From: Maribacter zhoushanensis
GTDB lineage: Bacteria; Bacteroidota; Bacteroidia; Flavobacteriales; Flavobacteriaceae
Direction of reading: 5' to 3'
Assembly (NCBI RefSeq): GCF_029350975.1
Contig: NZ_JARKMR010000001.1
Coordinates: 62,001 to 126,000 of the forward strand
Length of the DNA stretch: 64,000 bases
A program made the translations under genes and the position numbers. Positions 1-64,000 of this stretch are shown piece by piece. A model generated the notes under the pieces. The model had not been told where the DNA came from and made no database searches. It saw only the letters and a list, made by a program, of their open reading frames with translations. Each line of letters opens with the position of its first letter. Within the stretch, counting starts at the first letter, position 1.

Positions 1-353
1 AGTCTACATATTAAGAATTGCGTAGGTGTTTGAACAAATCCTATCAATATTACGGGTATGGCACCCAAGATCAACAAATAGGTATAACACAATCTAGGAC
101 CATATTTATCACAAAGCTTACCAATTAACAGTCTAGCGAAAACAGTTCCTGTAACCGCCAATATAATAGAGTTCCATTTTTGATCAGGAGTCAACCCTAA
201 ATCCTTAACTACATCTGGCATAAAAGGAACTATACCAAACCATGCAAAAAAGCATATAAAAAATGCTATCGATGTAATCCAGAAAGTACGTATGGGCATG
301 CTTTTTAAATCAGTTAACTTTAAAGTTGTAGATTTTTTGGATTGATTTTCCAT
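1..353 (-). CDS. NarK-type nitrate/nitrite transporter, N-terminal part (cut by window edge)
   Basis: Reverse-strand reading frame that starts at ATG 353 and runs off the left edge, so only about 117 N-terminal residues are visible. They show a short polar N-terminus, a hydrophobic segment beginning FWITSIAFFICFFAWFG, the phrase VVKDLGLTPDQKWNS, and the major-facilitator cytoplasmic loop signature GKLCDKYGPR. These fit the nitrate/nitrite porter branch of the MFS, which imports nitrate or exchanges nitrite across the inner membrane. The neighbouring cobA and nirBD genes support that role. A TAnnTTTG -7 box lies at 384-391 and TACGTA operator sites lie just upstream of it. The substrate direction cannot be told from this fragment. 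Confidence 0.85.
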   Translation of the reverse strand, partial: MENQSKKSTTLKLTDLKSMPIRTFWITSIAFFICFFAWFGIVPFMPDVVKDLGLTPDQKWNSIILAVTGTVFARLLIGKLCDKYGPRLCYTYLLILGAIPVILIGFVQTPTQFLICR

Positions 354-383
354 GCTATATAATATTACGTTTATGAATCAGTG

Positions 384-391
384 CAAACCTA
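384..391 (-). promoter_or_regulatory. -7 promoter box of the narK-like gene
   Basis: On the minus strand this reads TAGGTTTG, a full match to the Bacteroidota -7 consensus TAnnTTTG. The start codon follows about 30 bases downstream. No TTTG is seen at the usual -33 spacing; that place is taken by the TACGTA operator at 402-417, as expected for an activator-dependent promoter. Confidence 0.6.
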
Positions 392-401
392 ACATATTTT
401 A

Positions 402-457
402 TACGTAATTATACGTAGTTTTAAATATTTCATTTATTTACTACGTATAATTACATA
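402..457. promoter_or_regulatory. Paired TACGTA operator sites upstream of the narK-like gene
   Basis: Positions 402-417 read TACGTAA-TT-ATACGTA and 442-457 read TACGTAT-AA-TTACATA. The two blocks are mirror images: 402-419 and the reverse complement of 440-457 agree at 17 of 18 positions, with a 20-base spacer. Each block has the length and TAC...GTA ends of a NarL-type 7-2-7 site. A closely similar block lies before nirB at 1454-1469. Binding of a particular regulator is inference. Confidence 0.6.
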
Positions 458-601
458 ATATCTAGAATGAGGAATACAAATTTGTAGTATTCGGAATTTC
501 AGGATAACAAAAATCAATTATTACTAATTTTTGAATTTTAAACAGGTACATTTTTTAGTAAATACTAAGTAGTAACAAATCATTTACTGGGGAAAAATTC
601 T

Positions 602-1393
602 TTAAATAGCATCATGTAATATGCGTTGCACTTCTTCTTCAAAAAAGGATGGATGATCAGCTACAACATCACCTATTACAATGATTCCGTGCATGTTTGT
701 ATCTATAGAAGATTGATGTTGGTGAATGGTATCTAAGGTTGCCACAACGCACCGCTCATTTTCTGTTGTTCCGTCTTGTATTACGGCAACAGGGGTCATT
801 CTACCCCTATATTTACTAACCTCATCTATTATTTTACTTAGCTTTTTTATACCCATTAATATGACCATTGTGGTAGATGATTTAGCGGCATATTGTAAAT
901 CTTGAGAGAATGTACCATCTTTCTTAGTAGCGGTCATTACCCAAAAACTACTACTTACTCCTCTTTTGGTCATAGGTATTCCTTGACTAGACGGTACGGC
1001 AATTGAACTTGATATTCCGGGTATAATACTTACAGGTATACCAAATGCCTCTACATATTCTATCTCTTCGTTTGCCCTACCAAAAACAAAAGGATCTCCG
1101 CCTTTTAATCTTACTACATGTCCAAATTCAAACGCGTATTTGACTATCAATTCATTAATTTCATCTTGAGTATGAGAGTGCTTACCACATCTTTTTCCTG
1201 TATAAATCTTAGGGATATCAGTACGTAGTCCAGATAATAGTTCATCGTTAATTAATGCATCGTACAAAATAACATCTGCCTCTTTTAAAACTCTTAAACC
1301 CCTTACTGTTATTAGGTCTTTTGCTCCTGGTCCTGCTCCAACCAAACTTACTTTTGCTGTTTTCTCTAATTCCATCTTCATAGTATTTAGCAT
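602..1393 (-). CDS. cobA: Uroporphyrinogen-III C-methyltransferase
   Basis: SAM-dependent enzyme that methylates uroporphyrinogen III at C2 and C7 to give precorrin-2, the first committed step to siroheme. Visible family motifs are VSLVGAGPGAKDLITVRG near the N-terminus, YTGKRCGKHSHTQDEIN, VRLKGGDPFVFGRANEE and PGISSSIAVPSSQGIPMTKRG. The 263-residue length is that of a stand-alone SUMT; the dehydrogenase/ferrochelatase half sits in a separate gene at 6906-7490. It is divergent from nirB. Several in-frame ATGs near the start (codons 1, 5 and 7) leave the exact start open. The siroheme product is the cofactor of the nitrite reductase next door. Confidence 0.93.
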   Translation of the reverse strand: MLNTMKMELEKTAKVSLVGAGPGAKDLITVRGLRVLKEADVILYDALINDELLSGLRTDIPKIYTGKRCGKHSHTQDEINELIVKYAFEFGHVVRLKGGDPFVFGRANEEIEYVEAFGIPVSIIPGISSSIAVPSSQGIPMTKRGVSSSFWVMTATKKDGTFSQDLQYAAKSSTTMVILMGIKKLSKIIDEVSKYRGRMTPVAVIQDGTTENERCVVATLDTIHQHQSSIDTNMHGIIVIGDVVADHPSFFEEEVQRILHDAI

Positions 1394-1420
1394 TATTAAT
1401 TATCGATTCTGCAACAAGAA

Positions 1421-1469
1421 TACGTATTTATTTTGGTATAATTATAGAATATATACGTATTTATACGTA
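1421..1469. promoter_or_regulatory. TACGTA operator sites in the cobA-nirB divergent promoter
   Basis: Positions 1454-1469 read TACGTAT-TT-ATACGTA, a perfect 7-2-7 inverted repeat. A half-site (TACGTAT followed by a degenerate arm) lies at 1421-1436. The same block occurs before the narK-like gene, so the set looks like a shared regulon operator for nitrate/nitrite genes. Confidence 0.6.
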
Positions 1470-1475
1470 ATATTG
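1468..1475 (+). promoter_or_regulatory. Possible -7 promoter box of nirB
   Basis: TAATATTG differs from the TAnnTTTG consensus at one position and lies 25 bases before the preferred nirB start at 1500. It overlaps the right edge of the palindrome at 1454-1469. This is tentative because only the -7 half is visible. Confidence 0.4.
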
Positions 1476-1499
1476 CTGTGTAGCATAAATAATAAGGGT

Positions 1500-4019
1500 A
1501 TGAAAACTATACTAGTTGTCGGTAATGGAATGGTAGGGTACAAATTCTGTGAGAAGTTTGTCGCTAAAGAGGAAAGCAAACAATTTAAACTTATTGTTTT
1601 TGGTGAAGAGCCAAGACCGGCGTACGACAGAGTTCACTTAAGTGAGTTTTTTGAAAACCAAGATGCTAAAGCTTTAGAAATGGCTCCTGCAGAATGGTAC
1701 GCAGAAAATGGTATAGAATTAATCGTAGATGAACGCGTTGCGGATATCGATAGAACTAACAAAACCATAACTACGGCCAAAGACAGAGCGTTTTCTTATG
1801 ACTACCTTGTTTTAGCAACAGGATCATCTGCTTTTGTACCACCCATTAAAGGCGTTGAAAAAGAAGGTGTTTTTGTATACAGAACTATAGAAGATTTAGA
1901 AGGCATGTTGGCTTATGCAGCAAAAATAAAAGCAAAGAACCCAAATGCTAAAGCTGCTGTATTAGGTGGCGGGCTGTTAGGGCTTGAGGCTGGTAAAGCG
2001 GTTATGGATATGGGTCTAGAACCACATATTGTGGAGTTTGCGCCTAAATTAATGCCAAGACAGTTAGATTCTAGAAGTAGTCAGGTACTACAATTGAAAC
2101 TGGAATCTATTGGTTTAAACATTCACTTAAGCAAAGCCACCAATCAAATTCTTGGGGATGATGGATACATTACGGGAATGGAGTTTGGAGAAGATGACGT
2201 TCTCGATGTTGAAATGTTAGTAGTTTCTGCAGGTATTCGTCCAAGGGATGAACTAGGAAAAAATTCGGGATTAGAAGTTGGTGTTCGTGGCGGTATCGTC
2301 GTGGACAACAAAATGAAAACATCTGACAGTAATATATATGCCATTGGCGAAATTGCTCTTTACAATCAAATGATATATGGTTTGGTTGCCCCTGGATACG
2401 ATATGGCCGGTATTGCCGTTGAGCAGATTTTAGGTAAAGCGGACGCTTTAATGCCCGCATCAATAGACATGTCTACCAAATTAAAACTAATTGGTGTTGA
2501 TGTTGCTAGTTTTGGAGAGCCATTTATGCCAGCTTCAAAAGGACACTCTATAATATTTGAAAATAAAACACAGCACCTTTATAAAAGAATAAATGTAAGT
2601 CTTGACGGCAAAAAACTGTTAGGAGGAATTTTAGTTGGTGATGCATCAGATTATAGCATGCTGCACCAAATATTTTTAAATGGAATGGCTATTCCTGAAG
2701 ATCCTGCACAATTAATTTTACCTGCAGGTGAAGGTGGTGGTTCTTTTGGTGATGTTATGGATTTACCAGATAAAGCACAAATATGTTCTTGTGAAAATGT
2801 TACAAAAGGACAAATTTGCGGTACTATTGAGAGTGGTGAATCTAAGGACCTTGCCGATGTGGTTTCTTGTACTAAAGCAGGTACTGGTTGTGGTGGCTGT
2901 AAACCCATGGTAAAAGACCTTACCGAAGCAACATTAAAATCTTTAGGTATAGAAGTTAAAGATTCAATTTGCGAACACTTTGATCTAAACAGACAAGATC
3001 TATATAAAATCATTCAAATAAAAGGCTATAAAACATTTAATGAAGTTCTTGATAATCACGGAAACGGTGGTCATGGTTGCGAATTGTGTAAACCGGTTGT
3101 TGCTTCTTTGATGGCTAGTATTAATGCAGATACTGCTAATAAAGAGTATGCCATACAGGATTCTAATGATAGGTTCTTAGCAAACATTCAGCGTAATGGA
3201 ACGTATTCTGTTGTTCCTCGTGTTCCTGGCGGAGAAATTACACCAGATAAGCTAATTGCTCTTGGAGAAATTGCTAAAAAATATGATTTATACACCAAAG
3301 TAACTGGTGGTGTTCGTATCGATTTATTTGGTGCTACCTTAAACCAATTGCCATTAATCTGGAAAGATTTAATAGACCATGGTTTTGAAAGCGGACATGC
3401 CTACGGAAAATCTTTACGTACAGTAAAGACTTGCGTAGGTTCTACATGGTGCCGATACGGTATGGCTGAAAGTGTAAGTTTTGGTATTGAATTAGAAAAT
3501 AGATACCGAGGAATACGTGCTCCACACAAAATTAAAGGTGGTGTTTCTGGCTGTATTCGTGAATGTGCCGAAGCTCGTGGAAAAGATTTTGGTTTAATTG
3601 CTGTAGAAGGTGGTTGGAACTTATACCTTGGCGGTAATGGTGGCGCTACACCAAGACATGCTGAGTTATTTGCAGAGCAAATAGATAATGAAACCGTAAT
3701 TAAATATATTGACCGTTACCTAATGTTCTACATGCGTACTGCAAAACCTTTACAAAGAACAGCGGCATGGCAAGAACGTTTAGAAGGTGGTCTTGATTAT
3801 TTAAAAGAAGTAATTATAGATGATAAATTAGGGATTGCAGAAGATTTAGAAAATGAAATGCAAACACTAGTTAATAAGTTTGAGTGCGAATGGACACAAG
3901 CTATTAATGACCCAGAAATGATGAAGCGTTTTAATCACTTTGTAAATAGTGAAGAAGAAGATGACAACTTAGTTTTTGTTCCATTAAGGGAACAAAAAAT
4001 GCCAGAAAAATGGGTCTAA
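1500..4019 (+). CDS. nirB: Nitrite reductase [NAD(P)H] large subunit
   Basis: Cytoplasmic siroheme enzyme that reduces nitrite to ammonium with NAD(P)H. Domains in order: FAD-binding oxidoreductase (VVGNGMVGYKFCEKF at the start), NAD-binding (AVLGGGLLGLEAGKAV), BFD-like [2Fe-2S] region with ICSCENVTKGQICG and GTGCGGCKPM, a second BFD-like stretch (GHGCELCKPV), then the nitrite/sulfite reductase domains. Siroheme/[4Fe-4S] ligands are Cys645 and Cys651 (TCVGSTWC) and Cys685 and Cys689 (SGCIRECAE), counted from ATG 1500. The frame is open from a TTG at 1473, but that lies inside the promoter region, so ATG 1500 (MKTILVVG) is preferred and gives 839 residues, normal for NirB. It is first in a probable operon with nirD, DUF4202, a sensor kinase and a Met8-like gene. 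Confidence 0.96.
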   Translation: MKTILVVGNGMVGYKFCEKFVAKEESKQFKLIVFGEEPRPAYDRVHLSEFFENQDAKALEMAPAEWYAENGIELIVDERVADIDRTNKTITTAKDRAFSYDYLVLATGSSAFVPPIKGVEKEGVFVYRTIEDLEGMLAYAAKIKAKNPNAKAAVLGGGLLGLEAGKAVMDMGLEPHIVEFAPKLMPRQLDSRSSQVLQLKLESIGLNIHLSKATNQILGDDGYITGMEFGEDDVLDVEMLVVSAGIRPRDELGKNSGLEVGVRGGIVVDNKMKTSDSNIYAIGEIALYNQMIYGLVAPGYDMAGIAVEQILGKADALMPASIDMSTKLKLIGVDVASFGEPFMPASKGHSIIFENKTQHLYKRINVSLDGKKLLGGILVGDASDYSMLHQIFLNGMAIPEDPAQLILPAGEGGGSFGDVMDLPDKAQICSCENVTKGQICGTIESGESKDLADVVSCTKAGTGCGGCKPMVKDLTEATLKSLGIEVKDSICEHFDLNRQDLYKIIQIKGYKTFNEVLDNHGNGGHGCELCKPVVASLMASINADTANKEYAIQDSNDRFLANIQRNGTYSVVPRVPGGEITPDKLIALGEIAKKYDLYTKVTGGVRIDLFGATLNQLPLIWKDLIDHGFESGHAYGKSLRTVKTCVGSTWCRYGMAESVSFGIELENRYRGIRAPHKIKGGVSGCIRECAEARGKDFGLIAVEGGWNLYLGGNGGATPRHAELFAEQIDNETVIKYIDRYLMFYMRTAKPLQRTAAWQERLEGGLDYLKEVIIDDKLGIAEDLENEMQTLVNKFECEWTQAINDPEMMKRFNHFVNSEEEDDNLVFVPLREQKMPEKWV

Positions 4020-4055
4020 CTACGTTTTAAACAACCAATTTCTAAAATTTAAACA

Positions 4056-4433
4056 ATGACTATAGTTTCAGATAAATATAAGACCGTAAAACCAGAGGAA
4101 GTAGCCGTTTGGTTTAAAGCAGCACCAGTTACTGCGTTTCCAAAAGATGGAGGCGCTTGTGTAAAATATAAAGATCTACAAATTGCCGTATTTAATTTTG
4201 AACGACTAAATACATGGTACGCTTGCCAAAATCTTTCTCCTGAAAAACAAGAAATGGTTCTAAGCAGAGGTATGATCGGTGATCATAAGGGGATACCAAT
4301 GGTAGCCTGTCCGTTACACAAAAAGACATTTTCATTAGAAAATGGCGAAAATTTAAATAGTGATTTGGACCCAATAGCGGTATATCCTATTAAAATTGAA
4401 GATGACTTTGTGTATGTTGGCTTTTCTGAATAG
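4056..4433 (+). CDS. nirD: Nitrite reductase small subunit (Rieske-like fold)
   Basis: Partner of NirB, 36 bases downstream of it. The 125-residue protein has the NirD/Rieske-like pattern with LSRGMIGDHKGIPMVACPLH and a C-terminal VYPIKIEDDFVYVGF strand pair. True Rieske proteins bind [2Fe-2S] through CxH and CxxH boxes. Here the second box is intact (Cys85 and His88 in ACPLHKK), while the first reads YACQN, so it has Cys57 but Asn59 in place of histidine. Many NirD proteins lack all ligands; this one keeps three of four, which is a notable intermediate. Whether any cluster is bound cannot be told from sequence. Confidence 0.93.
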   Translation: MTIVSDKYKTVKPEEVAVWFKAAPVTAFPKDGGACVKYKDLQIAVFNFERLNTWYACQNLSPEKQEMVLSRGMIGDHKGIPMVACPLHKKTFSLENGENLNSDLDPIAVYPIKIEDDFVYVGFSE

Positions 4434-4454
4434 CTTTGAGTAAACATAAGACTT

Positions 4455-5045
4455 ATGGCGACCACGGATAAATTATTAGTAGCATTTCAACATTTTGACG
4501 AAGCCAATAAGCAAGATCCCAATACCGAAGTTTTTGAAGGTACTACCTACCCCAAAGAAGTACTTTACGGTATTAGAATGACAGAGCGATTAAACGAATT
4601 TGAGCCAACAGCGTCTGAAGCTCTACGGTTAACCGCAAGATGTCAACATATCTGTAGATGGGAAATACCGAGAGAATCCTATGAAATGAACCGTGAGGGC
4701 TATTTGAGATGGCGACAAGAATTAAAGAAGTTTCATGCAAAAAAAGCTGCTTCTATTTTAGAGGATCTAGGTTATGATGACGAAACCATTGACAACGTTA
4801 AGTTTCTTTTAGAGAAAAAACAGCTAAAGAAAAACGAAGAAACCCAAGCATTGGAAAATGTTATCTGTTTAGTATTCTTAGAGTTTTATTTTGAGCCTTT
4901 TGCACATAAACATGAGGAAGACAAAACTATAGATATCCTTCAGAAAACATGGAGAAAGATGTCTATTAAAGGACAAGAAGCTGCATTAAAATTACCGCTT
5001 TCTAAATTTTCTTTAGATTTGATTACCAAGGCACTTCAAGCCTAA
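4455..5045 (+). CDS. DUF4202 family protein
   Basis: A 196-residue soluble protein, 21 bases after nirD and clearly in the same transcript. It matches my memory of the DUF4202 family in its N-terminal phrase LVAFQHFDEANKQDPN and the core RLTARCQHICRWEIPR followed by NREGYLRWR. The His/Arg-rich core and all-helical character recall HD-domain-like proteins, but no metal site can be assigned. No signal peptide or membrane segment is seen. Its place inside the operon suggests a role in nitrite assimilation or siroheme/NirB maturation; this is inference, since the family has no function that I know of. Confidence 0.85.
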   Translation: MATTDKLLVAFQHFDEANKQDPNTEVFEGTTYPKEVLYGIRMTERLNEFEPTASEALRLTARCQHICRWEIPRESYEMNREGYLRWRQELKKFHAKKAASILEDLGYDDETIDNVKFLLEKKQLKKNEETQALENVICLVFLEFYFEPFAHKHEEDKTIDILQKTWRKMSIKGQEAALKLPLSKFSLDLITKALQA

Positions 5046-5068
5046 TTACAATTTACTATACATTTTTT

Positions 5069-6919
5069 ATGGCCAATAATGAGCAGAATATACCATTGGA
5101 CACGGCTACGTTTTTACGTATTCGTAAATGGTATTTATTGGCATTGGCAGCCATAGCGCTTACCGTTATTATAGCTCAAGTACTTATTCAATTGCACCTA
5201 AAAGCACAGTCGGGTGATTCTGAACTTATAAACATAGCCGGTAGACAACGTGCCTTTAGTCAAAAATTGACCAAAGAGACCTTACTTTTAAAAGAACTTA
5301 GTGACCCAGAAGATAAAAAGATGGTGCTCTCTGAAATTGAGAAAACCCTCGCCGTTTGGAAAGTATCTCATGTAGGTCTTCACTTAGGCGATGCCTCTTT
5401 TAACCTACCATACGAAGATGATCTTAAGGTCCAGGCTTTATTTAAAAAACTTGATCCGCATCACTCGGCAATGGTCAACGCGTTAGAAAATGTACTGGCA
5501 TCACACCAGCAGAATATTGATACGATTGTTCAGCAAAAAGATTTAGATGCCCTATTGAACAATGAGCGTCAGTTTTTAAAACTCATGGATCAGATCGTAA
5601 ACGAATATGATGCCCGTAGCAATGAACAGCTTCAAAAATTAAAACAGAAAGAGTATTGGTTACTTGCTTTTTCATTATTAATTCTTCTATTAGAAATCTT
5701 TGTAATTTTTAGACCCTTATCCATCCAAATTAAAAATACCATTGGTCATCTTATGGGTAAGGATGAAGAGTCTAAAGGACAATTAGAAAAAATTCAAAGC
5801 CTTTATGATGAAAAGGAACGCTCATTAAAAGAACTGCAAGAACTGAATTTTGTTATTGATAATGCTGCGTTATTCGCCAGTATTCGCAAAGACGGCAGTA
5901 TTGTTTTTATAAGTAAAAAGTTTTTGGATCTTTTAGGTCATGAGACCACTCCTGTAAATAAGCCTATTTCTGAAATATTGACTGCAGAAGAGGGTCAGCA
6001 ATCGTACTTGAAAGAGGTGTTGAAAATCAACAGAAAAAACGTTATACGAACAGAAGAGTTACAAGTTGTGAACGCCAAAGGAAATAATCTTTGGTTAGAT
6101 ATGTCTATTGTACCCATGCACCAGTCTTCATTAGAGCAAGACATTTTAATTTTATGCTCAGATATTACCGAGCGTAAAGAAAACCAGCTTAAGGTACAGC
6201 AATTGACCAAGCAGAATTTTGAGGAGCGCATGCAGCAAAAGAAGGTGCAAGCTAGCCAGATTGTAGAAGGTCAAGAAGAGGAACGTAAGCGTATTGCCAA
6301 AGATATTCATGACGGTATTGGGCAAATGTTGACAGCACTAAAATTTAATATCGAGTCTATAGATATTGAAGACCAGGCTAAAACCGGAGAAAAAATCGCC
6401 TACTTGAAAGCCTTAACATCTGATCTTATAAAAGGGGTCAGAACTGCCACATTTAATCTTACTCCGCCAGAATTAAGTGATCATGGTATTTTCCCTGCAA
6501 TACATAAAATGACCACCGAGCTTTCTAAACTCACAGGTAAAACCGTGTTATTCAAGAATAAAACAGATGCAAATATCAGGTTCGACTCTCTTGCCGAAAC
6601 TAACATTTACCGTGTTACGCAAGAAGCCGTTAACAACGCTATAAAGTACGCCGAAGCCAATTATATTTTGGTTACTTTAAACTACTCTTATCCTATTTTA
6701 AGTGTTGTCATAGATGATGACGGTAAAGGTTTTGACGACTCTATTTTAGGCAAACTACCCAAAAATAATAGTGAAGGTGGTATGGGTCTGTTTTTTATGA
6801 AAGAACGTATAGATTACATCAATGGTAGGTTGTTCATTAATTCTGAATTAGGAAAAGGAACACGAGTAACCATCAATTATAAAACCGAAGAAAACAAAAT
6901 TTTACATGGAACGGAATGA
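5069..6919 (+). CDS. NarX-like sensor histidine kinase (PilJ-type sensor, PAS, HisKA_3)
   Basis: Membrane kinase of 616 residues. It has a first transmembrane segment at about 21-43 and a periplasmic helical sensor with the P-box-like motif DSELINIAGRQRAFSQKL (about 50-67), as in the PilJ/NarX nitrate-sensor N-domain. A second transmembrane segment follows at about 197-215, then a coiled coil, a PAS domain (about 255-375) and HisKA_3 with phospho-acceptor His414 in KDIHDGIGQML. The HATPase domain shows YRVTQEAVNNAIKYA, DDDGKGFD and GGMGLFFMKERI. The last 14 bases overlap the next gene, so it is co-transcribed with nirBD. It probably senses nitrate or nitrite. No NarL-type response regulator lies nearby in the window. 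Confidence 0.88.
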   Translation: MANNEQNIPLDTATFLRIRKWYLLALAAIALTVIIAQVLIQLHLKAQSGDSELINIAGRQRAFSQKLTKETLLLKELSDPEDKKMVLSEIEKTLAVWKVSHVGLHLGDASFNLPYEDDLKVQALFKKLDPHHSAMVNALENVLASHQQNIDTIVQQKDLDALLNNERQFLKLMDQIVNEYDARSNEQLQKLKQKEYWLLAFSLLILLLEIFVIFRPLSIQIKNTIGHLMGKDEESKGQLEKIQSLYDEKERSLKELQELNFVIDNAALFASIRKDGSIVFISKKFLDLLGHETTPVNKPISEILTAEEGQQSYLKEVLKINRKNVIRTEELQVVNAKGNNLWLDMSIVPMHQSSLEQDILILCSDITERKENQLKVQQLTKQNFEERMQQKKVQASQIVEGQEEERKRIAKDIHDGIGQMLTALKFNIESIDIEDQAKTGEKIAYLKALTSDLIKGVRTATFNLTPPELSDHGIFPAIHKMTTELSKLTGKTVLFKNKTDANIRFDSLAETNIYRVTQEAVNNAIKYAEANYILVTLNYSYPILSVVIDDDGKGFDDSILGKLPKNNSEGGMGLFFMKERIDYINGRLFINSELGKGTRVTINYKTEENKILHGTE

Positions 6920-7490
6920 GCTTTACCCCGTATTTTTAAAAGTATCTAACCTTCATATACTAATCGTTGGTGGTGGAAATGTAGCCTTAGAAAAACTTAC
7001 TTTTTTATTAAAATCTAGTCCTACAGCACAAGTTGAAATGGTTTCACCAATGTTTAGAGAAGAAACTATAGCATTGGCCAACAAATTCAATATAAAAATG
7101 AATGTAGCTCCTTATGATGTTTCTTATTTAAAAGATAAAAATATTGCCATTGCCACTACAGATAATGTACCTGTAAACGAGCAAGTATATCATGATTGCA
7201 GAGAAAGACAAATACTGGTAAATGTTGCCGATAACCCTCCATTTTGTGATTTCTATATGGGCGGTATCGTAACCAAGGGCAATGTAAAAATAGCTATTTC
7301 TACAAACGGGAAATCACCGACTACAGCCAAAAGACTACGTCAATTTTTTGAGGATGTTATCCCTGAAAATATTGATGACCTCGTAAAAAATCTTAATGAA
7401 TTCAGAAAAACCATTAAAGGTGATTTTGAAGAAAAAGTAGAGACCCTAAACGAATTTACTAAAGGCTTGGTGAACAAGAAGGAGGACTGA
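6906..7490 (+). CDS. Precorrin-2 dehydrogenase / sirohydrochlorin ferrochelatase (Met8-like, CysG N-terminal type)
   Basis: A 194-residue enzyme completing siroheme synthesis: it oxidises precorrin-2 with NAD and may insert iron. Motifs are the Rossmann phrase LHILIVGGGNVALEKLTFLL, NVADNPPFCDFYMGGIV and KIAISTNGKSPTTAKRLR. It corresponds to the N-terminal half of E. coli CysG; the methyltransferase half is the separate cobA at 602-1393. It overlaps the upstream kinase by 14 bases (ATG 6906), which argues for translational coupling, and is the last gene of the operon. It converges on the next gene with one base between stops. Confidence 0.92.
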   Translation: MERNELYPVFLKVSNLHILIVGGGNVALEKLTFLLKSSPTAQVEMVSPMFREETIALANKFNIKMNVAPYDVSYLKDKNIAIATTDNVPVNEQVYHDCRERQILVNVADNPPFCDFYMGGIVTKGNVKIAISTNGKSPTTAKRLRQFFEDVIPENIDDLVKNLNEFRKTIKGDFEEKVETLNEFTKGLVNKKED

Positions 7491-7491
7491 C

Positions 7492-8046
7492 CTAATTGTC
7501 AAAACTAAGGTGGGCAACGTCATGGCTACAACTATAATGTGCGTTGTCTGCCGCATACACTGAAGAATCTGCAGACTCTTGCGCATCTCGCATTAGGCGT
7601 TGCGCTTTGCGCATGTAAAACTGTAAATTGCCCAGGTTGTTTGCCTTTGCAGCATTTTTTACATTTTCAAAAGCCTCAGTAGAAAAATCACGGGAATCTA
7701 TAGCGTGCCTTTCTGCATCGATCGTATAGCTTATAGCTTCTTCAAGACCACAAGTTTGAGAATCATATTGCGCTTCTGAAGCTAGTATAACAGCTTCGTC
7801 TGCAGCATTAACTGCTTGACCCATTAATAACATAGTTATTTTTGCATTTTTTCTAGCCTTACTTATAGAAGCATCAAAGGCAGCAATTTCAGCCGAACTA
7901 CTTAAAGAATCTGACAATGTACTGAACTGAGACATGTAACGCTGTACGTCGCTAATTTCACTTTTAAAAACTTCGCATTGCGCTTGAACATATGTTGATG
8001 TAAAAAACAATACAGCAACTTTAAGGTAGGTTTTAATCGTAATCAT
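7492..8046 (-). CDS. Secreted helical protein of unknown function
   Basis: No family recognised. The 184-residue product begins with a signal peptide (KTYLKVAVLFFTSTYVQAQ, cleavage near residue 22) followed by a Ser-, Ala- and Asp-rich sequence that is almost certainly all alpha-helical, with alanine-spaced phrases such as MGQAVNAADEAVILASEAQ and MRKAQRLMRDAQESADSS. Three cysteines occur after the signal (start, middle and C-terminus), so a periplasmic disulfide is possible. It has no operon partner: it converges on the nir operon and is divergent from the next gene. Confidence 0.75.
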   Translation of the reverse strand: MITIKTYLKVAVLFFTSTYVQAQCEVFKSEISDVQRYMSQFSTLSDSLSSSAEIAAFDASISKARKNAKITMLLMGQAVNAADEAVILASEAQYDSQTCGLEEAISYTIDAERHAIDSRDFSTEAFENVKNAAKANNLGNLQFYMRKAQRLMRDAQESADSSVYAADNAHYSCSHDVAHLSFDN

Positions 8047-8228
8047 ATTTGGAGGAAATTTGATTGGTTAAATTACTAACTGCATAATTCTACAAATCGT
8101 ATTATTATTAGACCAACCGCATAAAATAAAGAAAATTCCTATTAATTAAACCTTGTACCCACTAAAATCAATTAAAAATAATGTGCAAGTTTTCAATACC
8201 TTTAAAAATTGAATTGTATTGCTAAAAC

Positions 8229-9287
8229 ATGAATAAACTTTCTATCAAAAAAATACTTGCCGAATTTAACCTTAATGGAAGTTCTTTACAATGGATTCCT
8301 ATGACCAGCGGGCTAATAAACGAAACCTTTTTAGTTACCAATGACGATGACCAGCAATACATTCTTCAAAAAATAAATACTAAAGTGTTTAAAAATGCTG
8401 GTGTTTTAATGGATAATATTCAATTTGCTTTGCCTGTTCTCAAAGCGGACGACTATAGCCAAATTACTTTTTTAAATACAACATCGGGTAAAAATCATCT
8501 TATTCAGAATAATGATTTCTGGCGAATGATGACCTACATACCCAACAGCACCACTTATAATACAACGACCCAAACCTCTACCGCTTTTGAGGCTGGCCGG
8601 ATAATCGGTAAATTTCACCACCTTTTACAATCTGTAGATTCTACTCTTTTCAAAGACACACTTTCTAATTTTCATAACCTCTATTATAGAACCCAAGAAT
8701 TTCAAGAGGCATTGCAAAATGCAACTATGCAAAAAAAGGAAACCGCCAGTGTTGCTATTAAACAGGCACATACATTCCTTAGCGAACTTCAACATTTAGA
8801 TGCTGAAAAATTACCGATTAGAATTTGCCACAACGATACCAAACTAAATAATATCCTCTTTTCTAAAACCACCGATAAAGCTTTATGCCTTATTGACCTT
8901 GACACCATCATGAAAGGCTATTTCTTCTATGATTTTGGAGATGGCATTAGAACCGTGGTCAACAATGCTCCTGAAGATGAGCAGAATCATAGTTTAATAT
9001 GCTTTAATGAAAACCTTTTTAAAGCCTTTATTGATGGCTTGGCTGCCAACGACACATTTTTAACCAAAGCCGATCAGAAAAGTATGCCTTTGGGTGCTGT
9101 TTTTATGCCCTTTATACACGGGTTACGAGCACTTACAGATTACTTGAACAACAATAAATACTACAAAGTAACTTACGAAAACCAGAATTTAGACCGTTGC
9201 CTAAGTCTATTTAATTTTGCAGAAAAGGCTCTTGATAAAAAAGAATTTATGGAAAATTATATAGAACTAAAACTTAATTGGTTATAG
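8229..9287 (+). CDS. APH-fold phosphotransferase (small-molecule or sugar kinase-like)
   Basis: A 352-residue cytoplasmic protein with the aminoglycoside phosphotransferase/choline kinase fold. The N-lobe has SGLINETFLV and YILQKINTKVF (the lysine of the ATP site). The catalytic loop is ICHNDTKLNNILF with His201, Asp203 and Asn208, and the metal-binding segment is LIDLDTIMKGYFFYDFGDGIR. In Flavobacteria similar proteins are usually annotated only as phosphotransferases, and some APH-fold enzymes of this size phosphorylate hexosamines. Neighbours give no hint of substrate. The last six bases overlap the 3' end of the convergent gene. Antibiotic resistance should not be assumed. Confidence 0.8.
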   Translation: MNKLSIKKILAEFNLNGSSLQWIPMTSGLINETFLVTNDDDQQYILQKINTKVFKNAGVLMDNIQFALPVLKADDYSQITFLNTTSGKNHLIQNNDFWRMMTYIPNSTTYNTTTQTSTAFEAGRIIGKFHHLLQSVDSTLFKDTLSNFHNLYYRTQEFQEALQNATMQKKETASVAIKQAHTFLSELQHLDAEKLPIRICHNDTKLNNILFSKTTDKALCLIDLDTIMKGYFFYDFGDGIRTVVNNAPEDEQNHSLICFNENLFKAFIDGLAANDTFLTKADQKSMPLGAVFMPFIHGLRALTDYLNNNKYYKVTYENQNLDRCLSLFNFAEKALDKKEFMENYIELKLNWL

Positions 9288-10166
9288 TAATAATTTCAAT
9301 TTGGTAATTGTACCCTTTCCATCATTCTTACCTTCACTTGAAATATATAAATCGCCTTGAGGACTAAAAGTAATTCCCTCTGGTTGTGGAAATATTTTCT
9401 TATCCAAACTATACCCCTTTTTAGCTACTCCGTTTTCATCTAAGATTAATAGTTTAGGTTTTGAACCTTCTAACATATATATCTCTTTTGTTTGAGGATG
9501 AATAGCAATATCAGATGGTCTAAAGTTCTTATAAATTTTCTTCTCCCTAAAGTTTTTTAAAACCTCATCTTCCATATCTAATTGCAATACTGGTTTGTAC
9601 GCCAACTTATAATCTTCTAAAGAAAAGGCATACACACCTTTCATATTATCTGAATCAATATCACGGTCTTTAGGTATGACCAATAACTGATTTCCTGGTA
9701 AATCTAACCACAGACTTTCCATGTTATTTTTTTCACTGAACTTGGTCTTATATGTGGTAACCTTTCTATTTGGATTTTGAAAGTTCTTAATAACGGTAAT
9801 GGTACCATCGCTCTCAAGTGCATAGGCATTATTACCTTCTATTGCTAAACCTTCATAATCACCCGCATTACCAAATTCAATTTCGTTGACTACTTTTTTC
9901 TTCTTCAAATCATAAATAAATATGATTCCGTCTTCATCTTGTATGGCTGCTATTTCATTTTCATTCATCCAAGAAATACCAGATACTTCTCGCAGTTCTT
10001 TTGGCAGTTCCCATCGTCCTGAAATTTCATAAGTAACCTTTTCGGCACTATCATACGGTAACCAATCCCTAAAGTTCATAAAAAGGAAACCCATGCCCAG
10101 AAAAATGGCGGCAATGGTCCAAAATTTGACTTTTGCCATATTTACTGATGTATTCGTAGTTGTCAT
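9282..10166 (-). CDS. SdiA-regulated (YjiK-like) domain protein, membrane-anchored
   Basis: Beta-propeller-like protein of the SdiA-regulated family, recognised from the run LREVSGISWMNENEIAAIQDE, EGLAIEGNNAYALESDGT, SDIAIHPQTKEIYMLEGS and PEGITFSPQGDLYISSEG. The frame is open back to a TTG at 10208, but ATG 10166 (MTTTNTS) has a better upstream region (AAAGGAAGT) and is preferred. A single hydrophobic segment (FWTIAAIFLGMGFLFMNF) anchors the protein, with the propeller outside the cytoplasm. The family's function is not established. It lies downstream of the two-component pair on the same strand with a 93-base gap, so co-transcription is uncertain. Confidence 0.8.
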   Translation of the reverse strand: MTTTNTSVNMAKVKFWTIAAIFLGMGFLFMNFRDWLPYDSAEKVTYEISGRWELPKELREVSGISWMNENEIAAIQDEDGIIFIYDLKKKKVVNEIEFGNAGDYEGLAIEGNNAYALESDGTITVIKNFQNPNRKVTTYKTKFSEKNNMESLWLDLPGNQLLVIPKDRDIDSDNMKGVYAFSLEDYKLAYKPVLQLDMEDEVLKNFREKKIYKNFRPSDIAIHPQTKEIYMLEGSKPKLLILDENGVAKKGYSLDKKIFPQPEGITFSPQGDLYISSEGKNDGKGTITKLKLLL

Positions 10167-10259
10167 ACTTCCTTTATTTAAAACTATATACATAAAGGTA
10201 GGCTTCAAATCTGTAAAGAATTGGTAAGGACTAGTATCACATCGAGTTTTATAAAAACC

Positions 10260-11534
10260 TTAACTACTTGATGGAAAAATTACCATAAAATTATGCTGAT
10301 CCGTAAAAGAATACTTTAGCTGTAATAGATATTTATCTGCTATCGCCTTACTTATGGCAAGACCTAACCCTGTTGAGCGACTATCTGATGAGACTTTTTT
10401 AAATCGTGTGAAAAGACTGTTGGTATCCAATGCTTTTTCCTTTCCATAATTTGTGATACTTATTTGATTTGCATCAATTGTAATGGTCACTTCTTTACCT
10501 GCATCACCATGTATAATAGCATTTTTGATTAAATTGGTAATCATGATTACCGCTAGGTCAGCATTCATAGTATAATGTACGGTAGCATTTTCGATTACAT
10601 TTAAACTGATGTTCTTATGCGTGGTAAAGTCTAAAAAGTCATTTGCAACCTCAGCAACCAAGATATTCATATCTAAATACTCTTCTTCTAAATATTGTTT
10701 GTTATCGATCTTTGAAAGCAACAATAACGACTTGTTTAAACGTGTTAATCGAGTAAGGTTATCTAAAACCCCTCCTACTTCTTGTGTCTGTGAACCAGAT
10801 AATTGATTTTTCTCCACTAATAACTCCAATTTATTAATGGCTATGGCTAGTGGTGTTTGTAGTTCATGTGCCGCATTTTCTATAAACTCCTTTTGGGCTA
10901 TATAACTATCCCTAGATTTTTCGGTTAAACGCTCTACACTTTTGTTCAATAAATTAAACTCATCTATAGCGGTCTGTTCAGATTTTATAGGGTCATCTTT
11001 CTCTATTCTAAAGCCTTTTAACCTATCAATCAGTGTATAGAAAGGTTTCCATACTTTTTTCATGACCAAGTTGTTAAGCACCACAATACTCAAAATCAAT
11101 ACTAGGTAAAGCCCTACCAAATACTTAAATAAATTTTCTATTTGGTCATCTTCTTCTACCATAGAAGTAATGAGCTTTATTTTATAATAATTACCGTCTT
11201 GTTGAAATGTACTTTCAAGCATACGAATAGGTTCATACTCATCTTCGTTCTGCATATACATTAAAGTATCCCTATAACTATCCTTTAAATTGGTATGATT
11301 ACCAACATGGGTGTTTTTAATCGTGTAATTATTGACACCAAATTCGGTGTCCTGCAAGAGATCTGGGTTGTCTTTTACTGCTCTTATAATTAACTGTTTT
11401 TGGTTCTCCAAGCCGTCATCCAAACTGTCATATACCTCATCTAACATAGCAAAATAGAAAATTACCGCCCATACAGAAATAAGTACTATAAGGAGTAAAG
11501 CAAAGTATTTTGTAGTGTGGTTTAACAGTTTCAT
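10260..11534 (-). CDS. Sensor histidine kinase (OmpR-pair partner)
   Basis: A 424-residue inner-membrane kinase. It has a transmembrane segment at about 11-30, a short periplasmic sensor of about 100 residues with no recognised fold, and a second segment at about 137-156. HisKA follows with His223 in NAAHELQTPLAIA, then a HATPase with NLIKNAIIHGD and RSTGLGLAISKAIADKY. It is encoded 12 bases after its response regulator, so the two form an operon. Together with the divergent PepSY-like gene this is a common Bacteroidota arrangement, where the kinase probably senses an envelope condition. Confidence 0.9.
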   Translation of the reverse strand: MKLLNHTTKYFALLLIVLISVWAVIFYFAMLDEVYDSLDDGLENQKQLIIRAVKDNPDLLQDTEFGVNNYTIKNTHVGNHTNLKDSYRDTLMYMQNEDEYEPIRMLESTFQQDGNYYKIKLITSMVEEDDQIENLFKYLVGLYLVLILSIVVLNNLVMKKVWKPFYTLIDRLKGFRIEKDDPIKSEQTAIDEFNLLNKSVERLTEKSRDSYIAQKEFIENAAHELQTPLAIAINKLELLVEKNQLSGSQTQEVGGVLDNLTRLTRLNKSLLLLSKIDNKQYLEEEYLDMNILVAEVANDFLDFTTHKNISLNVIENATVHYTMNADLAVIMITNLIKNAIIHGDAGKEVTITIDANQISITNYGKEKALDTNSLFTRFKKVSSDSRSTGLGLAISKAIADKYLLQLKYSFTDQHNFMVIFPSSS

Positions 11535-11546
11535 AGCTACTAAAAT

Positions 11547-12224
11547 TTAGATAACCTGTAGTTTATACCCAACGCCATAAACGGCTTCTATCTCTATACT
11601 TGCCATAGTATCTGATAATTTTTTACGTAGATTTTTAATTTGAGAATAGATGAAATCAAAACTATCTGCCTGATCAATATGATCGCCCCACACATGTTCT
11701 GCTAAAGCGGTTTTGGTAACCAAACGTGTTTTGTTAGATATCATATATAATAGTACATCATACTCTTTACGATTAAGGGCAACTTCTGTTTTATTAACCT
11801 GTACACTTCTACTTTCTGGGTCAATACTAACATTACCGATTTCAATAAGCTTATTACCATCAAACGTTCTGCGACGTACTATTGCTTTTACCCGCGCATG
11901 TAATTCAGCCATATGAAAAGGCTTGGGCAAGTAGTCGTCTGCCCCTAAATTGAGTCCTTTTATACGGTCGTCCAAAGAGTCTTTCGCCGAAACTATGATT
12001 ACACCGTCATCTTTACCCTGTTGCTTTAATTGTTTTAAAAGTTCTAATCCATTACCGTCGGGCAGGGTAATATCTAACAGAATACAATCATATTCATACA
12101 CCCCAATTTTAGTGTTGGCAGTTGCAAAATTAGCCGCTGTTTCTACCGTATACTTTTCGCGCTCTAAAGTTTGGCGCATATTCTCTAGCATTTGGGGTTC
12201 ATCTTCTATAATTAGAATTTTCAT
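11547..12224 (-). CDS. OmpR/PhoB-family response regulator
   Basis: A 225-residue regulator. The receiver domain has the acidic pair in IIEDEPQ, phospho-acceptor Asp51 (ILLDITLPDGNG) and Lys in ADDYLPKPFHMAELHARV. The C-terminal winged helix shows LNRKEYDVLLYMISN and VYGVGYKLQ. It precedes its kinase by 12 bases. The divergent intergenic region carries two mirror-image copies of TCTAGAA-N5-TGGGAAT (12259-12277 and 12325-12343), plausible binding sites for this protein controlling itself and the PepSY gene. Confidence 0.92.
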   Translation of the reverse strand: MKILIIEDEPQMLENMRQTLEREKYTVETAANFATANTKIGVYEYDCILLDITLPDGNGLELLKQLKQQGKDDGVIIVSAKDSLDDRIKGLNLGADDYLPKPFHMAELHARVKAIVRRRTFDGNKLIEIGNVSIDPESRSVQVNKTEVALNRKEYDVLLYMISNKTRLVTKTALAEHVWGDHIDQADSFDFIYSQIKNLRKKLSDTMASIEIEAVYGVGYKLQVI

Positions 12225-12258
12225 GGCACTATTGTTTGCAACAAAAATATAATAGAAT

Positions 12259-12343
12259 TCTAGAAAGATATGGGAATTATAAGGTCGTGCATTTTAACGC
12301 TAAAAAATGAGCAAATTGAATTCTATTCCCAATTTCTTCTAGA
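12259..12343. promoter_or_regulatory. Mirror-image operator pair in the regulator/PepSY divergent promoter
   Basis: TCTAGAA-N5-TGGGAAT occurs at 12259-12277 on the plus strand and again, inverted, at 12325-12343 (ATTCCCA-N5-TTCTAGA). All 14 defined positions match. The centres are 66 bases apart. The position between the divergent regulator and PepSY genes makes autoregulation plus control of the PepSY gene the simplest reading. Confidence 0.6.
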
Positions 12344-12385
12344 TTTAGCTCTTTTCTTTGAAGGGAATTTAAAAATTATCTGATT

Positions 12386-12832
12386 ATGAAAAATAAGAGT
12401 ATAGTAACATTGGCTTTGTCCGTATTGGGCGTATTTACTGTATTTGCACAAGATATAAACCCCAACTATGTGCCTACAAATTTAAGAGAGAGTTTTGAGC
12501 TTCATTACCCCAAGGCAAGTAATGTGGAGTGGGAGTTGGATGGACAGTCTTACAAAGTTGAATTTGATAATAACAGACTAGAGCATGAAATTTGGTATGC
12601 TATGGACGGAAAAGCAACCAGAGCGGAACATGAAATTACCGCAGCAGATTTACCACAAGCCATTACATCTATAATTGCCAGTAACTACGCCGGATACAAA
12701 GTAGATTCTGTCGAAAAAACTACTGTAAACGGATCTACCACTTATGATGTAGAGCTTGATAAAGGATGGAATGATGAAATGGATGTAGTCTTTAATGAAA
12801 GCGGAAAAGTACTTAGCGAAATGATTGATTAA
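12386..12832 (+). CDS. Secreted PepSY-like domain protein
   Basis: A 148-residue exported protein with a signal peptide (MKNKSIVTLALSVLGVFTVFAQ) and two PepSY-like repeats: HYPKASNVEWELDGQSYKVE and a second from YAGYKVDSVEKTT to the C-terminus. In Bacteroidota such periplasmic proteins often sit beside two-component systems of the type found divergently here. The usual proposals are inhibition of periplasmic proteases or signalling to the kinase; neither is shown by the sequence. The gene is followed by a good terminator hairpin with a run of nine T. Confidence 0.85.
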   Translation: MKNKSIVTLALSVLGVFTVFAQDINPNYVPTNLRESFELHYPKASNVEWELDGQSYKVEFDNNRLEHEIWYAMDGKATRAEHEITAADLPQAITSIIASNYAGYKVDSVEKTTVNGSTTYDVELDKGWNDEMDVVFNESGKVLSEMID

Positions 12833-12860
12833 TGTTTCTTTGATTGGGAGATGTGGGAAA

Positions 12861-12890
12861 GGCCGGAATTCATTTTTCGGCTTTTTTTTT
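12861..12890 (+). terminator. Rho-independent terminator after the PepSY gene
   Basis: A hairpin of GCCGGAA pairing with TTTTCGGC (one G-T pair) is followed by nine T (12882-12890). It ends the PepSY transcript just before the convergent thioredoxin gene. Confidence 0.75.
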
Positions 12891-12893
12891 GCG

Positions 12894-13460
12894 TTATTCT
12901 TTTGTTAAATCATCTATTAACTCGCGAACTTTTGTACTGTTCCAATCTGCCGCACCGGTTTCTTTTATGATAATTTTACCTGCGGTATCTATGACATAAT
13001 TCGTTGGAATGCTATTTTCTTGTAATACATTAGGCGCTTGCATTTGCGGGAAATAGATAGGTAACTCATAACCTTTCTTTTTAATAAACCGCTGCACTCT
13101 TTCTGGTTCTTCTTGGGTCAATAGTATAAAATTGACTTTGCCTCCATAGTCTTTATACAACTCTTGAATTCCTGGCAATTCTGCAATACATGGCGGACAC
13201 CAAGTTGCCCAATAACTGATAAAAGTAACCTTGCCCTTGCCTACCGCTATACTTTTAGTTTGACCCTGCATATCAACAACGGCATATTGAAACGGAGCCA
13301 CCTCATTCTGGTCTTCTTCATCTTCAACACTAGGCGACCAAACAGCTACTTTCAGTTTATTGACCGCTACCTGAATTGGTGTTCTTGTCTGTGGAATTAT
13401 CAACAACAAAATGAACACGACAAATATGATATCACTGATTTTAAATTTTCGCTTTTTCAT
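12894..13460 (-). CDS. TlpA-family membrane-anchored thioredoxin
   Basis: A periplasm-facing disulfide oxidoreductase of the TlpA/ResA class. A single transmembrane segment (DIIFVVFILLLIIP) precedes a redoxin domain with the active site WATWCPPCIAELPG and the cis-proline region SIPTNYVIDTAG. ATG 13460 (MKKRKFKIS) is preferred over an upstream in-frame start at 13508 because it gives a standard short charged N-terminus before the membrane helix. Likely role: reduction of periplasmic cysteines, for example in cytochrome maturation; no such genes are nearby. Confidence 0.88.
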   Translation of the reverse strand: MKKRKFKISDIIFVVFILLLIIPQTRTPIQVAVNKLKVAVWSPSVEDEEDQNEVAPFQYAVVDMQGQTKSIAVGKGKVTFISYWATWCPPCIAELPGIQELYKDYGGKVNFILLTQEEPERVQRFIKKKGYELPIYFPQMQAPNVLQENSIPTNYVIDTAGKIIIKETGAADWNSTKVRELIDDLTKE

Positions 13461-13592
13461 GTGATGTGTGAGTCGAAATACTTGGTGATTGTTTACAGAA
13501 AATTTCAATTTGAGCTACAAAATGACACTATATTATCACTAATTCATTTAAATAAAATCTGAAACAGTACTATTGTTCAATTTAAAAGATAA

Positions 13593-13781
13593 TTATGTGT
13601 TTTTCCGCTCTTGCAAATATCCATTCAAAATTACTCCAAATAAAGCAAGCCAAATTAAGCGATACATCCAAATATCAATTTCATAACCGAAGAATCGTCC
13701 TGTATCTCCCATACCCCAAAAACTGTATGCAATGGTTATTAAAGCTAATATCATTCCAATAATTGACAGTGTTTTTCTCAT
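13593..13781 (-). CDS. Small membrane protein, unknown
   Basis: A 62-residue ORF with ATG start, predicted to hold two hydrophobic segments (SIIGMILALITIAYSFWG and WMYRLIWLALFGVILNGYL) and a charged C-terminus (QERKNT). No family recognised. It is the last of a run of small same-strand genes from 15156 down to 13593 and may be co-transcribed with the next one upstream, 45 bases away. Confidence 0.6.
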   Translation of the reverse strand: MRKTLSIIGMILALITIAYSFWGMGDTGRFFGYEIDIWMYRLIWLALFGVILNGYLQERKNT

Positions 13782-13826
13782 AATGATTAATGTTGTTTTT
13801 CTAATTACTGGACTAAAACTTAACCC

Positions 13827-14069
13827 TTATTTTCTGGAATCTAACTCTTTTTTTAACGTATTCATATTCTTCACATTCAAAGGAATAATAGCTGATAAAG
13901 CTAACGGAACTGCTAGTAAAGGAGTAATCCCATCTTTAATAGACATATAGATAAAGAAAAGTAAGCACCCTGTTAGAACAATTGCCAAAAGCCACACCAT
14001 AGTTTTCGCAGCAGTATGTTTTTTAAGTAATTCTTCATTACTTAATTTAGAGAGTGATTCTTTGTTCAT
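13827..14069 (-). CDS. Small two-helix membrane protein, unknown
   Basis: An 80-residue ORF with ATG start. A charged helical N-terminus (KESLSKLSNEELLKKHTAAK) is followed by two transmembrane segments (MVWLLAIVLTGCLLFFIYM and ITPLLAVPLALSAIIPL) and a Lys/Asp-rich tail. No function can be assigned. The composition and regular charge pattern make it a credible gene. Confidence 0.65.
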   Translation of the reverse strand: MNKESLSKLSNEELLKKHTAAKTMVWLLAIVLTGCLLFFIYMSIKDGITPLLAVPLALSAIIPLNVKNMNTLKKELDSRK

Positions 14070-14105
14070 TTTTAATAATTAAGACGGTCTATTAAATAAA
14101 TTTTG

Positions 14106-14661
14106 CTATTTGTTACAACGAATTTGGGTGTTCTTATTCCTCCACTGAATCCAATATTCCTGTAAACCTTCAGGGGTCTTTTTCAGCTTACTGATATCTA
14201 AAGATTCGCCTGGCAGTAAAAGAGAACTTAATTCCTTTTTTCTTCTAGGTAATGAAGGAGCATGATTCCTACCCACCAACATGATCAAAAGATGTGTAGG
14301 CATCGCATTTAGTAGCCACAGTAACAAACGGAATCCTAAGCTTATATGTCACCATACCAGAACCCATACCTTCAGTAGTCATATCTATGTTCGTAAAGTC
14401 TACTTTTACGTACTTATCCTTAGAATAGAGTTCCTTTAATTTATCCCCAACTTTGGCAGACATGGTGTTAGAAAACTGATGAGCAACATCTGACCCATTT
14501 ATAAATTCTTTGCCATAATAACTGCCAAAACAACCATCATTAGTACATTCAATACTAACCGTAGTTTGTACTTGAGTTTTCACTGTTACTTTTTGGGAAT
14601 AGGCAACATGAGATACCCAAACAGAAATAAGAAATACTTGTATGTACTTTATAAATCTCAT
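14106..14661 (-). pseudogene. Secreted hypothetical protein, apparently frameshifted
   Basis: From ATG 14661 (preceded by CCAGGAGAA) the frame gives a signal peptide (MRFIKYIQVFLISVWVSHVAYSQ), then a Cys-containing domain, and stops at TAG 14269-14271 directly after FDHVGG. The +1-shifted frame continues openly for 54 more residues (RNHAPSLPRRKKELSS... to QIRCNK at 14106). That stretch has normal protein composition and no start of its own. Removing one G from the GGG at 14272-14274 joins the two into about 184 residues. Either this is a sequencing error, a recent frameshift, or the protein truly ends at VGG. No family recognised. Confidence 0.6.
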
Positions 14662-14700
14662 TTCTCCTGGGTTATAGCCAATGAATCTACTCAAAGAAAA

Positions 14701-14970
14701 CTACTCTGCCGTTTCTTCTTTAGACTTATTGTATTTGGTAAATTCTATCTTTTTATCCTCTAAAATCTTATAGAACCTACGGTGACTAATTTTAAGGTCT
14801 TTGGTGATTTGAGCTACCTTTTTCTTTTTCTTCTTGTACAATTTAATCTCTGCCGTTACAGCTTTGTTGAAGTAATATTTTCGTAACGCATCTACTACTT
14901 CTAGTTCGGTTTTGCTGCTAGTACTAGTCAACAATTCTATCTCAGATTTTATTTGTTGTAAGCCTTTCAT
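14701..14970 (-). CDS. Small basic protein with a possible helix-turn-helix
   Basis: An 89-residue ORF with no recognised family. It is very Lys-rich (YKKKKKKVAQITKDLKI) and the segment VAQITKDLKISHRRFYKILED has the spacing of a helix-turn-helix like those of resolvase or Fis-type proteins, so it may bind DNA. It starts 10 bases after the stop of the 58-residue gene upstream, so the two form an operon. The downstream frameshifted secreted protein starts 40 bases after its stop. Confidence 0.6.
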   Translation of the reverse strand: MKGLQQIKSEIELLTSTSSKTELEVVDALRKYYFNKAVTAEIKLYKKKKKKVAQITKDLKISHRRFYKILEDKKIEFTKYNKSKEETAE

Positions 14971-14979
14971 GCCGCTGAG

Positions 14980-15156
14980 TTATTTTTCTGGAACCGGGTC
15001 AGAAAACATAGTTTTTAAATGCTCATACTTTTCTAAATCTTCTAAAGAATGATTGCCATAGTCATTGGCGATATCAAATTTTACATTGTTGTTTGCTAAA
15101 AATGTAGCTACTCTTTCAAGCTCTTCGGGGGAACCTTTAATTTCAATCTTTGCCAT
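14980..15156 (-). CDS. 58-residue acidic protein, unknown
   Basis: A short reverse-strand ORF with ATG at 15156 and TAA at 14980-14982. It begins MAKIEIKGSPEELERVATFL and ends KTMFSDPVPEK. The pattern KIEIKGSPEELERV looks like a beta-strand leading into a helix, as in small alpha/beta domains. It has good composition, low-complexity-free sequence and a 10-base spacing to the next gene. No function recognised. An acidic small protein followed by a basic one recalls antidote/toxin pairs, but no toxin family is recognised, so I do not call it one. Confidence 0.6.
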   Translation of the reverse strand: MAKIEIKGSPEELERVATFLANNNVKFDIANDYGNHSLEDLEKYEHLKTMFSDPVPEK

Positions 15157-15580
15157 TATTTACAAGTGCATTTTATATAGTGCTTGCCTAATTTAATACT
15201 ATTCTTTGAATTCTGTGTGGTAAAATACCCTAGTAAGGTATATACCTATTAAAGTTAATTGAATTTTTAGAATTTTCGCTCTTACGTTACCAATTCAGTA
15301 GATTTTCTTTAAAGTAACGTTAATTGGGGTAAAAAGTAAAGGTTAATTAATTCGTAGTTGTGCATCAATAAAAAAAAGCCCATTAATAAAGAGCAACACT
15401 AATAGATTCTGGGGGAACTTTAGTACACTAATATTAAGGGCTGCTTCAATTTAACATTTTATTAGGAAATACAAAAATCGGTTTTTTGAATTTGATGGAA
15501 TTCGTTTATATATAAATCACTTAAAAACCAAGAAAGCAGCCATTTAGACTGCTTGAATTATTAAAAAATATTTTAAAAAG
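15157..15580 (+). ncRNA. Structured intergenic region, possible small RNA
   Basis: No protein gene fits 15157-15686. Several mutually exclusive helices can be drawn on the plus strand: AGCCC-a-TTAATA near 15375 with TATTAAGGGCT near 15445; GGCTGCTT near 15441 with AAGCAGCC near 15534; AAGCAG with CTGCTT near 15549; and GGTTTTT with AAAAACC inside the 100-base arm. A terminator-like hairpin follows at 15581-15613. This looks like a small structured transcript; the 6S-Flavo class is one possibility. Strand and ends are uncertain. Confidence 0.35.
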
Positions 15581-15613
15581 AAAAATGCCCATCAAATTGA
15601 GATAGGCATTTTT
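15581..15613. terminator. Terminator hairpin, usable on both strands
   Basis: AAAAATGCC at 15581-15589 pairs with GGCATTTTT at 15605-15613, giving a stem with A and T runs on its flanks. On the minus strand it lies downstream of the M14 peptidase gene; on the plus strand it could end a small RNA. Confidence 0.65.
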
Positions 15614-15686
15614 ATTAAATATTCTCGAAGCTTGCGTTAAATATCTTCAACTGCGCCTGAATATGACTAGCGTTTCTAGTAATCAA

Positions 15687-18302
15687 CTATTCTGCAGCTC
15701 CTTCAAAAATGGAGTTAAAAATAAGCTTATACGTTCCTCTTGGTTGTGCTCTAAACTGTGGTCTAAAAGCGAACAACACTACTGAACCTTTACCATATGT
15801 TGCTTTTACCATAGCCGGTTTTTGGGCGATGTACTTTTTCTCGCCCATTGCCCAACCGCTCATCAATAAATCTTTTGCTGCATAGTTAGCAATAACCTCA
15901 ACTTCTGGCAATGGTGCATCTTTAATATCTTCTGTACCACCTTCGCCTTTTTTTGATTGCTTATCTATTACGAAAGCACGACTCTTGTTGAAAGAAACCG
16001 CAACGGTGTCTTGCATACCAAATGCCAGCGGATGTGAGGTTTCTATGCCCGTTTTAATCAGTGATCCTGGTATAAAAAATTCATTGCTATCTGTGCCTGC
16101 TGTAGCATCTTTTAACGGCAAACCAAATTGTTCTATTACATAGTTACTTGCCTCATCAAAAGCCAATAAGGTACCTCCATTTTTCACATAATTACTTAAG
16201 GCTACCGATCCTTCCAAACCAATACCGCCCGTAAATTTCTCTGGCATTTTTAGAGGCGAATTACCATGAAGAATAGATTTTGGTCGTTGCGATGGTATAA
16301 TCAATACATCATACTGAGATAAATCTTTTGTTTGAATATCGGTATCGTGAAGGGTATCTGTTTCAAATGAATATTCATCCATAATAAAACGCGTCCATCC
16401 TTCATCCATATTTGAAACCCACGACTTATACAGACCTACTTTTGGCGCGTGAACCTTTGTCATTTCTACCTTTGGTTCTGCAGATAAACCTGTTACCTCT
16501 AAACCATACTCAGCCGCTAAGTCTTCCACAGAAGCACTACCACCCGATACGATATAAGCACCTGCCGGATATGTTGTTTTCCCTGATTTAAAAGACGCTT
16601 TTGTCTTGTACGCCGTACCACCTGCTTTCAACACTTTGTTGGTTACAATTACCGATGCATTACTGTTAGCACTCAATAAATATCCGAAAGATGCATTTCC
16701 TTTTACTTCACCTTCATAATATGGTGCTTCTTCTGATACTTTTTCTGTAGCTACTTTAAAAGGTTCAGCAATTTTATCTACCGTGATGCCCATTTGCATA
16801 GGTAATGTCCAACCTGCTAAGTCATACGGAGTATCTGGCGGGCCACCTGGATATTGAAAACGTGTTGGGTAATTTTGTTTTTCCATTAAATCCATTAGGT
16901 AAGGACTAAAGGCTTGTGCCGTGTAAATTACATAGGTACCTTTTTCATATTTCTTTCCGTCAATCTCAAAACTCTTGGTGGTTTTTTCAATTTCAATACC
17001 ACCTTTCAACAATACATTTACCAAGTTTACAGACTCAAAAGCATCCCATTGATCTTTACCGATCACATAAGCGAACGGACCTTCTTCTTTTGATTTCTCA
17101 ATTGCTGAAGCACCCATTTTGTAAATGTTATATAGGTAATTGCTCTTTCTGTCAGCAGCTAAATCCAAAGTTGCCCAAGTTGCGGTCAACATATAATCTA
17201 CAGCATCACGAAAGTGAGATTCGCCACCTTTCCATGGGTCTGGATACATGATATCCGTACCATCTGTTGGTGTGCCACCAGCAACGGTTTTAGGTAATTT
17301 TTTAGGATCGTAAAATCTCGGCGTCGGACTCGTATGACCAACTTCGGTTAAAATTCCGATCATGTTATGGTAGTAAGGTACGGTACGCCCACCACCGTTC
17401 CAAAACATGGTATAAAAATTATCGGCAATTGCACCTGGCATATTCTCCAATGAAAATCTTTTGGTCATGGCGGAACCCACTTCACTTACACCCGCAGTAA
17501 TTGCTGGATGAATTCTTGGATTTACTGGATCTGCATATGGTGGTAATGAAATTTTTGTCCAAGAAGGAGATGATTGGTGGTGGTTATACACAATCTGTGG
17601 ATACCATTCATTATACAAGATCTTAGTAACATTATAGGTCTCTGGCATGGTATTCATAAACCAATCTCTATTGTTATCATGACCCATATAGTAGTGATAT
17701 AAAATTGGAGGTCGCGATGTTTCATAAGCGGTACCTAAATTCTTTTTGTACCAATCTACAACAATGTCCAACCCATCAGGATTCATAACGGGCATTAGTA
17801 TGGTAATTACATTGTCCCTAATTTTCTTTATTTCTGTAGTTTCAGCAGTAGCCAAGGTATAGGCAAATTCAGAGGTCATTTGACCATGTGCCAACTCCGT
17901 AGAGTGCATACCACCATCAATCCACACAACAGCCTTACCTTCTTCAGATAGCTTCATGGCTTCGTCATCAGATACTTGTACACGTGCCAACTTAGTGCTG
18001 ATGTCTTTCCATTTATCCAAATCTTTAAGATTCTCCTCGCTAGAGATAAACAAGATGTACATTTTTCTACCTAGTACCGTTGTACCAATTTCAACTTTTT
18101 TTACACGATTAGAAGCAGCATCTAGTTGCCCAAGGTAATCTTCAATTTGGCTGTAATCTGCCAGTTTGTAGTCGGCACCTACTTTAAAGCCAAAAACATC
18201 TTCTGGCGAAGGTACGGTTTGCGCAATCGTCATAGATATGCACGAAATGGCGAGTACAAGGGTCAGCAATACCGCCTTGTAACAAGAGTTTTTTGTAGTC
18301 AT
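15687..18302 (-). CDS. Secreted M14-family zinc carboxypeptidase
   Basis: An 871-residue exported metallopeptidase. A signal peptide (ending MTIAQ, about residue 28) is followed by the M14 catalytic domain with the zinc-binding HxxE at His133 and Glu136 in WIDGGMHSTELAHG, then ILMPVMNPDGLD and the histidine-rich stretch QIVYNHHQSSPSW. The C-terminal half (from about 400) is non-catalytic, with a class-I glutamine amidotransferase-like or ThuA-like look (YDVLIIPSQRPKS, GGTLLAFDEAS) and a closing segment typical of this large Bacteroidota subfamily. It is a single gene with a terminator hairpin downstream. It probably degrades peptides in the envelope. Confidence 0.88.
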   Translation of the reverse strand: MTTKNSCYKAVLLTLVLAISCISMTIAQTVPSPEDVFGFKVGADYKLADYSQIEDYLGQLDAASNRVKKVEIGTTVLGRKMYILFISSEENLKDLDKWKDISTKLARVQVSDDEAMKLSEEGKAVVWIDGGMHSTELAHGQMTSEFAYTLATAETTEIKKIRDNVITILMPVMNPDGLDIVVDWYKKNLGTAYETSRPPILYHYYMGHDNNRDWFMNTMPETYNVTKILYNEWYPQIVYNHHQSSPSWTKISLPPYADPVNPRIHPAITAGVSEVGSAMTKRFSLENMPGAIADNFYTMFWNGGGRTVPYYHNMIGILTEVGHTSPTPRFYDPKKLPKTVAGGTPTDGTDIMYPDPWKGGESHFRDAVDYMLTATWATLDLAADRKSNYLYNIYKMGASAIEKSKEEGPFAYVIGKDQWDAFESVNLVNVLLKGGIEIEKTTKSFEIDGKKYEKGTYVIYTAQAFSPYLMDLMEKQNYPTRFQYPGGPPDTPYDLAGWTLPMQMGITVDKIAEPFKVATEKVSEEAPYYEGEVKGNASFGYLLSANSNASVIVTNKVLKAGGTAYKTKASFKSGKTTYPAGAYIVSGGSASVEDLAAEYGLEVTGLSAEPKVEMTKVHAPKVGLYKSWVSNMDEGWTRFIMDEYSFETDTLHDTDIQTKDLSQYDVLIIPSQRPKSILHGNSPLKMPEKFTGGIGLEGSVALSNYVKNGGTLLAFDEASNYVIEQFGLPLKDATAGTDSNEFFIPGSLIKTGIETSHPLAFGMQDTVAVSFNKSRAFVIDKQSKKGEGGTEDIKDAPLPEVEVIANYAAKDLLMSGWAMGEKKYIAQKPAMVKATYGKGSVVLFAFRPQFRAQPRGTYKLIFNSIFEGAAE

Positions 18303-18536
18303 TTTTCGAATTAGTTTGTTTGAACTAGGAAATTAAGAAATAGTAGAGAGCTAGGTAAATCTATCAAACAAAGATTATGTTAAAAGAAATGTTAATTTCT
18401 GATTGAGTAATCTGATAGGTGTATTATTGAGGAATTGGTTTTCTTAAAGGCAACCTACTTGATTTACACTTTCTTTAAGATTTATACTATCCTTAAAACA
18501 ATTTCGTTTCTATTACAATCCAAATCCCAATGACTT

Positions 18537-21500
18537 ATGAAAAAAAAGCTACTTGTTTTTTTCTCTTTTCTTTTTTCCCTCACAATATCGGCACAATTTA
18601 ATTTTGAGGAACGAACTATCATAGATAATTCAAATTCAACAAATAACCCTACCTCCATATTTTCGACTGACCTAGATGGGGATGGGGACAATGATGTTCT
18701 TGCCTCGATAGGGGAAGATAACAAAATTGTTTGGTACCAAAATCTTGATGGGAAGGGAAACTTAAGTGCACAAAAAAAAATTAGCGTAGAAGTTGATGAA
18801 CCACGTTATGTTTATGCTGGTGATGTTGATGGTGACGGCGATCTTGATGTTTTGTCTATTTCTAAATTGGATAATAAAACTGCCTGGTATGAAAATATAG
18901 ATGGTTTAGGAAACTTTGGGGCGCAGCAATTAATTACAAATCAAGAAGCAGTTGCCATGTTGTCCCTAAAAGATATAGATGGAGATGGGGATAATGACCT
19001 TCTATTTTTATCAGATTTTGAAATTTCCTGGCTTGAAAATATAGACGGAAACGGAAGTTTCAGTAATAAAAGAATAATCGCTTCAAAGGTAACTCGCTTT
19101 TTTGGTTCTTTTTATTTAGCAGACATGAATAATGATGGTTTCTTAGATATAGTAGGCACTTCAAAAGGAGGTTTTAATACTGTCTTTTGGATTCAAAATG
19201 AGGATGGTTATGGAACTTATGGGAATTTAATAGAAATAGATAATACGGCACGAGGAGCGAAATTTGCAGAAACTGGCGATATGGATGGCGATGGCGATTT
19301 GGATATTGTTGCAGCAATACCTAATAACGATGATATTTTATGGTACGAAAATATAGATGGGTTAGGAACATTTACAAAGAAAGTAGTAACCTTGAATTTT
19401 GATAATGTTGCTATTGCACGCGTTGTTGACATAGATAATGATTCTGATTTAGATGTTATAGCTGGAGCTAACTATCTATACGGTGATGATATCGCATTGT
19501 ATGAAAATATCGATGGCTTAGGCACGTTCAGACTAAAACAAATAGTCACGAACATTCCTAAAGGAGTAGTGTGGCTTGACACCGGAGATATGGATGGCGA
19601 TAATGATATGGACATTTTACAGGCGTCATTCAGTAGTAATAATCTAGTTTGGTACGAAAATATAGACGGGTTGGGGGAGTTTGGCAAAGAAAAAATGATA
19701 ACTAGAATTCCGAGCATACCGAGGTCTATTATTACCGTGGATATAGATGGTGATGGTGATGAGGATGTGGCATCTACGGGAATGGATGCACGTATTTCTT
19801 GGTACGACAACTTAGACGGAATTGGAACCTTTAGCCCTCAAAAAATAATAACATCAGGTTTATTACAGGCACTTTTTATTACGGCAGGGGACGTAGACCA
19901 AGATAATGATATAGATTTATTGGCAATCCATTCCTCCGTTGATTCAGGTAACATCTTGGTTTGGTATGAAAATACTGATGGGAATGGGAATTTTGACGAA
20001 GAAAAAGTGATTAAAGTTGGTCTTAACGCGTATGAAATACATATGGCGGATATGGATGGTGACACAGATATGGATATCGTCAGTAATTCAGAAATTGCTG
20101 AAATTGTTTGGTACGAGAATATAGATGGAAATTTTAGCACTAAACATGTAATACTACCCGACGCTAATGCAGCTACCATACTACCATTAGATATAGATAA
20201 CGATGGCGATATTGATGTGGCATATGGAGTTGGCAACGCTACGCGTGGTGAATTTCAATGGGTAGAAAATATTGATGGTAATGGGAACTTTGGATCATTT
20301 AATCTGATATCACCATATGAGGGGTTTATTAGGCATATGACCTCAATAGATTTTGATAGTGATGGTGATTTCGACATCGTAGGAAGTTCAAATCAATTGA
20401 AATTATCTGAAAATAGAAATGGTCAAGGTCGTTTTAGTCATAAAAGTACTTTTCAGACATTTAGTTCCGTTGATGAATCAATAGGGGCTGATTTAGATGG
20501 TGATGGGAATATAGATGTTTTGTATATAAGTAGAGTGGATAGGAAAATAGCTTGGTATAAGAATCTGGATGGCACTAATTTCAGTGATGAAATGCTAATA
20601 TTTAATCGGTCTCAAATTGGTGATATAGAGGTGACAGATATTGACAATGACGGTGATACTGACATTGTTCTAACTTCAATTACAGATGGCAAAATATCTT
20701 GGCTTGAAAACAAGGATAATGCAGAACCTCTAAATCTTACGGCAACACTTATTACACCCAATTGTAACGTTAGTGATAGTGCCACTATTCAAGTAGATGT
20801 CTCAGGTGGTTCAGTGCCATATAATTATACCCTATTAGATGAAAGTGGAACAGTTACTATAGTGCCGTATCAAACAACCAATCTTTTTGAAAACTTAGCA
20901 ACAGGGCAGTATATAGTTCGTGTTATGGATTCTAATGATCAAGTAATAAATGATTCTTTTTCTGTTCCTGATTCAACGCCTATTGCCCTTGAACTTTTAG
21001 TTGATAAAGGAGAATGCTTAGTAGATCCAACAGATGGTATTTATAAGAGTGGGAGAATAAAAATAGAACCTATAGGAGGTATTCCGCCTTATCAGGCTTA
21101 TATAGCCAGAACTTTCGGAGGCATTAGCAATCCTTCGGTTTCTGATCCTTTGTTGTATGAAGGTTTAGGACAGGGTATATATGAGGTTACGGTTATTGAC
21201 GCTGGCGGTTGTTCCGTATTTGAAACTGTCCAAATATCAGATAGCAGTTGTGCCCCGGCTGAATTACAATTCACTACATCTATCGAAGTAAATGAAGGGT
21301 CACAGTCGCTAACCATTCCTTTTGAACTAACTGGCGAAATCACTGACGGTTTTACCGTAGATTTTACTATTAATGCCTTAACCGCTGAAAATACTACAGA
21401 TTTCGATGGAACAAATGGTACCCTAACATTCGCAGGTACAGATGAGGAGATTCAGAATATTACTGTCTCTATAATTGACGATAATGCAATAGAGGCAAAT

Positions 21501-23300
21501 GAGAGTTTCAACATCGTACTATCTAATCAAAGCTCAACAGATGTTTTACTTTTAGAGGATACGGTTATAGCTACAATTTCAGATAACGACCTAATACCTG
21601 GTAGCTCTGGTATCTCATTTGAAACTTCAAATATAGTTGTAGATGAAGATGCAGAATTTGCCACGCTAAATGTGACTCTAGTGGGTAATGTTCAAGAAAG
21701 TTTTACTATTGATTATTCAACAGTAGATAATGACGCACAGTCCGAAGAAGATTACATAACTACAAGCGGCAGCTTAACCTTCGCTGGTTTTAATGGGGAA
21801 TTACAACAAATCTCCATCCCAATAGTTAATGACAACATTGCCGAAATTCAAGAAAATTTTTCGGTATCGTTATCCAATATTTCTACAACTTTAATCCCAA
21901 TTATAGAAAATATTGCAACCGTTGCAATTAAAGATAATACTATAGCAACTCCTTTATCTATTACAAATTGGGAGCTATCAGTAATTACATGTAATGGAGC
22001 AAATGATGCTAGTATATTAGTTAACGTTTCTGGTGGTACGCCACCTTATAGCTTTTCTTTACAAGACCAAATGGGTAATACTATCGTAGATGCACATAAT
22101 ACCAACTATTTTGAAAATCTATCTAGTGGAGATTATTACATTTCAGTAGAAGATGCCACGAACGAAACAACTACAGGAACTTTGATCAATATATCAGAAC
22201 CTACTATAATATCTGCTTCATATACTATTGGTAATGCATCGTGCTCAGCTACTGCAGATGGAACTGTTGAAATAATGGCTACAGGAGGTTTTGGTTCTTT
22301 TGAGTACAGTCTAGACGGTATTTCATTTAACTCAAATAATAGCTACAATAATTTAATGGCTGGCAATTACAACATATTCATTAGAGATTCAAATGGTTGT
22401 GTGCTATCAGACGAGTTCATAATCTCACTAAGTGACGGTGTAGATTATGATAACGACGGTATCTTTGATTCATGCGATGACGACATCGATGGAGACGGAG
22501 TCTTGAATATTAATGACAATTGTCCAGAAACTCCTTTGGGAACACAAGTAAACGCTACTGGTTGCGAAATATACACTTTACCGAACGATGCTATTAGCAT
22601 ACAAACAACTAGTGAGACCTGTGCATCTAGCGACAATGGCAGCATCTTGGTAACAACGGTTGAAAATTTAGACTACGTTGCCACATTAACCAATGCATCT
22701 AGTATTATAGCTAGTAAAGATTTTAGAAGTTTCGCCAGTTTTCAAAATTTAAATGCTGGCAGTTACGAGGTTTGTATAACGATAAAAGGAGAAACTGATT
22801 TTGAACGTTGTTTTACAGTTACTATAGATGAACCGGAGCCTTTGTCCGTTTCTGGTAAACTTGACCCATCAGGGAAGTCAATTACATTTAAAATGAGCGG
22901 TGGTGAAAGTTATTTTATAACTATCAATCAAGAAACGATTTCAACTGTACTTAACGAAATTACTTTACCTATTTACGATATTGAAAATGTCATCGAAGTA
23001 AAAACGGATAAAGATTGTCAAGGGGTATTCAATGATAACATCATAGTTAATACTTCTGAACTATTGATTTATCCTAATCCTGTTACAAATGGCGAATTAT
23101 TTGTATCGCTACCCAATTCGCAAGATGAAAATACCTTAGTTGCTCTCTATACCGGTAATGGAAGTTTGGTTGTGCAAAATGTATTAAATTCAAACGAGAC
23201 AACGCTTAGATTAAACGTTCAAGGATTAACATCAGGAATGTATAATTTAAAAATAGAAACTGATAATAAGACTGAATATCGCAGAATACTGATAAAATAA
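18537..23300 (+). CDS. Giant secreted FG-GAP/VCBS beta-propeller and Calx-beta protein with T9SS sorting tail
   Basis: A 1587-residue exported protein. After the signal peptide (about 1-20) come 14 repeats, each with a Ca-binding DxDGDGD-type loop and a closing phrase like WYENIDGLGTF, enough for two seven-bladed propellers (to about residue 730). SprB-like repeats (VSGGSVPYNYTL, GGIPPYQAYI) follow, then two Calx-beta domains (IEVNEGSQSLTIPFELTG and IVVDEDAEFATLNVTLVG). Next come two more SprB-like repeats and a thrombospondin-3-like calcium segment (DYDNDGIFDSCDDDIDGDG). The type IX secretion C-terminal domain begins LLIYPNPVTNGELF and ends YRRILIK. Likely a cell-surface or released adhesin-like protein that depends on calcium. 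It stands alone. Confidence 0.9.
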   Translation: MKKKLLVFFSFLFSLTISAQFNFEERTIIDNSNSTNNPTSIFSTDLDGDGDNDVLASIGEDNKIVWYQNLDGKGNLSAQKKISVEVDEPRYVYAGDVDGDGDLDVLSISKLDNKTAWYENIDGLGNFGAQQLITNQEAVAMLSLKDIDGDGDNDLLFLSDFEISWLENIDGNGSFSNKRIIASKVTRFFGSFYLADMNNDGFLDIVGTSKGGFNTVFWIQNEDGYGTYGNLIEIDNTARGAKFAETGDMDGDGDLDIVAAIPNNDDILWYENIDGLGTFTKKVVTLNFDNVAIARVVDIDNDSDLDVIAGANYLYGDDIALYENIDGLGTFRLKQIVTNIPKGVVWLDTGDMDGDNDMDILQASFSSNNLVWYENIDGLGEFGKEKMITRIPSIPRSIITVDIDGDGDEDVASTGMDARISWYDNLDGIGTFSPQKIITSGLLQALFITAGDVDQDNDIDLLAIHSSVDSGNILVWYENTDGNGNFDEEKVIKVGLNAYEIHMADMDGDTDMDIVSNSEIAEIVWYENIDGNFSTKHVILPDANAATILPLDIDNDGDIDVAYGVGNATRGEFQWVENIDGNGNFGSFNLISPYEGFIRHMTSIDFDSDGDFDIVGSSNQLKLSENRNGQGRFSHKSTFQTFSSVDESIGADLDGDGNIDVLYISRVDRKIAWYKNLDGTNFSDEMLIFNRSQIGDIEVTDIDNDGDTDIVLTSITDGKISWLENKDNAEPLNLTATLITPNCNVSDSATIQVDVSGGSVPYNYTLLDESGTVTIVPYQTTNLFENLATGQYIVRVMDSNDQVINDSFSVPDSTPIALELLVDKGECLVDPTDGIYKSGRIKIEPIGGIPPYQAYIARTFGGISNPSVSDPLLYEGLGQGIYEVTVIDAGGCSVFETVQISDSSCAPAELQFTTSIEVNEGSQSLTIPFELTGEITDGFTVDFTINALTAENTTDFDGTNGTLTFAGTDEEIQNITVSIIDDNAIEANESFNIVLSNQSSTDVLLLEDTVIATISDNDLIPGSSGISFETSNIVVDEDAEFATLNVTLVGNVQESFTIDYSTVDNDAQSEEDYITTSGSLTFAGFNGELQQISIPIVNDNIAEIQENFSVSLSNISTTLIPIIENIATVAIKDNTIATPLSITNWELSVITCNGANDASILVNVSGGTPPYSFSLQDQMGNTIVDAHNTNYFENLSSGDYYISVEDATNETTTGTLINISEPTIISASYTIGNASCSATADGTVEIMATGGFGSFEYSLDGISFNSNNSYNNLMAGNYNIFIRDSNGCVLSDEFIISLSDGVDYDNDGIFDSCDDDIDGDGVLNINDNCPETPLGTQVNATGCEIYTLPNDAISIQTTSETCASSDNGSILVTTVENLDYVATLTNASSIIASKDFRSFASFQNLNAGSYEVCITIKGETDFERCFTVTIDEPEPLSVSGKLDPSGKSITFKMSGGESYFITINQETISTVLNEITLPIYDIENVIEVKTDKDCQGVFNDNIIVNTSELLIYPNPVTNGELFVSLPNSQDENTLVALYTGNGSLVVQNVLNSNETTLRLNVQGLTSGMYNLKIETDNKTEYRRILIK

Positions 23301-23301
23301 A

Positions 23302-23473
23302 TTGACGGAGAATCCTTTCGAGATTATTAATAAGCGCTTGGAACGAATTGAACTTTTATTAAAACAATTAGTTCCTCTATCAACTGATGTGTATATTGTT
23401 TAAAAAAATGTCAACTTTCAAGGAAATGGAGGCGTATTTAATGGAGCATGTTTTTAGCAAAAAGAAAAAATAG
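23302..23473 (+). pseudogene. Decayed helix-turn-helix (excisionase-like) gene
   Basis: A TTG at 23302 opens a 33-codon frame beginning TENPFEIINKRLERIELLLK, the typical N-terminus of the helix-turn-helix/excisionase proteins carried by Bacteroidota integrative elements. It stops at 23401-23403. In another frame, 23408-23473 encodes a plausible C-terminus (STFKEMEAYLMEHVFSKKKK, then TAG). The central DNA-binding core is missing, so an internal deletion is likely. Family assignment rests on memory of the N-terminal pattern. Confidence 0.5.
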
Positions 23474-23489
23474 TCGAACTTATTTATTA

Positions 23490-24149
23490 CTAATAAAACC
23501 TAACCCCATTTATCGCTCTAGTTATAGCAGTGTATTGATATTTCAAAGACGGCATGTAAAAGCCGTTTACCAATACATAGTCCCATTTGCCCCTTTGGGC
23601 TTTGTTACAGGTGATTGAGTGTCCATAAGTAGCTCGTATTGCCCCTATGTATTTATCATCCCAAGGTTTCAAACTTACACGATAAACCATATTCCTCTTA
23701 AAACGCTCATGTCGTAAATTATTTTCTTGTCTAAGGGTTAAGCCTCCTGGATTAGTAATAGTTTCTAATAGAATATAATCATCGATTATTTCTTCTTCAA
23801 CTTTTAGATTCTTAGAAACTAACTTTATTGCGGCGAAAGTCAAACCCGCAACATATTCAATATTGTTTAAGTTAACCTCCTTAACAGTTACATGATCTCC
23901 ACTATATAATTGGCAACCATTTCTCTTCCAAGTCTGTGTTAACAATAACAAATCATCTACTTCTATCAATTTAGCATTATTACCATAAATTTTTGACCTA
24001 ACCTTCCCATTGAACATTTTGTTCATATTATGTGTTGTTCCTATAGAAATAATGGAATCTTGACCATTTGCTAAATACCCTAAAACATAACTTCTCGAAG
24101 CGTCTTCTAGAGATATTTTAGGTATGCCGCTTAAGTACGCTATTGCGAA
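23490..24149 (-). pseudogene. C-terminal fragment of a RecD/Dda-like helicase
   Basis: An ATG at 24026 gives 178 residues, but the same frame is open back to 24149 without a start (GIPKISLEDASRSYVLGYLA, then NGQDSIISIGTTHN), so the ORF is the tail of a longer gene that lost its 5' part. The end carries superfamily-1 helicase motifs: ATYGHSITCNKAQRGKWDYV (motif V-like) and YTAITRAINGVRFY (motif VI). The Walker A and B regions are absent, so it cannot be an active helicase. It lies between an excisionase-like remnant and a tRNA, consistent with a degraded integrated element. Confidence 0.75.
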
Positions 24150-24250
24150 TTAGATACTTTAGCTATGGTTATGATATATGAACATTTAAAAGAACTTTGC
24201 GAAGATTAGAATAAGACTCAGTAAAAATTCGCCCCCTTATTTGCCCCCTT

Positions 24251-24290
24251 AAAATAAAAAACCTCTCAAAAACAGATGTTCTGAGAGGTT
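24251..24290 (-). terminator. Terminator of the tRNA transcript
   Basis: AACCTCTCA at 24260-24268 pairs perfectly with TGAGAGGTT at 24282-24290. Read on the minus strand it is followed by a T-rich run (complement of 24251-24260), directly downstream of the tRNA. Confidence 0.8.
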
Positions 24291-24295
24291 TAATG

Positions 24296-24369
24296 TGGTC
24301 CCACCTGGACTCGAACCAGGGACCACCTGATTATGAGTCAGGTGCTCTAACCAGCTGAGCTATAGGACC
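24296..24369 (-). tRNA. tRNA with CAU anticodon, probably tRNA-Ile (lysidine type)
   Basis: A 74-base cloverleaf on the minus strand: acceptor GGTCCTA pairs with TGGGACC, discriminator A, D-arm AGCTCAGCTGGTTAGAGC, anticodon stem-loop CCTGA-CTCATAA-TCAGG, T-arm CCTGGTTCGAGTCCAGG. The anticodon is CAU, so it is either tRNA-Ile2 (C34 modified to lysidine) or elongator tRNA-Met. The context GACTCATAATC with the GGUC variable region is closer to tRNA-Ile2 of other bacteria. It is not the initiator, because the acceptor end is fully paired. CCA is not encoded. Confidence 0.9.
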
Positions 24370-24503
24370 GGTAACAATTCTATATGTTGTTCTGTAAAAT
24401 CGTATTTAGATTTAAACCGGTGCTCAAACCAGTTATTACAAAACCCGCGAATTGCGGATGCAATATTACTACTTATTTTTAACTGTCACAAACAAAATAA
24501 AGC

Positions 24504-24908
24504 TTACTCTTTAATTTCTTGACATAACTCTACCAACACGCCATTTGCAGTCTTTGGGTGAACAAAGGCTACTAACTTATTATCGGCTCCTTTTTTTGGT
24601 TCTTCATTTAATAGCGTAAAGCCTTCTTTCTTCAATCGTGCCATTTCCGCTACAATATCGTCTACCTCAAATGCAACATGATGTATGCCTTCTCCCTTTT
24701 TTTCCAAAAATTTGGCAATAGGTCCGTCTGATTTTGTGGCGGCTAAAAGTTCTATCTTGTTAGGTCCGTTTTTAAAGAAAGATGTTAGTACACCTTCAGA
24801 CAATACTTCTTCTTGTTTATACGAGGCTACACCCAATAGTTTCTCAAAAAGCGCATTAGAATCTTCCATGTTCTTCACCGCAATACCTAAATGTTCTATC
24901 TTTTTCAT
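24504..24908 (-). CDS. mce: Methylmalonyl-CoA epimerase
   Basis: A 134-residue glyoxalase/VOC-fold enzyme that interconverts (R)- and (S)-methylmalonyl-CoA in propionate metabolism. Two VOC modules are visible, with metal ligands in IEHLGIAVKNMEDSNALFEK (His), GIHHVAFEVDDI (His) and GVLVELCQ (Glu). Length is standard. Divergent from rbfA across a 64-base gap. The gene is preceded by no same-strand neighbour. Confidence 0.92.
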   Translation of the reverse strand: MKKIEHLGIAVKNMEDSNALFEKLLGVASYKQEEVLSEGVLTSFFKNGPNKIELLAATKSDGPIAKFLEKKGEGIHHVAFEVDDIVAEMARLKKEGFTLLNEEPKKGADNKLVAFVHPKTANGVLVELCQEIKE

Positions 24909-24960
24909 GCCTTATTTGCTTCAGTGTACATTATATAGGGGTTAAGATACAATTTCTATG

Positions 24961-24969
24961 TATTTTTGC
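24961..24969 (+). promoter_or_regulatory. -7 promoter box immediately before rbfA
   Basis: TATTTTTGC is an exact TAnnTTTG match, ending four bases before the preferred ATG at 24973. The transcript would start at or within a few bases of the start codon, giving a leaderless or nearly leaderless mRNA. Confidence 0.55.
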
Positions 24970-24972
24970 GGT

Positions 24973-25365
24973 ATGGAAACGCAAAGACAACGTAAAATAG
25001 CTGGGGTCATTCAGAAAGATATTGTAGACATTCTACAAAAGGCTGCCATTGATGGCGGACTACGCAATACGCTTATCTCCGTTTCTAAGGTTGCGGTGAC
25101 TACAGATTTATCTATCGCAAAAATTTATTTGAGCATTTTCCCTAATGAAAAAGCGGGAGAATTGATGGAAGGTATCAAGTCTAACCAACCACTTATTAAA
25201 CACGAACTTTCTCAGCGTACACGTAACCAATTACGTAGAGTACCTGAACTCTTGTTTTACCTTGATGATTCTTTAGATTACATTGAGAATATTGAAAAGT
25301 CATTGAAACGAGAAGAAAACCCTATAGAAAACAGAGATTTGTTAACTAAACGTAAAAAGAGCTGA
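24973..25365 (+). CDS. rbfA: 30S ribosome-binding factor A
   Basis: Cold-shock and 16S rRNA maturation factor that binds the small subunit. Recognised by METQRQRKIAGVIQKDIVDI at the start, ISVSKVAVTTDLSIAKIYLS and the KH-like end LRRVPELLFYLDDSLDY. An upstream in-frame ATG at 24958 lies inside the promoter box, so ATG 24973 is used, giving 130 residues. It is followed after four bases by the FtsX-like permease gene, an arrangement I recall as common in Flavobacteria. Confidence 0.93.
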   Translation: METQRQRKIAGVIQKDIVDILQKAAIDGGLRNTLISVSKVAVTTDLSIAKIYLSIFPNEKAGELMEGIKSNQPLIKHELSQRTRNQLRRVPELLFYLDDSLDYIENIEKSLKREENPIENRDLLTKRKKS

Positions 25366-25369
25366 TCGG

Positions 25370-26575
25370 TTGAATTTTCCTCTTTATATCGCTAAAAGGT
25401 ATGTACGTTCTAAAAGTACCCAGAACGCTGTCAACATCATTAATTTTATCACCTTTTTAGTTATAGTTATTGGCTCTGCTGCACTGTTTATTGTGCTTTC
25501 GGCTTTCGCCGGATTAAAAACTTTTAGCCTTTCCTTTACAGAATCTTTTGATCCAGATTTAAAAGCTTCTCCCGTAACCGGAAAGATTTTCACCCTTACT
25601 CCAGAACAAGAACAACGTTTGCAGTCTGTTGACGGACTAGCATTTTTCTCCAAAGAAATAGAAGAAAAAGTATCTCTTGAGCACCGCGGCAAAAACCATA
25701 TTGCCTATATAAAGGGAGTTGATAGTAATTACACTAAAGTAACCGGAGTTGATAGTACTCTCTACATTGGCGATTGGACCATTAACGATACTCAAGTTGT
25801 TTCTGGTTTGGGTATTGCCAACATATTAGGAGTAACCATCAACCAGTTTCGTAGTCCTATGCAGATTTATGCTTTTAAGCCTGGCAAGGGTTCTATATCA
25901 CAGCAAAGCATTTCATCGCTTTATAATCAATTACCAATGGTTATTGGTGGCGTATATGCTGTAGAGGCTGATTTGGATAATAAATATGTATTTGCCGATT
26001 TACGGTTGACACAGGCTTTGTTAGAAAAAGATTCACTCTCTATTTCCGGCATTAATTTTAAGATGGATGAAGGTGTTGAGCCTAGCGCCGTACGTGATGA
26101 AATTCAATCTATTCTGGGAGACAACGTACAATTGAAAAATAGACAGCAATTGAACAGTACGCTCTACAAAATGTTAAACACGGAAAATGTAGCAACGTAT
26201 CTTATTTTCACCTTAGTACTTATCATTGCCCTGTTCAATGTGGTAGGTGCTATCATCATGATGATTTTAGATAAGCAACAAAATTCTAAAACGCTATATA
26301 GTCTTGGTACAACGATAAAAGAATTACGTAGAATATATTTTGTGCAAGGAATTCTGGTTACCGGTTTTGGCGGATTTATAGGTGTACTAATAGGTGTATT
26401 GATTGTTTGGTCACAACTTGCTTTTAGCTGGCTGAAGATTACGCCGTCGTTGGCTTATCCTGTGAAATTTGAATTCATCAACATTGCAATTGTATTGGCA
26501 ACTATTATTGTACTAGGTATTATTGCTTCTAAGATTGCAAGTAGCCGTATCAATAAAAAACTGGTAGATCTTTAA
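25370..26575 (+). CDS. FtsX/LolC-LolE-type ABC transporter permease
   Basis: A 401-residue inner-membrane protein with the MacB/LolE layout: one transmembrane helix near the N-terminus (IINFITFLVIVIGSAALFIV), a large periplasmic domain (about 45-265), then three helices (about 270-295, 320-345, 370-392). The start is a TTG at 25370, four bases after rbfA; the conserved N-terminus MNFPLYIAKRYVRSK supports it. It probably belongs to a lipoprotein-releasing transporter, with the ATPase encoded elsewhere. It converges on dusB with a four-base overlap. Confidence 0.85.
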   Translation: MNFPLYIAKRYVRSKSTQNAVNIINFITFLVIVIGSAALFIVLSAFAGLKTFSLSFTESFDPDLKASPVTGKIFTLTPEQEQRLQSVDGLAFFSKEIEEKVSLEHRGKNHIAYIKGVDSNYTKVTGVDSTLYIGDWTINDTQVVSGLGIANILGVTINQFRSPMQIYAFKPGKGSISQQSISSLYNQLPMVIGGVYAVEADLDNKYVFADLRLTQALLEKDSLSISGINFKMDEGVEPSAVRDEIQSILGDNVQLKNRQQLNSTLYKMLNTENVATYLIFTLVLIIALFNVVGAIIMMILDKQQNSKTLYSLGTTIKELRRIYFVQGILVTGFGGFIGVLIGVLIVWSQLAFSWLKITPSLAYPVKFEFINIAIVLATIIVLGIIASKIASSRINKKLVDL

Positions 26576-27570
26576 ACGTTTGTAAACTGATGGTCGCCAA
26601 ACTTCTGCAACACCTCATCAAAAGCAGCAAATACTGATGCAGAATCATCACTAGTCACCATTTTCATACGATACTCCTTAAAATTAGGAATCCCTTTAAA
26701 GTAGTTTGTATAATGTCTTCTGGTTTCAAAAACACCTAAGATTTCACCTTTCCAATCTATAGACATTTGTAGATGACGACGAGCTGCTTCTACACGCTCT
26801 GCCATAGTTGGGGGAGCTAAATGTGTACCTGTTTCAAAAAAGTGCTTTATTTCTCTAAAAATCCAAGGGTAGCCAATACTTGCACGACCGATCATGGCGC
26901 CATCCAATCCGTATTCATCACGCATTTTCATAGCTGTCTCCGGGGAGTTTACATCACCGTTACCAAATACAGGTATATGCATTCTAGGGTTGTTCTTCAC
27001 GTCTCTAATAGGGTTCCAATCTGCACTTCCCTTATACATTTGAGCACGTGTTCTACCATGAATTGCAATTGCGGCACAACCTACATCTTGTAAGCGTTCT
27101 GCAACCTCAATAATTTTAATACTACTATCGTCCCAACCCAATCTTGTTTTTACGGTAATAGGCAATTTGCTATGTTCTACCATAGCCTTGGTCAAAGAGA
27201 CCATTAAATCAATGTCCTTTAAAATTCCGGCTCCGGCTCCTCTTGATACTACTTTCTTAACAGGGCAGCCAAAATTAATATCAATAATATCGGGCTTAGA
27301 CTTTTCTACAATCTCTACAGATTGCAACATACTATCTAAATTGGCACCAAATATTTGAATACCTACCGGACGCTCCTTTTCATAAATATCCAATTTCATG
27401 ACACTTTTAGCTGCATCACGAATTAATCCTTCCGATGAAATAAATTCTGTGTATACCACATCTGCTCCCTGCTCTTTACAAAGGGCGCGAAACGGCGGGT
27501 CGCTCACATCTTCCATCGGTGCTAAAAGCAACGGAAATTCTGGTAATTGTATGTCTCCTATTTTTGGCAC
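26572..27570 (-). CDS. dusB: tRNA-dihydrouridine synthase (DusB type)
   Basis: A 332-residue FMN enzyme that reduces uridines in tRNA. Motifs are LLLAPMEDVSDPPFRALC, the active cysteine in DINFGCPVKKVVSRGAGAG, PITVKTRLGW, IHGRTRAQMYKGSADW and FGNGDVNSPE. Length is normal. A minus-strand TAnnTTTG box lies at 27594-27601 and gives a short leader. It converges on the permease gene with a four-base overlap, so no terminator is possible between them. Confidence 0.94.
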   Translation of the reverse strand: MPKIGDIQLPEFPLLLAPMEDVSDPPFRALCKEQGADVVYTEFISSEGLIRDAAKSVMKLDIYEKERPVGIQIFGANLDSMLQSVEIVEKSKPDIIDINFGCPVKKVVSRGAGAGILKDIDLMVSLTKAMVEHSKLPITVKTRLGWDDSSIKIIEVAERLQDVGCAAIAIHGRTRAQMYKGSADWNPIRDVKNNPRMHIPVFGNGDVNSPETAMKMRDEYGLDGAMIGRASIGYPWIFREIKHFFETGTHLAPPTMAERVEAARRHLQMSIDWKGEILGVFETRRHYTNYFKGIPNFKEYRMKMVTSDDSASVFAAFDEVLQKFGDHQFTNV

Positions 27571-27593
27571 TGGTATCTTCTATTTTTCGGGTG

Positions 27594-27601
27594 CAAAGTT
27601 A
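27594..27601 (-). promoter_or_regulatory. -7 promoter box of dusB
   Basis: On the minus strand this is TAACTTTG, a full match to TAnnTTTG, 23 bases before the start codon at 27570. No clear -33 element was found. Confidence 0.55.
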
Positions 27602-27774
27602 TATAAAAATACGTGAAGGGCATTTCATGTTGTTTTTGATATAAGACAGTGTTCTACCACCTAATTTAATGCACTTAGCCTTTACTTTGAGTTAATACGG
27701 TAAATTAGTGCTTGATTAGGTTTTGTTCCACAATAAAAACTTAATCTTTTTAATTATTTTCAGATGGTAATTTT

Positions 27775-28557
27775 ATGAGCATGTCCCTACTTATTGTTTC
27801 GCTACCATTTGAGCCAGTTGTGTTCGGTGTAAAACTAAACATGCATCTTATTCTAGAATATTTGGCATTCTTTATTGGCTTTAGATATTATGTTTTTCTA
27901 CGAAAAAAAAGCACCGATGTCATTTCATCAAACAACAGACTCTCCATAATTATAGGTGCGGTTTTTGGAGCTTTATTTCTGTCTAGGTTAGTAGCATTTT
28001 TTGAGAACCCAGTAGCGCATATTCAAGAAGGTTGGCTGTATAACTTGAACAATAAAACCATAATGGGCGGTCTCTTTGGTGGTTTACTGGGCGTTGAATT
28101 GGTTAAGAAGATTATTGGCGAGAAGCACTCTTCTGGAGATCTGTTTACATTACCTATTATCTTAGGTATAATCATTGGCAGGGTTGGTTGTTTTTTAGCA
28201 GGTATTAAAGAATTTACCTTTGGAAAAGAAACTACCTTTTTTACAGGAATAGATTTAGGTGATGGTCTTCTTAGACACCCTATTGCATTATATGAAGTGG
28301 TATTTTTAATTTTTCTATTTGTTATTATCCAAAGACTTCAAAAATCAACGATTAAGCATAGAAACGGAGACCTTTTTAAGCTATTTATGGTCAGTTATTT
28401 CTCCCTACGTTTCTGTATCGAATTTCTAAAACCAAACAGTTTTTATACCCTTGGTCTAAGCAGCATTCAAATATTATGTTTAATTTGTTTGGTTTACTAC
28501 TATAAATTTATCCTACGGGGAATTACTTATGTCCGAAAAAAACTATACGTATTATGA
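27775..28557 (+). CDS. Lgt-family (prolipoprotein diacylglyceryl transferase-like) membrane paralogue
   Basis: A 260-residue protein with about seven membrane helices and the Lgt framework: TIMGGLFGGLLG (about 95-106), GRVGCFLAG with Arg136, LRHPIALYE (about 166-174) and SLRFCIEFLKP with Arg212. In E. coli Lgt the first motif carries an essential histidine (HGG) and the second reads GRIGNFING. Here the histidine is Met97 and the asparagine is Cys139, so a changed acceptor or reaction is likely, or lost activity. The last 29 bases overlap the next gene, a radical SAM enzyme, so the two are coupled. I do not call it lgt; the true lipoprotein enzyme is presumably elsewhere. Confidence 0.75.
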   Translation: MSMSLLIVSLPFEPVVFGVKLNMHLILEYLAFFIGFRYYVFLRKKSTDVISSNNRLSIIIGAVFGALFLSRLVAFFENPVAHIQEGWLYNLNNKTIMGGLFGGLLGVELVKKIIGEKHSSGDLFTLPIILGIIIGRVGCFLAGIKEFTFGKETTFFTGIDLGDGLLRHPIALYEVVFLIFLFVIIQRLQKSTIKHRNGDLFKLFMVSYFSLRFCIEFLKPNSFYTLGLSSIQILCLICLVYYYKFILRGITYVRKKLYVL

Positions 28558-29923
28558 TTTCACATTAAGCCTTTGCCCAGAATGTTTACGACGGGTAGAT
28601 GCTAAAATCGTTTTTGAAAACGAAAAAGTATACATGCTAAAAAATTGCAAAGAGCATGGTAGATCTAAAGTACTTATAGCTGATGATATTGAATATTATA
28701 AGAACATAAGAAACTATAATAAGGCTTCTGAATACCCTAAAACATTTAACACACAAACACATTACGGTTGCCCATATGACTGTGGTCTGTGCCCTGATCA
28801 CGAGCAACATTCTTGCCTAACGGTTATTGAACTTACAGACCGCTGTAACCTTACCTGCCCAACTTGTTATGCAGGGTCTTCACCAACTTATGGCAGACAT
28901 AGAACTCTTGAAGAAATCAAGAAAATGCTCGACGTTATTGTAAAAAATGAAGGCGAGCCAGATGTGGTTCAGCTTAGTGGTGGTGAGCCTACCATACATC
29001 CTAACTTTTTTGAAATATTAGACTATGCAAAATCGCTCCCTATTCGGCATTTAATGTTAAATACTAATGGAATTAAAATTGCGAAAGATTTTGAATTTGC
29101 AAAGCGATTAGCCACCTATGCACCAGATTTTGAAGTGTATTTACAGTTTGATTCTTTAGACAACCAAGTTCTGCAAACTTTACGTGGTGCAGATTTGGCA
29201 GATATTCGTTTACAGGCATTGGAGCACCTGAACAAGTTGAACCTATCTACGACACTAGTTGTTGTTCTACAAAAAGGATTGAACGACCATGAAATGGGAG
29301 ACACCATAGATTTTGCACTAAAGCAAAAATGTGTACGCGGAGTTACTTTTCAACCCACCCAAATAGCAGGTAGATTAGAAAACTTTGAAGTGGATGAAAA
29401 TCGAATTACCTTGACAGAAGTTCGCCGTAATATATTAGAACAATCGCCCATTTTTGAATCGGACGATCTAATACCCGTACCCTGTAATCCTGATGCATTG
29501 GTGATGGCATATGCTCTAAAATTAGGCGATGAGGTAAACCCGCTAACCAGGTTCATAAACCCAGATGATTTACTGAACGAAGGAAAAAACACCATTATCT
29601 ACGAGCAAGACGAGCAATTACACGGTAAAATGATCGAACTTTTCAGTACTGGAAACTCGGTTGAAAAAGCATCGGAAAACTTGAAGAGTATTATGTGCTG
29701 CCTACCTGAAATTGATGCTCCAGAACTTGGCTATGACAATCTATTTCGCATCATTATCATGCAGTTTATAGATGCCCATAATTTTGATGTCCGCGCCATT
29801 AAGAAATCTTGTGTACACATTGTAAACAAAGATTATAAAATTATCCCCTTTGAAACTATGAACTTGTTTTATAGGGATGATAAGATTGAACGACTAAAGG
29901 AACTACAAAACGAAACGATATGA
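28529..29923 (+). CDS. Radical SAM protein resembling the MJ0619/Tes family
   Basis: A 464-residue cytoplasmic enzyme. The radical SAM cluster motif CNLTCPTC is at Cys106, Cys110 and Cys113, with SGGEPTIHPNF following. Extra cysteines come before it: CPEC (16, 19) and Cys40 in NCKEHG, then CPYDCGLC (81, 85, 88) and Cys96. The C-terminus has IMCCLPE and FDVRAIKKSCVHIV with Cys428. This layout matches my memory of the archaeal MJ0619/tetraether synthase family, which joins lipid chains, except that a usual CC pair reads SC and a later cysteine is absent. The overlap with an Lgt paralogue also points to a membrane-lipid substrate. Reaction unknown. Confidence 0.8.
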   Translation: MSEKNYTYYDFTLSLCPECLRRVDAKIVFENEKVYMLKNCKEHGRSKVLIADDIEYYKNIRNYNKASEYPKTFNTQTHYGCPYDCGLCPDHEQHSCLTVIELTDRCNLTCPTCYAGSSPTYGRHRTLEEIKKMLDVIVKNEGEPDVVQLSGGEPTIHPNFFEILDYAKSLPIRHLMLNTNGIKIAKDFEFAKRLATYAPDFEVYLQFDSLDNQVLQTLRGADLADIRLQALEHLNKLNLSTTLVVVLQKGLNDHEMGDTIDFALKQKCVRGVTFQPTQIAGRLENFEVDENRITLTEVRRNILEQSPIFESDDLIPVPCNPDALVMAYALKLGDEVNPLTRFINPDDLLNEGKNTIIYEQDEQLHGKMIELFSTGNSVEKASENLKSIMCCLPEIDAPELGYDNLFRIIIMQFIDAHNFDVRAIKKSCVHIVNKDYKIIPFETMNLFYRDDKIERLKELQNETI

Positions 29924-30114
29924 TTTTAGAAGGCAATTTAGATGGTCTAGCAACCTTTTTGTTTCTTATAATGTTTGGTCCGGCAATAGTGTTCATTCTT
30001 ATAGGTGCCGTTTTATTTTATCATAAGAAGAAAAAAGCGGGTAAAGTATTTATGATTTTAGCAGGAGTGTATTGCCTTATCAGTGTTGGTATATGTGGAG
30101 CAATGATGGCCTAA
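29920..30114 (+). CDS. Small two-helix membrane protein
   Basis: A 64-residue ORF overlapping the radical SAM stop by four bases (ATGA), so it is the third gene of that operon. Two hydrophobic segments (TFLFLIMFGPAIVFILIGAVLFY and VFMILAGVYCLISVGICGAMM) are joined by a basic loop (HKKKKAGK). No family recognised. Translational coupling suggests it works with the lipid-linked pair before it, perhaps as an anchor or partner. It converges on the first outer-membrane receptor with six bases between stops. Confidence 0.7.
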   Translation: MILEGNLDGLATFLFLIMFGPAIVFILIGAVLFYHKKKKAGKVFMILAGVYCLISVGICGAMMA

Positions 30115-30120
30115 CATGTT

Positions 30121-32520
30121 TTATAATCGCTTGCTCTCATCAGTATCCTTATTTTTAGAATTATCGCGAATTTTCGTATTCCCAAACTTATATCTAAAGC
30201 CCACTACCAATAACCTATTCTCTATCCGTGTAGCCGTTGTATTTTTCTGATCCAAATAATTTCTTCTTGAGAAATTATTGCCATTATTAAATATGTCTTG
30301 AACACCTAAAGAAATGCTTATGTCCTTATCCATAAAGGTTTTCCTAAATGACACCCCAACCTTACTAAAGGAATCAAACTTTGCATTACCACTAATAAAT
30401 GGAGAATAATACAGATACGTTACATCAGCAAAAAGTGATTCATCTTTTAATAAGGTAAAGTAATTATTTGCCCTTATTGAGGTTAACCAGACCGAATTTT
30501 CAACAAGGCTATTGGTCTCCACATCTGTAAAGCTATCCTTGTCATAGTACTGCCTTAATAGAAAATAAAGATACCAATATGAAGTAAACTGTTTTGAAAC
30601 ACTAACATCATAACCATAATTATAATTTGTTTCCAAATTAATATACCTTGTTACAAGTGTATTGTTCTCATTGTCTTGGGTTATCTGTTGTGCGACATCA
30701 CTAGATCTTCTATTAACAAATAATACCAATTTGTAATCGCGATCAAACACATAATCGAACTGAACATAATGATTATAAGATGGTTTCAAATTGGGGTTTC
30801 CTTCAAAAAGGGAATTCGCAGATATGTAAAATTGAAAAGGATTAATACTACTATATCTTGGTCTTCTTATTCTTCTGTAATACTTTAAATAAAAAGCATT
30901 TTTCTCTTTCTTATATGATAACGACATATTAGGAAACAAGTTCAAATAGGAAGTTTCATTTAATGAAGAAAGAGCGTCTAAGCTCGCTTTTGTGTTGGTA
31001 TACTCGGCACGTAGTCCTAAGTTTAATTTCCACTTTTCCCAATTGTTGTTTAAACTAACATATCCAGCATATATTTCTTCATCATAATTAAATATACCCG
31101 AACCTGTTGGAGATATGCCTTCTGCCATTTCATCAAAACCAGACTGCGATATATTTGATTCTGAATTAATAATGGCAACCTTTACCCCGGTTTCCATAGT
31201 AGACTGCTTGGAAAATGGTAGAGTGAGGTCTGTTTGCGCACTAAAAAGATTAATAATTTGATCGGTATTAACCACCAAGGTATTTTCAGAAGTGTTATCT
31301 GTAATTCCCTGTACAATAGTATTGTTTAGTTCTTGATCTTGCTTAGAGTCGTAATATGTAAAATGTAGGTTTGAACTTATTTCTGCACCATCATCATTTA
31401 ATTTATGAATCCAATCTAAATAGTTAGATGAATTATATGTATCATCATCTATAACGTTTAAACCGTCTAGCTGGGCTAATAAATTTCCTTCCGTATTCTC
31501 TATATCGGTTATTGAAAAGTAATTTGTAATTCCGTCTGGCGATAAACTAGAGGTAGAGGTAAGGCTAATGGTATTCTTTTCATCTATTTGAACATCTAAG
31601 AATAGATTTAGGTTGTGACTATTTTTATTGCCAATTAATTTCTGTTCCGCTGACCAAATCTCGCTTTCTTCACCATTTTCAAAATATGTGGTAATATCAG
31701 AATATCTAGTCCAGTTTCTATTATGGCTAAAGCTATAATTTGTAGTAAAATCTACCTTTTTACCTTTAAAAAAATGGTCTGTACCAAAAGTATGTTTTGG
31801 TAATACCCCTTGTGTATATTTATTAAATATTGCTCCGTTATATCCAGCAATGAGGTTTTTTTTCATTTTAATATCTATAAGCAAACCACCCTCTGCACTG
31901 TATTTCGCAGGGGGACTAGTAATGACCTCAATAGATTCTACATTACTGGCAGAGCTTCCGGTAAGAAGATTAATAATATCATCTTCTGGCAAGTTTACCC
32001 GCTTTCCATTAATCATAATAGTTACATTAGGGCTACCATTGATATATAAACGGTTGTTCATTACCATAACTCCTGGGGTACGTTTTAAAACATCCCAAAT
32101 ATCACCATCTGAAAGTGCTGTATTTTCAATATTGAATATATGTCTATCGGCAAGCTGTTCTATAACTGGTTTTTTTTGAGTTACAACCACCTCATCTAAT
32201 TCTTGTGAGCTTTGTAATATAAGTGGTTCTATCTCCATGCTATCAGCTATGGAAAGCAATTCACTTTCTACAGTATTTGCTATATAACTAGCGACTACAC
32301 GGTAGTTGCCAGTGGTGACGGACTTAATTTCATAAGCTCCTTGATCATTTGTGACCGTTCCTTTAATAAACTCACCATCCTCACTTAATAAAATGATATT
32401 GGCAAGAACAACAGGTGCTTGGTTATCGTCCACTACAAAACCACTAATAATAAATTCTTGAGAAAACGCTAAGGAAAACGTAAGACAAAAAAGAAGCGTT
32501 AATAATAATTTTCTAAGCAT
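30121..32520 (-). CDS. TonB-linked outer-membrane beta-barrel protein, paralogue 1
   Basis: A 799-residue outer-membrane receptor-like protein. It has a signal peptide (ends LAFSQ, about 21), a CarboxypepD_reg-like Ig domain (about 23-110), a plug-like segment with VLKRTPGVMVMNNRLYINGS and IEVITSPPAKYSAEGG, and a large barrel of the OMP_b-brl_3 type with RRPRYSSINPFQFYI and FEGNPNLKPSYNHY. The plug lacks a visible TonB box, so TonB dependence is inferred. The gene is followed upstream on the same strand by a close paralogue (32631-35033); the pair probably arose by duplication. Substrate unknown. Confidence 0.85.
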   Translation of the reverse strand: MLRKLLLTLLFCLTFSLAFSQEFIISGFVVDDNQAPVVLANIILLSEDGEFIKGTVTNDQGAYEIKSVTTGNYRVVASYIANTVESELLSIADSMEIEPLILQSSQELDEVVVTQKKPVIEQLADRHIFNIENTALSDGDIWDVLKRTPGVMVMNNRLYINGSPNVTIMINGKRVNLPEDDIINLLTGSSASNVESIEVITSPPAKYSAEGGLLIDIKMKKNLIAGYNGAIFNKYTQGVLPKHTFGTDHFFKGKKVDFTTNYSFSHNRNWTRYSDITTYFENGEESEIWSAEQKLIGNKNSHNLNLFLDVQIDEKNTISLTSTSSLSPDGITNYFSITDIENTEGNLLAQLDGLNVIDDDTYNSSNYLDWIHKLNDDGAEISSNLHFTYYDSKQDQELNNTIVQGITDNTSENTLVVNTDQIINLFSAQTDLTLPFSKQSTMETGVKVAIINSESNISQSGFDEMAEGISPTGSGIFNYDEEIYAGYVSLNNNWEKWKLNLGLRAEYTNTKASLDALSSLNETSYLNLFPNMSLSYKKEKNAFYLKYYRRIRRPRYSSINPFQFYISANSLFEGNPNLKPSYNHYVQFDYVFDRDYKLVLFVNRRSSDVAQQITQDNENNTLVTRYINLETNYNYGYDVSVSKQFTSYWYLYFLLRQYYDKDSFTDVETNSLVENSVWLTSIRANNYFTLLKDESLFADVTYLYYSPFISGNAKFDSFSKVGVSFRKTFMDKDISISLGVQDIFNNGNNFSRRNYLDQKNTTATRIENRLLVVGFRYKFGNTKIRDNSKNKDTDESKRL

Positions 32521-32630
32521 TTAGTGTTCGTATTCTAACTAAATGTAGGAAAGTAATATTGAATTATCTTACAATTTATTTATGTTTTTCTTAACTAAAA
32601 AATAAAAGGCTGATTATTAACCCGTTATAG

Positions 32631-35033
32631 TTAATCGAGACGTTCACGTTCTATTTTATCTATATCACGTTGGTTGTCTTCTAAGCGAAAATTACCAAAG
32701 TTGTACGTGAAGCCAAATTTTACATATTGGGTTTCAGGAACCGTCAGATACCCATTGTCTTGATTTAAATATTTAGAAGATACATACCCATTGTATTTAC
32801 CTAATAAGTCATTAGCACTTACACTTAAAACTGCTCTATTATCTAGAAATGATTTTCTCAGCCCTACGGTTAAATTTGTAGTCTCTTCTTGAATAAATGA
32901 TCCTTGTAACCAGCCAGATAAATAAACTAAACCTAATTCTCCTTTAAATGTTCCATCTTTAGAAAGGGTCAAATAATTGGTTAGGTCAACATAAGCTCCA
33001 TTAAAATCATTTTTATAAGAATATTCATCGCTCTGTAATGCTATAAAAGATTCTTCTTCATGAAAAAGAGAAATATAGCTGTACAAATACCAATTGTTAG
33101 TGATTGATTTACCATAAGAAAAATCAAAGCCGTAAGAGGTGCTTTCTAGAACATTCTGTGTAATATCCCTTAAAACAAAATTATCATTGTCTTGAAAAGT
33201 AAGTGTAGAAATATACATGCCATTATCTCGATAATAGAAATCAAAATAATACTCTTGATTTAAAGTATAGTTCAAATTAAAATTATGACTAAAACTAGGT
33301 CTTAAGTTAGGATTGCCTTCTTCGAAAGTACGTTCATTAATATATGTTCTAAACGGATTTAAATCTTCATATCTAGGACGTTCTAACTTTCTAGAATAAT
33401 CAAAAGCAAGACTATGGTGGTCATTAATAGTATGAAGTATGTACAACGAGGGAAATAGTTCAAAATAGCTAAGATTATTAATAGTCGAAATATTTACTGA
33501 AAGCCCTGAACTCTCTGTGTGCTCTGCTCGTAAACCTGTTTTAATACTCCAGTTTTCCCAATCTTTAGAAAAATTAAAATAACCGGCGTATACACTTTCA
33601 TCATACGTATAGTCATCAGATAAATTTGGGACAAACTCTGATCCATTATTTTGTAAAAAATACTCTAGCTTACTTTCAGAATCAATAAAAGAGCCTTTTA
33701 CCCCTGTTTCAAAAAATACACTGCCTAAATAATCAGTGTAATCTATTTGAGCTGTTTTTATTTCTATCTGCTGATCGGCAATAGTTGAGAAATTAAAATC
33801 CCTCAAAAATGACCCGTTAGGTTGAAAATAATCTGAGTTTACATCTTGATTTCGGTCTAAATCAAAATTTGTATAGTGCGCATTTACAGATAAGTTTGCC
33901 TGATCTTTAAATTGATGTTTGAAAGTAAGGTCGCCAGAAATATTGTTCTTTTTTTCACTAAAAAAACTACCGGTCGTAAATAAAGAATCTAAAGCCCCTA
34001 CACTATTTTTAATTGTAGTTTCTTGGAAAAAATCAGCATCCTTTTTTGGTTGAAACTGTGCGTTACTAGTTAAACTTAGTGAGTTCTTGTCATTGAATTC
34101 ATAATCTACCGACACCCCTGCGCTATGGGTATTAGTGCGTATAACTTGATCAAAATCTGTATCCCAAATAGAAACAATACCACTATCACCCATATAGTTG
34201 GTGTTATTTAGGGTATTCTTAAATTCTTTTTTGGGCGTGAAATTATAGCTTGCGTTTACATTTAACTTTTTGGTCTTGTAAAAATGAGATGTTCCAAAAT
34301 TGTACTTAGGAAATACCCCTTGTGTATACCCAGCATTTACATTCCCCTTATACCCTACAGATAGATTTTTACTGGTAACGATATTTAAAATAGAACCCCC
34401 TTCGGCATCATAACTCGCTGGTGGATTATGAATAACCTCAACAGATTTTATATTTTCACCTTGGTAATTTTCTAGAAGGCTTCTTACCTCTTCAGAAGAA
34501 AGTTGAACTTTGCGGTTATTGATATAAACGGTTGTTGCCTGGTTTCTAACTTTCAGTTCATCATTCATCATAATTACGCCGGGCGTTTGACGAAGAATAT
34601 CCCACGAGCTATTCTGAGAAATAACCGTATTTTCTACATTAAAAACAATGCGATCAACCTCTCTTTTTACCACAGGTTTATTGCTAGTTACGGTGACCTC
34701 ATTCAATTGTTCCGCTTGCTGCTCAATTATTACAGCTCCAATTTTAGTATCCTTTAAAATCTCAATCGCTAAGTTTTCTGAGGTTTGACCTACATAAGAC
34801 GCTTGTAAAAAATAGAGCCCCTCTGCAACATTAGAGAACACAAATACACCGTTTTCATCGGCAGAACTTCCTTTGACCAATGCAGAGTCTGTAACGGTCA
34901 ATAGAAATACAGAAGCAAATGCTACGGGTTCTTGGTATTGGTCTTTAACCTCACCTTTTAATTCAAAGGTTTGACTATACCCAAAATTGGACATGCCTAT
35001 GCAAAAGAATAAAATAACTGTTAGTAGTTTCAA
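32631..35033 (-). CDS. TonB-linked outer-membrane beta-barrel protein, paralogue 2
   Basis: Same architecture as the gene downstream: signal peptide, CarboxypepD_reg-like domain, plug (ILRQTPGVIMMNDELKVRNQ, VIHNPPASYDAEGGS), and barrel with ERPRYEDLNPFRTYI and FEEGNPNLRPSFSHN. The frame is open from 35057, but that codon overlaps a -7 promoter box. A TTG at 35033 gives a textbook signal peptide (MKLLTVILFFCIGMSNFGYSQ), so a TTG start giving 800 residues is preferred. Barrel and plug differ from paralogue 1 throughout, so the duplication is old. Confidence 0.82.
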   Translation of the reverse strand: MKLLTVILFFCIGMSNFGYSQTFELKGEVKDQYQEPVAFASVFLLTVTDSALVKGSSADENGVFVFSNVAEGLYFLQASYVGQTSENLAIEILKDTKIGAVIIEQQAEQLNEVTVTSNKPVVKREVDRIVFNVENTVISQNSSWDILRQTPGVIMMNDELKVRNQATTVYINNRKVQLSSEEVRSLLENYQGENIKSVEVIHNPPASYDAEGGSILNIVTSKNLSVGYKGNVNAGYTQGVFPKYNFGTSHFYKTKKLNVNASYNFTPKKEFKNTLNNTNYMGDSGIVSIWDTDFDQVIRTNTHSAGVSVDYEFNDKNSLSLTSNAQFQPKKDADFFQETTIKNSVGALDSLFTTGSFFSEKKNNISGDLTFKHQFKDQANLSVNAHYTNFDLDRNQDVNSDYFQPNGSFLRDFNFSTIADQQIEIKTAQIDYTDYLGSVFFETGVKGSFIDSESKLEYFLQNNGSEFVPNLSDDYTYDESVYAGYFNFSKDWENWSIKTGLRAEHTESSGLSVNISTINNLSYFELFPSLYILHTINDHHSLAFDYSRKLERPRYEDLNPFRTYINERTFEEGNPNLRPSFSHNFNLNYTLNQEYYFDFYYRDNGMYISTLTFQDNDNFVLRDITQNVLESTSYGFDFSYGKSITNNWYLYSYISLFHEEESFIALQSDEYSYKNDFNGAYVDLTNYLTLSKDGTFKGELGLVYLSGWLQGSFIQEETTNLTVGLRKSFLDNRAVLSVSANDLLGKYNGYVSSKYLNQDNGYLTVPETQYVKFGFTYNFGNFRLEDNQRDIDKIERERLD

Positions 35034-35054
35034 TGGTGACTCGGGGTTTGTAAT

Positions 35055-35062
35055 CAAATCTA
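35055..35062 (-). promoter_or_regulatory. -7 promoter box of the second beta-barrel gene
   Basis: On the minus strand this reads TAGATTTG, a full TAnnTTTG match, 21 bases before the preferred TTG start at 35033. Just upstream, TTGTA (35075-35079) and TACAA (35086-35090) form a small inverted repeat that could be an operator. Confidence 0.5.
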
Positions 35063-35163
35063 ACTAAAAAAACGTTGTAATTTTCTACAATATATGTAAT
35101 CCTAACTAATCTATGCAATAATAAATAGCATAGCACACTAAAGTTTAGCGCTATAAATTAGAT

Positions 35164-35171
35164 TATATTTG
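35164..35171 (+). promoter_or_regulatory. -7 promoter box of lepA
   Basis: TATATTTG is a full match to TAnnTTTG, followed by C as often seen in Flavobacteria. It lies 66 bases before the lepA start, giving a leader of about 60 bases. No strong -33 TTTG is seen at 19-20 bases upstream. Confidence 0.55.
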
Positions 35172-35236
35172 CAACTGCTCTTTAGTGCCGGGCGTTATTC
35201 TTGGTATAAATTAGCATTATTATTACCGTTACCGCT

Positions 35237-37033
35237 ATGAAAAACATTAGAAACTTCTGCATTATTGCACATATTGACCATGGTAAAAGTACCTTGGCAG
35301 ATAGACTGTTAGAGTTTACCGGATCTGTTACTGATCGAGAGAAAAAGGAACAGCTACTGGACAGTATGGATCTTGAAAGAGAACGTGGTATCACTATAAA
35401 AAGTCACGCCATCCAAATGGATTATACCTATAAGGGTGAGCAATATATATTAAACTTAATTGACACCCCTGGTCACGTAGATTTCTCATATGAGGTTTCT
35501 AGATCTATTGCGGCTTGTGAAGGTGCATTGTTAGTTGTAGATGCAGCGCAAAGTATTCAAGCACAAACGATATCTAATTTATATTTAGCCCTAGAGAACG
35601 ACCTAGAAATTATACCTGTTTTAAACAAGGTAGATTTACCAAGTGCCAACCCAGAAGAGGTGACAGATGACATTGTTGATCTTTTAGGTTGTGATGCAGA
35701 AGAGGTTATACCTGCATCTGCAAAAACCGGTATTGGTATTGAAGAAATATTAGCAGCTATAATTGACCGTATTCCTGCACCACAAGGTAACCCAGACGAA
35801 GCATTACAGGCTTTGGTCTTTGATTCTGTTTATAACCCGTTTAGAGGTGTTGAAACATATTTTAGAGTTATTAACGGTGAAATTAAAAAAGGACAAAAGA
35901 TAAAATTTGTAGCTACCGACAAGGACTACTTTGCCGATGAGGTTGGTACTTTGAAGTTGACCCAAGAAGTTAAGAAGAGTGTAAAAGCAGGAGATGTTGG
36001 TTACTTAATAACAGGAATAAAAGATGCTCGTGAGGTTAAAGTGGGTGATACGATAACCGATGCGGCCAACCCTACCAAAAATGCTATTGAGGGATTTGAA
36101 GATGTTAAGCCAATGGTATTTGCAGGTATTTACCCTGTTGATACCGATGAGTTTGAAGAGTTACGTGCATCAATGGAAAAATTGCAGTTAAATGATGCCT
36201 CTCTTGTGTTCGCTCCAGAAAGTAGTGCTGCTCTAGGATTTGGTTTTAGATGTGGTTTCTTAGGAATGCTACACATGGAAATCATTCAAGAGCGTTTGGA
36301 ACGTGAATTCAATATGACGGTAATTACTACGGTACCCAATGTTAGTTATCATGCATTCACTAGAAAAGATCCTGAAACACCTATTATTGTTAACAACCCT
36401 ACAGATTTACCAGATCCATCTGGGATTGATCGTGTAGAAGAACCATATATTAAAGCTACGATTATTACAAAATCTGACTTTGTTGGTAATGTAATGTCTT
36501 TATGTATAGAGAAAAGAGGTCTAATTACGAACCAAACGTATTTGACCACAGAACGTGTTGAACTTAATTTTGACATGCCTTTGGCAGAAATAGTTTTTGA
36601 TTTCTATGACAGACTTAAAACGGTTTCTAAAGGCTATGCTTCTTTTGATTATACGCCAATTGGCATGCGTACTTCTAAATTAGTGCGAGTAGATATTCTT
36701 TTAAACGCTCAACCAGTTGATGCCCTATCCGCCTTAATTCATGCAGATAATGCCGTCCATATTGGTAAAAAAATGTGTGAAAAGCTAAAGGAACTGATAC
36801 CAAGACAACAGTTCGATATTCCTATTCAAGCAGCTATTGGTGCAAAAATTATCTCTAGAGAAACTACTAAAGCTTTGCGTAAAGATGTAACGGCTAAATG
36901 TTATGGTGGTGATATCTCACGTAAACGTAAGCTTCTTGAAAAGCAAAAGAAAGGTAAAAAACGTATGCGTCAAGTAGGTAATGTTGAAGTGCCACAAGAA
37001 GCTTTTATGGCGGTATTGAAATTGAACGATTAA
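35237..37033 (+). CDS. lepA: Elongation factor 4
   Basis: Ribosome-bound GTPase that back-translocates or remodels stalled ribosomes. The 598-residue length is standard. G1 is [14 protein letters not shown], the switch region has [15 protein letters not shown]3 is DTPGHVDF, and G4 is NKVDLP. The characteristic C-terminal end includes [19 protein letters not shown]-type lysine-rich sequence (residues about 560-585) and [11 protein letters not shown]. It stands alone, converging on the LytTR regulator gene with a one-base gap. Confidence 0.97.
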
Positions 37034-37034
37034 A

Positions 37035-37799
37035 TTACTCTAGCCACTTTCTAAAATCTGAGGTGCTTGAAGTACTTGTCATTGCCTTTTCTGTACATCC
37101 TTTTATAGTGATGAGCAAACGGTTTTTAAAGTGACTCTCTATTTGCGCTATAAAATCTATATGTACAATTTGGCTACGATTAATTTTAAAGAACTTTTTG
37201 GGTGGTAGCTGTTGAACTATACTCCCAATTGTTTGCGATATGGGGTGTCGTTTGCCTTCTTGATCTACTGCAATGCAGAAATCTCCAGAAGCCTCTATCA
37301 AACTAATATCAGAGGTGTTCAGTAGTTGAATACCATTGGGTCGTTTTATCACAAATCGTTTCTTATAATTGGTCTGCTCTTCTTGTAGCGCCGTTTTTAA
37401 CGCACTTAATGTTTCATTGCTTAGTTTACTATTGTATTCTCCCTGCTTAAAAAGAGAATTATACTTTTCTAGGGCTTTTACGAAATCTGCATTCGTGTAT
37501 GGTTTTAAAATGTATGCAATACCGTTGGTATTAAATGCCTGAAATAAATAATTATCATAGGCGGAACAGAATATTATAGGGCAATTCACTTGAACTTCAT
37601 TGAACAAATCAAAGGAAATACCATCTAACAACTTTATATCGGATAAAATAAGGTCATAAGAATTAACTTCTAAAAGAGTTTTACCTTCTACGATAGATCT
37701 AGCCCAATGATTAGTTAAGGCTGCATCAAAAAACGTTTTAAGATGACTTAATAGTTTTTGATATGCCGGGATTTCATCCTCTAAAATTAAAAGTTTCAT
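37035..37799 (-). CDS. LytTR-type response regulator
   Basis: A 254-residue regulator. The receiver domain has the acidic pair LEDE, phospho-acceptor Asp54 (LILSDIKLLDG) and the conserved lysine in ILKPYTNADF. After a linker the LytTR DNA-binding domain (about 145-250) shows KRFVIKRPNGIQLL, ISLIEASGDFCI and FKINRSQIVHIDFI. It is the last gene of a receptor-kinase-regulator operon, 11 bases after the kinase. LytTR proteins bind 9-base direct repeats with a 12-base spacer; such a repeat lies before the operon at 41266-41294. Confidence 0.92.
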   Translation of the reverse strand: MKLLILEDEIPAYQKLLSHLKTFFDAALTNHWARSIVEGKTLLEVNSYDLILSDIKLLDGISFDLFNEVQVNCPIIFCSAYDNYLFQAFNTNGIAYILKPYTNADFVKALEKYNSLFKQGEYNSKLSNETLSALKTALQEEQTNYKKRFVIKRPNGIQLLNTSDISLIEASGDFCIAVDQEGKRHPISQTIGSIVQQLPPKKFFKINRSQIVHIDFIAQIESHFKNRLLITIKGCTEKAMTSTSSTSDFRKWLE

Positions 37800-37809
37800 G
37801 CGCCTCTAA

Positions 37810-38817
37810 TTAGTTACTTAATTTAATAATTGGAATTGAAATTTTAAACTCCGTATCGCTTTCCTCTATTTTAGGTGTTTCTACTGAGAGTAATTGATAT
37901 CTAGCCTTTAAGTTGATGAGCCCCGTACCCAAACTATCGTTGGTTGTTATAACTTTTGATTTGTTATTTACTACCGTTACCCAATCTTCATCAATGGCTA
38001 TGCTTGTTTGTACTTTTTTTTCTCCTATTACCTTATTATGCTTTACCACATTTTCCAATAACGCCTGTATAGCACCTGTTGGTAAAAATTTGTTCGAAAA
38101 GTCGATGTTCTTATTGATGTGAAAACTATAATCATCACCAAAACGCGTTTGAATCAAGAACATATAATTATCCGCTAAATTCATTTCTTCAGACAGCTCC
38201 ATGACCTCAGCGTCTTTTGTTTGAATTAAGTATCTGTAGATTAAAGAAAGACGATTTATATATTCCTTTGCCTTATCAGCATTACTATCTATTAAGGCAT
38301 CTAGAGTGTTGAGATTATTAAAAAGAAAGTGCGGGTCTAGTTGCGAACGTAGAAGTTTTAGCTCATTTTCTTTTTGTTGTTTTTGAATTTTTACAACTTG
38401 GGTTTGGCTTTCATAAAACTTTTTGGTTAATAATATTCCCAAGGGAATACCAACATTATCTGCACCGGCAAAAAGACCGTTTAGTAGCGCTTTGTGCCAA
38501 ATAGGATAAGTACTACAATCATTTTCACATGACCAATACCCGGCAAGATTCTCAATGAAGCCAGTAACGGTTAATATTATAATTGCCAAGCTTATCAATA
38601 GAAAGTAGTTCGTTTTCTTCAATAAGAAATTTGGCAACAACCAATACATAAACAACCCAATAGCAATGCACGCCATTACTATATATGTTGGAATATCAAC
38701 TATGTACTCTAACAAATCATTACCATAAACATAATACTGCCATACATTAAAAAGAGATGTTACCCCAATAATAATACCCAGCAATATAAAGTCTGACCTG
38801 TTTAGTTTCGTATTCAT
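37810..38817 (-). CDS. LytS-type sensor histidine kinase
   Basis: A 335-residue membrane kinase with four hydrophobic segments (about 10-30, 43-63, 70-87, 113-130) and no large extracellular domain. The His_kinase domain has SQLDPHFLFNNLNTLDALID with phospho-acceptor His163, and a HATPase end with GLINLKARYQLL. Two cysteines near 97-101 (CENDC) face the membrane boundary. It lies 13 bases after the receptor gene and 11 before its regulator, so all three are one operon and probably one signalling unit. Confidence 0.9.
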   Translation of the reverse strand: MNTKLNRSDFILLGIIIGVTSLFNVWQYYVYGNDLLEYIVDIPTYIVMACIAIGLFMYWLLPNFLLKKTNYFLLISLAIIILTVTGFIENLAGYWSCENDCSTYPIWHKALLNGLFAGADNVGIPLGILLTKKFYESQTQVVKIQKQQKENELKLLRSQLDPHFLFNNLNTLDALIDSNADKAKEYINRLSLIYRYLIQTKDAEVMELSEEMNLADNYMFLIQTRFGDDYSFHINKNIDFSNKFLPTGAIQALLENVVKHNKVIGEKKVQTSIAIDEDWVTVVNNKSKVITTNDSLGTGLINLKARYQLLSVETPKIEESDTEFKISIPIIKLSN

Positions 38818-38830
38818 CTAATGCGCTGCG

Positions 38831-41197
38831 TTAATTGTCTTGTTTAATACGGTCTTGTTCTTCTTTTGAAGCATTTCCTCGTTTTTTATCTTTCCCAAAC
38901 TTTGACCCAAAACTATAGTTCAATTGTAAAAATACATTGTTTCTTGCCCAATTAGAAACCACCGTTGCATCTACATTATCATAGCTTACACTACCGGTAA
39001 AAGGTCTTTGAATCAACTCTTCATACTCTAAACTAACCTTTAATTTATCATCGAGAAAACTTTTACTTATTGCAATATCAATACCGGCTAACCACTCATA
39101 TTCAATAATACCTTCTAAACCGCCAGAAGTATAATAGCCTGATATTTCTGAATTGATTTCCCAAGGTAATTCATACTCGGCGCTAGTAAACCAGGTAATA
39201 CTCCATTTAGACAAATCTAGCTCAGGATCTAGATTTTCTGATGCATAACGATTATGATTAGCAATCACACCCGTATAACCATCCAATCCGTTAATAAAAC
39301 TTAAGGGGGCAAAAAGACTAAAATTCCAATTTTCATTCTTTGCCAAATTGATCATCGTTCTTGAAGTTTCTGCAGATGTATCGTTCTGGGTAATTATTTC
39401 AAATAACTGATCTGAAGTTTCTCTATAACTTATATTAAAAAACGGTTGATTTTCATACGTCAAATTAAACTGATAGCTATTTGTAAAAGCAGGTTTTAAA
39501 TTAGGGTTCCCTTCTTCAAAAGTAAACGGATCGTAGAAGTACACAAATGAATTTAAAGAGCTGTATGATGGTCTGCGAATACGATAACTGTATGCAAGAT
39601 TAGCGCTGATCTCTTCTGTAATTTCTCTACTAACACTTGCACTTGGAAAAAGCTTTGATATTTTTCTAGTTCTTGTCTCGCCTGTAGTTGTTGCCGTACC
39701 CTCTGTATCGCTTTCTTCCCAACGCAATCCGCCAGAAAAACTCCATTTATCAACCTTTACATTTAATTTTGAATACAAGGCTACTATTGTTTCGTCTACC
39801 AAAAACCTATTACTCTCCGCTGGCTGAAATTGAAAAACTCCTTCGTCATCTTCGGTTAAAGATTGTAAATCGCTGTCAGATTCCACATCTGAAAATTTTG
39901 CGCCGGCATTCCAAGAGAAATTTTCATTAACCGTACGTTTATAGTCGGTTTTATAGGTGTTGATCTTATAGGATGCATCTTGAAAATAGCGCCTATTATC
40001 ATAAGGTAGTTGCGATGTTCCTACCTGAAATAGATTGTTTTCATTATCATACCCATAGTCCACAAAATTATAATCTAACACTAATTTATTTTTGTCATCT
40101 TTAAACTCATAATACGGATTCAAAGATTTAATGTTTCTATTTCTATCGAAACTATTGTCGGTCAACAAAGTAATATCTGATGTTGGGTTTGATATTGTTG
40201 TATTGTTATTAGATATTCTGTCAGAATCGCTATTGACTATTCTACCACTCACACCTATAGAATGCTGTTCTGTTAAGTAATAATCCAAACCTGCACCAAC
40301 ATTAATAATTATAGGATCAAAAGCAGACTTTGAGGTTTGCTTATAGGTGTCATCCAATACTTTTCTTGACAGCGTTAAATCATCTCTAGAAGTAGATTTT
40401 CTATACCCAGCGCTTAATTGCCAGTTAAGTTTGTTTTTATAGCTCGCCACCGAAGCACTTGTGGCATATTCAAACCTATTCTCATATCCTACCATTTGCT
40501 TAACATTACCATGCGTGCCTAGTTTTACATTATTCTTTAAAATAATGTTTAGTATTGGTCCGGCACCCTCGGCATCATATTCAGAACCTGGTTGTTGTAT
40601 TAATTCTACTTTAGAAATATTGTCAGCTGGCAAATCTCTCAACAAACTTGCGGTATCCATATAATCTGTAGTCTTGCCGTTGATCAGTATTCTAATATTA
40701 CCCTGACCGGCATAACTTACATTACCATTGGTCAATATGATACCGGGAACCTTTTTTACAACATCCTGAAGATTGGTATTCACCATATCTGAATTTTCAA
40801 GATTTACTATAAGTTTTTCTGCAGTCTGCTTAATTTGTGGTCGTTTACTTTTTACAACAACCTCATCTAAGTTTTGGGTTTCTTCTTGTAAAGTAAAATC
40901 AACTTTTAAATTTGATTCTGATAATTGAAGTTCATCAGATTTTTTGGTTTCGAACCCTAATACCGATACTTCAATCACATAAATACCATTTGCAATGTTT
41001 TCAAATATGAAAGCTCCATTATCATTACTAATTACACCGGTAACCGCTTCTTCTTTTCCTACTTCATAAAGTATGATGTTGGCAAAAGAAAGAGGTGTTT
41101 CTAATGTGTCCGTGATAGTACCGTTGATTGTGTTCTGTGCAATAGTAACAGCTGTGATGAATAGTGCTACTGTTAAAAAGGTTAATTTAAATTTCAT
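38831..41197 (-). CDS. TonB-linked outer-membrane beta-barrel receptor of the LytS/LytTR operon
   Basis: A 788-residue outer-membrane protein: signal peptide (ends VTIAQ, about 21), CarboxypepD_reg-like domain (about 22-105), plug (VVKKVPGIILTNGNVSYAGQ and ELIQQPGSEYDAEGAGP) and OMP_b-brl_3-type barrel (RRPSYSSLNSFVYFY, FEEGNPNLKPAFTNS). It is the first gene of an operon with a LytS kinase and LytTR regulator. The order suggests that the receptor's cargo or state is sensed and that the regulator controls the operon, but a direct contact between barrel and kinase cannot be seen. Confidence 0.87.
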   Translation of the reverse strand: MKFKLTFLTVALFITAVTIAQNTINGTITDTLETPLSFANIILYEVGKEEAVTGVISNDNGAFIFENIANGIYVIEVSVLGFETKKSDELQLSESNLKVDFTLQEETQNLDEVVVKSKRPQIKQTAEKLIVNLENSDMVNTNLQDVVKKVPGIILTNGNVSYAGQGNIRILINGKTTDYMDTASLLRDLPADNISKVELIQQPGSEYDAEGAGPILNIILKNNVKLGTHGNVKQMVGYENRFEYATSASVASYKNKLNWQLSAGYRKSTSRDDLTLSRKVLDDTYKQTSKSAFDPIIINVGAGLDYYLTEQHSIGVSGRIVNSDSDRISNNNTTISNPTSDITLLTDNSFDRNRNIKSLNPYYEFKDDKNKLVLDYNFVDYGYDNENNLFQVGTSQLPYDNRRYFQDASYKINTYKTDYKRTVNENFSWNAGAKFSDVESDSDLQSLTEDDEGVFQFQPAESNRFLVDETIVALYSKLNVKVDKWSFSGGLRWEESDTEGTATTTGETRTRKISKLFPSASVSREITEEISANLAYSYRIRRPSYSSLNSFVYFYDPFTFEEGNPNLKPAFTNSYQFNLTYENQPFFNISYRETSDQLFEIITQNDTSAETSRTMINLAKNENWNFSLFAPLSFINGLDGYTGVIANHNRYASENLDPELDLSKWSITWFTSAEYELPWEINSEISGYYTSGGLEGIIEYEWLAGIDIAISKSFLDDKLKVSLEYEELIQRPFTGSVSYDNVDATVVSNWARNNVFLQLNYSFGSKFGKDKKRGNASKEEQDRIKQDN

Positions 41198-41221
41198 GAC
41201 TGATTGTTTTTAATGATACCG

Positions 41222-41229
41222 TAAAACTA
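41222..41229 (-). promoter_or_regulatory. Possible -7 box of the receptor-LytS-LytTR operon
   Basis: Minus-strand TAGTTTTA differs from TAnnTTTG at the last base. It lies 25 bases before the receptor start at 41197 and about 36 bases downstream of the direct repeat at 41266-41294. Tentative. Confidence 0.35.
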
Positions 41230-41265
41230 TAGTCAATACGTGCTTAAATAAAGTAGATTCTGCCC

Positions 41266-41294
41266 AATTGGGACAAAAAAGGGATGAATTGGGA
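41266..41294. promoter_or_regulatory. 21-base-period direct repeat, candidate LytTR binding site
   Basis: AATTGGGA occurs at 41266-41273 and again at 41287-41294, exactly 21 bases apart. LytTR regulators typically recognise two 9-base direct repeats with about 12 bases between them, which gives this period. The site lies upstream of the operon that encodes a LytTR regulator. Confidence 0.5.
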
Positions 41295-41376
41295 GTAACT
41301 CTGGTGAAAAGAGTTCTGTAACACCAAATGTTTTTAGTGTAGAAATAATTTTTATGGATGTAAAGTAAAAGTGTGC

Positions 41377-43236
41377 TTATTTACTTTCTTTAGCTTCTTC
41401 TTTATCTGGGTCTTCGTTTGGAAACATTTTACCCAAATACGCCAACTTATACCCTTTTTGAATGTCTGTAAATTCCTTACTGAACGCGGTAATAATTTGA
41501 ATATCGCCTTCTGGGTCTAACAAGAACAAAGGAACTATATCGGCATCTGCCTTCGTTATTTCTATCAAGCCTTCATAGTGTTCTGTATCATGAAGTTCAA
41601 TTTCATGAATGGCCGGAAATTTTCTTGCAGCTTCTGTCAATTTAATAAAATCATCTGTATGAGAGAACAAGCCTTCTTTTGGGTTATTCTCTGGATCAGA
41701 CATTTCATCTGTATCTACCAATCTAAATGACCCATTCTCACCAAATGCATCTTGAAATTTATTTATGGCATACTTATTTATATCAGAATTTGCAGTCAAG
41801 GCCATCAAGTATCCAATATCATTTAGCTCTATGTTATCGGTTAAATTGTCTGAATATATATTCGCTGAAATAGCTTCTAAGCCTAATTTTTCAGTTTTAT
41901 CAATATTAGACTGGTTATTGTCTATTAATACTACGTGCCTTTCGTTTTTATGTAAATATTCACCAATTAGACGCGATACTTTTGATGCTCCTAAAATTAA
42001 AATTCCTTCAGACTTATTTAGAAAAACACCTATTAGTTTGGCAAAAATTCTAGCCGTTGTAGCATTTAATAAAACGGTACCAAGCACAATCATGAACACT
42101 AATGGTGTAATATACTCTGCCCCAGCTTCTCCTCTAGCCAGTAATTTTGATCCAAATAAAGATGCTATACCAGCGGCTACAATACCTCTAGGACCTACCC
42201 AACTGATAAATAGTTTTTCATTGAACTTTAAATTAGAACCAATAGAACTTAAAAAGACTCCAAGTGGTCTAATAATCAATACAATGGATAAGAACAGTGC
42301 TATCGTTTTCCATGTAAAAATTAATTCTAGATCAGAAATATCAATATTGGCAGCCAGTAAAATAAACAGAATGGATATTAAAAGAATACTTAAAGATTCT
42401 TTGAAATATAATAGCTCTTTAATATTCGGTAAATTGGTATTACCCATCACCATACCCATTACAACTACCGCTAATAGACCAGATTCATGTGCAAAGACAT
42501 CTGACATTACAAAAACCCCTAAAACTACGGATAACGATACTACGTTTAATAAATAGTGTGGTATAAAGTTCTTCTTGATTAAAAATGTAAGCGCATGAGC
42601 AAAAGTAAAACCGAAAGTAAAACCGAATAACAAGATTTTAGCAAATTCAATCAAGGCGGTCATGGTATATGCTTGACCTTCGCCTACACTAATAAATTCA
42701 TATACTAAAACTGCAGCCAACGCACCAATGGGATCAATTAAAATACCTTCCCATTTTAATATGGCAGAAACATCTTTTTTAAGTGGAATATTTCTTAAAA
42801 TAGGAGTAATTACCGTTGGTCCTGTTACAATTATTAAGGCAGAAAACAAGAAACATAGTTGCCATGATAGCCCGAATAAAAAGTAGGCTGCCAATGCCGC
42901 ACCAAAGAAGGTTGTTAAACTACCAAGGGTAATCAGTTTAGTAATTACCGGACCAATATTCTTAATCTCTGAACGCTTAAGCGTAAGTCCGCCCTCAAAA
43001 AGTATAATACTGATTGCTAATGACACAAAGTAATACAGCCCTTCACCAGGAAAAAGACCTTTGTCTCCGTTCCATATAGGTTCAATAATCTTAGAACCAT
43101 CTTCAGTATACAATGTTGATAATGGTCCTACGATTAAACCTATAAGAATTAAAGGTAAAATTGCAGGTAATTTTAAGCGCCAAGCCACCCATTGAGCAAG
43201 TATTCCTAAAATGATGATTCCAGCAAGCTCTAGCAT
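41377..43236 (-). CDS. CPA1-type sodium/proton antiporter with TrkA-N domain
   Basis: A 619-residue inner-membrane transporter. The N-terminal half (about 1-400) has 11-13 helices with the Na+/H+ exchanger phrases FEGGLTLKRSEIKNIG, KWEGILIDPIGALAAVLVYEF and WVGPRGIVAAGIASLF. From about 405 a Rossmann TrkA-N domain follows (ILILGASKVSRLIGEYL, HVVLIDNNQSNI), probably binding a nucleotide that gates transport, then a short C-terminal domain. The gene stands alone, with the CHASE kinase divergent across a 555-base gap. It exports sodium or potassium in exchange for protons, which fits a marine habitat. Confidence 0.9.
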   Translation of the reverse strand: MLELAGIIILGILAQWVAWRLKLPAILPLILIGLIVGPLSTLYTEDGSKIIEPIWNGDKGLFPGEGLYYFVSLAISIILFEGGLTLKRSEIKNIGPVITKLITLGSLTTFFGAALAAYFLFGLSWQLCFLFSALIIVTGPTVITPILRNIPLKKDVSAILKWEGILIDPIGALAAVLVYEFISVGEGQAYTMTALIEFAKILLFGFTFGFTFAHALTFLIKKNFIPHYLLNVVSLSVVLGVFVMSDVFAHESGLLAVVVMGMVMGNTNLPNIKELLYFKESLSILLISILFILLAANIDISDLELIFTWKTIALFLSIVLIIRPLGVFLSSIGSNLKFNEKLFISWVGPRGIVAAGIASLFGSKLLARGEAGAEYITPLVFMIVLGTVLLNATTARIFAKLIGVFLNKSEGILILGASKVSRLIGEYLHKNERHVVLIDNNQSNIDKTEKLGLEAISANIYSDNLTDNIELNDIGYLMALTANSDINKYAINKFQDAFGENGSFRLVDTDEMSDPENNPKEGLFSHTDDFIKLTEAARKFPAIHEIELHDTEHYEGLIEITKADADIVPLFLLDPEGDIQIITAFSKEFTDIQKGYKLAYLGKMFPNEDPDKEEAKESK

Positions 43237-43791
43237 TTATTCGATTTTGGATAAAAATAACAATTAAACGCCACTATATTACATAAAAGCACAGGGAAAC
43301 AGCGCATTTTTACATGCTAACTTTGAATGCTAATTTTAAAAATATTGAATTTATACCTAATTGCTTAAAGAGATAGATGCCGGTAATTATTACATCATCT
43401 TTAAGTATTTTGTTTCATAAATATTATAAAAACATATGTTAATCCCTTTAAATCTAGATTAACTGTTAAACAGTTTTGCCATAAACCTATTAAAAAAGTA
43501 GATTTTAAAAACCAAGTTAATTTATGTAGCCTTAATAAGTGTAGCGTTTACACTAAGTTATATCCTACAAAAGACCAAGAAAACACCCTTTATGTGCTAT
43601 ACTTTTTTAACTTCGTATAAAACCTAAGAATTCAATTAATCAATGTTTAAAACAACTTTGTTTTTTAGAATTTGGAGTTTTAAGAACACTATAAATTAAT
43701 ACTATTAAATGAAAGCCAAATACCTGTTTAAACATTTCACGCAGGATTAGAATAATATATAACCAACCATAGTATAACCGAAATTATAAGA
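43237..43791. other. Intergenic region with two adjacent palindromes
   Basis: No gene is seen in these 555 AT-rich bases. Two adjacent palindromes, AATCTAGATT (43451-43460) and AACTGTT-A-AACAGTT (43461-43475), lie about 320 bases before the CHASE kinase gene. A weak hairpin AGTGTA...TACACT lies near 43539-43555. They may be operators for the antiporter or kinase gene. Confidence 0.45.
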
Positions 43792-46700
43792 ATGTCTGAA
43801 TCCGTTAATCGGTCTATCTTTAAAAGCCCATTATTTTATGGTTTTTTGGCATTTATGCTAGTGTTTATTATATCTCAGTTTGTAGCCTTTCAAAAATATC
43901 AGCTTTATCAAAAATCAGAGCAACAAGAGGTTGAACAACGAGTTTCTAAACTAAAGGTTGATCTACAAAATATATTGGGGCAAAGTTTTAATGCTACCCA
44001 AACTTTAGCATTTATAGTTGAACATTATGGTGTACCAAATAATTTTGACAGTGTAGCCCAGTTACTTTTAAATAGTAATAATGGTGTAGATGCATTGGAG
44101 TTGGTAAATGAGCACGGTGTAATTACCCATGTACATCCTTTAAAAGGAAACGAAGTTATTGGTCTAAATATTCTAAAAGATCCAGACAACAAATTTGGAG
44201 CAAAAAAAACTTTAGAAGAACAAGATTATTATACCGCTGGACCTTTATATCTACAACAAGGTGGTTCTGGAATCATTGGTCGTAAACCTTTATATAAAGA
44301 TGGTAAATTCAACGGTTTTGTAGCGGCTGTAGTCAGGTTGTCAACAGTTATAAAAGCAATACAGTTAGATACTGTCAAAGAAAAACGTTTCTCTTATAAA
44401 TTAGTAAAAATTAACGCTGATAAAACTGAAGAAACATTTTTTGCTTCTCAGGATATCAATTATGAAAATGCCATTGGTATACCACTTACGGCAAGCAAGG
44501 GAGAGTGGAAATTGTATGTGTTCTCAAAACAACACCGCACTAACTCTACTACCATATTGTTTTCTATTTTAGGCTTCTTATTATCATTTGTTTGTGGAAT
44601 TCTCGTATGGTTTTTAATGAAACAACCAGAGAAGTTAAACAGACTGGTTGAAGAGAAAACAGCTTTACTTAAGTTAAGTCAAGATAGATATCGATTACTA
44701 ATAGAAGAGGCTTCAGATGCTATTATATTAAGCGATTTCAATGCTAATATTTTAGACATTAATCCTTACGGTGTACATATTTTTGGTTATTCTAAAGATG
44801 AGTTATTAACTAAAAACCTGAAAGAACTTGTTTCTCCAGAAGAGGCTGATAAAATACCTGCTAGATATAAAGAGATGAGGACGGGCAAAACAGTACGTTC
44901 AGAGAGAACTTTGGTTAAAAAGGATGGCTCTTTGTTTCATGCTGAAGTAAGTGCCAAAAAATTAAGCAATACCACAGTTTTAGGTATCATAAGAGATATT
45001 ACAGAAAGGAAAAGAGCAGATATTGAAAAGCAGAAACTTGTTTCTGTTATTGAAAATAGTCCAGGGTTTATAGGCTTGGCAACTTTAGAAGGAAATCCTC
45101 TTTTCATGAACGATGCAGGTAAGAGACTAATTAATCTACCATGTGATTTTGACATAAACAATGCCTCTATATTCGATTTATTTCCTGAAAAATATAAAGA
45201 TGTTGTTCAAAATGAACACCTACCTGCAATAATGGAAAAGGGATTATGGACAGGCGAAGCACCTATTAGAGACTTTAAAAACAATACCACTATTCCATTA
45301 GAATTTTATGGATTTCTAATTAAAGACAAAACATCTAATGAGCCTATTGGTATAGGATCTATAGGATTTGATATTACCGAACGAAAAAAAACTCAGAAAG
45401 AGATTTTGGAACTTCAGGGTAAAATGAATTCTGCTATACGTATCGGTAAAATTGGGTACTGGGATTTTGATATTGAATCTGCTACTTTTAATTGTTCTCC
45501 GCTCATGTACTCTATTTATGAAATGGATGAAAGTACAATTTTAACCATAGCGTATTTAGAAAGTATTATTCACCCAGATGATCTAGAGTTACATAGACAA
45601 AATGTCAAAGACATTATAATAGACAAAACTACCCATGCCTTTACTTACCGAATCATAGTAAACGGAAACATTAAATATTTAATGGTAGAAGTAGAGGTGA
45701 TAAGAGATCCTGAAAATTTAGCTATAAAATATAGAGGTACGGTCATAGATATAACAAAAGAGAAAGAAGCTGATATTGAAATTTTAGACCTAAAGAATAA
45801 AATGGAAATAGCCATGCGGATTGGTAAAATTGGTTATTGGGATTATGATTTTAATACTAAAATACTCTATTGGTCTCCCAGACTTTATTCTATTTATGAC
45901 GTTGACCCTCAAATCAAAATAAGTTTACCCTTCGTTGAAAGTTTAATGCATCCAGACGATTTAGAAAGTCATAGAGAACTTTTAAGGAGTGTTACAGAAG
46001 ATGTTGACACCTATTCTTTAAATTATAGAATAATACTTAAAGATGGTTCCATAAAGCATATTATAGCTGAAATGGAGGTTTTAAGAAATGAGGATAAATC
46101 CCCAATAAAATATAGAGGCACCATCATAGATATTACCAAACAAAAAGAAGCGGAAGAAAAAATTCTATCACTTCAAACTAAAATGAATGCGGCTATTAGA
46201 ATAGGCAAGTTTGGTTACTGGTATTGGGATATGAGCGAAGAGGTTGTAGAGTGGTCTAAAGAAATGTATGAAATACATGATATAGCGCCAAGTACAATAA
46301 TGACACCAGAAATTATAAAAGAACTAATTTATTCTGAAGATGTTTCATTAATAGAATCAAGAATGGCTTCTACCAAAGAAGCGCAAAATTCAGAATCGGT
46401 AATTTATAGGATTCAAAAAGATGACCTTACTTTTAAATACTTTTTAGCTTATGCTGAAATAATATTTAGTGATGATGGTCATCCTCTAATTTATCATGGT
46501 ACAGCCATGGATATTACAAAAAGCGTGTTGGCAGAAAAAGCGTTGAAAGAAAGTCAAGAAAAATTTTCAAAGGCATTTCAGACCAATCTTATGGGTATGA
46601 TCATATTAGACGAACACAGAAGGGTTACTGAAGCCAATAAAATGGCCTATCACATATTGAATACAACAAATCAAAAAATTATAGGAAAGACTATAGTAGA

Positions 46701-47628
46701 ATCTGGTGATATTATTATTGATGAAAATGAGCGAGAACGACTTTGGAACAAATTTAATAATGAAGGAGAAATAGTTAATCAAGAATATAAGATAGAACTT
46801 AAAAACGGTTCCAAAAAAACACTTTTAATCTCCATGGTACCACTTTCTTTAAATAATACTAAAAGCTATTTGGTAAATATATTTGATGATTCTAAAAGAA
46901 AGGAAGCAGAAGGCAACTTAGAAAATCAATACCTAGAATTACAAAAGACGAACTCTGAACTAGATAGTTTCGTTTATAGTGCATCTCATGAACTAAGAGC
47001 GCCTTTATCATCAGTACTAGGTTTAATTCATTTAATTCAATTAGAGGAGATAGAGCCAAAACTGTCCCAACACTTGAATATGATGAAAAAATCAATTGAG
47101 CGGTTAGATAGCTTTATTAAAGATATCATTGAATATTCACGCAACAAACATCTTAGCGTAAGACTAGAAACAATTAATTTTACTACCTTGATCGAGAACT
47201 CACTTGAAAGTTTTTGGTATTTAGATAACACAAGTAAAATTAACATAGAAGTAAATATTGAAGATGATATAAGTTTTGTTTCGGATAGTAAGAGAATTTC
47301 AGTTTTATTGAATAATTTTATATCTAATGCAATAAAATATCATGATTTAAATAAAGATAGACCCTCTATTTGGATCAGTATTAAAACAAGTAAAAAGCAA
47401 GCAATTATAGAAGTTAAGGACAATGGGGTAGGTATGGCAGAAGATCAGCTGGACAAAATTTTTGAAATGTTCTATAGAGTATCTTCTAAAGTAATGGGTT
47501 CTGGTATTGGTTTGTTTATTGTTAAAGAGATTATTACAAAACTAAGGGGTACTATTGAGGCAACATCTAAGGTAGGTGAAGGCACAAAATTTACCCTAAA
47601 AATACCAAATGAATTAGGCAGATTATAA
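43792..47628 (+). CDS. CHASE/multi-PAS hybrid-type sensor histidine kinase
   Basis: A 1278-residue membrane kinase. A transmembrane helix at about 13-32 precedes an extracytoplasmic CHASE domain (about 40-240; ELVNEHGVITHVHPLKGNEV) and a second helix at about 253-275. Six PAS domains follow to about 1040. Numbers 3, 4 and 5 are a tandem triplet with the openings KMNSAIRIGKIGYWDFD, KMEIAMRIGKIGYWDYD and KMNAAIRIGKFGYWYWD. HisKA has His1066 in YSASHELRAPLSSVLGL, and the HATPase has NNFISNAIKYHD, VKDNGVGMAEDQ and SGIGLFIVKEI. It has no receiver of its own; a one-domain receiver follows after one base. It probably integrates an external ligand with several cytosolic signals. Confidence 0.9.
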   Translation: MSESVNRSIFKSPLFYGFLAFMLVFIISQFVAFQKYQLYQKSEQQEVEQRVSKLKVDLQNILGQSFNATQTLAFIVEHYGVPNNFDSVAQLLLNSNNGVDALELVNEHGVITHVHPLKGNEVIGLNILKDPDNKFGAKKTLEEQDYYTAGPLYLQQGGSGIIGRKPLYKDGKFNGFVAAVVRLSTVIKAIQLDTVKEKRFSYKLVKINADKTEETFFASQDINYENAIGIPLTASKGEWKLYVFSKQHRTNSTTILFSILGFLLSFVCGILVWFLMKQPEKLNRLVEEKTALLKLSQDRYRLLIEEASDAIILSDFNANILDINPYGVHIFGYSKDELLTKNLKELVSPEEADKIPARYKEMRTGKTVRSERTLVKKDGSLFHAEVSAKKLSNTTVLGIIRDITERKRADIEKQKLVSVIENSPGFIGLATLEGNPLFMNDAGKRLINLPCDFDINNASIFDLFPEKYKDVVQNEHLPAIMEKGLWTGEAPIRDFKNNTTIPLEFYGFLIKDKTSNEPIGIGSIGFDITERKKTQKEILELQGKMNSAIRIGKIGYWDFDIESATFNCSPLMYSIYEMDESTILTIAYLESIIHPDDLELHRQNVKDIIIDKTTHAFTYRIIVNGNIKYLMVEVEVIRDPENLAIKYRGTVIDITKEKEADIEILDLKNKMEIAMRIGKIGYWDYDFNTKILYWSPRLYSIYDVDPQIKISLPFVESLMHPDDLESHRELLRSVTEDVDTYSLNYRIILKDGSIKHIIAEMEVLRNEDKSPIKYRGTIIDITKQKEAEEKILSLQTKMNAAIRIGKFGYWYWDMSEEVVEWSKEMYEIHDIAPSTIMTPEIIKELIYSEDVSLIESRMASTKEAQNSESVIYRIQKDDLTFKYFLAYAEIIFSDDGHPLIYHGTAMDITKSVLAEKALKESQEKFSKAFQTNLMGMIILDEHRRVTEANKMAYHILNTTNQKIIGKTIVESGDIIIDENERERLWNKFNNEGEIVNQEYKIELKNGSKKTLLISMVPLSLNNTKSYLVNIFDDSKRKEAEGNLENQYLELQKTNSELDSFVYSASHELRAPLSSVLGLIHLIQLEEIEPKLSQHLNMMKKSIERLDSFIKDIIEYSRNKHLSVRLETINFTTLIENSLESFWYLDNTSKINIEVNIEDDISFVSDSKRISVLLNNFISNAIKYHDLNKDRPSIWISIKTSKKQAIIEVKDNGVGMAEDQLDKIFEMFYRVSSKVMGSGIGLFIVKEIITKLRGTIEATSKVGEGTKFTLKIPNELGRL

Positions 47629-47629
47629 T

Positions 47630-48028
47630 ATGAATAAGAACGTAAATATTTTGTTGATAGACGATTCTGATGTAGATAATTTCATTAACAAAGCCATTAT
47701 TTCAAAAGAGGATAATATATCTCAAATAACCACTATGACCTCTGGTCATGATGCTCTGGAATATTTGAAAGGAATAATTGATAACACTGAAGCTTACCCA
47801 GACGTAATTTTTCTTGATATAAAAATGCCAAGAATGAACGGTTTTGAATTTTTAGATGAATATCAAAAACTAGCAGACACCCTTACCGATTACTGTAGAA
47901 TATATATTTTAAGTTCTTCAATAGATTCAATAGACTCTGACAAAGGAAAAGATTACCCAGTGGTTAAAAGACATTTAACCAAACCTTTGGCACATCACCA
48001 GATTGGTGATATACTTGCCGAAGATTAG
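47630..48028 (+). CDS. Single-domain response regulator (Rcp1-like receiver)
   Basis: A 132-residue receiver without output domain, one base after the CHASE/PAS kinase and surely its partner. Conserved residues are Asp11-Asp12 (LLIDDSDVDNF), phospho-acceptor Asp63 (VIFLDIKMPRMNG), Ser in YILSSSID and Lys in LTKPLAHH. The pattern DDSDVDNF at the start is typical of cyanobacterial phytochrome-type and Bacteroidota stand-alone receivers. It may relay phosphate to another protein outside the window. Confidence 0.92.
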   Translation: MNKNVNILLIDDSDVDNFINKAIISKEDNISQITTMTSGHDALEYLKGIIDNTEAYPDVIFLDIKMPRMNGFEFLDEYQKLADTLTDYCRIYILSSSIDSIDSDKGKDYPVVKRHLTKPLAHHQIGDILAED

Positions 48029-48156
48029 CCGTCTTGATCGTAATACCATATTTCTTTAAGGTTTAAAGGCTAATAACACTAGTATACTGAGCGTTAAATG
48101 ATAATATATTCTTAATAACTCTAAGATATCATAGCACTTTTATTATTTTGCCAATT

Positions 48157-49017
48157 ATGAACATTTATCCTATTGAAACCGGTAATTTCAAATTGGACGG
48201 CGGAGCTATGTTCGGTGTGGTACCCAAAACCATTTGGCAAAGAACAAACCCGGCAGACGATAATAATTTAATTGATATTGCTGCAAGAAGCCTATTAATT
48301 GAAGATGGTGATAGGTTAATATTGGTAGATACCGGTATGGGCAATAAACAATCTGACAAATTTTTTGGCTATTATTATCGCTGGGGAGATTTTACCATAG
48401 ATTCTTCTTTAAAAAAATATGGATTTCATAGAGATGATATTACCGATGTCTTTTTAACCCATCTCCATTTTGATCATGTCGGTGGTTCCATTCAGTGGAA
48501 TAAGAATAGAACCGGATACGAACCTGCCTTCAAGAATGCTAAATTCTGGACCAATGAAAAACATTGGAAATGGGCAATGGAAGCTAATCCAAGAGAAAAA
48601 GCATCATTCCTTACTGAGAATTTAATGCCAATGGAAGAGAGTGGTCAATTGAATTTTGTTGATGATGCCAATGAGAGTTTCCTTAAAAACAGTCCGCTAG
48701 GTTTTGATATCCGCTTTGTTGATGGTCATACAGAAAAACAAATGCTGCCCCAATTCTCATATCAAGGTAAAACAATAGCCTATATGGCAGACCTGATACC
48801 TACCGTTGGTCATATCTCATTACCTTATGTTATGGGGTATGATACTAGGCCGCTAATGACAATGTCAGAAAAAAAGATATTCTTGAACGAAGCTGCAGAT
48901 AATAATTACTATCTCTTTTTTGAGCACGATGCACATAACCAACTTTGTACCTTAAAACACACGGATAGGGGTGTTCGTTTAGATAAAATTTATTCTTTTA
49001 ACGAGCTCTTCAATTAA
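48157..49017 (+). CDS. MBL-fold metallo-hydrolase
   Basis: A 286-residue cytoplasmic beta-lactamase-fold hydrolase with the metal motif LTHLHFDHVGG (HxHxDH), LLIEDGDRLILVDTGMG before it, FVDGHTEKQM after it and a late histidine in YLFFEHDAHN. The frame is open from TTG 48148, but that TTG belongs to a promoter-like TATTATTTTGCC just upstream, so ATG 48157 (MNIYPIETGNF) is preferred. The substrate cannot be deduced: the family includes lactonases, ribonucleases and glyoxalases. The S8 peptidase gene follows after 41 bases. Confidence 0.85.
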   Translation: MNIYPIETGNFKLDGGAMFGVVPKTIWQRTNPADDNNLIDIAARSLLIEDGDRLILVDTGMGNKQSDKFFGYYYRWGDFTIDSSLKKYGFHRDDITDVFLTHLHFDHVGGSIQWNKNRTGYEPAFKNAKFWTNEKHWKWAMEANPREKASFLTENLMPMEESGQLNFVDDANESFLKNSPLGFDIRFVDGHTEKQMLPQFSYQGKTIAYMADLIPTVGHISLPYVMGYDTRPLMTMSEKKIFLNEAADNNYYLFFEHDAHNQLCTLKHTDRGVRLDKIYSFNELFN

Positions 49018-49058
49018 TAATAAACTAACAATAAACATTAACTAATAGTTGCCCATAA

Positions 49059-50708
49059 ATGACAAATTCATATTATAAATCAATTTTTGCCCTTTCAATA
49101 GCTGCAATATTAACAGGGTGTGGAAGCACTAAAACAGCTGGTGGAAGTGGATTAATTCTTACCCCAGTAGAAAACATAGATGCTACTCCCTTAAAAATTT
49201 CTGACCTTACTACCAGTGAAAAGAATAACTGGGGGCATTTAGATCTTGTTACCGATACCATACCGGGTATGAGTGTAGATAAAGCATACAGCGAAATCAT
49301 TAAGAACAAAAAAGGAACCAAAACAATTGTTGCCGTACTTGATTCTGGTATTGATTTAGATCATGAAGATCTTGTAAACGTATTATGGACCAATACCAAA
49401 GAAAAAGCTGGTAATGGTATAGATGATGATGGTAATGGCTTTATTGACGATATACACGGTTATAATTTCTTGGGCGAATCTTATAACGAGCAGTTAGAAT
49501 ACGTTCGTATGCTTCGTTTAGGCATTGGTGACGCTGCTACTTTAGCAAAGGCAAAAACCAAATTAGATACCAAATACAATGAGGCTCTACAGGGTAAAGA
49601 ACAATATGAATCTATATACCAAGCCGTAAAAAATGCAGATGAAGATGTAAAGAAGTATCTAAAAAAAGATACATACACAAAAAAAGATCTTGCTGCCATA
49701 ACCGCTACTGATGAAACCATGCAACGTAATGTTGCCATTCTTAATCAAATGTTCGGCATTAATGAAACGATACCAGGTGTTCTTAAAGATTTAACGAACG
49801 GACTTAAATATTATAATGAGCAACTTAACTATAATCTAAATAAAGATTTCAATGGTAGGTCATCTGTTGGTGATAATGCCTATGATATTACCGATGTAGA
49901 CTACGGTAATGGCAACCCAAATAACAGGGTAGATGACGAAAGTCACGGTACGCATGTAGCAGGTATAATCGCTGCTGAACGTAACAACGGCAAGGGTGTT
50001 AACGGTGTTGCTAATAATGTTGCTATTATGAGTATTAGAGCCGTGCCTAATGGTGATGAGTATGATAAGGATATTGCTAGAGGTATTCGTTATGCAGTTG
50101 ATAACGGTGCGCGAGTTATTAATGGAAGTTTTGGTAAATCTTTTTCTCCAAATGCTGATTGGGTGTATGATGCTATTAAATATGCTGCCGACAATAATGT
50201 TCTTTTTGTTCATGCGGCCGGTAACGATGGTGCAGATTTAGATAACCCTGTCAACGCCAACTTCCCTAATGATCAAATTAATAACGGACCAGAAATTGCC
50301 GATAACGTAATAACTGTAGGTGCTTTGAACCCAAAATACGGATCTGAATTGGTAGCAAGCTATTCTAATTACGGAAAAATTAATGTAGATATTTTTGCTC
50401 CAGGTACAGATATCTATTCTTCATACCCTAATAACGAATATGAATATTCTCCTGGTACCTCTATGGCAGCACCCGGTGTTGCAGGTGTTGCTGCCTTGGT
50501 AATGTCTCAATATCCAAGCTTAACCGCTGCGCAAGTGAAAAAAATAATACTGCAATCTGGATTACCGATTAAAACGAAAGTAGTTCTAGGTAAAAACACG
50601 GGTAAAAGTGGATCTTTAGATGAAATTTCTACTTCTGGTAAAATAGCAAATGCCTACAATGCATTGGTTTTAGCTAGTAAAGTAGCTGCAGGACAGATTA
50701 AATTATAA
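49059..50708 (+). CDS. S8 subtilisin-family peptidase, lipoprotein
   Basis: A 549-residue exported serine protease. The N-terminus ends in a lipobox-like AAILTGCGSTK, so it is probably attached to the outer membrane through Cys21. The triad is Asp95 (VAVLDSGIDLDHEDL), His296 (ESHGTHVAGI) and Ser468 (SPGTSMAAPGVAG). The stretch between Asp and His (about 200 residues) is far longer than the 30-40 of classical subtilisins and holds a helical insert with many lysines. The final 80 residues have no known domain. An M1 peptidase gene follows 18 bases later, so the two may be co-transcribed. Confidence 0.92.
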   Translation: MTNSYYKSIFALSIAAILTGCGSTKTAGGSGLILTPVENIDATPLKISDLTTSEKNNWGHLDLVTDTIPGMSVDKAYSEIIKNKKGTKTIVAVLDSGIDLDHEDLVNVLWTNTKEKAGNGIDDDGNGFIDDIHGYNFLGESYNEQLEYVRMLRLGIGDAATLAKAKTKLDTKYNEALQGKEQYESIYQAVKNADEDVKKYLKKDTYTKKDLAAITATDETMQRNVAILNQMFGINETIPGVLKDLTNGLKYYNEQLNYNLNKDFNGRSSVGDNAYDITDVDYGNGNPNNRVDDESHGTHVAGIIAAERNNGKGVNGVANNVAIMSIRAVPNGDEYDKDIARGIRYAVDNGARVINGSFGKSFSPNADWVYDAIKYAADNNVLFVHAAGNDGADLDNPVNANFPNDQINNGPEIADNVITVGALNPKYGSELVASYSNYGKINVDIFAPGTDIYSSYPNNEYEYSPGTSMAAPGVAGVAALVMSQYPSLTAAQVKKIILQSGLPIKTKVVLGKNTGKSGSLDEISTSGKIANAYNALVLASKVAAGQIKL

Positions 50709-50726
50709 TACTTACACAACTCATAT

Positions 50727-52580
50727 ATGACTAAATCATTTTTTACATTTCTAACAGCAATTTTCTCTATAGGATTGCTAGCTCAGAACAAGACAGATTA
50801 TTGGCAGCAACATGTTGATTATACTATGGATGTTGATATGGATGTTGAGACTTTTCAATATACCGGTACTCAAACCTTGGTATACACGAACAACTCACCC
50901 GATGAGTTAAAACGTGTCTATTTCCATTTGTATTTTAATGCTTTTCAACCAGGTAGTGAAATGGATATTCGCCTGCAGACAATTGCCGATCCAGATGATA
51001 GAATGACTACGCCTGATAAGAATAGTAGAATTGCTTCTCTAACCGATAGTGAAATAGGTTACTTACATGCTACTTCTTTAACACAAGATGGCAGCAAGGT
51101 TTCCTTTTCTGAAGAAGGTACCGTATTGGTTGTTGATTTAGCCAAGCCGATAGCAGCTGGTGCAAAGTCAACCTTTAATATGGAATTTAAAGGTCAAGTA
51201 CCTTTACAGATTAGACGTTCTGGTAGAAATAGTGAAGAAGGCGTTGCCTTGTCAATGAGCCAATGGTATCCAAAATTGGCAGAATATGACTTTGAAGGCT
51301 GGCATGCGGATCCCTATATTGCACGTGAGTTTCAAGGTGTTTGGGGTGATTTTGATGTAAAATTGACTATTGACAAAGACTATACTGTTGGTGGAAGTGG
51401 ATACTTACAAAACCCTAACGAAATTGGTCATGGGTATGAAACACCTGGCACTAAAATTAAAAAACAAAAAGGAAAGACATTAACTTGGCACTTTAAAGCC
51501 CCAATGGTACATGATTTTATGTGGGCAGCAGACCCAGAATACATTCATGATATTCAACAAGTACCTGATGGACCTGTACTTCATTTTCTTTATAAAGACA
51601 ATGCTAAAATTTTAGAGAATTGGAAAAAACTTCAGCCTAAAACTATTGAGGCTATGGAGTTCTTTAGTAAGAATATAGGTAAATATCCTTATGATCAATA
51701 TTCTGTTATTCAGGGTGGCGATGGTGGTATGGAATATGCCATGTCAACACTTATTACAGGTAACCGTAAGTTCGGTAGCCTTGTAGGTGTTATGGCTCAT
51801 GAAATGGCGCACTCTTGGTTTCAACACATTTTAGCTACTAATGAAGCTAAACATGAGTGGATGGATGAAGGGTTTACTTCTTTTATCTCTAAGCTTTGTA
51901 TGACTGAAATTATGGACTATGAAAAAGAAAATCCATTTGAGGGTACTTATAAAGGCTATAGAAATTTAGCGCTGTCGGGCAAAGAACAACCTCAAGGTAC
52001 CTATGCCGATCGTTACGCTCTTAACTTTGCTTACGGTATTTCTGCGTATAGCAAGGGCTCTATATTTTTATCTCAGTTAGGCTATGTTATAGGTCAAGAT
52101 AAGTTGATGGAAACTATTCGTAAGTATTATGAAGAGTTTAAATTTAAGCACCCTGTACCTAATGATTTTAAACGTGTTGCTGAAAAGGTATCTGGTTTTG
52201 AACTAGATTGGTACCTAACAGATTGGACACAGACAACAAATACTATTGATTATGGTATTAAAGACGTTTCGGCATCAGAAAACAACACTAAAGTTACTTT
52301 AGAACGTATTGGTCTTATGCCAATGCCTTTAGATGTTTTGGTGGTTTATAATGATGGAACCAAAGAAACTTTTTACGCTCCTTTACGTATGATGCGAGGC
52401 GAAAAAGAGAACCCATATGAGGGTATTGAAAGAACTGTAATTGAAGATTGGCCATGGGCTTACCCAACCTATGATTTTGAAATTAATAAACCAATGTCTT
52501 CAATACAAGCAATTGTAATAGATCCTTCTCAGTTAATGGCAGATGTTAATTTAGAGAATAATGTTTGGCAAACAGAGTAG
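50727..52580 (+). CDS. M1-family metallopeptidase (aminopeptidase-like)
   Basis: A 617-residue exported zinc peptidase with a signal peptide (ends IGLLAQ, about 19). The substrate-binding motif GGDGGMEYAMST precedes the zinc site MAHEMAHSWFQH: His358, Glu359 and His362. The third ligand, Glu381, sits in WMDEGFTSF, 18 residues after His362, exactly as expected. It follows the S8 gene by 18 bases and is followed by a strong terminator. It likely trims N-terminal residues from peptides in the periplasm. Confidence 0.93.
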   Translation: MTKSFFTFLTAIFSIGLLAQNKTDYWQQHVDYTMDVDMDVETFQYTGTQTLVYTNNSPDELKRVYFHLYFNAFQPGSEMDIRLQTIADPDDRMTTPDKNSRIASLTDSEIGYLHATSLTQDGSKVSFSEEGTVLVVDLAKPIAAGAKSTFNMEFKGQVPLQIRRSGRNSEEGVALSMSQWYPKLAEYDFEGWHADPYIAREFQGVWGDFDVKLTIDKDYTVGGSGYLQNPNEIGHGYETPGTKIKKQKGKTLTWHFKAPMVHDFMWAADPEYIHDIQQVPDGPVLHFLYKDNAKILENWKKLQPKTIEAMEFFSKNIGKYPYDQYSVIQGGDGGMEYAMSTLITGNRKFGSLVGVMAHEMAHSWFQHILATNEAKHEWMDEGFTSFISKLCMTEIMDYEKENPFEGTYKGYRNLALSGKEQPQGTYADRYALNFAYGISAYSKGSIFLSQLGYVIGQDKLMETIRKYYEEFKFKHPVPNDFKRVAEKVSGFELDWYLTDWTQTTNTIDYGIKDVSASENNTKVTLERIGLMPMPLDVLVVYNDGTKETFYAPLRMMRGEKENPYEGIERTVIEDWPWAYPTYDFEINKPMSSIQAIVIDPSQLMADVNLENNVWQTE

Positions 52581-52608
52581 TATCTTTTGCTAATCTTTAA
52601 GATATAAA

Positions 52609-52639
52609 TGCCCCCATATTGGGGGCTAATTCTTTTTTA
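52609..52639 (+). terminator. Rho-independent terminator after the M1 peptidase gene
   Basis: GCCCCC (52610-52615) pairs with GGGGGC (52621-52626) around an ATATT loop, followed by a T-rich run TCTTTTTT. It ends the S8-M1 transcript 15 bases before rnpA. Confidence 0.8.
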
Positions 52640-52654
52640 AAACTTCTTTTATAA

Positions 52655-53038
52655 ATGGATGCATCCTTCGGAAAAAAGGAAAAACTAAAAAGTAAAATAC
52701 TCATAACCCAATTGTTTGAAGAGGGTAGGGGTATTTCCGTTTATCCGTTGAAATTAATATATCTATCCGTAGAGCAAAAAGAAGTTCCTATTAAAACCGC
52801 CGTTACGGTATCTAAGCGCAATTTTAAAAGTGCCGTAGATAGAAATAATATTAAACGTTTGCTAAGAGAGTCTTACAGACTCAACAAAGGCTTGGTTTTT
52901 AACAATACAGAAGCAAACTTTGCGTTTCTATTTTTATACCTTGGTAAGGATATGCCCACCTTTGAGCAGTTAGATCATAAAATGAAGCTCGTTTTAAACA
53001 AGTTTAAGCTACAGATTGATGAAAAAAATAGTAAGTAA
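52655..53038 (+). CDS. rnpA: RNase P protein component
   Basis: A 127-residue basic protein that assists the RNase P RNA in cutting the 5' leader from tRNA precursors. The family signature AVDRNNIKRLLRESYR is at about 68-83, with KTAVTVSKRNFK before it. It overlaps the S41 peptidase gene by 20 bases, so the two are translationally coupled. In many bacteria rnpA lies beside rpmH; here, as in other Bacteroidota, it does not. Confidence 0.95.
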   Translation: MDASFGKKEKLKSKILITQLFEEGRGISVYPLKLIYLSVEQKEVPIKTAVTVSKRNFKSAVDRNNIKRLLRESYRLNKGLVFNNTEANFAFLFLYLGKDMPTFEQLDHKMKLVLNKFKLQIDEKNSK

Positions 53039-54647
53039 AAAAGTACTTGTACCCATAATTGCCATCGCTTTTCTATTTGTTGGAAGTAGTTATAAGAGCG
53101 ACTTTTTTGAGATAGCCAAACAGATCGAAATCTTTACCACTTTGTTCAAAGAATTGAACATGAACTACGTGGATGAAACCAACCCGGCAGAATTAATGGA
53201 TACCGCCATTAAAAATATGCTGAATGAATTGGATCCCTATACTAAATTTTTAAACGAACAAGATGTTGAAACGTATCGCATAAACAACGCCGGTGAATAC
53301 TCAGGTATTGGTGCCATGGTGCGTTCTTTTGATGATAAATTGTTAATTATAGAACCTCATCAAGGATATCCGGCAGATAAAGCAGGATTAAAGGCCGGTG
53401 ATGAAATTATACAGATTGGAGATATCAAAGTAGCAGAATTTGAAGATAATGCCAGTGAGCTTTTAAAAGGAGCTAACGGATCAACAATTAATGTTACTTA
53501 TAAAAGACAAGGTAAGTTAAACACCACAAGTATTACTCGTGAAGGTATTGAAGTAGATGCGGTACCTTTCTTTAAAATGATCGATAACAAAACCGGTTAT
53601 ATTGTTTTAGCAAAGTTTAATGCCAAAGCAACGGGACAGACCAAATCTGCCTTATTAGATTTAAAAGGAAAAGGTGCTGAAAAAATTATATTGGATTTAA
53701 GAGGTAACCCTGGTGGTTTATTATCCGAAGCTATTAATGTGACCAACTTATTTGTGCCTAAAGGCGAGTTGGTGGTGACTACAAAATCCAAGGTTAAGAA
53801 ATTTAACCGTGAATACCATACCAACAACCAACCCGTAGATGAGGAAATTCCATTAGTTGTATTGGTAAATGGAAGTAGTGCCTCTGCCAGTGAAATTGTA
53901 TCCGGTAGTTTACAAGATTTAGATAGAGCGGTTATTATGGGTGCTAGAAGCTTTGGAAAAGGCTTGGTACAACGCCCTCTAAAACTAACTTATGGTACCC
54001 AATTAAAAGTTACTATTTCTAGATATTACACTTCTTCTGGTCGTTGTATACAATCATTAGATTATTGGAATAGAGATGAAAGTGGTAATGCGGTTCGCAA
54101 TACTACCTTCAACGATTTTACTACCCGTAACGGCAGAAAAGTACAAGACGGTGGTGGTATTTTACCAGATATAGAGGTAGCTACTTCAAAAACAAATGAC
54201 CTTACATTGGCTTTACTACAGAATAATGTAATTTTCGATTATGCTACCAATTATCATTATACACATAAGTATAACGATGTTGCCGATTTCAAATTCACTG
54301 ATGCTGATTTTAACGCTTTTAAAAACTACGTAAAGCAAAGTAGTTTCTCTTTTGAGACCAAGGCAGAAGAAGCAATCAAAAAAGCGCTCTCTGGTGAAGA
54401 AAACGACTTTTTAGGCTCAGATGTAAAGGATAGCTATAAAACCTTATTAGCAAACATAGAAAAGGGGAAAATTAACGCGTTAGACAAATACCAAAGCGAG
54501 ATCCAAAAGAACCTAGAAGATGAAATTGTTAAGCGTTATTTCTACAGAGATGGTTTATACCAGTATTACCTAAATAATGACGATGCTATTTTAGCGGCTA
54601 CCGAGTTATTAAGTAACAATTCTAAGTACAGTGCTATTTTAAAATAG
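53019..54647 (+). CDS. S41-family C-terminal processing peptidase
   Basis: A 542-residue envelope protease with an N-terminal signal/anchor helix (VPIIAIAFLFVGSSY), a PDZ domain (about 85-170: YSGIGAMVRSFDDKLLIIEP, GYPADKAGLKAGDEI) and the S41 core. The catalytic serine lies in NGSSASASEIVSGSLQD and the lysine in ARSFGKGLVQ. ATG 53019 is preferred over the TTG at 53016, which would add only one residue. It overlaps rnpA. Substrates are probably the C-termini of exported proteins. Confidence 0.93.
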   Translation: MKKIVSKKVLVPIIAIAFLFVGSSYKSDFFEIAKQIEIFTTLFKELNMNYVDETNPAELMDTAIKNMLNELDPYTKFLNEQDVETYRINNAGEYSGIGAMVRSFDDKLLIIEPHQGYPADKAGLKAGDEIIQIGDIKVAEFEDNASELLKGANGSTINVTYKRQGKLNTTSITREGIEVDAVPFFKMIDNKTGYIVLAKFNAKATGQTKSALLDLKGKGAEKIILDLRGNPGGLLSEAINVTNLFVPKGELVVTTKSKVKKFNREYHTNNQPVDEEIPLVVLVNGSSASASEIVSGSLQDLDRAVIMGARSFGKGLVQRPLKLTYGTQLKVTISRYYTSSGRCIQSLDYWNRDESGNAVRNTTFNDFTTRNGRKVQDGGGILPDIEVATSKTNDLTLALLQNNVIFDYATNYHYTHKYNDVADFKFTDADFNAFKNYVKQSSFSFETKAEEAIKKALSGEENDFLGSDVKDSYKTLLANIEKGKINALDKYQSEIQKNLEDEIVKRYFYRDGLYQYYLNNDDAILAATELLSNNSKYSAILK

Positions 54648-54654
54648 GTGCTAC

Positions 54655-55527
54655 TTAATAGGTGCAAGCTTCTTTATCCGATACTTGGTAGTAAGCCTTA
54701 AAGTTATTTGCTTTAGGGTCTGTGCATCCTTTTAAATTTCGAATTTTAATAGCTCTGAAATCAATTGGTTGACCTTCGCTTTGTAAAGCAATAAAACCTT
54801 CTGTTAACAACTTACCATCTTGTTTCATTTTAGGGTCATAACCTTTGGCTACACCACCACCAATTTGTGGTTTTGTGTATTCTAATACTGTTTTTCCGTT
54901 AATAATATGTTTTACCAATGAATCGTGATACACGACTAACTCTGCAGTTACCCATTGATCACCATAATAGGTGTCTGATGTTGAATTAATACAATGTCTA
55001 GGATCTATTTTATCTTCAAAAACCACATCGGTACCTGGTGAGCACATATTACCTGTTGGGCGTTCTACACCTTCTTCTACTCCCGCTAAAAATTGTATTT
55101 CTACACTAATAGGCCAGTCTTGCTCCTTTAACATCGTTCGCGGATCTTGAGAATGAAACATTACTCCGCTGTTCAGAATTGTATAATCTGGTGCCCCTCT
55201 ATATAGTTCACCTACAAAACGATATTGCATCGTTAAATGAAAATCTGAAAATGGCTTATCATAGTATAAATGAGCATATCTATTATTGAATTCCCCTTCG
55301 TATTTATCATACCTCACCTTTACCATATCATCTTCTGCCCTAAAGGTATCCGCATAATTATCACCTACTTCGTAATGGTGTACTTTTGTTGTCCATCCAT
55401 TTAAATCAGTACCATTGAACATGGTTTCCCAACCATCGTTTGTTTCTTGCGAGGTAATTAATCCGCATCCTAATAAAAATAAAAGTGAAGTTACAAGTAG
55501 TTGAAATTTAAGTGGTTGTTTTTTCAT
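54655..55527 (-). CDS. DUF1080 (3-keto-disaccharide hydrolase-like) lipoprotein
   Basis: A 290-residue exported protein with a lipobox-like LLFLLGCGLI, so probably lipid-anchored. The DUF1080 domain shows WETMFNGTDLNGWTTKVHHY at the start, PDYTILNSGVMFHSQDPRT and EGFIALQSEGQPIDFRAIKI near the end. It folds as a concanavalin-like beta-sandwich; some relatives hydrolyse 3-keto-glycosides. The C-terminus (CTDPKANNFKAYYQVSDKEAC) has paired cysteines. The gene stands alone, convergent with the S41 peptidase gene. Confidence 0.88.
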   Translation of the reverse strand: MKKQPLKFQLLVTSLLFLLGCGLITSQETNDGWETMFNGTDLNGWTTKVHHYEVGDNYADTFRAEDDMVKVRYDKYEGEFNNRYAHLYYDKPFSDFHLTMQYRFVGELYRGAPDYTILNSGVMFHSQDPRTMLKEQDWPISVEIQFLAGVEEGVERPTGNMCSPGTDVVFEDKIDPRHCINSTSDTYYGDQWVTAELVVYHDSLVKHIINGKTVLEYTKPQIGGGVAKGYDPKMKQDGKLLTEGFIALQSEGQPIDFRAIKIRNLKGCTDPKANNFKAYYQVSDKEACTY

Positions 55528-55717
55528 GTTGATGGTGTTTGGTTGATTTTATTTTATCAAAAGAGGGAACTATTGTAAAAATTCACTTTTAAATATACTC
55601 AATGTTCTGATATTTAAAGGTTGCTATTACAGAATTAGATTCCATTAAGTAGCAGTGTTTCTGTTCATTTATTATCCTTACTTTTAAATGTACAAACTAA
55701 CAATACCTTAATTTAAA

Positions 55718-57223
55718 ATGAGAAATCTACTTTTATTAGCTAGTTGTATTTTACTTCTTCAATCTACCAAAGCACAAAACTCAAAAAAAGAAGTACAGAC
55801 AAAGCCTATACCAGAAGTAAAATCTTTTATAACAAAACATAAAGGTACTTTTGGCGGTACATCTATTGATTATACAACCACGGCCAAAGAAACTTTTTTA
55901 ACCAATAAAGAAGGAGATTCTATTGCTACTTTTTGGTCTGTTGCCTATACTAAAACCAGCATGGGAGATGTTACTAAAAGACCGGTAACCTTTGTTTTCA
56001 ATGGCGGACCAGGGTCTGCTTCTATGTGGTTGCATATGGGTTTTTTTGGACCAAAAATTGTAAAAGTAGATTCTGATGCAAAATCTGATGACGGCGCCGC
56101 ACCATACAACTTGGTAAACAACGATCACGGTTTACTTGATATTACAGATTTGGTATTTATAGACCCTGTAGGTACCGGTTACAGCAGGTTGGTAGGAAAA
56201 GGTGAAGGAAAAGATTTCTACGGATTAAAAGAGGATGTAAATTCTTTTGCCCAGTTTATTAGAAAGTGGGTAACAGAAAATGAACGTTGGTTTTCACCTA
56301 AATATTTAGCTGGCGAAAGTTATGGAACTACACGTGCTGCTGCTCTAGGAAAAGCATTGGAAGGTTCTGGTCAAAACATGGCGCTCAACGGAATGATACT
56401 TATATCACAGGCACTAGATTATGCCGGTTCAACATCTATTTCAAATAATATTACATCGTTCATTACTTATTTACCTAGTATGGCGGCTACGGCATGGTAT
56501 CATAAAAAAGCAGGTCAAGGTAAATCTTTAGAAGACTTTACCCAAGAATGTAGAGATTTTACATACAATACCTACGTGCCTTCCTTATACAAAGGCAATT
56601 CTTTGAGCGATGCTGAAAAGAATACTTTGGCTGAAAAGCTTTCTTATTTTACAGGATTGGATAAAACATATATTCTGCAATCTAACTTGAGAATATTAAT
56701 GGGTAGATTTCAGAAAAAATTACTAGAAGATCTAGGTTTGGCTATTGGCAGACTTGACGGAAGGTTTATGGGCGAAGAAGAAGATAAAGTATCTGAAAAA
56801 CCACATTTGGGAGATGCCGCTAGTTATCAAATAAGTGCTGCCTATACTGCTAGTTTAAATCATTATTTTGCTTCAGAACTTAAGGTGAAAATGGATAGAC
56901 CTTATATTACTTCTGGTGGTGGATCTAATTGGAGATGGAGAACAGTGCCAGATGGTAAATATTGGGAACCTATGCCAGTAAATACAGCTCCGGAGCTTGG
57001 GGAGACCATGCGCAGAAATACCGCAATGAAAGTAATGGTAGCCAGTGGATATTATGATCTAATTACTCCGTTTTTTGATGCTGAATTTACATTTGATAGA
57101 AACGGTATTGTAAAAGATCGTGTTGAAATGAAGTATTATGAAGCAGGTCATATGATGTATACACATGAACCAGATTTTATTCAACTAAGTAAAGATATAC
57201 GCGAATTTATTAAGGCAGATTAA
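55718..57223 (+). CDS. S10-family serine carboxypeptidase-like protein
   Basis: A 501-residue exported peptidase with a signal peptide (ends STKAQ, about 20). The oxyanion region FNGGPGSASMWLHMG, catalytic Ser201 (LAGESYGTTRAAA), Asp in ASGYYDLITP and His in YEAGHMMYTHEPD form the S10 triad. The usual two C-terminal residues of S10 are replaced by a short helical tail. It is a single gene; no operon partner lies close. It probably removes C-terminal residues from peptides outside the cytoplasm, completing the set of secreted peptidases from 49 kb onward. Confidence 0.92.
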   Translation: MRNLLLLASCILLLQSTKAQNSKKEVQTKPIPEVKSFITKHKGTFGGTSIDYTTTAKETFLTNKEGDSIATFWSVAYTKTSMGDVTKRPVTFVFNGGPGSASMWLHMGFFGPKIVKVDSDAKSDDGAAPYNLVNNDHGLLDITDLVFIDPVGTGYSRLVGKGEGKDFYGLKEDVNSFAQFIRKWVTENERWFSPKYLAGESYGTTRAAALGKALEGSGQNMALNGMILISQALDYAGSTSISNNITSFITYLPSMAATAWYHKKAGQGKSLEDFTQECRDFTYNTYVPSLYKGNSLSDAEKNTLAEKLSYFTGLDKTYILQSNLRILMGRFQKKLLEDLGLAIGRLDGRFMGEEEDKVSEKPHLGDAASYQISAAYTASLNHYFASELKVKMDRPYITSGGGSNWRWRTVPDGKYWEPMPVNTAPELGETMRRNTAMKVMVASGYYDLITPFFDAEFTFDRNGIVKDRVEMKYYEAGHMMYTHEPDFIQLSKDIREFIKAD

Positions 57224-57237
57224 TTCACCTCCTTGTT

Positions 57238-57867
57238 CTATTTTTTAAGAATTAGTACATGTTGATCGTTACATTGTAGATTATAAAAGTTAACAATATC
57301 TCTTACATGCTTTTTCTTAAATTCTTTATTTAGAATTTTTTCCACTAAAACGGGGCAATCTGAAAAATAGGTAGAAGCGGCATTTTTAAAATTTTTACTA
57401 AAAAGTTGATTAGAACCTAAGTGCGTAATTTCACCATTAATACCTCTTCTAACATAAAGGTTTTTAATATCGTAGTAATTACCGTGTGCCATATTCATTT
57501 GACCATTGGCACCACCTACGAACATTGGTGAAGAATACCCTGTTTGTTCAAGAACATATAAGTTAACTGTACCTATTTCTAGTTCTCTTACAACATTGAA
57601 ATAGCCTTTTTTTGTTTCTAAATAAACATACGTAGAAGGTTCTTCTCTATCATTAATTACTACTTGTTCTAGATTTTCAAAATGATATTTTTCTGGTTTA
57701 TCTCCTTTATTTTTTTTGAATTTTACTTGGTCTCCGTTTACAAGTTTAGCTAAACCTTGAATTTTGTTTCCGTTCTTAAAATAAATGGTACCTGCATCTT
57801 TTTGGGCAATAGCAATAGATGATCCTACAAAACAGCAGATTAAAACTAGAAGTGTCGTTTTTTTCAT
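57238..57867 (-). CDS. Secreted protein of unknown function
   Basis: A 209-residue exported protein: signal peptide MKKTTLLVLICCFVGSSIAIAQ, then YFKNGNKIQGLAKLVNGDQV and later VYLETKKGYFNVVRELEIG. ATG 57867 is chosen over an in-frame start at 57894 because it gives a clean signal peptide. No family recognised; it looks beta-rich, with a basic C-terminus. A palindrome ATGATAG-ATAA-CTATCAT (57877-57894) lies 10 bases before the start and may be a hairpin in the leader or an operator. Confidence 0.75.
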   Translation of the reverse strand: MKKTTLLVLICCFVGSSIAIAQKDAGTIYFKNGNKIQGLAKLVNGDQVKFKKNKGDKPEKYHFENLEQVVINDREEPSTYVYLETKKGYFNVVRELEIGTVNLYVLEQTGYSSPMFVGGANGQMNMAHGNYYDIKNLYVRRGINGEITHLGSNQLFSKNFKNAASTYFSDCPVLVEKILNKEFKKKHVRDIVNFYNLQCNDQHVLILKK

Positions 57868-57876
57868 AGCACGTGA

Positions 57877-57894
57877 ATGATAGATAACTATCAT
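57877..57894. promoter_or_regulatory. Palindrome before the secreted unknown gene
   Basis: ATGATAG and CTATCAT, separated by ATAA, form a perfect 7-base inverted repeat 10 bases upstream of the start at 57867. It could be an operator or a leader hairpin that affects translation. Confidence 0.4.
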
Positions 57895-57969
57895 AAAACG
57901 AACACATGATTACTATGTTATAATTTTTATCTTAAAATCGATGAAACACCTTTTAATTAAATAAACAGC

Positions 57970-59163
57970 TTAATCTTTAATAGGTATTGAAATATTTAAG
58001 TTTTGAAGCAATGGGTAGTCTTCATTTAATAAGCGCTGTGTTCTTAAATATCTACCTACATTGAACGCATCATAATTTGGTGAGTCTTCATCAACACTGC
58101 TTATACGAACCATTTCAGAAGAATGTATAAATTGGTTATCACCAATCCACATGCCTACATGAACTACTTTTTCTGAAGTGGTTTCCGTAGCTTTTCTTCC
58201 AAAGAACAATAAATCGCCTTTCTTTAATTTACTGAAATCTGCAACTGAATCTATAGCCTTACCTGCATGTACTTGCTGAGAAGCATCACGTGGTATAACC
58301 ATACCGTTCAGGTAATAAATAGTTTTTGTATAACCACTGCAGTCAACACCTTTTGTAGAAGTACCGCCCCATAGATAAGGTACTCCCATTAACGTTTTTG
58401 AAGTTGCAATAAGTGAATCAGCATTAAAGTTTAAGTTTGAAAGCCAGGTGTTATATTCTTCTGCTTCGGTCTTTAAAATATATGCTTGTCTACCATCTGG
58501 AAATTCAATTTTATAGAACTGCTCATTACTACTTAATAGTTTTAATAAACTACCGGCAACAATGTCAGAGGTTCTGCTTTTAGTCTCTTTAGAACTAAAT
58601 GCATGCCCATAAGTATTTGTGTAAATAATTTTATCTGAAGCTATCCACTTTTCAATAGCATCTGCATTCATTAGTTGTATTCCACCTAGATCAACCCATG
58701 CCAAATACTTATCTGGTGTTTGTATCAAATACCAATCTCCTTCTTTTTTTAAAACATTTACAACAGTACCTAATGTAGCCTGTGTTGCAAGTTCTGCAGA
58801 ATGTTTAGGGTTACTTCTAAGATTAGCTGCAGAGATGTTGATAACCGCTTTTGTCATACCTTCTAATTCATCTGCAGGTAAAATTTTAATATCATTGGTA
58901 GCTTCAATGCCTTTTTCTTCTAATAGACTGTTCAAAGAATCTACGGCTAACGGTAAATTGGTTTCACCAGCTAAAATAAAGCCAGACGGACCATCTAATA
59001 CTTCTAAATTGAAGAGAGCAGTACGCTTATCTGGTGCAAATGCATTTTTTATGATTTCAATTTCTTTGACCAATAATTTCTTTTCATCTATATGTACACC
59101 GCATGCTGTATTTAAAGCAATCAAAATCAATACAAAAGACCTCTTTAATAGTATTTTCTTCAT
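57970..59163 (-). CDS. SH3-domain C40 (NlpC/P60) peptidase, lipoprotein
   Basis: A 397-residue envelope enzyme that cuts peptide bonds in peptidoglycan stems. The N-terminus ends in a lipobox-like ALNTACGVH, so it is probably lipid-anchored. Two SH3-like segments follow (AVINISAANLRSNPKHSAEL about 113-160 and SRTSDIVAGSLLKLL about 200-245). The C40 domain has catalytic Cys in TSTKGVDCSGYTKTIYYL, His in VVHVGMWIGDNQF and a following polar residue in IHSS. It is divergent from the DNA methyltransferase gene with 56 bases between starts. Confidence 0.9.
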   Translation of the reverse strand: MKKILLKRSFVLILIALNTACGVHIDEKKLLVKEIEIIKNAFAPDKRTALFNLEVLDGPSGFILAGETNLPLAVDSLNSLLEEKGIEATNDIKILPADELEGMTKAVINISAANLRSNPKHSAELATQATLGTVVNVLKKEGDWYLIQTPDKYLAWVDLGGIQLMNADAIEKWIASDKIIYTNTYGHAFSSKETKSRTSDIVAGSLLKLLSSNEQFYKIEFPDGRQAYILKTEAEEYNTWLSNLNFNADSLIATSKTLMGVPYLWGGTSTKGVDCSGYTKTIYYLNGMVIPRDASQQVHAGKAIDSVADFSKLKKGDLLFFGRKATETTSEKVVHVGMWIGDNQFIHSSEMVRISSVDEDSPNYDAFNVGRYLRTQRLLNEDYPLLQNLNISIPIKD

Positions 59164-59219
59164 CTCTAAAATAATTTCTAATAGTATTAGCCTTGTGAAA
59201 TTATGTAATTTTATCGCAA

Positions 59220-60449
59220 ATGAAGAAACTAAAGGTCATAGAACTTTTTGCTGGCGTTGGCGGATTTCGCTTAGGATTAGAGGATACCGAGAACTACGAG
59301 GTAGTTTGGAGCAATCAATTTGAGCCTAGTACGAAAGCGCAGCATGCCTCAACAGTTTATGAAGCCAGATTTGGTTCTAAAAATCATAGAAACGAAGATA
59401 TTTCTGAAGTACCTACTAAGGACATACCTGATGCCGATATTTTAGTAGGTGGCTTTCCGTGCCAAGATTATTCCGTTGCGGCTACCTTAAATAATTCTAA
59501 AGGACTTATTGGTAAAAAAGGGGTTTTATGGTGGAGTATCCATAGAATTTTATCGGAAAAGAAAAATCCGCCTAAATACTTATTTCTTGAAAATGTAGAT
59601 CGTTTGTTAAAGTCTCCATCAAACCAAAGAGGTAGAGATTTTGCCATTATGCTTAAAAGTTTAGATGACCTAGGTTATGCTGTAGAATGGAGAGTTATCA
59701 ACGCTGCAGATTATGGAATGCCACAAAGACGTAGACGCATTTTCTTCTTAGGCTATCATAAATCTACCGTACTTTATAAACAATTTAAAAAAGTGAAAGC
59801 CGAAGAATGGATTTTTGAAAAAGGGACAATTGCAACAGCATTTCCTATTACAAGTACTTCTTCTAAAATAATTTCATTTGATATTACCGAAGATCTTGTT
59901 TCACTATCTGAAAATTTTAATCTAGGCGAAAAATTATCTCCTTTTCAAAATACCGGAGTATTCATTAAAGGAAAAGTATATACCACCAAAACTACCCCCA
60001 GTTATGTTGGTAAAAGAACGGTCTTAGCAGATATTTTGCAGAAAGGGAATATACCAGAAGAGTTTTATATTCCTGAAGAGGAGCATGATAAATGGTATTA
60101 TCTAAAAGGTGCTAAAAAAGAAACCCGAACTTCTAAATCTGGTTTTGCCTATCATTATAATGAAGGTAACATGATTTTTCCTGACGCTTTAGATAATGCT
60201 TCAAGAACAATTATAACGGGTGAAGGTGGTAAGAGTGCATCGCGCTTTAAACATGTTATCAACACCAAAAAAGGGTTACGTAGATTAACTCCCGTAGAAT
60301 TGGAACGACTAAATATGTTTCCCGATGATCATACTTTACATGAAGGTATCTCTAATACTAAAAGGGCTTTTTTTATGGGTAATGCTTTGGTAGTAGGTGT
60401 AGTAAAAAAAATAGGTAAAGTTCTTTCAGACAAAATAAAATCAACCTAG
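59220..60449 (+). CDS. DNA cytosine-5 methyltransferase
   Basis: A 409-residue SAM-dependent enzyme that makes 5-methylcytosine in DNA. Conserved motifs in order: I, ELFAGVGGFRLGLE; IV, VGGFPCQDYSVAA with catalytic Cys81; VI, LFLENVDRLL; VIII, MPQRRRRIFFLGY; and IX-X, RRLTPVELERLNMFPDD followed by FFMGNALVVGVVKKIG. The target-recognition region is about 190-330 and gives no hint of the recognised site. No restriction endonuclease of a known type adjoins it, so it may be an orphan methylase for gene regulation or protection. A small protein with a faint nuclease-like motif follows at 60600. Confidence 0.94.
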   Translation: MKKLKVIELFAGVGGFRLGLEDTENYEVVWSNQFEPSTKAQHASTVYEARFGSKNHRNEDISEVPTKDIPDADILVGGFPCQDYSVAATLNNSKGLIGKKGVLWWSIHRILSEKKNPPKYLFLENVDRLLKSPSNQRGRDFAIMLKSLDDLGYAVEWRVINAADYGMPQRRRRIFFLGYHKSTVLYKQFKKVKAEEWIFEKGTIATAFPITSTSSKIISFDITEDLVSLSENFNLGEKLSPFQNTGVFIKGKVYTTKTTPSYVGKRTVLADILQKGNIPEEFYIPEEEHDKWYYLKGAKKETRTSKSGFAYHYNEGNMIFPDALDNASRTIITGEGGKSASRFKHVINTKKGLRRLTPVELERLNMFPDDHTLHEGISNTKRAFFMGNALVVGVVKKIGKVLSDKIKST

Positions 60450-60599
60450 TTTATTATTCTAATCTTAGGCTTCTAGAGCTTATTTTCTAATAGAAAAATA
60501 CAAATAGAATAGACACACAAAAGTCATTTCTTAACTTAACATATTGTTAATCAACGTTTAAAATTAGGAATTGTCCTTTTTTTTATTATTTTATTAGCT

Positions 60600-60974
60600 A
60601 TGGTAAAAGTAGAAAAGTCAGAAAACGTAGAATTTTTAGAAAAGTCAATTCAACATTTAGAAGCTACCGGTTTTGAGAACATTAAAGCTGATATGGAAGG
60701 CTATGAAACCCCTAAATCATATTCAAGAAAAGGTTTGGAAGACAATGTTACTCCAGATATTGTAGCTATCAAAAATGGTAGAAAATACTATTTTGATATC
60801 AGTCTAAAATCACCAAAAACTAGGTTACTTAAATCTAAGTGGTTGTTTTTAGATACTTTGAGTAGAATGAATTCTAATAGATTTAGGATTATAACTACAA
60901 AAGGCCATTATAAGTTTACCGATAATATGTTAGAGGATATTAACCTTAGTAATAAAACACCTATCAAAATTTAA
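60600..60974 (+). CDS. Small protein with a faint PD-(D/E)xK-like core
   Basis: A 124-residue protein with no recognised family. The pattern TPDIVAIKNGRKYYFDISLK (Asp53, Asp66, Lys70) resembles the PD...(D/E)xK core of restriction-like nucleases, though the spacing from the second acidic residue to Lys is four rather than two. It begins 150 bases after the methyltransferase and is followed by its own terminator, so it is not tightly coupled. It could be a divergent nuclease or a nuclease-fold protein without activity. Low confidence in any function. Confidence 0.6.
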   Translation: MVKVEKSENVEFLEKSIQHLEATGFENIKADMEGYETPKSYSRKGLEDNVTPDIVAIKNGRKYYFDISLKSPKTRLLKSKWLFLDTLSRMNSNRFRIITTKGHYKFTDNMLEDINLSNKTPIKI

Positions 60975-60996
60975 ACATATAAATACAACATATTAA

Positions 60997-61024
60997 AAAA
61001 GACCGCTTATAGCGGTCTTTTTTA
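60997..61024. terminator. Strong bidirectional terminator
   Basis: GACCGCT (61001-61007) pairs with AGCGGTC (61011-61017) around a three-base loop, with A and T runs outside extending the stem. It can end both the small plus-strand gene and the convergent GNAT gene. Confidence 0.85.
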
Positions 61025-61477
61025 TTTTTTAATCATTGCTATATGTGGTATACCGTCTTCCAAATACTCTTCTCCTGTGGCATTAAAGCCTAAATCAGTA
61101 TAGAACTTGGTTAGGTATTTTTGAGCTGAAATTTTAATTTCATAGGTATTGTAATGTTCTTCTACTGCATCAATAGAAGCTTGCATGATTACTTTTCCAT
61201 AACCAAATTTTCTAAAATCTTTATGTACGGCTACTCTGCCTATACTGGCTTGGTCAAAATAATCACCAGGTTTAAAAATACGGGTATAAGCCACTACAGA
61301 ATTATTTTTATATCCTATTACATGAATAGCCTTAGAATCTTTACCATCTATATCTTGATACACGCAATCTTGCTCTACTACAAAAATTTCACTTCTTAAC
61401 TGTAGTACATTATATAGTTCTTCAATATCAAATTCTTTGAAATTCTTTACCTTAATATCTAACATGAAATTGTTCAA
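61022..61477 (-). CDS. GNAT N-acetyltransferase (ElaA-like)
   Basis: A 151-residue GCN5-related acetyltransferase. The ElaA-like N-terminus reads FDIEELYNVLQLRSEIFVVE with DCVYQDIDGKDSKAIHVIGY, and the acetyl-CoA loop is IGRVAVHKDFRKFGYGKVIM (motif A, R/Q-x-x-G-x-G/A variant). The C-terminus has KISAQKYLTKFYTDLGF. The acceptor substrate is unknown. It is the only gene on its strand here, with the rpiB gene 100 bases further on. Confidence 0.88.
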   Translation of the reverse strand: MNNFMLDIKVKNFKEFDIEELYNVLQLRSEIFVVEQDCVYQDIDGKDSKAIHVIGYKNNSVVAYTRIFKPGDYFDQASIGRVAVHKDFRKFGYGKVIMQASIDAVEEHYNTYEIKISAQKYLTKFYTDLGFNATGEEYLEDGIPHIAMIKK

Positions 61478-61577
61478 TTAACTAGTTATGTTCATATCTA
61501 TTATGAAATAACTATATGATTTATAAATGGTTATAATAACTATTTTAGGTTATCAACATAGTTGTAATAACTAGCTA

Positions 61578-62006
61578 TTAAAGCGGAATCTTTTCAATTC
61601 TACGTTCATGTCTACCACCCTCAAAAGAAGTATTTAAAAAAGTAGAGACCATTTCTAGTGCTTGCGGTAACGCTATGTATCTTGCAGGTAGGCTTAAAAT
61701 GTTTGCATCATTATGTTCTCTTGCCAGTTTAGTAATTTCTTTGGTCCAACAAAGGGCTGCTCTTACATTTTGTTGTTTATTAGCGGTCATACAAGCCCCG
61801 TTACCACTACCACAGATCAGAATACCATAGTCTGCTGTACCATTTTCAACATCTAGGGCAACAGGGTGTGCAAAATCTGGATAATCTACACTATCAGTGC
61901 CATCTGTACCATAATTAATAACTTCAACTTGTTTAGATTTTAGTAAACCTATAATAGCTAACTTGTATTCCGTACCAGCGTGGTCATTACCAATAGCTAT
62001 TTTCAT
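61578..62006 (-). CDS. rpiB: Ribose-5-phosphate isomerase B
   Basis: A 142-residue cytoplasmic enzyme that interconverts ribose-5-phosphate and ribulose-5-phosphate. The family pattern is IGNDHAGTEYKLAIIGLL at the start, VNYGTDGTDSVDYPDFAHPV, and the phosphate/active-site loop ILICGSGNGACMTANKQQNV, followed by EHNDANILSLPARYI. Typical members carry a cysteine in the GSG loop, seen here in ICGSGNG. Length is standard. It lies 100 bases upstream of the GNAT gene on the same strand. Confidence 0.94.
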   Translation of the reverse strand: MKIAIGNDHAGTEYKLAIIGLLKSKQVEVINYGTDGTDSVDYPDFAHPVALDVENGTADYGILICGSGNGACMTANKQQNVRAALCWTKEITKLAREHNDANILSLPARYIALPQALEMVSTFLNTSFEGGRHERRIEKIPL

Positions 62007-62652
62007 ATGCGTAGTATTTAAAGGTTAATAGTTCTTGTTTATATCCAGTGGGGGTGGAACAAAACCAAGCTAAAGGTACAATAATCAGGCATTCACAACA
62101 AAAAACGAGGGGTTCACAACAATAGTTATCATGGCATTAATAAAAATTGTTAATTAGTATGTTATAAGCAAGATTACTTAATGCATAAATTGTTTAGAAA
62201 AAGTTGCTAAAAAATTTGGTTATTAAGGTTAACATCTGCTTACACTTTTAATCCTCTGAAGACGAATTTAAATATTAGAAACTATTAGAGGATTTTCATC
62301 AAATTAACATCCCTAGTTAACATTAAAATTACATTTAGTTATTAATAAATTCATGTTAATAGCACTTATAAACCATGTTTAATAACTCTTCAAAATACTG
62401 ATTTTCAATTGTAGTTTCATAAAACATATTGTCAACAAGTATTAGTATCTCATAAAGACAAGTAATATAGAAATAAGTTATTCTAGATATTAACAAGCTA
62501 TAATAATCATTAATATTTAATTTAATTTAAAAGAAAAAATGTCTAATATGATATATATGTTAATAACAACTCGTTTACTTAACTTTTCAATAAGAAGTTG
62601 AATAACAGCTAGTGGATTATAATTCGTAATTTTCCAATAAATTAAAAGTTTA
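62007..62652. other. Long AT-rich intergenic region before rnr
   Basis: No gene is seen in these 646 bases. A direct repeat TTCACAACA occurs at 62092-62100 and 62113-62121, 21 bases apart. Many TTAACAT and ATGTTAA words occur further on. No DnaA box (TTATCCACA) was found, so there is no support for an origin. Confidence 0.4.
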
Positions 62653-64000
62653 ATGTCAAAGAAGAATAAGAAGGCGAAGAATCATAGAAAGAACGAAATT
62701 ACAAGAGGAATTTTTACTGTTCTAGAAAAAGAGCCAAATAAAAGTTTCAACTATAAGCAGATAGCTGCTAAATTAAATATAACTGATGCTCAAGATAGAA
62801 ATACCCTTATTAAAAGGTTAACCGAGCTCAAAGAGAAAAAAAGAATTCAAGAAATTGATAGAGGTCAATATAAAGTATTAGAAAATACTAAATCTTACCA
62901 TGAAGGTACGGTAGATGTTACCGGTAAGGGTAATGCATATATTGTAGTTGATGGTATGGACGATGATATCTTTATTCCTGCCAATAAATTAAATAAGGCT
63001 TTTCATAAAGACAAGGTAGAAGTTTATATCTACCCACGTAAAAAGAGTAAAAAGCTTGAGGGCGAAATAGTTAAAGTACTTGAAAGATACAAAACTACTT
63101 TTGTAGGTATTGTTGATATGCAAAAGACATTTGCTTTTGTAAGACCTTCAGATTTTAGAATGTATACTGATATTTTTGTCTCTAAAGATAAATTGAACGG
63201 TGCCCAAGATGGTGAGAAAGTTTTGGTTGAAATCACTGATTGGCCAGCCGATGTAGATTCCCCTTTTGGTATAGTTACCGAAGTATTGGGTATACCTGGT
63301 GAGCATGATACAGAGATTCATTCCATTTTAGCAGAGTACGGTTTACCTTATTCTTTTCCTGAAGATGTTCAAAATTTTGCTGATGGTTTAGATACCAGTA
63401 TAAAAGAAGAAGAAATTAAAAAACGTAGAGATTTACGTAATGTTCTCACTTTTACTATAGATCCAAAAGATGCCAAAGATTTTGATGATGCCCTTTCTTT
63501 TCAAAAACTTGAAAATGGTAATTATGAAATAGGTATTCATATTGCAGATGTTTCTCATTATCTACAAAAAAATACCATCTTAGATGACGAGGCTTATGAA
63601 AGAGCTACCTCTGTTTATTTAGTAGATCGTGTGGTACCTATGTTACCGGAAGTACTTTCTAACAATGCTTGTTCATTAAGACCAAATGAGGAAAAATATA
63701 CTTTTTCTGCCATTTTTGAATTAGATACGAACGCTATAATAAGAAATCAATGGTTTGGAAGAACTGTAATCGATTCTAACGAACGTTTCGCTTATGAAGA
63801 AGCCCAATATATCATTGAGAACGGTAATGGTAACATACCAGAGGATATATCTATCAGAGAAGCTGCTTACACGGTTTCTAAAGACGTTGTAGAAGCTACA
63901 TTAGAAATGGATAGGCTTGCTAAAATAATGCGCTCTAAGCGTATGGATCAAGGTGCGCTTTCTTTTGATAAAGTTGAAGTACGATTTAATTTAGATGAAA
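62653..64000 (+). CDS. rnr: Ribonuclease R, N-terminal part (cut by window edge)
   Basis: A 3'-to-5' exoribonuclease of the RNB family. From ATG 62653 (MSKKNKKAKNHRKNEI) about 449 residues are visible before the right edge. There is a lysine-rich start, a winged-helix-like region (KSFNYKQIAAKLNITDAQDR), cold-shock domains (GTVDVTGKGNAYIVVDGMDD, TFVGIVDMQKTFAFVRPS) and the start of the RNB core with the metal-binding motif TIDPKDAKDFDDALSF. HIADVSHYLQ and DRVVPMLPEVLSNNACSL follow. The C-terminal S1 domain must lie beyond the window. Confidence 0.95.
   Translation, partial: MSKKNKKAKNHRKNEITRGIFTVLEKEPNKSFNYKQIAAKLNITDAQDRNTLIKRLTELKEKKRIQEIDRGQYKVLENTKSYHEGTVDVTGKGNAYIVVDGMDDDIFIPANKLNKAFHKDKVEVYIYPRKKSKKLEGEIVKVLERYKTTFVGIVDMQKTFAFVRPSDFRMYTDIFVSKDKLNGAQDGEKVLVEITDWPADVDSPFGIVTEVLGIPGEHDTEIHSILAEYGLPYSFPEDVQNFADGLDTSIKEEEIKKRRDLRNVLTFTIDPKDAKDFDDALSFQKLENGNYEIGIHIADVSHYLQKNTILDDEAYERATSVYLVDRVVPMLPEVLSNNACSLRPNEEKYTFSAIFELDTNAIIRNQWFGRTVIDSNERFAYEEAQYIIENGNGNIPEDISIREAAYTVSKDVVEATLEMDRLAKIMRSKRMDQGALSFDKVEVRFNLDE

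Follow-up and report, generated by a model that had tools for sequence, protein, structure and literature searches.

Within the window, the whole stretch of 64,000 nucleotides analysed here, three open reading frames (ORFs) on the + strand encode an Lgt paralogue, a radical SAM enzyme resembling Tes and TrsS, and a 64-aa membrane protein (Table 1). The locus raises the question of whether the three proteins form one system and, if so, what that system makes. The host genome (G000) is 4.26 Mb in size, and its closest named relatives in the searched collection are Maribacter. The ORFs confirmed that the three genes overlap by 29 and then 4 bases, as the original prediction had stated. Comparison with nine Maribacter relatives showed purifying selection on all three genes (pN/pS 0.02–0.22), with values of 0.11–0.19 for the Lgt-like gene, 0.02–0.07 for the radical SAM gene and 0.07–0.22 for the small gene. 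The results below show that the trio is a conserved system, whose product is probably a membrane protein or lipid bearing a lipid modification. No description of such a system was found among the papers listed by open-access full-text searches pairing Lgt or diacylglyceryl with radical SAM, tetraether or paralogue topics.

Table 1. Positions of the three genes and their key residues in the window
Feature	Position	Strand	Evidence
Lgt paralogue P0001, 260 aa; integral membrane protein with altered active site, predicted to transfer diacylglyceryl	27775..28557	+	PF01790, 77 bits; AF2 pLDDT 81.4; 5azb match; separate branch 100/99
His24, place of E. coli Lgt Tyr26	27844..27846	+	His in 103/107 Lgt-like proteins
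Met97, place of E. coli Lgt His103 (HGGL to MGGL)	28063..28065	+	Alignment
Arg136 to Cys139 (RVGC), place of E. coli R143 to N146, signature motif	28180..28191	+	Alignment
Arg212, place of E. coli Lgt R239	28408..28410	+	Alignment
Radical SAM enzyme P0002, 464 aa, Tes/TrsS-related	28529..29923	+	Under both curated cut-offs
CxxxCxxC radical SAM cluster motif (C106, C110, C113)	28844..28867	+	Invariant, 26/26 rows
Small membrane protein P0003, 64 aa, two segments, proposed acceptor	29920..30114	+	C-terminal-Cys small membrane ORF in 99/101 loci
Cys59 codon, proposed lipidation site, predicted periplasmic end of last transmembrane segment	30094..30096	+	Cys in 120/124 aligned small proteins

The Lgt-Like Protein

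P0001 matched PF01790 (LGT) well above the cut-off of 24.9 bits, and scored far under the NCBIfam lgt equivalog cut-offs (40.3 vs 118.9, 28.0 vs 334 and 20 vs 636 bits). Its AlphaFold model (pLDDT 81.4) had a single PDB match at E ≤ 0.001, namely E. coli Lgt (5azb, E = 2.1 × 10−4, TM-score 0.54). The alignment to E. coli Lgt showed that R143 and R239 are present, that H103 is replaced by Met and that N146 is replaced by Cys, all of which had been read correctly from the sequence at the outset. The same alignment showed His in place of Y26, a change that the earlier reading had overlooked. Mutation of H103, R143 or R239 is reported to inactivate E. coli Lgt (PMC4728403).

Across 107 Lgt-like sequences, R143, R239, E202 and Y235 were invariant, as were the glycines at 104, 105, 142, 145 and 154. 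Cys occupied position 146 in all 107, and His occupied position 26 in 103. Position 103 was Met in 85 sequences, Val in 14, Leu in 5, Ala in 2 and Thr in 1. His103 was found in none of the 107, nor were Tyr, Trp or Phe, the aromatic replacements of His103 reported in Lgt (PMC13251419). The 24 other Lgt-family sequences had His (12), Tyr (10) or Phe (2) at this position. Cys146 was present in 12 of the same 24, and we rejected it as a mark of a dead Lgt. Cys146 is not unusual. Among the sequences compared, only those of the radical-SAM-linked branch had Met, Val, Leu, Ala or Thr in place of His103. According to a 2026 survey, some Lgts do without H103, and distant members of the family have N146C and Y26H (PMC13251419). 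The loss of His103 together with the gain of His26 may represent a rebuilt catalytic site.

The phylogenetic tree of 60 Lgt-family rows placed the 36 radical-SAM-linked sequences on one side of a branch with support of 100/99; six duplicate linked rows had been dropped beforehand, and L205 (G180) was left out, having no match. Twenty genomes were examined for further Lgt-family genes. All 18 that carry the Lgt-like protein had one or more, and the remaining two (G212 and G444) had a single Lgt-family gene each. The separate Lgt of the host genome (G000:C10:1137469-1138374, 184 bits) lies about 1 Mb from the trio. P0001 is therefore a paralogue, as first proposed: its genome holds another Lgt, and it does not cluster inside the other Lgts.

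The Radical SAM Enzyme

The best-scoring curated model for P0002 was TrsS (NF045646), with 331.2 bits against a cut-off of 490, and the second-best was Tes, with 295.2 bits against 450. Membership of Tes or TrsS by cut-off was rejected, both thresholds being missed. The G212 enzyme, taken as a positive control, exceeded the Tes cut-off (493.8 bits), and the G444 enzyme fell narrowly under it (441.9 bits). As a single query, P0002 identified GDGT-MAS (7tol, E = 5.6 × 10−69) as its nearest solved structure, and a profile of 26 relatives, two Tes-like rows included, matched 7tol over the full length. This nearest structure is reported to bind lipid tails (PMC9433317). The AlphaFold model of P0002 was weak (pLDDT 62.4) and too poor to place the C-terminal cysteines; its best structural match was again 7tol, and the peptide maturases SkfB and SuiB were also similar.

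The cysteines of the radical SAM cluster and the rubredoxin-like site were invariant in all 26 rows. Those of the N-terminal cluster are kept in P0002 and absent from the actinobacterial rows and G242. The C-terminal RCC...PFC of Tes reads KSC...PFE in P0002. The Tes-like multi-cysteine layout with changed C-terminal cysteines, described in the original prediction, was confirmed for P0002, in which the CxxxCxxC motif and the cysteines of the rubredoxin-like and N-terminal sites align. These C-terminal changes may alter the chemistry of the enzyme. C319, C390, C391 and C428 were invariant in 49 of 49 flavobacterial-type rows. Met411 of P0002 aligns with Met439 of 7tol, which is reported to be the labile cluster ligand of GDGT-MAS (PMC9433317).

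The radical SAM tree covered Tes or Tes-like, Lgt-linked and methyltransferase-linked rows; curated TrsS sequences were not among them. The 21 rows from genomes bearing the Lgt-like gene lay on one side of a branch with support of 89/82, below the starred level, and the three Tes or Tes-like rows formed their own branch (100/99). A strict Tes identity is accordingly not supported for P0002: it misses the Tes cut-off, scores higher with TrsS and sits on a separate branch. The methyltransferase-linked rows L222–L224, from M. vanbaalenii and haloarchaea, formed no single group and scored 335–353 bits against the TrsS cut-off of 490; no sequence above that cut-off was found. An antiviral role was also rejected: in PADLOC, P0002 matched nothing at E ≤ 1 × 10−5 except two viperin models, which covered 118 and 142 residues within the radical SAM domain.

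The Small Membrane Protein

P0003 matched no curated family in Pfam or NCBIfam at its cut-off. Same-strand ORFs of 45–170 aa with at least two hydrophobic segments, Cys not being required, were collected around the enzymes at 101 loci, which include near relatives, and the counts on them are not independent. Cys was located within the last 15 residues in 146 of the 161 same-strand small ORFs, compared with 5 of 21 antisense ORFs and 30 of 209 comparison ORFs from other parts of these loci. Some few among the 146 Cys-ending ORFs look like chance. At least one small membrane ORF with a C-terminal Cys was present in 99 of the 101 loci, and the exceptions were L180, at a contig end, and L169 (G180). 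A P0003 homologue accounted for 83 of the positive loci, and a different small protein with a like ending for the other 16. Two P0003 homologues were found in 29 of the 101 loci and three in 3.

When P0003 homologues were aligned without selection for Cys, position 59 was Cys in 120 of 124 and was the most conserved column. The four Cys-less homologues each share a locus with a Cys-bearing one. Cys59 is predicted, by a topology taken from charge only, to sit where the last transmembrane segment reaches the periplasm, because net positive charge precedes this segment in 141 of the 146 small ORFs and Cys lies 16 residues past its start in 105. The surrounding motif is mostly [LF]-G-[IVT]-C-G, with Gly at −2 of the Cys in 130 of 146; in five small proteins from actinobacteria the C-terminal tail reads GxCTGxNP. 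The canonical lipobox pattern is [LVI][ASTVI][GAS]C; it occurred in none of the 146, and a relaxed pattern in 9. The small protein had been regarded as an accessory, but it is more likely to be the acceptor.

Co-Occurrence and Distribution

The survey of conserved co-occurrence covered 395 genomes of the phylum. Both enzymes were found in 31, the Lgt-like protein alone in one (G165, where the gene is on a long branch), and this type of radical SAM enzyme alone in none. The Lgt-like query matched 32 genomes at E ≤ 1 × 10−20; the radical SAM query matched 34 at E ≤ 1 × 10−30, 31 of them at E ≤ 1 × 10−100. The Fisher test gave p = 3 × 10−45 with relatedness ignored. A single-genome curiosity is ruled out by this wide co-occurrence.

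The three weak radical SAM matches were G212 (Tes by cut-off), G444 (just under it) and G242 (a divergent trio). G212 and G444 had no Lgt-like match; next to the G444 enzyme, a single ORF got through the loose small-protein filter but did not show the motif. In G180 and G414 the two enzyme genes are on separate contigs, and in G180 neither of them had a recognisable small Cys protein nearby.

At the family level, the search gave matches in 21 of 149 genomes. The Lgt-like gene was in the fetched flank of 20 of these, one being cut by the stretch end, and the twenty-first (G072) was an 88-residue fragment with a stop. For the best 80 of 166 relatives, all from named genomes, the Lgt-like gene was in the fetched stretch in 80 of 80 loci. 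Among ORFs of at least 90 aa, the two enzymes alone were common to nearly all of 35 chosen loci (34 and 33 of 35), and the next commonest neighbours reached 20, 18, 18 and 18. We take these to be DusB-like (20), RbfA-like (18), FtsX/Lol-like (18) and LepA-like (18). The loci of G265, G511 and G299 all also contain an ICMT/PEMT-family methyltransferase and a DUF4395 protein (3/3 each). These neighbours suit lipid or lipidated-cysteine substrates and prove nothing.

The radical SAM protein matched 10 of 72,556 plasmid records, and gene context was taken from seven of them, with the haloarchaeal H4, H5 and H7 outside. The trio was present on plasmid records of Persicobacter, two Mycobacterium species and Nonomuraea, and the records of M. 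branderi, M. avium and Nonomuraea place it in a second phylum. A methyltransferase gene, instead of the trio, adjoins the radical SAM relative in M. vanbaalenii and two haloarchaea. No plasmid record matched the Lgt-like protein of L163.

Proposed Mechanism and Alternative Explanations

The best explanation of these findings, which we put forward tentatively, is that the trio is a dedicated three-component system making a lipid-modified small membrane protein, in which the radical SAM enzyme performs lipid-tail chemistry of the Tes kind. The original prediction had proposed a membrane-lipid modification system. Apart from the strict Tes identity, this remains the best frame, because the nearest structure is the lipid-tail-joining GDGT-MAS and the enzymes co-occur far beyond chance.

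The one reaction known for the Lgt fold moves diacylglycerol onto a thiol on the periplasmic face of the membrane. With modest confidence, we consider S-diacylglyceryl transfer the most likely first step, because the small protein that accompanies this fold has a thiol as its most conserved residue, and this thiol is predicted to lie on the same face. The Lgt paralogue, its catalytic setting presumably rebuilt by loss of His103 and usually His for Tyr26, would transfer diacylglyceryl from phosphatidylglycerol or a related phospholipid to Cys59 of P0003. Since the canonical lipobox is lacking in the small proteins, cleavage by signal peptidase II would not follow, and the product would remain a membrane-embedded proteolipid. 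The radical SAM enzyme, presumed cytosolic, would form a C–C or C–S bond at an unactivated chain carbon. It could act on the phospholipid ahead of the transfer step, or afterwards on the proteolipid, whose chains it would reach at mid-membrane. This step is the uncertain part of the mechanism; chain chemistry is favoured over peptide modification and free-lipid synthesis, as the best-known kin of the enzyme act on lipid tails. We also considered a membrane-spanning proteolipid, in which a repurposed Lgt lipidates the C-terminal transmembrane Cys and the radical SAM enzyme builds a C–C or C–S bond at the tail of that lipid, for example to a lipid of the opposite leaflet. Such a system would be categorically new, and we think it unlikely.

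Several points stand against the tentatively preferred system. The acceptor motif is not a lipobox, and His103, critical in E. coli Lgt, is lost in 107 of 107 sequences. It is not obvious how an Lgt active site that faces the periplasm would be coupled to a radical SAM enzyme, which is expected to work in the cytosol. Among curated models, P0002 scores best with TrsS and not with the lipid enzyme Tes. In G165 the Lgt-like gene stands alone, the enzymes of G180 and G414 are split over contigs, and four small homologues have no Cys.

One rival, in our view rather improbable, is the synthesis of a modified phospholipid: the radical SAM enzyme would alter or join tails to give membrane-spanning lipids, the Lgt-like protein would move or exchange headgroups, and the small protein would only anchor the enzyme at the membrane. 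It accords with the similarity of P0002 to Tes and with the work of Zeng et al. and a Black Sea survey, in which Tes homologues of bacteria are treated as candidates for brGDGT synthesis (PMC8941075, PMC11868695). This rival leaves unexplained both the company of an Lgt fold and the conservation of one Cys above every other residue in the small protein. In addition, G212 with its Tes and G444 with its Tes-like enzyme each have one Lgt-family gene and no Lgt-like match. A RiPP-like maturation is similarly doubtful. In such a pathway, the radical SAM enzyme would modify the small protein itself, for example with a thioether or C–C crosslink at the C-terminal Cys, and the Lgt-like protein would lipidate or present it. 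The structural similarity to SkfB and SuiB, the adjacency of small proteins to the radical SAM gene and the multiple P0003 homologues in some loci speak for this pathway. Against it, no SPASM domain was detected in P0002 by Pfam, and the sole near-invariant Cys is predicted to be periplasmic, beyond the reach of a cytosolic enzyme once the protein is inserted. Finally, two copies of lgt are reported in about 1300 genomes (PMC13251419), and the Lgt-like protein could be an ordinary second lipoprotein Lgt beside an unrelated radical SAM gene. We regard this as very improbable, given the joint presence and absence over 395 genomes, the recurrence of the same three parts in a second phylum, the separate branch with its own active-site residues, and neighbours outside the trio that are common to at most 20 of 35 loci.

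If the lipid-modified small protein is indeed the product, bacteria of at least two phyla would possess a second protein-lipidation route, specialised and joined to a radical enzyme. Some bacterial Tes-like genes would also gain a function. Surveys may otherwise list these genes as candidates for making membrane-spanning lipids, and this interpretation influences the choice of organisms to which geological lipid markers are traced. Cys59 is a single residue on which the hypothesis can be tested.

Comparison with Known Systems

The Lgt-like protein shares with E. coli Lgt (5azb) the fold, PF01790, R143/R239/E202 and the glycines of the signature motif. It differs in having M, V, L, A or T for His103 and mostly His for Tyr26, in scoring under the curated lgt cut-offs, and in standing beside another Lgt-family gene while being linked to a radical SAM gene. 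The second Lgt of M. smegmatis, MSMEG_5408, is reported to have Y26H and N146C, the same pair as P0001 (PMC13251419), and kinship between the two is a lead. In the Skillet-1 Lipocone system, a dedicated membrane enzyme other than Lgt is likewise predicted to lipidate a lipobox-like sequence in a non-canonical way, but the acceptor is Ser, not Cys, and the enzyme belongs to the Lipocone superfamily (PMC12419801). The term 'radical SAM' is absent from the main text of that paper.

TrsS radical SAM (seleno)proteins (NF045646) provide the top curated model for P0002 (331 bits); P0002 is under the 490 cut-off and is, by this score, a putative relative of true TrsS. Tes/GDGT-MAS (MJ0619, 7tol) is its best solved relative and shares the radical SAM motif, the rubredoxin-like site, the N-terminal cluster cysteines and the Met411/Met439 position. 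P0002 differs from it in score (295 vs 450 bits), in its separate branch, in KSC...PFE for RCC...PFC, and in other conserved cysteines (C319, C390 and C391).

Gene Neighborhood of the Operon

A permease gene lies near the operon in the window, and its product is one that we take to be of the FtsX/Lol type. The gene was kept, together with RbfA- and DusB-like genes, in 18 of 35 chosen loci. The two large genes at the 3′ side of the operon presumably encode proteins resembling TonB-dependent receptors or outer-membrane beta-barrel proteins.

Coordinates of the genes discussed
Feature	Locus	Position	Strand or orientation
Permease gene near operon	Window	25370-26575	
Two large genes 3′ of operon	Window	30121-35057	Minus
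G165 Lgt-like gene	L179	6513-7349	Reverse-complement coordinates
G072 radical SAM gene piece	L025	G072:C7:758715-758978	
DPLRLCVY... membrane protein	L225 (Nonomuraea)	7356-7787	
DPLRLCVY... membrane protein	L183 (G242)	7245-7724	That of L183 radical SAM gene
Methyltransferase and DUF4395 genes	L162	8021-8497, 8508-8951	
Methyltransferase and DUF4395 genes	L163	7561-8067, 8073-8516	
Methyltransferase and DUF4395 genes	L164	4784-5377, 5370-5858	
Radical SAM and methyltransferase genes	L223	6001-8164	
Radical SAM and methyltransferase genes	L224	5974-8177	
Radical SAM and methyltransferase genes	L222	5968-8336	

Other Forms of the Locus

Genome G165 has the Lgt-like gene and no radical SAM match; its protein has Gln, not His, at position 26 and sits on a long branch of the tree, and the gene looks as if it were decaying. 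The radical SAM gene of G072 was found only as an 88-residue piece containing a stop, an apparent remnant.

A membrane protein (DPLRLCVY...) encoded 3′ of the radical SAM gene is common to the Nonomuraea and G242 loci and may be a fourth component of this form of the system. The radical SAM and Lgt-like genes of the divergent G265, G511, and G299 trio loci (L162, L163, and L164) flank two additional genes, one for a methyltransferase of the ICMT/PEMT family and the other for a DUF4395 protein rich in Cys.

On two haloarchaeal plasmids and one M. vanbaalenii plasmid (L223, L224, and L222), a related radical SAM gene is located directly 5′ of a methyltransferase gene, a pair that apparently constitutes a system other than the trio. 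Like the trio enzyme, these three radical SAM enzymes fall below the cut-offs of the curated Tes and TrsS families.
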